This document shows positions 1 to 26,850 of a DNA stretch of 26,850 nt, piece by piece. A program made the position numbers and the translations under genes. A model generated the notes under the pieces. That model was not told the DNA's origin. It did no database searches and was given only the letters and a program-made list of their open reading frames with translations. The stretch covers positions 1-26,850 of IMG/VR virus record IMGVR_UViG_3300012936_006543; one strand, given 5' to 3'. The DNA is from a virus. Position 1 is the first letter of the stretch, and each line of letters starts with the position of its first letter.

Positions 1-356
1 CTTCCGGCCTTTGAATTATCTGAGTCTGTCTCGTAGGATGACTTTAAAGAAAAATAGTAAGCGTGATGACCTGCTGGCTGAGCTGTGGCATCACTGTCAT
101 ATGAGTTAGCGTCAAAATAAGAGGCGGCAATAGGATTCAGATCGAACTCTACGTACTCAACAGCGCTGTTCTGGACCGTGTTCAGCGTTTTAGAAGGACT
201 TTGAGGCACAGTGTCAGCAAATATTGTTTGAGCTGATATCTGTACCGCACTACCAATTATCTCTTCATTGTCAGTAGCTGCATGAGAAGTGTGAGCCTTC
301 GATAGAAGCTTCTTAGCAGAGAAATTAGTAAATGTTAAATTAGTTTTTCCAGCCAT
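1..356 (-). CDS. Partial virion/structural protein (C-terminus cut by window edge)
   Basis: An open frame runs from an ATG at 356 to the left edge without a stop, giving the first 118 residues (starts MAGKTNLTFTNF). It is rich in Ser, Ala, Thr and Asn with few Cys, similar in style to the adjacent large structural protein, and lies downstream of it on the same strand with a 51-base gap. I recognise no domain. The position in a run of Ser/Gly/Thr-rich genes suggests a tail, neck or fibre component, but that is inference from context only. Confidence 0.7.
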   Translation of the reverse strand, partial: MAGKTNLTFTNFSAKKLLSKAHTSHAATDNEEIIGSAVQISAQTIFADTVPQSPSKTLNTVQNSAVEYVEFDLNPIAASYFDANSYDSDATAQPAGHHAYYFSLKSSYETDSDNSKAG

Positions 357-407
357 CTAGACAGTCCTTGATCCTCTTTGAATAAGTATTCAACATCTCA
401 AAGATGA

Positions 408-3400
408 TTAGTAACTTACGTCTATTCTAGAAACGTAACCAGTCCAGTTTTTGTGAGCCGTGATCTTAAGGACTATTTTTTCTGCACCAGTCCCAGTTCC
501 GTTAACCGTCTGACCATTGAAAGTCAAGTTATTAGAAGCCCCTCCTGAGTCGACCACTTGATCGATATCTCCGTTAAGGCCTCCGTCACCATCAGACGTG
601 TTTCCTGATCCTGCCGTAGCTCTTCCTAAATCGAGCCACCCGGTCTTTCCGGGAATCTTTCCTTCGATGTAAATGTTGTCATTCGCACCCAGGGAACCAG
701 AAAGAGCTCCTTCTCGGCCTACAATATTTGCATCTCCAAATAGCTCCACATCTACATTGAAAACGTTGTTTACTGTGTTGTTTTCAAAAGATCTATAGTA
801 GTGTCTGTGTGAAGAGCTAACAGTGGGCAAAGAAGAGTAGTTAACATTTCCAAGAGGAGAAATCAAATCAGAAGAACCTACGTCAAAATAAGATCTAAAG
901 TCTCCGTTGCCCGGTAACCTCGAATCCTTAGGTGAAATAAGATTTCCATTATAGACAAGAAGTCCACTGTAGTAGTTTGTATTTCCGGAGTCGTTAATAC
1001 TAAGAGTAGAATCCCAGTCGCCGGAAACTATGTCAGATTGAGCAGTGTAATTTCCACTAACAATTCTAAAATCTTCTCTGCTGAATCTCTCAGTGGTGAA
1101 TCTGTTTGTGCTTCCGATAGAAGCACTAAACACCAGGAATTTCTTGTCAGAATTCCCACCAACATATATGTTACCAGAACTTTGTGTTCCGTCTAGAGGA
1201 TGCTTGACATCTATCTTAGCTGCCGCAGAGTGTGAAGTTCCACCAATAGGAGAGCTCCCCGGGATTGAGGTGCTTTGATTGAATTCTATCGTTCCTGTAA
1301 CAAAAATAGATCCCACGTTGACATCATATAGCGATGTATCTAGTGCTGGAAGTGCCACTTGTCTAGATGAAGCTCCCCCAAGAACTGTTTTGGAACCTGT
1401 GACCTGGGTAAAAGAGACAGGGCTAAAATTAGAAACGCTAGTGATTTCAATTGCATCAGAATCAGGAGAGTATACGCTAGAGTACGCGTGATTCACCTGT
1501 GACTTAAATGAACCTGTCGGGTCTTGAAAGTACTTGACACCGGACTGATAATAGAATCCTTCAGAGTTTGACTCTCCGAAAGATCCAAATTCAGAATTTG
1601 TTATGTTAAGAGCACTTGAGTCTGTATCTCTTACCCATTCTATGAAATTAGTGTCAACCCAGCTAGTTCCGTCGTATATTTGAATCTTAACGTAGTTGTG
1701 ACCCGCAACCATGTCATCGAAACCAACGCCAAAATCACCAGTTCTATACCATTTAGTAAAATCAGGAACAAGCCCTGCACTGTCGGTTGGGTTGGCAGCT
1801 GCAGAAATATTTAGAAAACCTGAGTCTGATGTTTTGCTTTCACCTGTCGTCGATGCATTTGTAAGATTCATGGTATGATGATCAACACCGTTAAGAACCA
1901 TTTTTATCCGTGTGTATGCAGGATCGGCAGAAAAAGCATCAGCCGGGTAGTTATTCCCATTACTTGCTACATCGTGGTTTAGAGACCCTGTTATTGAAAC
2001 ATCGCTTCCGATAACTCCGTATCTATTAGAAGCAACTGAGAATTCTTCGTTGATATCAACTGCCAGGCCTCCACCCGAGGTTGAAACGTTCGTAAATCCG
2101 GATAGAGACTTTGAAGAACCGAAGCTAAGCTTCGCAGCAACACCCGATACCTCTGAGTTTATAGCGTCTAGACCCGGGGCCTCTTGGAAAGCGCTTGAGT
2201 TTCCTGGAACAGTAAAAGTTATTCCCCCGATATCTCTTTCCAGAGAAGCATCTGCTTCTATTTTAACAACTAGATAATCATTGTTGGCCAGTGAACCCGT
2301 ACCGAAAGTAAAGAAGTTGGAAGGTGAAGCGCTTGAGTCAAGAGAAGGGTTTGATCTACCTCCCGACCTGTTTCCTGTTTGACCTAAAGTAAATGTATTG
2401 CCCAGGTCAAGCCAACCAGATCCCGGTTCTCCCGGAAGTTTAGCAAAAACTCTTATGCTTGTTGAGCTAAGAGAGTCGGTTGAAGCTACGATAGAAGGAA
2501 TAGTTGTGTTGCCAGCGTTAAGTTGAATCTTAAAGTTTGAAACAGAGCCTCCAGAAACATTTTTAACTGCTCTGTAAAAAGTTCTCAGTCCAGATTCTGA
2601 AGAATAGTCAGGTTGATTACTATAGATGTAGTCTATGCCAGTGCTATCTTGACCGAAATATCCGGAGCTTCCTAGGTCTGTGTCACTCTTGAAGTTTCCT
2701 CCGTTAATTGTCTCTAGTGGAGATATAAGAACCCCGTTGTAGAACTGAAGGCCGTCACTGTGGCCACCATTACTAGCAGTCATGTGCCTAGTAGAGTCCC
2801 AAGAATAAGAACCACTAAAATCAGTTTGAGCGTCAAAACTACCGCTCTGAATTCTGAAGTCTTCGTGACTAAATGATTCAAAAGTGTTAGTTGAAGAAAA
2901 AGTTCCGCTGTATATCAAGAACCTTCCTGAGTTAACGGAACCTGCACTCGACAAACCGGTCTTGGTTGGGTGAGTAACTGAGATCGTAGCTGTAGATCTA
3001 GCGCCAAGCATCGGAGTCGTAGTCGTTGCAAAAGAAGATGTTACATGAATTGACTTTGAATTATCTTCGCCAGGGCTAGAGATTGACGGAACAGTTCCCG
3101 GTGAAGGGGAAGTAGATCCACAATTGGAGATAGAAGTAGTTATAGAGTTCTGAGCATAGACATTTTTGTAATAGTTCTCTATTCTTACTCTGTGTTCTCC
3201 TGATCCTGTTACTGCATATCTCACGCCTGACATATCGTACCTGTTGGTACCGCCGTCCAGCTGATCAACGTAAAACTCTGACTGATTTGCGGTTATGGGA
3301 CTAGCTGAATCAGTTCCGTCTTCGTCGTATACCCATTCTACAAAGTTAGTAGAAGTTGTTGTAGATCCTACTGTGTGCTTGACTTTTGCGTAGTTATATC

Positions 3401-5921
3401 CTTTTCTCTGAGAAGCTTCCGGTATAGTAAATTTACCTGTTCTATGTTGAAATATCGGAAATTCAGTATCGCTTTGGGTTCTTGCGCTACCTGTCTGAGA
3501 AAGCTGTATGAAACCAGTTGCCGAATGAATTGACGAGCCGTAATGATTTGCCGTACCAGAGCCAGGAACTCCATTTCCAGAAGCAGCATCAGTAAGATCA
3601 ACAGAAACGATATCTGATCCGTTGATTTCCAGAGTAAGTGTACCTTGATCTGCATCCCCGAACGATTTTGCAACGTGGTTTGTTATCGCGCCTGAGTTGT
3701 AATCAGAAACAGCGACGTCTGAGTTGAGATCTCCAGTTATCGTAGTTGAAGAGTTATAGACAGCTAGCCGTAGATCTCCTGATGATCCTGTCACCACGCC
3801 ATAGCTCTCATTAAGGGCAACCGATGAAAGCGAGCTCCCTTCCGGTATTTGTCCCTGAACGACGGTGTACCCTGACGGGACCACGCCTGTTCCGAAAGAA
3901 AGACGAGCTGCTATACCTTGAGCTCCGTCCGCGTCTACATTATCTAAGCCAGGGGCTGGAGAAGGTGCAAGAAACTTAAGAACTTCGTTAATCTTGTCAA
4001 TGGCAGCACCAATTGTTGTCTGAGGTGTGAACGTGGTGAACAAACCGTCAGCGTAAGACCCATCCTCAGGGTTTCCTATAGTTCCGGTAAGGGCTGCAAC
4101 TCCGGAGCCGTTATTGTTTAAGATTCCAGCTTCTGTGAAATCTATTTGAGTAACTGATCCGATCGAAGTAGAGCCAGATGCTGCGGTGACTGAGCCTCCG
4201 CCTCCACTTCCGATCGTATTTCCGGAGCCGTCATACAAAGTACCGCTAATTACAACATCACCGCCAAATATTGACGTACCTCTAACTGATGAATCTTTAG
4301 AACCTGATGAACCAGAAACAAAGAAATTGACATCTGCTCCCGTTTGCTCATCAGCAGAACTAGCAGCACCCCCTGATAGAATAAGAACTCGTCCGGTACC
4401 TGATAGTTTACTACCTGTCGCTACTAAGAAGTTTGACTGATGCCTGTCTGATATTGCTATTGCTTGATTTCCAGTATATTCAGAAGTAGTACCTCCTACT
4501 GAGAATATTAGAGAACCAGACTTTGCAGTTACCCAGTTTGCATAAGGACCGCCTAGCTGAAATGTGTTGTTTGGTCCATATTTTTGAATGGATAGCTCCG
4601 ATCCGTCTCCTGTGCTGTAACCTGAAAAGCCTGCGACAAAAGTCTGAGAGATCGATCCTGCATTTCCAACATCAGCAGAAGCCTGATTAAGCATTAATCC
4701 GATGTGGTTGTTGTGAGCAGAGTTTCTTGTGATCTTAAGTGTACCACTAGTTGCTACGTCACCTCCGAAAAGTGTAGATCCTCTAGTTGCCTCATCCAGA
4801 GAATTAGAAGATCCTGAAAAGAAAATGGAAACATCAGCAGCCGATATCTCGTTAGGAGATGCAGCAGCACCTCCCGACATAAAAGTTATCCTAGGTTTTA
4901 CAGCTTCGGCTCCATCCTCTCCTCCATCCTTCGGAAGAAAATGACCGGTCTTTGCTCCGCCAAAGCCATTTGATCCATCTCCGTTGAAACTAAGATAGTC
5001 AAATATGGTCTCTCCCCCAGAAGTTCTTCTTCCTTGTATTTTTGTGAAGCCTTCACTTGTAGAGCTTTGAGAGTTAAAAAGAGTTATGGTACTGTTGTTT
5101 AGAGTTCTTCCAAGCCCGCCCAGTACGGACCCCGGAGAATCGTATCTATTTAGAACGATGTCAGACCAGCCTACTACTGACTTTTCAGCGTGCAAGTTTC
5201 CAGAAACTACTATCTCTCCTCCAAAGACTGATCTCGAGTGGAAAAGATTCATGTCTTTTAAGCCCCGATCAGCTCTAGACATAGCACCCGATACGAATAA
5301 AAAGACGTCCGGTCCAGCTTGGTTGGTGTTGTAAGATATTCCATTCTCGCCAGCCAGCGACAGAGAAGAAGTCGTTACAAACGATGTGTTAGATGTATTG
5401 TCATCGGAGATGTTTAAGACTTCATTAAAAGATCCTGAAGTAACTGTTCCGGAGCCTCCTCCTCCACCGCTTCCAACCTCAGTCACACCGTCTGTGTTTT
5501 TAAAATAGAGTTTTGAAACTCCTCCATCATCAGCCACGTAGATAACAGCTTGATCAGCGACCACATCAGGTTCAGAACCTTTTTCCTGAAGATATAGTGC
5601 ACCACTTATGTAATGATCTGAATTGACGCTAGTGTTAACTTCAGCTACAAGCTTCTCTGCAAAGAAAGTACCGCTAACAACCACGTCTCCACCGAAAAGA
5701 GTGACCTTTGATCTATCATTTCCCTGAACTGAAGAATTGTTTCCGGAAACAAAGAGGTAAACGTCAGAACCTACATTAGTAAGCATGTCTGACTTGTAAC
5801 CTCCTGCGAAATTGGTAGCGTCCGAAGCACTGTATATTAAAAGTGCCGGCTTTCCTGACTCAGAACCGGAAATTACTATTTTTGAAGTTCTTATTTGATT
5901 TGCTTTAAAATCTTTTGCCAT
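408..5921 (-). CDS. Giant modular tail-fibre/baseplate-like structural protein, 1,837 aa
   Basis: Very long Ser/Gly/Thr/Asn-rich protein, almost free of Cys, typical in composition of phage fibres and adhesins. The N-terminal third holds four copies of a module of the form DVxxFVSG...(L/I)FGGDVVxSGTL at about residues 51-84, 203-245, 361-395 and 528-562, separated by poly-Gly linkers (near 151-157 and 571-577). The C-terminal two thirds is a ~590-residue tandem duplication (about 656-1247 and 1248-1837) sharing landmarks GLD...AA(R/K)LSFG, EDFRI.SG, NG.LISP and GWLDLG. The ATG at 5921 has an AGGA site overlapping the upstream stop. Role as receptor-binding fibre or other virion protein is inferred; no enzymatic domain is seen. 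Confidence 0.85.
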   Translation of the reverse strand: MAKDFKANQIRTSKIVISGSESGKPALLIYSASDATNFAGGYKSDMLTNVGSDVYLFVSGNNSSVQGNDRSKVTLFGGDVVVSGTFFAEKLVAEVNTSVNSDHYISGALYLQEKGSEPDVVADQAVIYVADDGGVSKLYFKNTDGVTEVGSGGGGGSGTVTSGSFNEVLNISDDNTSNTSFVTTSSLSLAGENGISYNTNQAGPDVFLFVSGAMSRADRGLKDMNLFHSRSVFGGEIVVSGNLHAEKSVVGWSDIVLNRYDSPGSVLGGLGRTLNNSTITLFNSQSSTSEGFTKIQGRRTSGGETIFDYLSFNGDGSNGFGGAKTGHFLPKDGGEDGAEAVKPRITFMSGGAAASPNEISAADVSIFFSGSSNSLDEATRGSTLFGGDVATSGTLKITRNSAHNNHIGLMLNQASADVGNAGSISQTFVAGFSGYSTGDGSELSIQKYGPNNTFQLGGPYANWVTAKSGSLIFSVGGTTSEYTGNQAIAISDRHQSNFLVATGSKLSGTGRVLILSGGAASSADEQTGADVNFFVSGSSGSKDSSVRGTSIFGGDVVISGTLYDGSGNTIGSGGGGSVTAASGSTSIGSVTQIDFTEAGILNNNGSGVAALTGTIGNPEDGSYADGLFTTFTPQTTIGAAIDKINEVLKFLAPSPAPGLDNVDADGAQGIAARLSFGTGVVPSGYTVVQGQIPEGSSLSSVALNESYGVVTGSSGDLRLAVYNSSTTITGDLNSDVAVSDYNSGAITNHVAKSFGDADQGTLTLEINGSDIVSVDLTDAASGNGVPGSGTANHYGSSIHSATGFIQLSQTGSARTQSDTEFPIFQHRTGKFTIPEASQRKGYNYAKVKHTVGSTTTSTNFVEWVYDEDGTDSASPITANQSEFYVDQLDGGTNRYDMSGVRYAVTGSGEHRVRIENYYKNVYAQNSITTSISNCGSTSPSPGTVPSISSPGEDNSKSIHVTSSFATTTTPMLGARSTATISVTHPTKTGLSSAGSVNSGRFLIYSGTFSSTNTFESFSHEDFRIQSGSFDAQTDFSGSYSWDSTRHMTASNGGHSDGLQFYNGVLISPLETINGGNFKSDTDLGSSGYFGQDSTGIDYIYSNQPDYSSESGLRTFYRAVKNVSGGSVSNFKIQLNAGNTTIPSIVASTDSLSSTSIRVFAKLPGEPGSGWLDLGNTFTLGQTGNRSGGRSNPSLDSSASPSNFFTFGTGSLANNDYLVVKIEADASLERDIGGITFTVPGNSSAFQEAPGLDAINSEVSGVAAKLSFGSSKSLSGFTNVSTSGGGLAVDINEEFSVASNRYGVIGSDVSITGSLNHDVASNGNNYPADAFSADPAYTRIKMVLNGVDHHTMNLTNASTTGESKTSDSGFLNISAAANPTDSAGLVPDFTKWYRTGDFGVGFDDMVAGHNYVKIQIYDGTSWVDTNFIEWVRDTDSSALNITNSEFGSFGESNSEGFYYQSGVKYFQDPTGSFKSQVNHAYSSVYSPDSDAIEITSVSNFSPVSFTQVTGSKTVLGGASSRQVALPALDTSLYDVNVGSIFVTGTIEFNQSTSIPGSSPIGGTSHSAAAKIDVKHPLDGTQSSGNIYVGGNSDKKFLVFSASIGSTNRFTTERFSREDFRIVSGNYTAQSDIVSGDWDSTLSINDSGNTNYYSGLLVYNGNLISPKDSRLPGNGDFRSYFDVGSSDLISPLGNVNYSSLPTVSSSHRHYYRSFENNTVNNVFNVDVELFGDANIVGREGALSGSLGANDNIYIEGKIPGKTGWLDLGRATAGSGNTSDGDGGLNGDIDQVVDSGGASNNLTFNGQTVNGTGTGAEKIVLKITAHKNWTGYVSRIDVSY
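411..2180 (-). repeat. Second copy of intragenic ~590-residue duplication
   Basis: Encodes residues about 1248-1837 of the same protein, with matching landmarks GLDAINSEV, AKLSFG, NFIEWV, EDFRIVSG, NGNLISP and GWLDLG in the same order as the first copy. The protein ends at the end of this copy. Confidence 0.8.
2181..3956 (-). repeat. First copy of intragenic ~590-residue duplication
   Basis: Encodes residues about 656-1247 of the 1,837-aa structural protein. The order of landmarks (GLDNVDADG, ARLSFG, NFVEWV, EDFRIQSG, NGVLISP, GWLDLG) recurs 592 residues later. Similarity is visible at protein level and strongly diverged, so the duplication is old. Confidence 0.8.
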
Positions 5922-5930
5922 CTTAGTATC

Positions 5931-6653
5931 CTATTTTCCTGGCGCTACTATTAAAAAGTCACCGTTGACTTTCTCCATTGTTCCGCTCACTTGGCTGTGA
6001 ATACCTTCAGCAGAAAGGGAGCCTGTTATTTGAAAACCTTCACCGGAGAAAGTTATTCCATCTTTGTCAATCAGTTTTCCAAAATTACAGCTTTTTGAGT
6101 CGGAAGAAACTCTAGCCGTAAAAGTACCGGGAAACGGACCGTCCGTCTTGAGCCCTGGCGTCGAAAAAGAACCCGTCAACGTCGACTGTGCAACACCCAG
6201 GGATACTTCTTTTGGAATGGCTTTTGTGTACATTACTTCATCAATAACCAAATTAGATTTGCTCGTTGAAGTACCTCCAAAAGAAATTATAATTTTCTCT
6301 CCGACGCTGTCTCTCGAAAGATTGACAGCGTCTCCAAACCCTGCAGCTGCTGTAACATTTACAATGCCGCCATCACTTCCGTTAATTGCGTCCGTTACTT
6401 CACTTCTCCAGTCATTGCCAGAAGAAATATCGTTAACGTTTATTTTTGAATCATTTCCAGAAGAATTTGTAAATTCTATTGTTCTAGAAGTACTTCCGGC
6501 TGAAATTGTTATCGTGGCTCCCACTACATCAGAAAGATCTCCCCCAGAGATATCAACGTGACTAGGCAATTGAAGGGTCGCCGAAGTCGCACCAGGCGGA
6601 TCAGTTTTGTTAGAAACCTTTCCTGATATAAATGTAAAGCTACTTAATCTCAT
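5931..6653 (-). CDS. Probable virion protein, 240 aa, function unknown
   Basis: Ser/Thr/Gly-rich, beta-type composition like its structural neighbours. It begins MRLSSFTFISGKV and carries a central stretch (ATITISAGSTSRTIEF, about residues 46-61) that resembles immunoglobulin-like or fibre beta domains only in general character. Its ATG shares a base with the upstream gene's stop (TAATG), so the two are probably translationally coupled. It lies nine bases before the giant structural gene. No recognised domain; a minor tail or baseplate protein is the best guess from context. Confidence 0.75.
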   Translation of the reverse strand: MRLSSFTFISGKVSNKTDPPGATSATLQLPSHVDISGGDLSDVVGATITISAGSTSRTIEFTNSSGNDSKINVNDISSGNDWRSEVTDAINGSDGGIVNVTAAAGFGDAVNLSRDSVGEKIIISFGGTSTSKSNLVIDEVMYTKAIPKEVSLGVAQSTLTGSFSTPGLKTDGPFPGTFTARVSSDSKSCNFGKLIDKDGITFSGEGFQITGSLSAEGIHSQVSGTMEKVNGDFLIVAPGK

Positions 6654-7003
6654 TAAACAATTCTTAGAACAACTATGTCAACTGTGCCTGTAAAAGGAGC
6701 ACTTGCTTCTATTTTTACTTGACTTACCGTAGTTCCGATAGAGTCAACTGCTAGAGTAACCATGGCAGAGTCACCATCAGTAGTATCTCTTGGGCTTAAC
6801 AAAATTCTGAGCTGGTCAACACTACCGGGAAAAGGAGCGTCGAACTGGACTGTTTTTGTCGACTCATTTTTAAACTTTGCTGAAAGTACTTCTACTTCCA
6901 TTTCTGTTTCGCCGACAAAAGAATTAGCTTTTTTAGCCCTTATTAGAGGATACTTCTTAGTAAAGCGATTCCTGTCTATAATTTTTGATCTTATTTTTGC
7001 CAC
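6653..7003 (-). CDS. Probable virion protein, 116 aa, function unknown
   Basis: Starts at a GTG (7003) preceded by a strong GGGAGG site, seven bases upstream. The N-terminus is basic (MAKIRSKIIDRNRFTKK) and the rest is a beta-rich Val/Thr pattern. The PFPG and PFTG turns at about residues 77 and 103 hint at two related strands-turn units. It overlaps the next structural gene by one base. No domain recognised; grouped with virion proteins by composition and operon position. A CATATTTATCT motif lies just upstream of its ribosome binding site. Confidence 0.7.
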   Translation of the reverse strand: MAKIRSKIIDRNRFTKKYPLIRAKKANSFVGETEMEVEVLSAKFKNESTKTVQFDAPFPGSVDQLRILLSPRDTTDGDSAMVTLAVDSIGTTVSQVKIEASAPFTGTVDIVVLRIV

Positions 7004-7015
7004 TTCACACCTCCC

Positions 7016-7026
7016 AGATAAATATG
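7016..7026 (-). promoter_or_regulatory. Candidate promoter/regulatory motif CATATTTATCT
   Basis: On the minus strand the sequence reads CATATTTATCT, directly before the GGGAGG ribosome binding site of the 116-aa virion gene. The identical 11-mer occurs at 9780-9790 before the FtsZ-like gene, and a related GAATATTTATAT before the gene starting at 22592. Conservation of position suggests a phage promoter or operator. With so few copies this is a hypothesis. Confidence 0.3.
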
Positions 7027-7032
7027 ATCCTG

Positions 7033-8310
7033 TTACAATACCTTACTAGCATAAGTTGCCAAAGCCGATCTTTCCCCTCTTTCCAAGTAGACTTGTGCAG
7101 AAAGCTCACTTGACCTAAACCTGTCTATTGTAACAGAAAGCCCGTTCGATCTCTTATCGAGGTAGGGTGTATCGATCTGATCTGTGTCTCCCATCAAAAC
7201 TATTTTGGAACCTTCCCCGATTCTCGTTATAATAGTTTTAAGCTCATGAATGCTAGCGTTTTGTGCCTCATCGACTATTATAAAAGCATTGTTAAAAGTT
7301 CTACCTCTTATAAAAGAAAGAGGGGCTATTTCTATTTGCCCTTTGTCTATCATTGCTTCAAAATATGTCTTATCTTTAAAGTGATGCCTAAAATTATCCA
7401 TCAAAGGAGAAAGCCAAGGATCCATCTTTTCTTTAACGTCACCTGGCAAAAAACCGATATCTCTTCCCACGGGTTCTATGTTTCTTGTAACTACTATTCT
7501 TTCGTATCTGTCTGAAAGAAGTGCGTCAAGCCCTGCCATAAGAGTTAGAAAAGTCTTACCTGATCCTGCCCTCCCTGTAAGTGAAACTAAGGGAATTGAG
7601 TCATCGTTTAAAACAAACCATGCAAACTTTTGTTCTTTGTTACGAGGTTTGACGTCTGTTGAACCGCTAGAAGTATCTGGTATTGAACATAGGTTTCCAT
7701 TTCTATGGTAAACCAGGGCTGATTTTCCTTGTGTGGTGCCCTGTGCTACAATAAATTCATTCTCATCAAACTCTGCTTCTGACTCAATAGATCCATCTTT
7801 ATAGAGATTGTTGATTTGAGAGTCTGTCAGCTCTATCAATCTGTTTGATTCCTCGTATATTTTTTCACCCGTCAGGTGATCCTTGTAATAGTCTTCGGCT
7901 TCAAGGCCTAGGGCATCACACTTAACTCTTAGATTTATGTCTTTTGTGATTACTTTTACCACATTTTTGTCTGTCTTGAGACTAAGTGCCGCAGCAATAA
8001 TCTGGTTGTCTCCTCTTTCATCATCAAGACCAGTGGAAACTTTTGGAGAAGTTATCAAGACTCTGACTGTCTGATTTTCCTCCTCTATCATGATACCTTG
8101 ATCAAGTCTTCCCATGCCTCTAAGGAAATCTAAGAATCGGTTTACGTATCTAGCGTTCTCTCCGAGAAGACCTGGTTTTTCTTTGAATCTATCAAGTTCA
8201 TCTAAAACGACAAGAGGTATTACTACGTCGTTGCCAGAAAAAGAATGAATAGATTCTTTGTCATATAGTAGAACAGAAGTATCTACTATTAGCGTTTTTC
8301 TTAAATTCAT
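7033..8310 (-). CDS. phoH: PhoH-family ATPase with N-terminal PIN domain (PhoH2 type)
   Basis: Residues 1-150 form a PIN nuclease domain: TLIVDTSVLLYD at 6-17, ELDRFK near 38-43, DDERGDN at 96-102 and TKDINLR near 122-128 supply the acidic metal-binding residues. Residues 225-425 are the PhoH ATPase: Walker A GRAGSGKT at 246-253, Walker B IIVDEAQ at 344-350, then GDTDQID. The PIN-PhoH fusion is the PhoH2 architecture, for which RNA unwinding and RNase activity are reported in bacteria; PhoH is common in marine phages. Start ATG has GGAGAT upstream and diverges from the small plus-strand regulator gene 50 bases away. The phosphate-starvation link is family lore and not visible here. Confidence 0.95.
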   Translation of the reverse strand: MNLRKTLIVDTSVLLYDKESIHSFSGNDVVIPLVVLDELDRFKEKPGLLGENARYVNRFLDFLRGMGRLDQGIMIEEENQTVRVLITSPKVSTGLDDERGDNQIIAAALSLKTDKNVVKVITKDINLRVKCDALGLEAEDYYKDHLTGEKIYEESNRLIELTDSQINNLYKDGSIESEAEFDENEFIVAQGTTQGKSALVYHRNGNLCSIPDTSSGSTDVKPRNKEQKFAWFVLNDDSIPLVSLTGRAGSGKTFLTLMAGLDALLSDRYERIVVTRNIEPVGRDIGFLPGDVKEKMDPWLSPLMDNFRHHFKDKTYFEAMIDKGQIEIAPLSFIRGRTFNNAFIIVDEAQNASIHELKTIITRIGEGSKIVLMGDTDQIDTPYLDKRSNGLSVTIDRFRSSELSAQVYLERGERSALATYASKVL

Positions 8311-8360
8311 TGTAAATCTCCAGTAGAAGGACTAAATGTTATTTTAAGTAATGGAGTCAT

Positions 8361-8624
8361 ATGAGTAATCTAAAAGATTTTGTTTGTGTTAAAAAAGTAA
8401 AAAAATCCAACTCTCCCTGCGAAGAGAAGGATTGTAGACATCGCATTTCTTGTTCGAGCGATCTTAACTGTTCTATAATAGCTTCTGAGGCGGGACCTAA
8501 GACTTTGCAAGAAATAGGAGACTATTATGGTATTTCTAGGATGAGAGTGTGTCAAATTGAAAAAGCCCTCATGGAGAGGCTAAAGAACTCTAAGTTCTTC
8601 GAAGAGTTCAACCCTTCATCCTGA
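8361..8624 (+). CDS. Small Cys-rich sigma-70 region 4-like HTH protein
   Basis: 87 aa on the plus strand with GGAG upstream of the ATG. The C-terminal half (about 47-72) reads TLQEIGDYYGISRMRVCQIEKAL, matching in outline the helix-turn-helix of sigma-70 region 4 (TLxEIGxxxGxSxxRVxQIExxAL). The N-terminal half holds a Cys cluster (C20, C25, C31, C37) that could bind zinc or Fe-S. It lacks regions 1-3, so it cannot be a full sigma factor. It may act as a transcription regulator or late-sigma-like factor. It diverges from phoH and overlaps the end of the FtsZ-like gene by nine bases in convergent orientation. Confidence 0.75.
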   Translation: MSNLKDFVCVKKVKKSNSPCEEKDCRHRISCSSDLNCSIIASEAGPKTLQEIGDYYGISRMRVCQIEKALMERLKNSKFFEEFNPSS

Positions 8625-9761
8625 CAGCATGCATATTGCAATTAGACCGGGAACTTTTTCCTTTATGTAGACGCCAGAGAACAAAGTGTCAGTTCTTCCT
8701 CCCACGTAAGAAAAAGCAGCTTCCAGATTTTTACTAATTTTGGGATCTGATGCCATTTCAGTGTTGGGTACTAAAAGAAGAGATCCTGTTTTAGTATGGG
8801 ACGGAGGAGGAGGGCAAGGTGATGACTTTATACAGCCTGCCAAAACCTCAGAACCTAGGTCTCTTCTGTCAGTGTCTCTTATTACCGTGCTTCCGACTAC
8901 GTGTCTACCCGGAGTAGACAAACATTTTTCCAAGTCCTTTGAATCAAATGTCTGAACATCAGAGTGTGTTGCAGCCAGCTTAAAGACCTGGGCAAGAAGT
9001 TTTGCAAAATTCTTATTTGCAACAGGAAGTAGATTTAGCATTCCTACTTTGTTTCTAAGAAGTGTTAGTTGTCTTTCATTGTCAATTACAATGTGAGGGT
9101 GTGGAGTCACGTCTCTTAAAAGCTCTTCAAAATTAGACTTTATCGTAGAGTTTAAAAGCTCCTGAGAGCTCGGTTTTGAAACTATGTAAAAAACCTTTCC
9201 TGATGCATTTATAGAAGTTAGATATCTATCCAGGCCTCCGTGCAAAACTGAGCAAGCACTTCCTGTTCCGCCTCCACCTCCTGCCAAGACAAAAATCCAG
9301 TCAGGGGCTCCAAGCCTTGCCCTGACAGCGTCTTCAACAAGAGTGCTGTTTTCTCCAAGTATTTTCTTTCCTAGAGTTACATCTTTTCCCACACCGTCAG
9401 CGCCCGGTATGAGTAGAAAGTTTTCTGACTCGACCCCATCAGGCTGATCTTTTTCGGTGGTGTTAACAAGTAGAGATCTACTAAAGCCTACATCTATAAA
9501 GGCTTTTGCTAGTTTTCCTCCGCCTCCACCGACTCCTATGAACGCACACTCGATGGCACTTTCAGCAGAATTTTCGGGTAAGAGTTCGGATGTGTCTTCT
9601 TTTACGTCCTCTGAATATGCGTCTACGAAATCAAATTCGTCTTCAAATTCACTCACTTCTTTACCTCCTTTTAAAGAAACTAAATCTTTCTTAAAAGACT
9701 CTTTTCTATTTTTTCTTTTTTTCTCAACAAGCTTTAATGATTTAGAAACAGAGCTTCCCAT
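8616..9761 (-). CDS. FtsZ/tubulin-like GTPase
   Basis: 381 aa. Tubulin-superfamily motifs appear in order: T1 loop FIGVGGGGGK at 74-83, a LLVNTTEKDQP strand like the FtsZ INTDxQAL segment, a T3-like IPGADGVGKD, and the signature G-box AGGGGGTGS at 160-168. A T7-like loop FDSKDL (272-277) keeps the two acidic positions of FtsZ NxDFADL. The C-terminal domain (about 325-381) ends at the VTVVATG-equivalent strand, with no tail for FtsA/ZipA binding. A charged ~68-residue N-terminal extension precedes the fold. It likely polymerises with GTP; roles could be a PhuZ-like phage spindle, particle positioning, or interference with host FtsZ. Which one is not evident. Confidence 0.85.
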   Translation of the reverse strand: MGSSVSKSLKLVEKKRKNRKESFKKDLVSLKGGKEVSEFEDEFDFVDAYSEDVKEDTSELLPENSAESAIECAFIGVGGGGGKLAKAFIDVGFSRSLLVNTTEKDQPDGVESENFLLIPGADGVGKDVTLGKKILGENSTLVEDAVRARLGAPDWIFVLAGGGGGTGSACSVLHGGLDRYLTSINASGKVFYIVSKPSSQELLNSTIKSNFEELLRDVTPHPHIVIDNERQLTLLRNKVGMLNLLPVANKNFAKLLAQVFKLAATHSDVQTFDSKDLEKCLSTPGRHVVGSTVIRDTDRRDLGSEVLAGCIKSSPCPPPPSHTKTGSLLLVPNTEMASDPKISKNLEAAFSYVGGRTDTLFSGVYIKEKVPGLIAICMLSG

Positions 9762-9779
9762 TTTATCTCATTTTCCTAG

Positions 9780-9790
9780 AGATAAATATG
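9780..9790 (-). promoter_or_regulatory. Candidate promoter/regulatory motif CATATTTATCT
   Basis: The same 11-mer as at 7016-7026, here about 20 bases upstream of the FtsZ-like start. The ribosome binding site before this start is weak (AGGA at a long spacing). Proposed as a shared phage regulatory element only on the basis of recurrence. Confidence 0.3.
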
Positions 9791-9816
9791 TTTGCTGAGA
9801 GGTTCTAAGAGGATTA

Positions 9817-10011
9817 TTACTTTCTCTCTTTTTCTACAGATATTGTGGTCTTGACCAGTTCTGCTGACTTTGTCTTTAAAAGTCTCAATCCCCTTCTAGC
9901 TCTAACACCGGCAGAAGCGTTGCCTCCTGCATTCTTCATTACATCGAGATCAAGAGATTCAACGAGTGTTTTAATTTCGGCCCAAAGCTCACGTATATTC
10001 GATTCTGACAT
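9817..10011 (-). CDS. Histone H1-like (Hc1 family) DNA-binding protein
   Basis: 64 aa, with AGGAG before the ATG. The pattern IKTLVESLDLDV...GGNASAGVRARRGLRLLK (about residues 13-46) matches the Hc1/bacterial histone H1-like signature (LLESxxxDxxKxxxGNKAAAxRVRxxxxxLxK), with conserved Gly-Asn, Ala-Gly, Arg-Arg and a basic C-terminal helix. Hc1 proteins condense DNA in Chlamydia, and related short proteins are common in Bacteroidota and in phages. Here it may coat phage DNA or remodel the host nucleoid. It sits just upstream of the FtsZ-like gene, a neighbour that may also organise DNA in the cell. Family call is by motif reading alone. Confidence 0.7.
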   Translation of the reverse strand: MSESNIRELWAEIKTLVESLDLDVMKNAGGNASAGVRARRGLRLLKTKSAELVKTTISVEKERK

Positions 10012-10022
10012 CTTATTTTCTC

Positions 10023-10253
10023 CTATAATTCTATCTTGTTTGTTGAAGTGTCTTCTTCATTTTCGGAGAAGATTTCACATATCTTCACCATTGCTTCTCT
10101 ATCTTCTAGCTCTAGCGCTAGAAGCTTAATAATTTTCTTTTTTTGAAATTCATTGACCCCAAAGTTTAGAATTTCAAAAACGATTTCCCGAGCTTTTATA
10201 CTGTCCAGGACATCTCTTTTTTCTTCTATTTCTTCTTTAGAAAGTTTATTCAT
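10023..10253 (-). CDS. Hypothetical protein, 76 aa
   Basis: Highly charged, probably all-helical protein (MNKLSKEEIEEKRDVLDSIK at the start, acidic C-terminus). Its ATG follows the stop of the 159-aa gene directly (TAAATG), and an AAAGGA site lies inside the end of that gene. No domain recognised. It belongs to a row of four small genes between the chaperonin-like gene and the FtsZ-like gene. Confidence 0.7.
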   Translation of the reverse strand: MNKLSKEEIEEKRDVLDSIKAREIVFEILNFGVNEFQKKKIIKLLALELEDREAMVKICEIFSENEEDTSTNKIEL

Positions 10254-10733
10254 TTAAAAACTCGTCCTTTGAGTGTATGACTCAATTCTAAATTTTTCCG
10301 GCCCAAGGAATCGAACAGACTTGCCTTGAATGTTTTCTTCCATCTCTTCTTTTGACAAGACTATAGTTGAATCCCACTCTTTGTTATCTATGATAAATTG
10401 AGCATATTCGTAGTCGCACAGCTCTCTTTGATATTGACCCAGGAGCTCGAACAAAGAGCTGGGTAGAGAAAATTTAAAATCATCTATCGAAAGTATTGAT
10501 CTCATGTCTTCTTTTCCCGTCACAATCTCAGACTTGCAGACATCATAGACTCTGTGCGTCGCGCCGCAATTGTTACAAGTAGCATACTTGGAAACCACAG
10601 TATCGCTTTCATCGATTATTGAAAAGACAACAAACTTGTGAAAAACTGGATCTGAAGCATTCTTAAATTGAGGCAAAATACAGTGACACTGAACTAGGTG
10701 TTTTATGCCCTTTGTCTTAGAGTTCTTTTTCAA
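10254..10733 (-). CDS. Conserved phage-type protein with probable zinc site, 159 aa
   Basis: The N-terminal HLVQCHCILPQF and a later ATCNNCGATHRVYDVC supply a CxC...CxxCxxxH pattern that could form a zinc ribbon (Cys near residues 16, 18, 54, 57). The strongly patterned FHKFVVFSIIDESD segment between them looks like a beta-sheet core. The C-terminus (LGPEKFRIESYT) is non-polar and acidic mixed. I know of similar proteins in marine phage genomes without an assigned role. It overlaps the preceding gene by 17 bases, so translation is likely coupled. Confidence 0.75.
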   Translation of the reverse strand: MKKNSKTKGIKHLVQCHCILPQFKNASDPVFHKFVVFSIIDESDTVVSKYATCNNCGATHRVYDVCKSEIVTGKEDMRSILSIDDFKFSLPSSLFELLGQYQRELCDYEYAQFIIDNKEWDSTIVLSKEEMEENIQGKSVRFLGPEKFRIESYTQRTSF

Positions 10734-10914
10734 TTCTAGAAACCAGGCTATCCATTTGTTGAAACAAAACCCCTTTTATAGACCTCATCACCTTTTCAAC
10801 AGTCTCTTTGGACTCGCTCCCCAGGTTTTGAAAAACCTCAGTTGCAATACTTGATTCAATCACGTCTCTTGCTTCAAAAACAGATCTGAGTATTTTGTTT
10901 TTGTTTGAACTCAT
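10717..10914 (-). CDS. Hypothetical helical protein, 65 aa
   Basis: Starts MSSNKNKILRSVFEARDVIE after a strong AAGGAG site. The sequence is predicted mainly helical and amphipathic, with no Cys and no membrane segment. It overlaps the zinc-site gene by 17 bases. The 45-base gap upstream has an AT-rich tract (TTTTTTTAAATAG on the minus strand) that could be a promoter or the end of the chaperonin-like transcript. Function unknown. Confidence 0.65.
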   Translation of the reverse strand: MSSNKNKILRSVFEARDVIESSIATEVFQNLGSESKETVEKVMRSIKGVLFQQMDSLVSRIEKEL

Positions 10915-10959
10915 AAAATTTCTCCTTGATTTTATGCTATGATTAACTATTTAAAAAAA

Positions 10960-12081
10960 CTAATTCTCTTGTAAAACTAGACAATTAGTATTATCTAAAC
11001 TCTTTCTCAAAGAGCTAGCAGATCTCTTTGCTACTTTAAAGCACTTTGAAGAAAAAACACCTAGATCTTTTGAAAGAACACAAGAGCCGTAAAACCCAGT
11101 TTCTTTGGCATGGATCATTGAATAAGAAACTCTGTCTTCCAAAACACCTAGAACGGACTTTAAGTGAAAAGGAACCGACACTGAGATATCTCTTTCAGAT
11201 GAATAAAGCCCAGTGATCGAAATCGTTCCTTGTCTTATTTTAACATCGTGACAAAAATCAAAAGACTCAGAGGTGAGGGTTCTCATTAAGACATGATTTT
11301 CTATGTTAAAAAAACCTTGGTGGTCTGAGAATCTTTCAAAGTACTCCAAATCTCCCTTAAGAACGATTGGAAAGACATACAGCCTTCTACTTGAATGATT
11401 TTCACTTAGGGTGTGAGAAACCTCGGGAGAAAACCCTCTTGCAAATATGACAAAATTCTTTTTATCTCGTGAGAGAGTTTGAAGTAAAGAGTCTATTTCA
11501 CTTACTGACTCTAAAACACCATCCAAAAATATCACACCCGCTTCGGTGATTTCATTTTTCTTAGTAGAAAACATCTCTGATAGATGACCATTCAAGACAA
11601 GACTTGGTGATGACCTCACTACCGGTCGAAAAGCCATCTCAGAGGGCGAAACTTTAATCCTGGCATCAACTGAGCTCTTATCTAATATAGATCTTACTAT
11701 CTTTGAAGAAACACCATTTCCGATCAAGTTTCTCATACTTTTGAAAATAGTTTCTTTTTCCACTCTGTGAAATGTCTCTTTAATCTCTATTGAATCTTTT
11801 TCGAAAAACATTTTAAGACAAAGAAAGCCTGCACCAGGAGAGATAGATTCCGAAGTCATCACAGCTTCCAGTATGATATTTCTTATTCCTATCTCTGCTT
11901 TATCTAAAAAAGACAAGTGGGACAAAACTCTGACTATGTCGGACTTTTGAGCCCTTACAGGCCGGCCGCCGTAATTAAAAGAAAGGCTTCCTTCTTCAAG
12001 CTTAGAGACAGTGCTGTATATTTTTCTAAGGACAGAGTTTTTATGAAGATCGATATCTTCTCTCACGATGCGAGAATTCAA
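10960..12081 (-). CDS. Divergent chaperonin (GroEL/Cpn60)-like protein
   Basis: 373 aa, start read as TTG at 12081. Three stretches line up by eye with GroEL. LSFLDKAEIGIRNIILEA (56-73) resembles IELEDKFENMGAQMVKEVA. Residues 178-240 (AGVIFLDGVLESVSEI...NFVIFARGFSPE) resemble the apical-domain ILLxDKKISNxREILP...PLLIIAEDVEGE. LEDRVSYSMIHAKETGFYGS (about 312-331) resembles KDRVEDALxATRAAVEEGxVPGG. The ATP-site DGTTT is replaced by SPGAGF, and the final equatorial segment is missing (GroEL is ~540 aa). It is therefore unlikely to be an active ATPase chaperonin. A substrate-binding or host-GroEL-interacting role is conceivable. A profile search is needed to confirm homology. Confidence 0.5.
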   Translation of the reverse strand: MNSRIVREDIDLHKNSVLRKIYSTVSKLEEGSLSFNYGGRPVRAQKSDIVRVLSHLSFLDKAEIGIRNIILEAVMTSESISPGAGFLCLKMFFEKDSIEIKETFHRVEKETIFKSMRNLIGNGVSSKIVRSILDKSSVDARIKVSPSEMAFRPVVRSSPSLVLNGHLSEMFSTKKNEITEAGVIFLDGVLESVSEIDSLLQTLSRDKKNFVIFARGFSPEVSHTLSENHSSRRLYVFPIVLKGDLEYFERFSDHQGFFNIENHVLMRTLTSESFDFCHDVKIRQGTISITGLYSSERDISVSVPFHLKSVLGVLEDRVSYSMIHAKETGFYGSCVLSKDLGVFSSKCFKVAKRSASSLRKSLDNTNCLVLQEN

Positions 12082-12090
12082 AGCAAACCG

Positions 12091-12258
12091 TTATTCTTTT
12101 TCTTTTTCTAGAACGGTATTTCCGTACCATGTTGTGAATCTAAAGAATCCTGAAAATACTCCGACGCCTATCATTATCCAGCCCTCGGTTATTCTCCCAG
12201 CAGAAACCATATAAGTTCCTGCCAGGATCAGGGATTCGGAAATTCCAAATGAACACAT
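12091..12258 (-). CDS. Small membrane protein, 55 aa, coupled to prkA
   Basis: Short frame starting MCSFGISESLILAGTYMVSA. Its ATG shares one base with the prkA stop (TAATG), pointing to translational coupling. Two hydrophobic stretches (about 5-19 and 27-40: GWIMIGVGVFSGFF) are separated by a charged AGRITEG turn, so it could form a helical hairpin in the membrane. The tail is charged (EKEKE). No family recognised; holin-like size and topology are noted, but no lysis gene is nearby. Confidence 0.7.
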   Translation of the reverse strand: MCSFGISESLILAGTYMVSAGRITEGWIMIGVGVFSGFFRFTTWYGNTVLEKEKE

Positions 12259-14189
12259 TAGCTATCTCTCCACAAGTTGTTAGAAGCATAAGCCAGTATC
12301 TCTTCAGCGCTGTCGGCTGTGTAACCATATTCATCTATCATGGTCTGGACCATTTCACTATACTTCTTCTTTTGTTCTTCGTCCCTAGTCTTAGACTTAG
12401 TAACGATTCTTGCCATGTCTTTCACGGAAGAAATTAAGTAAGATTCTATTGCTTCTTTCAGCGGCTCATAACTTCTATAGTCGATCTTTGTGCCTCTTCT
12501 CATTTGAGCAAACATATAAGCAGTAACATCATGCCTGAAGCCATCTTTAGAAGATCCGGTAATTCCAATCTGCTCTTCAATAGATTTCATGTAATTCTCA
12601 TCAGGATCTCTTTCTTCTTTTGTTACTCTATCTTTGAGAGTTTGATGGGTAACATAAGCTTCTGCATTATCAAGGTAAGAATCAAAAAGTGACTGAGCCT
12701 GTTCTTCGTATGCGCTGACGAACGCTTTTGCGATTTCATTCTCTAGGATCTTAAGATATTCTTCTCTTACGACCTGCTGAATGATCTGTAGGCATCTTGT
12801 CTTAAATTCTTCGTCAACAATTTGCTCCTTGACCATGTTTGTCAACGACTCCATGACACTTACCGGAGTGATAATGTCAGAGTCAGAATCAGTCAAAGCG
12901 TTATCAAGGGCCTTAGTGATGAATCTTGTTGAAATACCCGACATTCCCTCGTTAGTTGTTTCCTCTCGAAGGTCTTTGATGTCTACTTTCTTAACTCTTC
13001 CTTTTTCGATAACTTCTTCACCATTGTAAATCTTCATCTTGGTGAGAAGATCACACTTACCAGACTCCTTAAGACGACTCATGACTGAGAACATCGCAGC
13101 AACCTTGATTGTGTGAGGCGCTATATGAGCCTTGAAGTCAGAGAGACCCAACATTTTCTCGTAAATCCTGACCTCTTGATCAAGCTCGAGGCAGTAAGGT
13201 ACGTTTACCTTAACAATTCTGTCTAAGATGGCTTCGTTTGTGTGCTCACTTTGGAATCGATTCCATTCTGCTTCGTTGCAGTGCGCTAAAATCACTCCAT
13301 CAAAGTGAAGCATATCGCTCTTTCCCGGAGAGGGAATTCTCTTCTCTTGCGTAGCTGTAATGATTGTGTGCAAGAACTCAATTTCATTCTTAAAAACTTC
13401 AACGAGCTCTACAATTCCTCGGTTACCTACATTAAAAGCACCGTTTAGAGAAAGAGCTCTTGGGTCATCCTCTGCATATTCGTCAAGCTTTGAGATATCG
13501 ACGCTACCAATGAGAACGGAAACATCCTGGCTATTTGCATCCATCGGAGGGACAGATGCTAGTCCTCTTCTTCCTCTTTGTGAGAAAGTAGTTTCTTTTA
13601 CTGGGTAGTCCTCGTATCTTCCCTTGTAGTTTTCTATGAGGTCATATCGGACAACTGGGCTGATATCACCATCGATGTTGACACCAAGCTTGTCAGAAAA
13701 AGTCTCTCTCAAGCTCCTTGGAATCAACTGAAGTGGCTCGCCTCGTTGTGGGTCTCCTTCAAGGTGGTAATATGTTTCACCTTCCAAACCTCTCTTGATA
13801 TGCTCCGTGAGAGCTGACTTACCTGCTCCAACCGGACCCATTAAAAGAAGTACCTGTCTGCTCTCTTCGCCTCTGTGTGCAGCAGACTTTAAGAATCTCA
13901 TTATCTTCATAACTACTTTTTCCATTCCAAAGAAATGATCTTTAAAATAGTCGTAGACTTTTATATTGTCGTTATCGAAGATCCTTGATTTTCTAGGATC
14001 AGAATTTGGCATTGACTCAATGCCATGTTTTACCAAAGCGTCGTAAAGTCTCTGGTGGCCTGTCTTAACGAGTGAAGGATCGTTTTGAACTAACTCAAGA
14101 TAGTCAAGGAAAGTTCCTTCAAACTTTTCTTTCTTCCCTGCTTCTCTCTGAGTTTTTATAACTTCTAGAAATTCTTGTTTGATACTCAT
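12258..14189 (-). CDS. prkA: PrkA-family AAA+ serine protein kinase (YeaG-like)
   Basis: 643 aa, close to bacterial PrkA (~630-645 aa). It opens with the typical FEGTFLDYLELVQNDPSL segment (23-40) and carries YFKDHFFGME, the Walker A GPVGAGKS (118-125), HLEGDPQRGEPLQLIPRSLR, the LAHCNEAEW motif (about 305-313) and the C-terminal kinase-like region (about 420-643). In bacteria PrkA/YeaG works with YeaH and SpoVR/YcgB in sporulation, nitrogen starvation and stationary-phase survival; kinase activity, and in Bacillus protease activity, have been reported. Here it follows spoVR by 35 bases in the same order of transcription. All key regions appear intact, so it is probably functional. Confidence 0.96.
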   Translation of the reverse strand: MSIKQEFLEVIKTQREAGKKEKFEGTFLDYLELVQNDPSLVKTGHQRLYDALVKHGIESMPNSDPRKSRIFDNDNIKVYDYFKDHFFGMEKVVMKIMRFLKSAAHRGEESRQVLLLMGPVGAGKSALTEHIKRGLEGETYYHLEGDPQRGEPLQLIPRSLRETFSDKLGVNIDGDISPVVRYDLIENYKGRYEDYPVKETTFSQRGRRGLASVPPMDANSQDVSVLIGSVDISKLDEYAEDDPRALSLNGAFNVGNRGIVELVEVFKNEIEFLHTIITATQEKRIPSPGKSDMLHFDGVILAHCNEAEWNRFQSEHTNEAILDRIVKVNVPYCLELDQEVRIYEKMLGLSDFKAHIAPHTIKVAAMFSVMSRLKESGKCDLLTKMKIYNGEEVIEKGRVKKVDIKDLREETTNEGMSGISTRFITKALDNALTDSDSDIITPVSVMESLTNMVKEQIVDEEFKTRCLQIIQQVVREEYLKILENEIAKAFVSAYEEQAQSLFDSYLDNAEAYVTHQTLKDRVTKEERDPDENYMKSIEEQIGITGSSKDGFRHDVTAYMFAQMRRGTKIDYRSYEPLKEAIESYLISSVKDMARIVTKSKTRDEEQKKKYSEMVQTMIDEYGYTADSAEEILAYASNNLWRDS

Positions 14190-14224
14190 GTTCTAATAAT
14201 ACTCCAAACCTAAATAGGCGTAAT

Positions 14225-15535
14225 CTATATTTCCCACATTTCTTCTTCGATAAGAGTAAAAAGTTTTACCTCATCACCCCACAGAGTACGTATGTGCCGA
14301 ACAACAGCATCGGCATGATCGAGTTCTAAATCTCTTCCATCGTGCTCATGGCGAACGATCAATGTATTGTCTTCTTCTATTTCGTCAATGTAAACCACGG
14401 GAATACCATTTGTTCCAATATTCGTGATCAAGTCATCTCTGATTCTCATCCATCCATCATCATCATGAATGTCATCTACTGTGAATCCTACTTTGTTCTT
14501 TTCTGAAAATGAAAAGAGTCCTAGTTTTTCACATAGTTCGTGGGTGAGGTATTGTCTTATAAAAGCGACATCATGAGAAGATTCTCTTGCAATAAAAGCT
14601 TCTTCGATACCGTGCTTCTCTATGATATCCTGAAAGATCACAAAGCCCAGATGATAAGGATTCAAGCCCCCTAGGTGAGGTCTAATTACCTGGTTGTGCA
14701 TTTTGAGAAACGGTATGTGCCATTCTTGAGGTAGCTCTAGTTCGTGACACAATGTGTAGTGCCAGTAACTCGCCCAGCCTTCATTCATAATCTTTGTTTG
14801 AATTTGTGGAATGAAGTAACTGGCACCATCTCTTACGATATTAATAACATCTCTTTTCCATTCAGGCATGTTACGAGAGTGTTCTGAAATAAAACCAAGT
14901 AGATCGTATTCCGGCTCAAGAGGAATCTTATTCAAATCAAAATTCACGTATTCACCATCCTCATCTTCCTTGATCAGCTTGGTGTATTTCTTCACAAGTT
15001 GTGCCCGTGACTTCTTAACTCTTCCGTATCGATCTGTTTGAAACTGTATTGCGTGTGCAGCATCCAGAACCGCTTCGACTTCTTCAATCCCGATCGTAGG
15101 ATCCTCTACGTAACCTTGAATTCTCTTTTTCGCACTGCGTAACCTACCTACGATTGTGCCTGGTCGCGTTTCTTTGAACATCCTATTATTCTTAAAGAAG
15201 TCAGAGTGACCAACACAGTGTGCCATTATCAGTATCTGAAGGTATGCCGGGTTTTCTCTCATCAAGTACGCGATCGAGGGATTACTGTTGATAATCAACT
15301 CGTAAGGCAAACCTTCCATGCCCAGGTTGTACATGGTTCTTGTTCTTTCGAAACTCTTTCCATAGGACCAGTGACCGTAGTGAGTTGGCATTCCGTGATA
15401 AGCCATGTGACCAATCATCGAATAGTAATCACAAACTTCGTAGGTGATGGGAAACCAATCTAAGCCTTTTTTCTTGGCCAGTTCGGATATCTTCTCATCC
15501 CATTCTTCTAATAGTTTAAAATCCCAATCCATCAT
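14225..15535 (-). CDS. spoVR: SpoVR family protein (YcgB-like)
   Basis: 436 aa, slightly shorter than SpoVR/YcgB (about 470-510). Typical landmarks: LDWFPITYEVCDYYSMIGHMA is cut to DWFPITYEV...MIG.MAYHGMPTHYGHWSYGK in the first 60 residues, then ELIINSNPSIAYLM, ILIMAHCVGHSDFF, NEGWASYWHY and LNPYHLGF. The conserved His/Glu residues (HCVGHSDFF, NEGWASYWH) could bind metal, but the biochemical role of the family is unknown; the name comes from a cortex-formation defect in Bacillus. The ATG overlaps the yeaH stop (ATGA), and a perfect GGAGGT site lies within the last yeaH codons. This is one of three genes of a complete bacterial stress module. Confidence 0.96.
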   Translation of the reverse strand: MMDWDFKLLEEWDEKISELAKKKGLDWFPITYEVCDYYSMIGHMAYHGMPTHYGHWSYGKSFERTRTMYNLGMEGLPYELIINSNPSIAYLMRENPAYLQILIMAHCVGHSDFFKNNRMFKETRPGTIVGRLRSAKKRIQGYVEDPTIGIEEVEAVLDAAHAIQFQTDRYGRVKKSRAQLVKKYTKLIKEDEDGEYVNFDLNKIPLEPEYDLLGFISEHSRNMPEWKRDVINIVRDGASYFIPQIQTKIMNEGWASYWHYTLCHELELPQEWHIPFLKMHNQVIRPHLGGLNPYHLGFVIFQDIIEKHGIEEAFIARESSHDVAFIRQYLTHELCEKLGLFSFSEKNKVGFTVDDIHDDDGWMRIRDDLITNIGTNGIPVVYIDEIEEDNTLIVRHEHDGRDLELDHADAVVRHIRTLWGDEVKLFTLIEEEMWEI

Positions 15536-16701
15536 TTACCTCCAAAGAACTTCTTGAAAGCGGGCCACACTTCTTTCTTGTTGTTCATGCGTGACATTTT
15601 TAATTTCTTGTCCGCATGCGGCTTATAAACGTTTGAAAGTTTACTCATGTCCCAAGAAGAAGCGCTCTCTTTGTACTCAACCTCGGGCCCGATTTCGCAG
15701 TAGCCGAACATCTGTGAAACGTTCTTAAGTTTCTCCAAGAGACCAAGCGTTTTCTCAGTATCGTCAGGCCAGTTATCTCCATCAGAACATTGAAAAACGT
15801 AGATGTTCCAAGAGTTTGGATGAAAACGTTTTCTAACGATCTCATCAACCAGACCCAAACCAGAAGAAACCATCGTACCGCCAGAATTTCCACGAGTAAA
15901 GAATTGATCTTCATTTACCTCGTATCCTGATGTGTCGTGAGAAACGAATACGATTTCAGTGTGGTTATACTTGGATCTGACGAAATGGTAGAGAAGAAAG
16001 AAGAAACTACGTGCGAGAAACTTCTTATTCCTGGTCATCGATCCTGAGATATCCATCACAAAAAAGATTACTGCGTTCGAACATTCCTTAATCGATCGCT
16101 TGTAATGATTGTAAACCAGATCTTGATCATGGAAAGAAAACTTCTCTTCTTCGTCAAAATTATCTCTTCGACTAGCAGCCTTTTTTCTCTTGATTCTTTG
16201 AATCGCAGTTTTCTTCTTGTTAAGACGAGGCAAGATACCTTGTGGGCGATATCCCTTCTTCTTGATCTTCTCTGACATGATCTTCTTGAGAGATTTTCTC
16301 TCAAGATCAGGAAGCTCTAGGTCTGCGAAAAGGTGATCTGCGAGTTCTTCAAGGGTGATTTCAACATCGTAGTACTCCTCACCCGCTTCTTGTCCCGGTT
16401 TGTCACCAGGCTGCTTTTGTTTCTGTTGACCTTCGCCGATCTTTTGTCCTCGACGCACTTCTTTACCGGGAGCAGAACCAACTCGTTTGTTGTTCTCGTT
16501 GTTACCGTAAACAAATCTGTATTCTTTGATCCCTCGGACAGGAATCTTGATTTTCTTCTTTCCATCCTGTCCGATAATTGATTCATCCGCAACGATGTTG
16601 TGAATCCCTTCTTTGATAGCACGGTCTATTTTCTGCTTGTGTCTTCTTCGATCCGAAGCAGATCGATCAGCAACGGTTTTATGTTCCCTAAAGATTGACA
16701 T
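15532..16701 (-). CDS. yeaH: YeaH-family DUF444 protein with von Willebrand A domain
   Basis: 389 aa (E. coli YeaH ~427). The N-terminus begins MSIFREHKTVADRSASDRRRH, followed by a basic/Gln-rich region (80-106). The vWA-like domain has the MIDAS motif DISGSM (D217, S219, S221), a Thr in SGGTMVSSGL (T276) and Asp in CSDGDNWP (D307), so metal-dependent ligand binding looks possible. DUF444 genes are typically next to prkA and spoVR in bacteria. It ends FFGGK with the ribosome binding site for spoVR built into these codons. Upstream is a 94-base gap with a GAGGTGAGG site. Confidence 0.96.
   Translation of the reverse strand: MSIFREHKTVADRSASDRRRHKQKIDRAIKEGIHNIVADESIIGQDGKKKIKIPVRGIKEYRFVYGNNENNKRVGSAPGKEVRRGQKIGEGQQKQKQPGDKPGQEAGEEYYDVEITLEELADHLFADLELPDLERKSLKKIMSEKIKKKGYRPQGILPRLNKKKTAIQRIKRKKAASRRDNFDEEEKFSFHDQDLVYNHYKRSIKECSNAVIFFVMDISGSMTRNKKFLARSFFFLLYHFVRSKYNHTEIVFVSHDTSGYEVNEDQFFTRGNSGGTMVSSGLGLVDEIVRKRFHPNSWNIYVFQCSDGDNWPDDTEKTLGLLEKLKNVSQMFGYCEIGPEVEYKESASSWDMSKLSNVYKPHADKKLKMSRMNNKKEVWPAFKKFFGGK
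15538..15543 (-). promoter_or_regulatory. Shine-Dalgarno GGAGGT for spoVR inside yeaH end
   Basis: On the minus strand GGAGGTAAATGATGG contains a consensus site, the yeaH stop TGA and the spoVR ATG. The arrangement suggests termination-reinitiation coupling, keeping YeaH and SpoVR production linked. Confidence 0.75.
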
Positions 16702-16795
16702 TCTCGAACCTCACCTCAGTTCTACGTTTCCTCACAGTAATTGTAGTACACAGCTGCGGAACGTTTCACTCTTATTTAAATAGGTTTATTCTACT
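16702..16795 (-). promoter_or_regulatory. 94-base intergenic gap before the yeaH-spoVR-prkA genes
   Basis: This is the longest gap in the 12-20.5 kb gene run and holds an AT-rich ATTTAAAT palindrome (around 16769-16776) plus the GAGGTGAGG ribosome binding site of yeaH. It could hold a promoter giving the PrkA module separate control from the helicase gene upstream. No consensus -35/-10 pair is convincing. Confidence 0.3.
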
Positions 16796-18400
16796 CTATT
16801 TGATGCAGAGTTTAAAATCTGTTGGAAAAAGACCTGAATTGATACGGTAGAATCTACTCCAATCTGAATCTAAGATGTAGGTAACTGCAGTATCATCCTC
16901 TGAACGAATAGATCTACCAATTGACTGGATGATGGTTTTTGTGGTCTGGAAAGGATACCACCACTTCCATTTGTGCATGCGCTTCTTTACAAGCTTGTCG
17001 CCCAAGAAAGGATAGGGAATCTTACAAAGAACTTGGAATCTTGACGCATCGCCGGCCAGATCCACCCCTTCGGTCATTGACGGAGATACCAATACAGTTG
17101 CTTGTTTTGATCTCAGATGCTTTCGGAGTACTTCATCCCTGTTGTGGGATTCAGGGAAGAGTAATCGTTTAGACCTGACGTTTCTCTTAATGTAGTTTGA
17201 TATTTTATAGGAGTGAGTGTGAATGATTCCCTTCTCACCCTTGTGTTGCTCAAGAATCTTTTTGACTGCCTCAACAACTGTAGGAAGTGTCTTGTCAATT
17301 TCAGCTGCGGTCATTCTGCCCATCGGAACGTGAAGAATAGGCCGATTCTTGGTCGGGAAAGGGGACGGCAAGGACATCGATCCTGCATTCTCGTTCTTCA
17401 CACCTAGACTATGCATGAATTTTTCACCGTCCAAAAGAGTGGCGGACATGAAGAGAACTTTGTGACCCAATCGGAAAAGATACTGTTCAGCAAACTCAGA
17501 AACATCGATCGGCTTAAAGACGATCTTCTTCATCCCTTGAATTTGACTCTGCTCGATATCGAAGATCCAGTTCTCTTTTGTGTGAACAGACAGGAATTGC
17601 TTGATCTTCTTGTAATGACTTTCTGTCATTTGCAATTGTTTAGACAGGGAAACAAACTTGTCTAGGTTCGCCTTCACGCCCTGAAACTTATCCAACGTAA
17701 TTTTCACATGCTTGCAGTAGGATTCCAGCTTTGGCCAGTAAACATCACGAATCCAAACATATGCCTGATGATGTGTTTTGATATCTGGAAAGGGTAACTT
17801 CAACATCGTCTTGCAGAACTTCTGAGAAACCGAAACCTCAATGAACTTCGACAGTTCTGTTTCTACGTTATGTGCCTCATCAATAATCAGCAGTTGACGC
17901 GGCTTAATGCCGCCGCTATAATTTGACTCTGTCATGAGATAAGGAAAGTTTGTCACTGAAAGCGACGAATCCAGGAAATCTCGTTTCGCATTCTTGTATG
18001 TGCAGCTAAAGGTACATGTTTTCCAGTATCGATCTTCTTTGTCAACAGTTCGAAGCTCTGCCTGTCCTACAGCACATGTATTTTGCTTTTTATATCTACA
18101 CTGATAGTTAGAAGAACTCTTGATAGATTTCATGTTAAATTTACGGAAATCTTTTCCGTATTGGTCCTGTAACAGCTTTTGAGTGGTGACAAAAATTGCA
18201 CCTGCTTCAAAACCTTCGGGAGGAATCTCTTCAAGCAATTTACGAGCTACAGTATAGCCAACTGCGCTCTTTCCGACCCCTGTCCCTGCTTCTAAGGCAT
18301 AGAAACGTCTTTCCTTAAATGTTCTAAGGATATCATCAACAGCGGTCTCCTGCTGGTTTCTGGGTTCTTTATAAGGAAAGTACTTTTTCCAATCAGACAT
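16796..18400 (-). CDS. DinG/XPD-like superfamily 2 helicase with Fe-S cluster
   Basis: 534 aa. Motif I EAGTGVGKS (37-45), motif Ia TTQKLLQDQY, four Cys in the XPD/DinG Fe-S arrangement (C101, C109, C129, C133), DEAH box LLIIDEAHNVE (170-180), motif III FMSATLLDG, motif V SPSMTEGVDLAGD and motif VI QSIGRSIRS near the C-terminus. Such helicases unwind DNA 5' to 3', acting in repair, R-loop removal and recombination. The start overlaps the end of the preceding gene by eight bases. It probably supports phage replication or recombination. The separation of family members (DinG, XPD, YoaA) is not possible by eye. Confidence 0.93.
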   Translation of the reverse strand: MSDWKKYFPYKEPRNQQETAVDDILRTFKERRFYALEAGTGVGKSAVGYTVARKLLEEIPPEGFEAGAIFVTTQKLLQDQYGKDFRKFNMKSIKSSSNYQCRYKKQNTCAVGQAELRTVDKEDRYWKTCTFSCTYKNAKRDFLDSSLSVTNFPYLMTESNYSGGIKPRQLLIIDEAHNVETELSKFIEVSVSQKFCKTMLKLPFPDIKTHHQAYVWIRDVYWPKLESYCKHVKITLDKFQGVKANLDKFVSLSKQLQMTESHYKKIKQFLSVHTKENWIFDIEQSQIQGMKKIVFKPIDVSEFAEQYLFRLGHKVLFMSATLLDGEKFMHSLGVKNENAGSMSLPSPFPTKNRPILHVPMGRMTAAEIDKTLPTVVEAVKKILEQHKGEKGIIHTHSYKISNYIKRNVRSKRLLFPESHNRDEVLRKHLRSKQATVLVSPSMTEGVDLAGDASRFQVLCKIPYPFLGDKLVKKRMHKWKWWYPFQTTKTIIQSIGRSIRSEDDTAVTYILDSDWSRFYRINSGLFPTDFKLCIK

Positions 18401-18959
18401 TTTGATTTCCTTTATACCAATGAGGAACGTTTCCTAATTTCCACTTAGCCATGTAGGCTTTGTACTTATTGTAGTAATTTCTGTATGACTGAACGGGATC
18501 ACCTGGAACTTTACATTCAACTGGCATACAAAGAGGATGTGTTCCTTTCGTACCGTAGTTCATATTGACAGGCATGTTTTGTATTAACCAGTCATACACT
18601 TCTTCTGACTTGTGAATCTTCCCGTATCTTCGGGTGTATTCATCTAGAAGTGCTCGCATCAACTCTCCGTGCCAGACATAATTTCCCGTCACATTTGCAG
18701 TCCACACTGTACAGGGATGACGAACGTGTGACATACTCCAGGGAGGAATAAGTTTTGGATGAGTGTTTTTGAGAATGAACTCTTTTGCGTCCCGAACTCT
18801 TTTAAAATCTTTGAGTTTTTTTCGATGAAACCAGAGATTGTGGAGCCAGTGTGAGGTGCACATCATCTGGCCTGACTCCAAAATCATCTTTACAACATGT
18901 TTATCACAGTGAAATCTTGCTGCTTTTCTGGGATCTCTGTCTAAGACAAATATATTCAA
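18393..18959 (-). CDS. Conserved phage protein of the MNIFxLDxDPxxAA type
   Basis: 188 aa, starting at a TTG overlapping the stop of the upstream gene (CATTGA). The N-terminal MNIFVLDRDPRKAARFHCDK followed by HVVKMILESGQMM is strongly characteristic of a family found in many tailed phages. Members are often unannotated or labelled pyrimidine-dimer-glycosylase-like; I cannot confirm that label from the residues. Further landmarks are HPCTVWTANVTGNYVWHGEL (about 81-100) and a C-terminal YRNYYNKYKAYMAKWK. The many conserved His/Asp suggest an enzyme. It lies between a nucleotidyltransferase and a helicase gene, so a nucleic-acid or nucleotide role is plausible. Confidence 0.75.
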   Translation of the reverse strand: MNIFVLDRDPRKAARFHCDKHVVKMILESGQMMCTSHWLHNLWFHRKKLKDFKRVRDAKEFILKNTHPKLIPPWSMSHVRHPCTVWTANVTGNYVWHGELMRALLDEYTRRYGKIHKSEEVYDWLIQNMPVNMNYGTKGTHPLCMPVECKVPGDPVQSYRNYYNKYKAYMAKWKLGNVPHWYKGNQNV

Positions 18960-19387
18960 TGGTCCTTCTGTCGCTTAATCAATTCTGCCTGGTATACTCG
19001 CTCTCTAAGAGAGGATGTTGAGTACCCATGGTCACGAGAGTTAAACACAACATTGATAGGGAGGTCATGACCTGTGAAAGATTTTCCTTGCCAGTCTGCC
19101 CCTACAATCCTTACGTCGATATCTGTAGTTTTTAGCAGCTCATACAAGTCCTCCTCGGTGTCGTAATAAACAACTTCGTCGATCCATCTAATCGACCTAA
19201 CCATTATATCACGTTCTTCGTAATCTTGCACAGGTTTATTTTTATCTTTTCGATCAATACTAGGATCTCTCTGCAGGCCTACTATAAGATAGTCACAATG
19301 ATCTTTACACTCTTTTAGCATAAGCGCATGACCTGCATGAAGCAGATCAAAAGCGCCACACGTAAAACCTTTTGTTGGTTTGCTCAT
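18956..19387 (-). CDS. Cytidylyltransferase-like nucleotidyltransferase (TagD/RfaE type)
   Basis: 143 aa, the normal size for a single-domain enzyme. The N-terminal GFTCGAFDLLHAGH contains the HxGH signature (H17, H20) that binds the nucleotide triphosphate, and the C-terminal YSTSSLRERV is the ISTSxIR-type motif of the same family. Such enzymes join CMP or AMP to a phosphate-bearing small molecule, for example glycerol-3-phosphate. Substrate cannot be told from sequence. In phages they may modify nucleotides, sugars or cofactors. The ATG overlaps the ClpP-like stop (ATGA), so it is coupled within this operon. Confidence 0.9.
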   Translation of the reverse strand: MSKPTKGFTCGAFDLLHAGHALMLKECKDHCDYLIVGLQRDPSIDRKDKNKPVQDYEERDIMVRSIRWIDEVVYYDTEEDLYELLKTTDIDVRIVGADWQGKSFTGHDLPINVVFNSRDHGYSTSSLRERVYQAELIKRQKDH

Positions 19388-20061
19388 AGGATTTGATCAG
19401 CTAAGCCTTTTTTGACACAAGTTTCGGCGTTCAACCAAAGCTCGTGTTGAAGAAGATCTTCAAGCTCTTTCTTTTTAAATTTAGTGTTCTTAGTGTAGAT
19501 TTCAATGATCCTGTCATAGAGCTCTTTTTGATTCTCTATTTCATCTCTAAAATCATCAAGCTTTCCATACCACTCTATCTGAGGCTGGTGAACAAGCATA
19601 AAGCTGCTTTGCCCCATGTAGCGATGACCTTTTTCTCCACAACAAGCTATAAGTGTCGCCGCGGAAGCAGCTGATCCGTCTATGTAAGTGTAAACAGGAG
19701 TTTTGCATGCTCTCATTGTGTCCACGATAGCAAGACCAGAAAAAAGAGAGCCTCCTGGGCTGTGTATGTGCAGATGAATCGGAACAGGAGGACAATCAAG
19801 CCTGTTCTGAAGATATTGCATCTCAACGTCTAGCCTTCGAAGAAGTCGATTTAATTCAAGTGCTTCCCTGTCTCCGATAGGGCAATAGAAGTAAATTCTA
19901 TTCTCCTCAGTCTCAATCCCCCGAGGAGTTCTGTCAGGTGACATATCCATCATCTCAGTCATCATCTCTTCCGAGATCATTCCTTCTTGAGCTCCGTGAT
20001 CTATTTGATTTCCGCTCATTTTGATCTTTTTAAATCTTCCGGATATCATTTTTCTTTTCAT
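19384..20061 (-). CDS. ClpP-like serine protease
   Basis: 225 aa. After a Met-rich, probably disordered N-terminal ~50 residues, the ClpP fold follows: YFYCPIGDREA, IHLHIHSPGGSLFSGLAI (oxyanion region), DGSAASAATLIACCGEKG (nucleophile S133), SSFMLVHQPQ (H158) and a C-terminal NAETCVKKGLADQIL. The usual DRDxF acidic site appears as HELWL, so the third triad residue is uncertain. ClpP works as a barrel protease with ClpX/ClpA; no Clp ATPase gene is in the window, so it may use a host one. A prohead-protease role is less likely, because no capsid genes adjoin it. Confidence 0.9.
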   Translation of the reverse strand: MKRKMISGRFKKIKMSGNQIDHGAQEGMISEEMMTEMMDMSPDRTPRGIETEENRIYFYCPIGDREALELNRLLRRLDVEMQYLQNRLDCPPVPIHLHIHSPGGSLFSGLAIVDTMRACKTPVYTYIDGSAASAATLIACCGEKGHRYMGQSSFMLVHQPQIEWYGKLDDFRDEIENQKELYDRIIEIYTKNTKFKKKELEDLLQHELWLNAETCVKKGLADQIL

Positions 20062-20513
20062 CCTATTTCCTTCTTAAACAGAGCTGTTTGAATCACAGCT
20101 TTTTTTATCTTAATCTCTTCTTTTTCCAAGAAAGTTTCTAAGTTCATTACAAGCAAGTCTATTTTTACTAGTATTTCCAAGAAATCGTTGTTGTTATCAA
20201 GTTCTCTAGAGTTGAAATTTGCCTCGGACAATAGAAATTTAGACAGTGCATCCTTTCCGTCGTCCTTTTCTTCTTTGTAATCAAATATCTTGTCAATGCA
20301 AGGATTGAGACCGGGATGTTTGCACCCAAAAAGACATGAGTATAAAATATCTGACAGTTTTTTTGCTGAATTTTTACATCTACTGACGCCTCGATCTGTA
20401 AAAGTACAATATGAAATTGTGATCTCTGTCACGTCTATTGGACTGAAAGCTTTTTTGTCCAGTAGGTTTCTAAGTTCTTTTTCCACGTCAATTGAAACTT
20501 CAGAATCAGTCAT
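20058..20513 (-). CDS. Hypothetical protein, 151 aa, first gene of the operon
   Basis: The frame can be extended upstream to 20591, but the ATG at 20513 (MTDSEVSIDVEKELRN) is preferred: it has a GAGAGAAG site, and the extension would run into the oppositely oriented protease gene. The protein is charged, with several Cys (TISYCTFTDRGVSRCKNSAK, then SCLFGCKHPGLNPC), about 28-80, possibly a metal-binding cluster. The rest is helical. Its stop overlaps the ClpP-like start (ATGA). No family recognised. Confidence 0.7.
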   Translation of the reverse strand: MTDSEVSIDVEKELRNLLDKKAFSPIDVTEITISYCTFTDRGVSRCKNSAKKLSDILYSCLFGCKHPGLNPCIDKIFDYKEEKDDGKDALSKFLLSEANFNSRELDNNNDFLEILVKIDLLVMNLETFLEKEEIKIKKAVIQTALFKKEIG

Positions 20514-20535
20514 GTTACTTCTCTCTTTCCATACG

Positions 20536-20541
20536 TATAAT
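20536..20541 (+). promoter_or_regulatory. Candidate -10 element (TATAAT) for the serine protease gene
   Basis: A perfect TATAAT lies 17 bases before the plus-strand ATG at 20559, in the 45-base divergent gap. No good TTGACA element is found at the expected distance, and the leader would be very short, so this is a weak call. An AGAGGA ribosome binding site follows it. Confidence 0.35.
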
Positions 20542-20558
20542 AAATGTAAGAGGACACT

Positions 20559-21371
20559 ATGAAAAATACAATTAGATTTCTGGCAAAACATTTTATAAAG
20601 AGCGCCGGGGCTGTTATAGCAGTTATCCTGTTCTCTCTGAGCGGATTCCTGAGCTGTTCATCAATACCTAATTCGATAGTAAGGACTGAATATCCTCGTT
20701 CTGATTCTATGCCTCCAGTAGATGCTTTTGGTTTCGTTATGGTTGAAGTTACATACACGGCAGATAAATGTCTACCTTCCCCTGAGATAGAGAATTGCGA
20801 ATTAGTTATTGACAAGCTCCCGCCGATAACGCAGTCATCAATCGGAAGTGGTCTATTAGTAAGAGCGAAGTCTAAGACAATATTTCTAACTGCCGCGCAT
20901 GTCTGCTCTCCCGATGAATCTGTTGCATACGAAAGGGACGGGATAAAGATAAAAATGAAGTCTGAGGTCGTTGTAAAGATAAGAACTCAGGACGGAGATC
21001 TTATAGATTCAGACATAGAGAAGCAAGATCACAAATCAGATTTGTGTGCACTTTCTCTTTCAAGAGTATATACAAAACCTGTTCACTGGTCTCGAGAAGA
21101 GCCGAAGCTAGGAGAGAAAGTGTACGCTCTTTCTGCGCCCATGGGAATAAATCATCCGACCATGACTTTAGTATTTTCAGGATATTATAGCGGACACATT
21201 TTCAGCATGCACCACTATACTATTCCGACGAGGCCAGGATCCAGCGGGTCAGTTGTCTTGGATAAAAACTTCAGAGGTGTAGGAATGCTTAATGCAGCTT
21301 ATATAAACATGGAGTCAATAGGAATCGGCGCCGGATACTATTCGATAAAAAACTTTCTAGACTCTATTTAG
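20559..21371 (+). CDS. Exported trypsin-like serine protease (possible lipoprotein)
   Basis: 270 aa, one of only three isolated plus-strand genes. A basic N-terminus and a hydrophobic stretch (about 16-32) end at SGFLSC (C33), an imperfect lipobox, so the protein is probably exported and perhaps lipid-anchored. The chymotrypsin-fold triad is readable: TAAHVC (H114), SDLCALSL (D161) and PGSSGSV (S229). GSGLLV and YALSAPMG fit the expected strands. It resembles HtrA-type or viral trypsin-like proteases but has no PDZ domain. A role in changing the host envelope, superinfection exclusion or lysis is speculative. Its 3' end overlaps the next minus-strand gene by eight bases. Confidence 0.88.
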   Translation: MKNTIRFLAKHFIKSAGAVIAVILFSLSGFLSCSSIPNSIVRTEYPRSDSMPPVDAFGFVMVEVTYTADKCLPSPEIENCELVIDKLPPITQSSIGSGLLVRAKSKTIFLTAAHVCSPDESVAYERDGIKIKMKSEVVVKIRTQDGDLIDSDIEKQDHKSDLCALSLSRVYTKPVHWSREEPKLGEKVYALSAPMGINHPTMTLVFSGYYSGHIFSMHHYTIPTRPGSSGSVVLDKNFRGVGMLNAAYINMESIGIGAGYYSIKNFLDSI

Positions 21372-21687
21372 TTTTTTTCTTTGGCGGAGGAGATTCTCTT
21401 TTTTTAGATATAAGGCTTTTGATTCTAAAAGACGTAGGTTTTTCTTCAAAAGAAGAACAGAGACCTAGCTGGAAATTTCCAAGGTTGCTATCTATTATGG
21501 AGGCACACATCCCCTCAGATGACATTGCAAACCATTTTATCTCTCCTACCGATATCTTGTTGTCGCTTACTCTTTTGTAGACAACTATATCATTTACCTT
21601 GAAGCCTTCGTGAGAAGAGAATCTTACAACTTCATCAATAAACTTCTTTTTAGGTGCTTTCTTGTCTGTTTTTTTCTTTCGAGCCAT
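21364..21687 (-). CDS. Basic protein with beta-barrel-like core, 107 aa, unknown
   Basis: Lys-rich ends (MARKKKTDKKAPKKK and PPPKKKTK) flank a core GFKVNDIVVYKR...VGEIKWFAM, which has the spacing of a small SH3/KOW or Tudor-like barrel (about residues 28-60). Two ATGs occur in tandem (21690 and 21687); the second has the better spacing to AGGA. It could bind nucleic acid. Convergent with the serine protease gene, overlapping it by eight bases, and overlapping the next gene by about 38 bases. Confidence 0.65.
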   Translation of the reverse strand: MARKKKTDKKAPKKKFIDEVVRFSSHEGFKVNDIVVYKRVSDNKISVGEIKWFAMSSEGMCASIIDSNLGNFQLGLCSSFEEKPTSFRIKSLISKKRESPPPKKKTK

Positions 21688-21949
21688 CATTCATCCTGGA
21701 TACACGATGTTTATCGACGAACATCCGGGCTCCGTGATTTGCCTCTTGATGAGATCCAAATCTTTGGGTGGGAGCAATCTTCTTTCCGTCATAATAAACT
21801 GTTAAGAAAAATCCTCTTTCGGAGGATCCGTCTATTTGTATATCATAATCTTGGAAGTCTGCAAATGTATAAGGATCTGAGTTTATTGTGTGGAAATTTC
21901 TTCCCACTTCTTCTCTTATGACTTTTCTAAGTAGTTCAAGATCTTTCAT
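21650..21949 (-). CDS. Conserved hypothetical protein, 99 aa
   Basis: Starts MKDLELLRKVIREEVGRNFH, with a helical N-terminus followed by a beta-rich middle (FFLTVYYDGKKIAPTQRF, about 47-64) and a helix (SHQEANHGARMFVDKHRV). I recall similar short proteins in marine phages with no known role. The last ~14 codons overlap the 107-aa gene in another frame. On the minus strand, CTAAATACTTAAGATC precedes the ATG without a clear ribosome binding site. Confidence 0.7.
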   Translation of the reverse strand: MKDLELLRKVIREEVGRNFHTINSDPYTFADFQDYDIQIDGSSERGFFLTVYYDGKKIAPTQRFGSHQEANHGARMFVDKHRVSRMNDGSKEKNRQEST

Positions 21950-21961
21950 GATCTTAAGTAT

Positions 21962-22210
21962 TTAGTTTGAGGAAACAGAATCGACGATAACATCCCAGCA
22001 TTCTGTGTTTTTGCAAGATTTTTCTTTTGATTTATCTTCGACTATGATCAATCTCATGTCTCTTTTTGCAAAAGTCTGGGTCTTCTCACTGCTTAGCAAG
22101 AGTCTCTCAATAGCTTCGGTGCTTTTTTCTGAATTCTGTTCATTTTCATTTCCCGACACAATGCTAGTAGAGCTTAGCATGAGAAACACTGCTACAAAAA
22201 TTAGTTTCAT
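21962..22210 (-). CDS. Small exported protein with two cysteines, 82 aa
   Basis: A clear Sec-type signal peptide (MKLIFVAVFLMLSSTSIVSG, cleavage probably near residue 20) precedes a charged, mostly helical mature part that ends with CKNTEC, which could form a disulfide in the periplasm. The start has AGGATG upstream. An 8-bp-stem hairpin with a GAAA loop lies just before it. No family recognised; a periplasmic role during infection is inferred from the signal peptide only. Confidence 0.7.
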   Translation of the reverse strand: MKLIFVAVFLMLSSTSIVSGNENEQNSEKSTEAIERLLLSSEKTQTFAKRDMRLIIVEDKSKEKSCKNTECWDVIVDSVSSN

Positions 22211-22227
22211 TAATACATCCTGGAATA

Positions 22228-22247
22228 AATTCTATTTTCATAGAATT
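22228..22247 (-). other. RNA hairpin with GAAA tetraloop
   Basis: Perfect inverted repeat: arms AATTCTAT and ATAGAATT around a GAAA loop when read on the minus strand. It sits between the gene ending at 22287 and the exported-protein start at 22210. There is no long U-tract after it, so it may stabilise or process mRNA and not terminate it. Confidence 0.5.
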
Positions 22248-22286
22248 ATCTATCAATCTCCCGAGCAAAATAAAACTTTTTTGAAA

Positions 22287-22592
22287 TTAAGTTTCAGAAT
22301 CGACGTGAAAAATAGCCCTTGTTGAAGCTTTGCTACCTTGATATTCGAGCTCAAGATTTCCTTCAAGTTTCTTATGTCTTCTAAATGGTATGATATTAGA
22401 TCTAGATCTGGTTGTAGAAGATTTAGTGTTCTTGATGTTATAAACTTCTTGGTGAATTTTTGCTATGCTCTCGTTGGTCTTCTTTATATCCTTTTTCATC
22501 TTAGAAAGTTGAGTTAAAAAGAATTGGAAGACAATCCCTGTTGTAAGTGCCAGCATAGCAAAAAGAGCGTAATATGTAAATTCAGCTGACAT
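22287..22592 (-). CDS. Membrane-anchored coiled-coil-like protein, 101 aa
   Basis: A transmembrane helix near the N-terminus (about 7-27, YYALFAMLALTTGIVFQFFL) is followed by a Lys/Asn/Ile heptad-like stretch (about 30-56), then a basic linker and a beta-like tail. The topology is like a spanin inner-membrane subunit or other anchor, but no lysis gene partner is seen. AGGAG precedes the ATG, and a GAATATTTATAT element lies further upstream. Function unknown. Confidence 0.7.
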   Translation of the reverse strand: MSAEFTYYALFAMLALTTGIVFQFFLTQLSKMKKDIKKTNESIAKIHQEVYNIKNTKSSTTRSRSNIIPFRRHKKLEGNLELEYQGSKASTRAIFHVDSET

Positions 22593-22645
22593 GCTTTCTC
22601 CTGGGTGTCTATATATAAATATTCAGGGACAGCAGGATATTGAGA

Positions 22646-22939
22646 TTAGTCTTCTTTTCCACCCTTTATCAGAACAAGCTCCGGACCTTTTCGTTTCTCT
22701 TCAAACTTTTCTATGACGGTGTCAAATATCTCAGGCCTAGCTAAAAAGAACTCTGTCATCCAATCGTTTCTAGAAAGCGCGTAGAATATAAATTCAGCTG
22801 TTGCCTTAAAGTTTACCGCAACTTCTTCTTCTATTTCTGCTTTTTCGTTTGCAAAAATAGTGATAGTTCCGTCCTCGAGAAAATCTAGGCTGCCTACTAT
22901 TGGACTTTCGCTCATTGAACCTGTGGGTGTAGATATCAT
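22646..22939 (-). CDS. Hypothetical protein, 97 aa
   Basis: A longer frame exists, but the ATG at 22939 (MISTPTGSMSESPIVGSLDF) has a good AGGAG site six bases upstream and removes an overlap with the 108-aa gene. The beta-rich first half is followed by helices (FIFYALSRNDWMTEFFLARP) and a charged tail. No recognised domain. Confidence 0.7.
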   Translation of the reverse strand: MISTPTGSMSESPIVGSLDFLEDGTITIFANEKAEIEEEVAVNFKATAEFIFYALSRNDWMTEFFLARPEIFDTVIEKFEEKRKGPELVLIKGGKED

Positions 22940-22988
22940 AACTCTCCTAAGGAAGGATAAGCAGGCTGGAATAACTGTTAAAAGAGGC

Positions 22989-23315
22989 CTAAGACTCTTG
23001 GGAGTAAAGGCCTTCTTCGATAAGTTGGTCCCTGACAGCTTCGGCAATCTTCTCAATGTCGATATCAGTTACTTCTACTTCACCGGTTCGAAGATCTTGA
23101 ACCTCGACTCCTTCGACATTGGATTCGTCTGCAACCACATCGACATGATCGATATCATGGTGAAGGTTATCTCCTCCTGAAGTTGCATCCTCTCTAGGCT
23201 CGTAAAGCTTTTCGATAAACTCGGGATCTACTTCTTCGTTTACGTTGTTGACACCTGCTAGATCCATATATCGAAGCGCCATGGCCTCGGCTAAAACTTT
23301 TTTCTCGTCGCTCAT
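22989..23315 (-). CDS. Acidic hypothetical protein, 108 aa
   Basis: Strongly acidic, with an N-terminal helix (MSDEKKVLAEAMALRYMDLA), a central Asp/Val/Glu-rich stretch (about 40-85) and a C-terminal helix (DIEKIAEAVRDQLIEEGLY). A GAGAGGT site precedes the ATG. DNA-mimic-like acidity is noted but not distinctive. The gene lies 49 bases upstream of the 97-aa gene and diverges from the J-domain-like gene. Confidence 0.7.
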   Translation of the reverse strand: MSDEKKVLAEAMALRYMDLAGVNNVNEEVDPEFIEKLYEPREDATSGGDNLHHDIDHVDVVADESNVEGVEVQDLRTGEVEVTDIDIEKIAEAVRDQLIEEGLYSQES

Positions 23316-23371
23316 TTTACCTCTCTTGTGAGTCGATTTGTACTCCTAATTATAGATCCGGGAGAAATAAA

Positions 23372-24157
23372 GTGAATAGACGTTTTCGAATGATATCTCT
23401 AATCTCAGAAGCCTTAGAACTAGAAATAGAAGAGGCGCTGGAGATGGACATTGAATACGAAGAGTTGTTTCGAAAAGATTTCTCAGAAGTCACACAGTTC
23501 TTGATGGAGAGGCAGCTTAAAAAAGATGAGCTGAAAATAGACAGAATAAGAAAAAGAGAAGACACTCGCGACAACACAAACCCATTTGAAATGAACAGCT
23601 CGACTGAAAGACCTGAAATCGACTCTCTTAAGAAGATATACAGGGCGCTAGCCATGAAGACTCACCCGGATATCGCAGGACCAGAGAAAGAAGAAGAATT
23701 TAAACAAATCCAAACTGCCTTTAATGAAGGGAAGGTCTCTAAGATTTTAAGCTCTGCTAATAAGAACGGGGTCACTGCAAACTTAACTGAAGAAGAGCTT
23801 GATGAGCTTAGACACTTTATAAAACTCCAGAAAGCTGAGCTGAAAGAGCTTAGAAAGACTGTCCGGTGGGCTTGGGCAAAATCTGAAAAGGATGAAGATA
23901 CCCGAAGGCTGATAATGGTTTCAATGGGCGCCAACCCGAGCGAATTTTATTCTTGGAAAGAATCTAGGCGCATGCAAAGAATTATCAAAGAAAAAGAGAT
24001 TCAAAGAGCACGGGCGGAAAAATTGGCTCAAGAATATCGCAAGGACAGAGCTGATAGAAAAAGAAGGCGCAAAGAAGGTCGAAAACAGGGTCCAAATCTG
24101 ACCCGACAGAGGGATTTGAGGCGCGCTAAAGACAAAAAGACCAAAAGAAAGAACTGA
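23372..24157 (+). CDS. J-domain (DnaJ)-like protein, 261 aa
   Basis: Plus-strand gene starting at GTG with GGGAG upstream. Residues about 84-120 (SLKKIYRALAMKTHPDIAGP...FKQIQTAFNEG) match helix II, the HPD tripeptide (98-100) and helix III of J-domains. The domain sits in the middle and not at the N-terminus, flanked by highly charged helices (1-65) and a very basic C-terminus (about 205-261, Lys/Arg-rich). It lacks the Gly/Phe and zinc regions of DnaJ. The HPD loop should let it contact a DnaK/Hsp70, presumably the host's. The basic tail suggests DNA or RNA binding. Confidence 0.75.
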   Translation: MNRRFRMISLISEALELEIEEALEMDIEYEELFRKDFSEVTQFLMERQLKKDELKIDRIRKREDTRDNTNPFEMNSSTERPEIDSLKKIYRALAMKTHPDIAGPEKEEEFKQIQTAFNEGKVSKILSSANKNGVTANLTEEELDELRHFIKLQKAELKELRKTVRWAWAKSEKDEDTRRLIMVSMGANPSEFYSWKESRRMQRIIKEKEIQRARAEKLAQEYRKDRADRKRRRKEGRKQGPNLTRQRDLRRAKDKKTKRKN

Positions 24158-24161
24158 GATA

Positions 24162-24350
24162 GAGACCTTCTTTGTCTCAATTACACCTTACATACACCTA
24201 CACGCAAGAAAGGCCGCCACACCCAGCTTTAAGACGCTTGCGCCGAGCCGAAATTTGATTTCTATAACTAACCGCTTGCGGTTTCGCGCGCACTTTCTCC
24301 GGAGAAACGCATATTCTAGAACTCGGTGTTCATCGACAGACCTTTCTGTC
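24162..24350. other. Hairpin-rich intergenic region between convergent genes
   Basis: Four perfect inverted repeats occur here. They are GAGAC/GTCTC (24162-24178, right after the J-domain-like stop), AACCG/CGGTT around CTTG (24270-24283), the 14-base palindrome TTTCTCCGGAGAAA (24294-24307), and GACAGA/TCTGTC around CCTT (24335-24350, four bases beyond the stop of the minus-strand gene). Their positions fit bidirectional transcript ends, but U-tracts are lacking. Coding potential looks absent. Composition turns GC-richer from here rightward. Confidence 0.55.
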
Positions 24351-24353
24351 TCT

Positions 24354-24578
24354 TCACACCTCGTTACCGAGGGGTTCATCGATCAAAATGTCGCCAGATT
24401 CGATGCATCGAAAGGGAGTCCATGCAATCTCTCCGGTACTCGTCCACAGGACGCGCGCACCTCGATGCCCATAGCAAGGCTTGATTTCAACAATTGTACC
24501 GAAAAAATTAGTGTCTATTAGGGTGACAACGTCACCGAGCTTGAACTTAGAGGGAGGAGATACGACGGGGGTCGACAT
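24354..24578 (-). CDS. Small SH3/KOW-like protein, 74 aa (first of three)
   Basis: Starts MSTPVVSPPSKFKLGDVV; a GTG 12 bases upstream is an alternative start. The core KFKLGDVVTLIDTNFFGTIVEI (about 11-32) with GARVLWTSTGEIAWTPF has the spacing of a small five-strand barrel, followed by an acidic tail. It overlaps the next gene upstream by about 30 bases. Fold assignment is by pattern only; function unknown. Confidence 0.65.
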   Translation of the reverse strand: MSTPVVSPPSKFKLGDVVTLIDTNFFGTIVEIKPCYGHRGARVLWTSTGEIAWTPFRCIESGDILIDEPLGNEV

Positions 24579-24768
24579 GAACGACTTCACCGTTTACTAA
24601 GACTTCATAGGTGGCTTTTTCGTAGACATTGGAGGGCCAGTAGTCAACAACGACGCCAGTGTTAATGGTGAAAGTCCCTCGGTCCAGAACCGCAGGAGTC
24701 TTAATCTCAACCAGATCGCCCTTTTTGAAAGAAGTCCCACACCAGTGATCAAAATTGTTATTGCTCAT
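24547..24768 (-). CDS. Small SH3/KOW-like protein, 73 aa (second of three)
   Basis: FKKGDLVEIKTPAVLDRG...TGVVVDYWPSNVYEKATYEVLV, then NGEVVHVDPRRIS, shows the same small-barrel pattern as the preceding protein. AGGAGGT precedes the ATG, and this start overlaps the previous gene's stop by 11 bases. Proteins with this YEVLVNGEVVHVDPRRI ending occur in marine phages with unknown function. Confidence 0.75.
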   Translation of the reverse strand: MSNNNFDHWCGTSFKKGDLVEIKTPAVLDRGTFTINTGVVVDYWPSNVYEKATYEVLVNGEVVHVDPRRISSL

Positions 24769-24949
24769 CGCACACCTCCTCAGAATCAGGAAAGATATCG
24801 AAATCAGAGAGAGAAAAAGTCCTTCCGCTTACTTCAACCCGGTAGGAACCGGCAGGGGATCGATCGATAAAACGACCCTCAAGCAACATATCGCGACATC
24901 CTCGCACCCAGACCTTGTCTCCTTTTTGAAGACTCAAAAGATTAGACAT
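24758..24949 (-). CDS. Small SH3/KOW-like protein, 63 aa (third of three)
   Basis: The start at 24949 (MSNLLSLQKGDKVWVRGCRD) is chosen because GGAGGA lies just upstream and the longer frame overlaps its neighbour almost completely. QKGDKVWVRG...LLEGRFIDRSPAGSYRVEV again reads as a small beta-barrel with a charged C-terminal tail (DSEEVCDEQ). It follows the 119-aa gene with an eight-base overlap. Confidence 0.7.
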   Translation of the reverse strand: MSNLLSLQKGDKVWVRGCRDMLLEGRFIDRSPAGSYRVEVSGRTFSLSDFDIFPDSEEVCDEQ

Positions 24950-25301
24950 GGTCCTCCCTCCGAGCCAAGGCGTCAGCAGCTGCTTCCCGTTCTTTTGCGC
25001 CATCGATAGCCTCCCGTAGTTCCCCCACCAGCACTTCAAAGTCTCGATCTCGCCAACCCCGATAGTGCGCACGGCGCACGGTTTCTTTTGCCCCGGGCTT
25101 GAGTGGTCCTCCATCCCATCCTCGAGACATGGCCTCGAAACGATCCACTTGCGCGAGGGCTTCCTCCCGCTTGTGTGTCACGTTCCAGAGATCTAGGGTA
25201 GCCCGCACGATCGCCTCACGGCGATCAGCACGACTTAGAGCCCGATTTCGAGTTGGGCCGGTACCCCGGCCGGTAATCTTGCGCCATAGCCAACCGATCA
25301 T
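24942..25301 (-). CDS. Hypothetical protein, 119 aa, paralogue of the next gene
   Basis: Basic N-terminus (MIGWLWRKITGRGTG), then helices and the shared motif RGWDGGPLKPGAKETVRRAH...GWRDRDFEVLVGELREA (about 60-98). The adjacent upstream gene carries the same motif as RGGDGGPF...ELHFKNWRDSDFQLLLEAIGE, so the two are tandem paralogues. A strong AAAGGAGGT site precedes the ATG, which overlaps the neighbour's stop (ATGA). No known family. GC-rich codons (many CGC/GCC) contrast with the left part of the window. Confidence 0.75.
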   Translation of the reverse strand: MIGWLWRKITGRGTGPTRNRALSRADRREAIVRATLDLWNVTHKREEALAQVDRFEAMSRGWDGGPLKPGAKETVRRAHYRGWRDRDFEVLVGELREAIDGAKEREAAADALARREDHV

Positions 25302-25654
25302 TTGGGTCGACCTCCTTTGCCGAAAAGCTTACCGAAGAAAGAACGCTCGCTTCCGAACCGAAGCTCCCATTCTTCATCGTCAATCACGGGTACTTCGCCG
25401 ATCGCTTCGAGTAAGAGTTGAAAATCGCTATCCCGCCAGTTTTTAAAGTGCAGCTCACGAATGGTGAATTCCGAGTCTCGGAAGGGACCGCCGTCTCCGC
25501 CTCGAAGCATGTTATCATACTTTTGAACTTCCTTGGCGTATTCTTCGGCGTAAATCTTGTCCGCTTCTCGATTTCCACCCTCCTTGAGACGCCGCTGCAT
25601 CCGTTGCAGGGTGGTGACCAGATGCTGTCTCTGTGTCTCAACTTGTTCTCTCAT
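25298..25654 (-). CDS. Hypothetical protein, ~118 aa, paralogue of previous gene
   Basis: Helical N-terminal part (MREQVETQRQHLVTTLQRMQ), then the shared RGGDGGPF...RELHFKNWRDSDFQLLLEAI motif and a basic tail (SFFGKLFGKGGRPK). The start is uncertain: an ATG at 25717 gives 139 aa without a ribosome site; the ATG at 25654 has a GGAG at long spacing. The motif suggests a conserved domain in which Trp-Arg-Asp and the Gly-Gly-Pro turn matter, but no function can be stated. Confidence 0.65.
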   Translation of the reverse strand: MREQVETQRQHLVTTLQRMQRRLKEGGNREADKIYAEEYAKEVQKYDNMLRGGDGGPFRDSEFTIRELHFKNWRDSDFQLLLEAIGEVPVIDDEEWELRFGSERSFFGKLFGKGGRPK

Positions 25655-25748
25655 GATTGAAACTATGTCTCCTGTAACTAAATGATCCCAGAGGCTAAAT
25701 ATGAACGCCTCATCCATACTATAAGCGCGCCCATCCGAATGAACAAGC

Positions 25749-26006
25749 TTATTCTACGTCGACAGGGCTCGTCCAGATATCGACTTGCTGTTGTTCGGAT
25801 CGAACGCGCTCAACAATGGGAGACCAGCGCATGCCTTCGGGTCTTCGCCCTGGGAAGATCACGACCAAGCTCGTCCCCTGAGGTATACGGCTAGCGATCT
25901 GCGTCCACTCAGAAGCGCCCCCGCGATTTATCCAATATTCCTTACAGCCCCGCAGACCCGATGTGTCCTCGTAGACCCCTGTCCAGATCTCCTTGTTAGT
26001 GTACAT
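25749..26006 (-). CDS. Hypothetical protein, 85 aa
   Basis: Starts MYTNKEIWTGVYEDTSGLRG with GGAGG nine bases before the ATG; the longer frame upstream is rejected because a separate 56-aa gene lies there. Beta-rich with many Trp (IWTG, YWINRGG, EWTQIA). Ends in a charged, repeated-Gln stretch. No family recognised. Its first bases overlap the end of the 56-aa gene by 11. Confidence 0.65.
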   Translation of the reverse strand: MYTNKEIWTGVYEDTSGLRGCKEYWINRGGASEWTQIASRIPQGTSLVVIFPGRRPEGMRWSPIVERVRSEQQQVDIWTSPVDVE

Positions 26007-26166
26007 CGTAAGCTTCCTCCGGGCCCACCGGATCTTCCGTTTTAAGTGCCCTAATGGCTTTCTCGATCGTAGCACGCCCTTCGGGTGTGGTTTGAGTCGC
26101 AGCCAGGACCCATCTAAGGGTCCGACATAACGAGTCGCGTTCTTCTCTTGTAAGCGTATCAAACAT
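25996..26166 (-). CDS. Short hypothetical protein, 56 aa
   Basis: Begins MFDTLTREERDSLCRTLRWV after a GGGAG site six bases upstream of the ATG, and ends EDPVGPEEAYDVH. It looks like a compact helical protein (LAATQTTPEGRATIEKAIRAL). Its end contains the GGAGG ribosome site of the 85-aa gene, giving coupling. Too short to assign. Supported by the ribosome site and tiling with its neighbours. Confidence 0.6.
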   Translation of the reverse strand: MFDTLTREERDSLCRTLRWVLAATQTTPEGRATIEKAIRALKTEDPVGPEEAYDVH

Positions 26167-26189
26167 GGTGATCTCCCTGTTCGTTAATT

Positions 26190-26420
26190 TTAAACTTTGC
26201 TTCTCTCTGGTAAAACCCTGGGACTTAATGGGCCCTCAATTTTTCTGTCCTCTTGCTCGTTCTGGATGTCCCTAATAGTTTGGTTACCCTCAAAGATCCC
26301 TGTTACGGGAATGATTCGACCCTCCCCGATGACAAAGAACTCATCTCGTCTGGGTACGACTCGTAGTGGCCCGCTCGTATCGAACCAATCTCCACCCTCA
26401 CTTCTACGTAACCAATCCAT
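26190..26420 (-). CDS. Hypothetical protein, 76 aa
   Basis: The ATG at 26420 (MDWLRRSEGGDWFDTSGPLR) is chosen because GGAG lies six bases upstream; an in-frame upstream ATG would extend by 16 residues. The middle (EFFVIGEGRIIPVTGIFEG) is beta-like, and the C-terminus is charged. No family recognised. Confidence 0.6.
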   Translation of the reverse strand: MDWLRRSEGGDWFDTSGPLRVVPRRDEFFVIGEGRIIPVTGIFEGNQTIRDIQNEQEDRKIEGPLSPRVLPERSKV

Positions 26421-26515
26421 TAAATCTCCTTTCACATCCATTATATAACAATTGTTGGGTTCTTGCACTAATATGTAACAAACTTGAAATAGTTTGAAAA
26501 AGTTTTCGAAAATTT

Positions 26516-26530
26516 TTCCGGAAATTTTTG
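26516..26530. repeat. Direct repeat copy 1, TTCCGGAAATTTTTG
   Basis: Exact 15-base match to 26619-26633, 103 bases apart. The TTTCCGGAAA centre is itself palindromic, a shape that often binds dimeric proteins. Confidence 0.7.
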
Positions 26531-26618
26531 TGAGATAGGGCCCTCTTCTGTTTTCGATATCGCTGCCTTTTTAGCTATAGTGAATCATAGCATAAAAAGC
26601 AATAGTATTTGAAATTGA

Positions 26619-26633
26619 TTCCGGAAATTTTTG
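26619..26633. repeat. Direct repeat copy 2, TTCCGGAAATTTTTG
   Basis: Second exact copy of the 15-base repeat at 26516-26530, again followed within about 25 bases by AGATAGGGC (26657-26665). Confidence 0.7.
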
Positions 26634-26756
26634 CACGGGGTCTTAGACCATCCCCCAGATAGGGCTCCCACTGAGTATGCAGAGGGCCCCCGCAGAGGGG
26701 GGTAAGAGCTGCTCCAGAGGCCCCGTATAGAGGCCCCCTCGACATGTCACTTGCAG

Positions 26757-26775
26757 GGCCCCCTTTTGTGGGGCC
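26757..26775. terminator. GC hairpin after partial gene, candidate terminator
   Basis: Arms GGCCCC and GGGGCC with a seven-base loop. On the minus strand it starts five bases after the stop of the partial gene at the right edge. There is no U-tract, so termination is only possible. Confidence 0.35.
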
Positions 26776-26779
26776 TAAG

Positions 26780-26850
26780 TCATTGAAATAGTTCACTTTT
26801 TTCTCTGTAGACCCGGGCCATCTCTTCCTGGGTCAAGCGCGCTTCGAAGC
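26780..26850 (-). CDS. C-terminal end of a gene cut by the right window edge
   Basis: A minus-strand frame enters from the edge and stops at TGA (26782-26780). The readable end includes LTQEEMARVYREKSELFQ, which has normal helical protein character, and it is followed by a GC hairpin. It is too short to identify. Confidence 0.4.
   Translation of the reverse strand, partial: FEARLTQEEMARVYREKSELFQ

Follow-up and report, generated by a model that had tools for sequence, protein, structure and literature searches.

The 26.85-kb window, by which we mean the whole stretch of viral DNA that was analysed (a virus record that is itself a fragment), encodes a genuine member of the tubulin/FtsZ superfamily. 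The group to which this gene belongs is apparently undescribed, and what appears new in it, as judged from the sequences of the family, is an N-terminal extension that looks like the product of two translation starts. In terms of kinship, the group forms a separate clade that differs from the phage tubulins known so far; by profile, it appears closest to the TubZ proteins of plasmids and phage G. The features of the gene are collected in Table 1.

Table 1. Features of the tubulin gene in the window (SD, Shine-Dalgarno)
Feature	Position	Strand	Basis or remark
Tubulin/FtsZ-superfamily GTPase, long form, 381 aa, ATG start	8616..9761	-	weak SD, -4.2 kcal/mol
Predicted short form, 346 aa, in-frame GTG codon 36 (9654-9656), N-terminus MSEFEDEFDFVDAY	8616..9656	-	SD -12.3 kcal/mol
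SD AAGGAGGT, near-perfect, 6 nt before the internal GTG	9663..9670	-	sequence
Long-form-only segment, residues 1-35, MGSSV.. peptide and basic stretch	9657..9761	-	predicted disordered or lone helix, low confidence
Acidic/aromatic motif DEFDFVDAY, residues 41-49	9615..9641	-	DFDFV(E/D)(A/H)Y in relatives
T1 loop GVGGGGGK, residues 76-83	9513..9536	-	alignment of relatives and mapping on FtsZ
T4 glycine box GGGGGTGS, residues 161-168	9258..9281	-	alignment of relatives and mapping on FtsZ
T7 loop TFDSKDL, residues 271-277	8931..8951	-	D273/D276 = E. coli FtsZ D209/D212

The Pfam Tubulin model matches all 44 aligned members of the family, and the GTPase motifs reported in the original prediction for this gene, namely the T1 loop, the glycine box and the acidic T7 residues D273 and D276, are present. 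Invariant in the 44-member alignment are glycines 76, 78, 79 and 81, residues 163–168 (GGGTGS), E201, N228, N249, D273 and D276. The family residues that match N43, the GGGTG box, E138, N165, N186, D209 and D212 of E. coli FtsZ are kept and invariant, and the guanine contacts and both catalytic T7 aspartates do not vary across the family. The equivalents of E. coli FtsZ R142 and N207 are replaced. The position of the FtsZ NxD asparagine is Thr271 in the window protein and Ala or Ser in its relatives, a real difference from FtsZ that had been recognized correctly at the outset, as had the loss of the partner-binding C-tail: in the alignment, all members stop no more than a few residues beyond the last core strand. 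Ahead of the core, F43, F45 and V46 of the acidic/aromatic motif are kept in at least 90% of family members.

The AlphaFold model has a two-domain tubulin fold with a glycine box of the GGGTG(T/S)G type (core pLDDT mostly about 95 or more; pTM 0.82), preceded by about 60 residues of low confidence; in structural comparison, the superposable core begins at about residue 67. The core model matches Bacillus cereus TubZ with a Z-score of 32.2, CetZ2 with 31.7 and Staphylococcus aureus FtsZ with 28.6, such that TubZ and CetZ are tied as the best solved structural matches. The nearest viral models, an uncultured Caudovirales phage “FtsZ Cell division GTPase” and a Myoviridae “Cell division protein”, rank ahead of PhuZ.

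A first scan returned 66 matching stretches from 65 distinct viral loci (52–96% identity, no frame breaks); with a profile scan added, 119 related loci were found to carry the gene in whole or in part, which with the window makes 120 viral loci. A direct tblastn search of 50,697 phage records with the window protein gave no match, and a divergent family member used as the query matched only phage G among the phage records. When small alignments were compared one to one by profile–profile search, with E-values that are valid as a ranking only, plasmid TubZ came first (E 7e-25 over 302 columns), followed by FtsZ (2e-11) and PhuZ (7e-5); gp138 of phage G taken alone gave 1e-11. In a tree with FtsZ, TubZ and PhuZ sequences (without CetZ, and with the other types of tubulin drawn mostly from a restricted selection of plasmids, phages and metagenome-assembled genomes (MAGs)), the family is its own clade with a support of 99/100, and a long branch sets PhuZ apart. 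The initial impression that the protein is closer to FtsZ is thus not sustained, as TubZ ranks first by profile, TubZ and CetZ are best structurally, and the clade is separate. Two observations weaken the case for TubZ as the nearest cellular relative, however: a plain profile search of PDB sequences places FtsZ first (E 4e-10), and the tree does not settle the place of the family among TubZ and FtsZ. No description of this group of tubulins was found in the literature, and related viral proteins carry FtsZ or cell-division annotations, which indicates that relatives have been annotated before.

In addition to its profile and structural ranking, the likeness to TubZ, which serves segregation of Bacillus-type plasmids (e.g., pBM400 of Priestia megaterium), extends to a shared T7 type, (L/F)DxxDL, and a similar T3 region, GxDGVGK. 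The T7 loop reads [TAS]FDSKDL in the family, xLDxxDL or xFDxxDL in TubZ and xLDxxD(V/I) in PhuZ. Identity to TubZ is about 23%, and the family lacks the C-tail of TubZ, which has H11 and a basic tail, whereas it has an N-terminal extension and a second start, resides in T4-type marine jumbo phages, and has no adjoining TubR-like gene or iterons that could be seen beside the gene. Bacillus phage G gp138, annotated as a “putative FtsZ-like cell division protein”, counts among the TubZ relatives. With FtsZ, which supplies the best single PDB sequence matches, the family shares the fold, T1, T4, the T5 Glu, the T6 Asn and the T7 aspartates; it differs in the loss of the NxD Asn and the T5 Arg (the T7 loop is [TAS]FDSKD rather than NxDxxD), in the absence of a C-terminal linker or conserved C-terminal peptide, and in a TIGR00065 score of 27.7 bits that lies below the curated cut-off of 295.2. 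CetZ, the archaeal cell-shape tubulin, is about 23% identical in superposition. PhuZ of the PhiKZ-like nucleus-forming jumbo phages shares the T7 aspartates and its status as a jumbo-phage tubulin, but is very distant by profile, and its C-terminal H11 and acidic knuckle (PMC3678025, PMC7950403) are missing from the family.

The original prediction described a charged N-terminal extension of about 68 residues. The extension itself stands, but two versions of it are probably made, as a near-perfect Shine-Dalgarno sequence precedes a GTG at codon 36. Many relatives start at MS(D/E)FDF, and some, such as L057, L059, L100 and L116, start exactly at the short-form N-terminal motif; in others, the ORF extends further upstream to an M[AGP]S[ST] start, and the stretch behind this start varies and is often basic. 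In nearly all long-form members, the DFDFV motif is preceded by an in-frame ATG or GTG that has a good Shine-Dalgarno sequence. An internal start with a Shine-Dalgarno energy of −5.5 kcal/mol or lower is found in 37 of 42 distinct long-form members, compared with 17 on average and at most 26 in 100 synonymous-codon shuffles; the 42 members are related by descent, and these counts are not phylogenetically independent. At the upstream end, 46 of 120 family ORFs start with M[AGPTC]S[STG] as opposed to 5 of 2076 other ORFs. Taken together, the gene seems to be translated from two starts in many members, which would yield a long and a short form.

Alternatively, the internal start alone could be used, with the upstream in-frame stretch an untranslated leader that is open by chance. 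A weak Shine-Dalgarno sequence precedes the upstream ATG of the window gene (−4.2 kcal/mol versus −12.3 kcal/mol at the internal GTG; shuffle mean −1.9 kcal/mol), and the window and its relative L002 differ by few silent changes upstream, as a single start would have it; changes of either kind are few in the extension of this pair, which is uninformative on protein-level selection. However, 42 distinct members share the M[AGP]S[ST] start, several of them (for example, L006, L015 and L076) with a Shine-Dalgarno sequence of its own, and in close pairs pN is well below pS in the long-only segment (e.g., 0.19 versus 0.53 and 0.15 versus 0.36), which fits a translated but loosely constrained segment. 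We therefore regard a single start as rather unlikely.

A shared N-terminal signal was sought between the tubulin long form and other proteins of the same phages and was not found. In related loci, several unrelated proteins (e.g., L021:5064-5744, L019:9078-9977, L079:1797-2777) start with a similar L..LIR..LLE-type helix, which is possibly a common targeting or pro-peptide signal. In another locus, an MPSS-starting ORF of 133 residues (L031:2949-3350) immediately precedes the tubulin gene and runs into its start (ATGA overlap); it is possibly a split version of the long-form N terminus.

The 120 loci fall into 34 with a context like that of the window (PhoH, PrkA and sigma-like genes), 45 in which the tubulin gene sits among head, neck or packaging genes, and 41 elsewhere. 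Neighbors in the head module are terminase, portal, protease, scaffold, major capsid or neck genes; the terminase, portal, protease, neck adaptor, sheath and capsid were identified, and the scaffold was assigned from position and composition. The position within the module varies, being after the capsid gene, between portal and protease, before the scaffold or near the terminase. Its apparently repeated arrival in the head module suggests that the tubulin gene is probably often expressed late, together with the head genes. No gene partner is conserved across contexts. Likewise, no small HTH (TubR-like) gene adjoining the tubulin gene is conserved across loci, and none lies beside the gene in the window; for TubZ-style iterons, positions 7900–10300 of the window contain only chance-like repeats, and a distant site is possible.

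The carriers make up part of the marine jumbo phages related to T4, and signs of a PhiKZ-type nucleus system were not seen in them. One convincing tubulin match per record was found in 14 of 14 large records (101–293 kb), and the T4 Gp23 capsid family was found in 11 of the 15 records searched, with capsids closest (up to about 48% identity) to those of a 484-kb uncultured phage, Microcystis phage Mel-JY01 and Flavobacterium phage immuto. In contrast to PhuZ carriers, these phages have a T4 Gp23-type capsid, and no RNA polymerase beta-prime (PF04997) was found in 12 records, possibly fragments; no match to chimallin was found in 10 records, also possibly fragments, with a single-protein query that would miss distant forms. 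The notion that tubulin is a universal gene of the capsid lineage was rejected: the gene is absent from nine IMG/VR records (47–257 kb, possibly fragments) with a related capsid protein, which makes it an accessory rather than a core gene of this lineage. It is also absent from immuto, Mel-JY01, RM378 and two huge phages, and capsid loci without a tubulin gene are common. With regard to the host, four GTDB contigs with the family gene occur in three Flavobacteriales MAGs. Flavobacteriales were nevertheless not accepted as the host, because the carriers use Shine-Dalgarno sites widely (55% of genes versus 10% after shuffling) and the capsid-related Flavobacterium phage immuto hardly does so (1 of 14 starts at −4 kcal/mol or lower).

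Our best explanation for the whole, held with about equal confidence and doubt, is that the protein is a TubZ-like filament GTPase of T4-related marine jumbo phages that is made from two starts in many members and positions DNA or capsids. The protein probably binds GTP and self-polymerizes. The fold and the conserved catalytic residues suggest a GTP-driven filament that would form during infection, and the invariance of the two T7 aspartates in 44 members argues for a subunit able to activate GTP hydrolysis in its own filament. The biology of TubZ and PhuZ, of which the latter centers the phage nucleus and moves capsids (PMC13282480), together with the partial linkage to head genes, is consistent with a filament that would position or move phage DNA or capsids. 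The short form would comprise the acidic DFDFV motif and the GTPase core, and the long form would carry an additional, often basic peptide at its N terminus, by which the filament could be bound to DNA, to a membrane or to another protein; an N-terminal tether would do what the C-tail does in FtsZ and TubZ. Against this explanation stand the incomplete link to head genes (45 of 120 loci, with 34 beside PhoH/PrkA-type genes and 41 elsewhere), the accessory nature of the gene and the lack of a conserved gene partner. A more far-reaching proposal, which we advance tentatively and with more doubt than confidence, is that the family is a third lineage of phage tubulin outside the nucleus-forming phages, with two isoforms produced by programmed internal initiation, tethered long and untethered short subunits, and an N-terminal tether that replaces the C-tail.

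A stricter TubZ-type function in DNA partition, in which plasmid-like or pseudolysogenic phage genomes are segregated via a TubR-like adaptor and a centromere, would agree with plasmid TubZ as the nearest profile, with the match to Bacillus phage G gp138 (E 1e-17), itself related to plasmid TubZ, and with the location of the window gene just downstream of a histone H1-like Hc1 gene. We judge it improbable nonetheless, as no iteron array was seen around the gene, no small HTH gene is conserved across contexts, a C-tail for TubR binding is missing, and a lytic role accords better with the adjacency to head genes. That adjacency, seen at several positions in the head/packaging module across lineages, could also speak for a virion-assembly factor, that is, a structural or scaffold-like GTPase that serves in assembling or packaging heads instead of forming a dynamic filament; but 75 of the 120 loci lie elsewhere, shared late expression may suffice as an explanation, and the complete two-domain tubulin core with a polymer-type T7 loop is kept, all of which leave such a factor a doubtful candidate.

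The original prediction had left open a poison-subunit role against host division; as such an inhibitor, the protein would co-assemble with or cap host FtsZ filaments and stop division during infection. Phages do target FtsZ via other proteins, such as T7 Gp0.4 (PMC13423816). The shared FtsZ fold (about 20% identity) and the missing C-tail for division partners would be compatible with such a subunit; however, the profile is nearer to TubZ than to FtsZ, 20% identity makes co-assembly with host FtsZ unlikely, and the T7 aspartates, which a poison need not keep, are invariant. The PhuZ proteins of two related phages co-assemble, at far higher identity, and the known phage inhibitors of FtsZ are small, unrelated proteins. 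The idea rested on the lost Asn and tail, but the aspartates are retained throughout, and TubZ and PhuZ sequences vary at or lack the NxD Asn, so its absence, ordinary outside FtsZ, is no sign of a dead or poison subunit. We consider this role very unlikely.

In reviews and surveys, the tubulin of jumbo phages is linked to the nucleus-forming phages of the PhiKZ type: in a marine survey PhiKZ-like jumbo phages are said to “uniquely” encode tubulin (PMC9123017), and two FtsZ/tubulin types are counted in PMC7824862. A tubulin that is widespread in marine jumbo phages of T4 type, in which no signs of a nucleus were seen, would make the role of the filament for genomes versus capsids testable without that structure, and a gene with two starts would be a convenient means to study how the tethering of such filaments is controlled.

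Several neighboring genes in the window merit description. The tubulin gene is convergent with a gene on the plus strand (8361–8624) whose 3′ end overlaps its own by 9 bases and that encodes a Cys-rich protein with sigma-70 region 4 (Pfam E 4e-9; 20 loci). Directly upstream of the tubulin gene, on the minus strand (9817–10011), is a small histone H1-like protein, assigned from the Pfam Hc1 match of its homologue in L003 (E 6e-7), with the same cluster present in 13 loci. Between the tubulin gene and prkA, a very diverged phage chaperonin is encoded at 10960–12081 (minus strand); its family (21 loci, ~370–480 aa) has 19–27% identity to the first sequence, no Pfam match and no canonical GroEL DGTTT in the consensus, and its AlphaFold model matches GroEL/Hsp60 over all domains (Foldseek E 3e-23, 12–13% identity). 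A complete phage PrkA–SpoVR–YeaH (DUF444) operon follows at 12258–16701 (minus strand), in which PrkA matches Thermus phages and huge phages at about 30–34%. On the strand opposite to most genes (plus, 20559–21371) lies a lipoprotein-looking trypsin-like protease, whose cluster is present in 19 loci.
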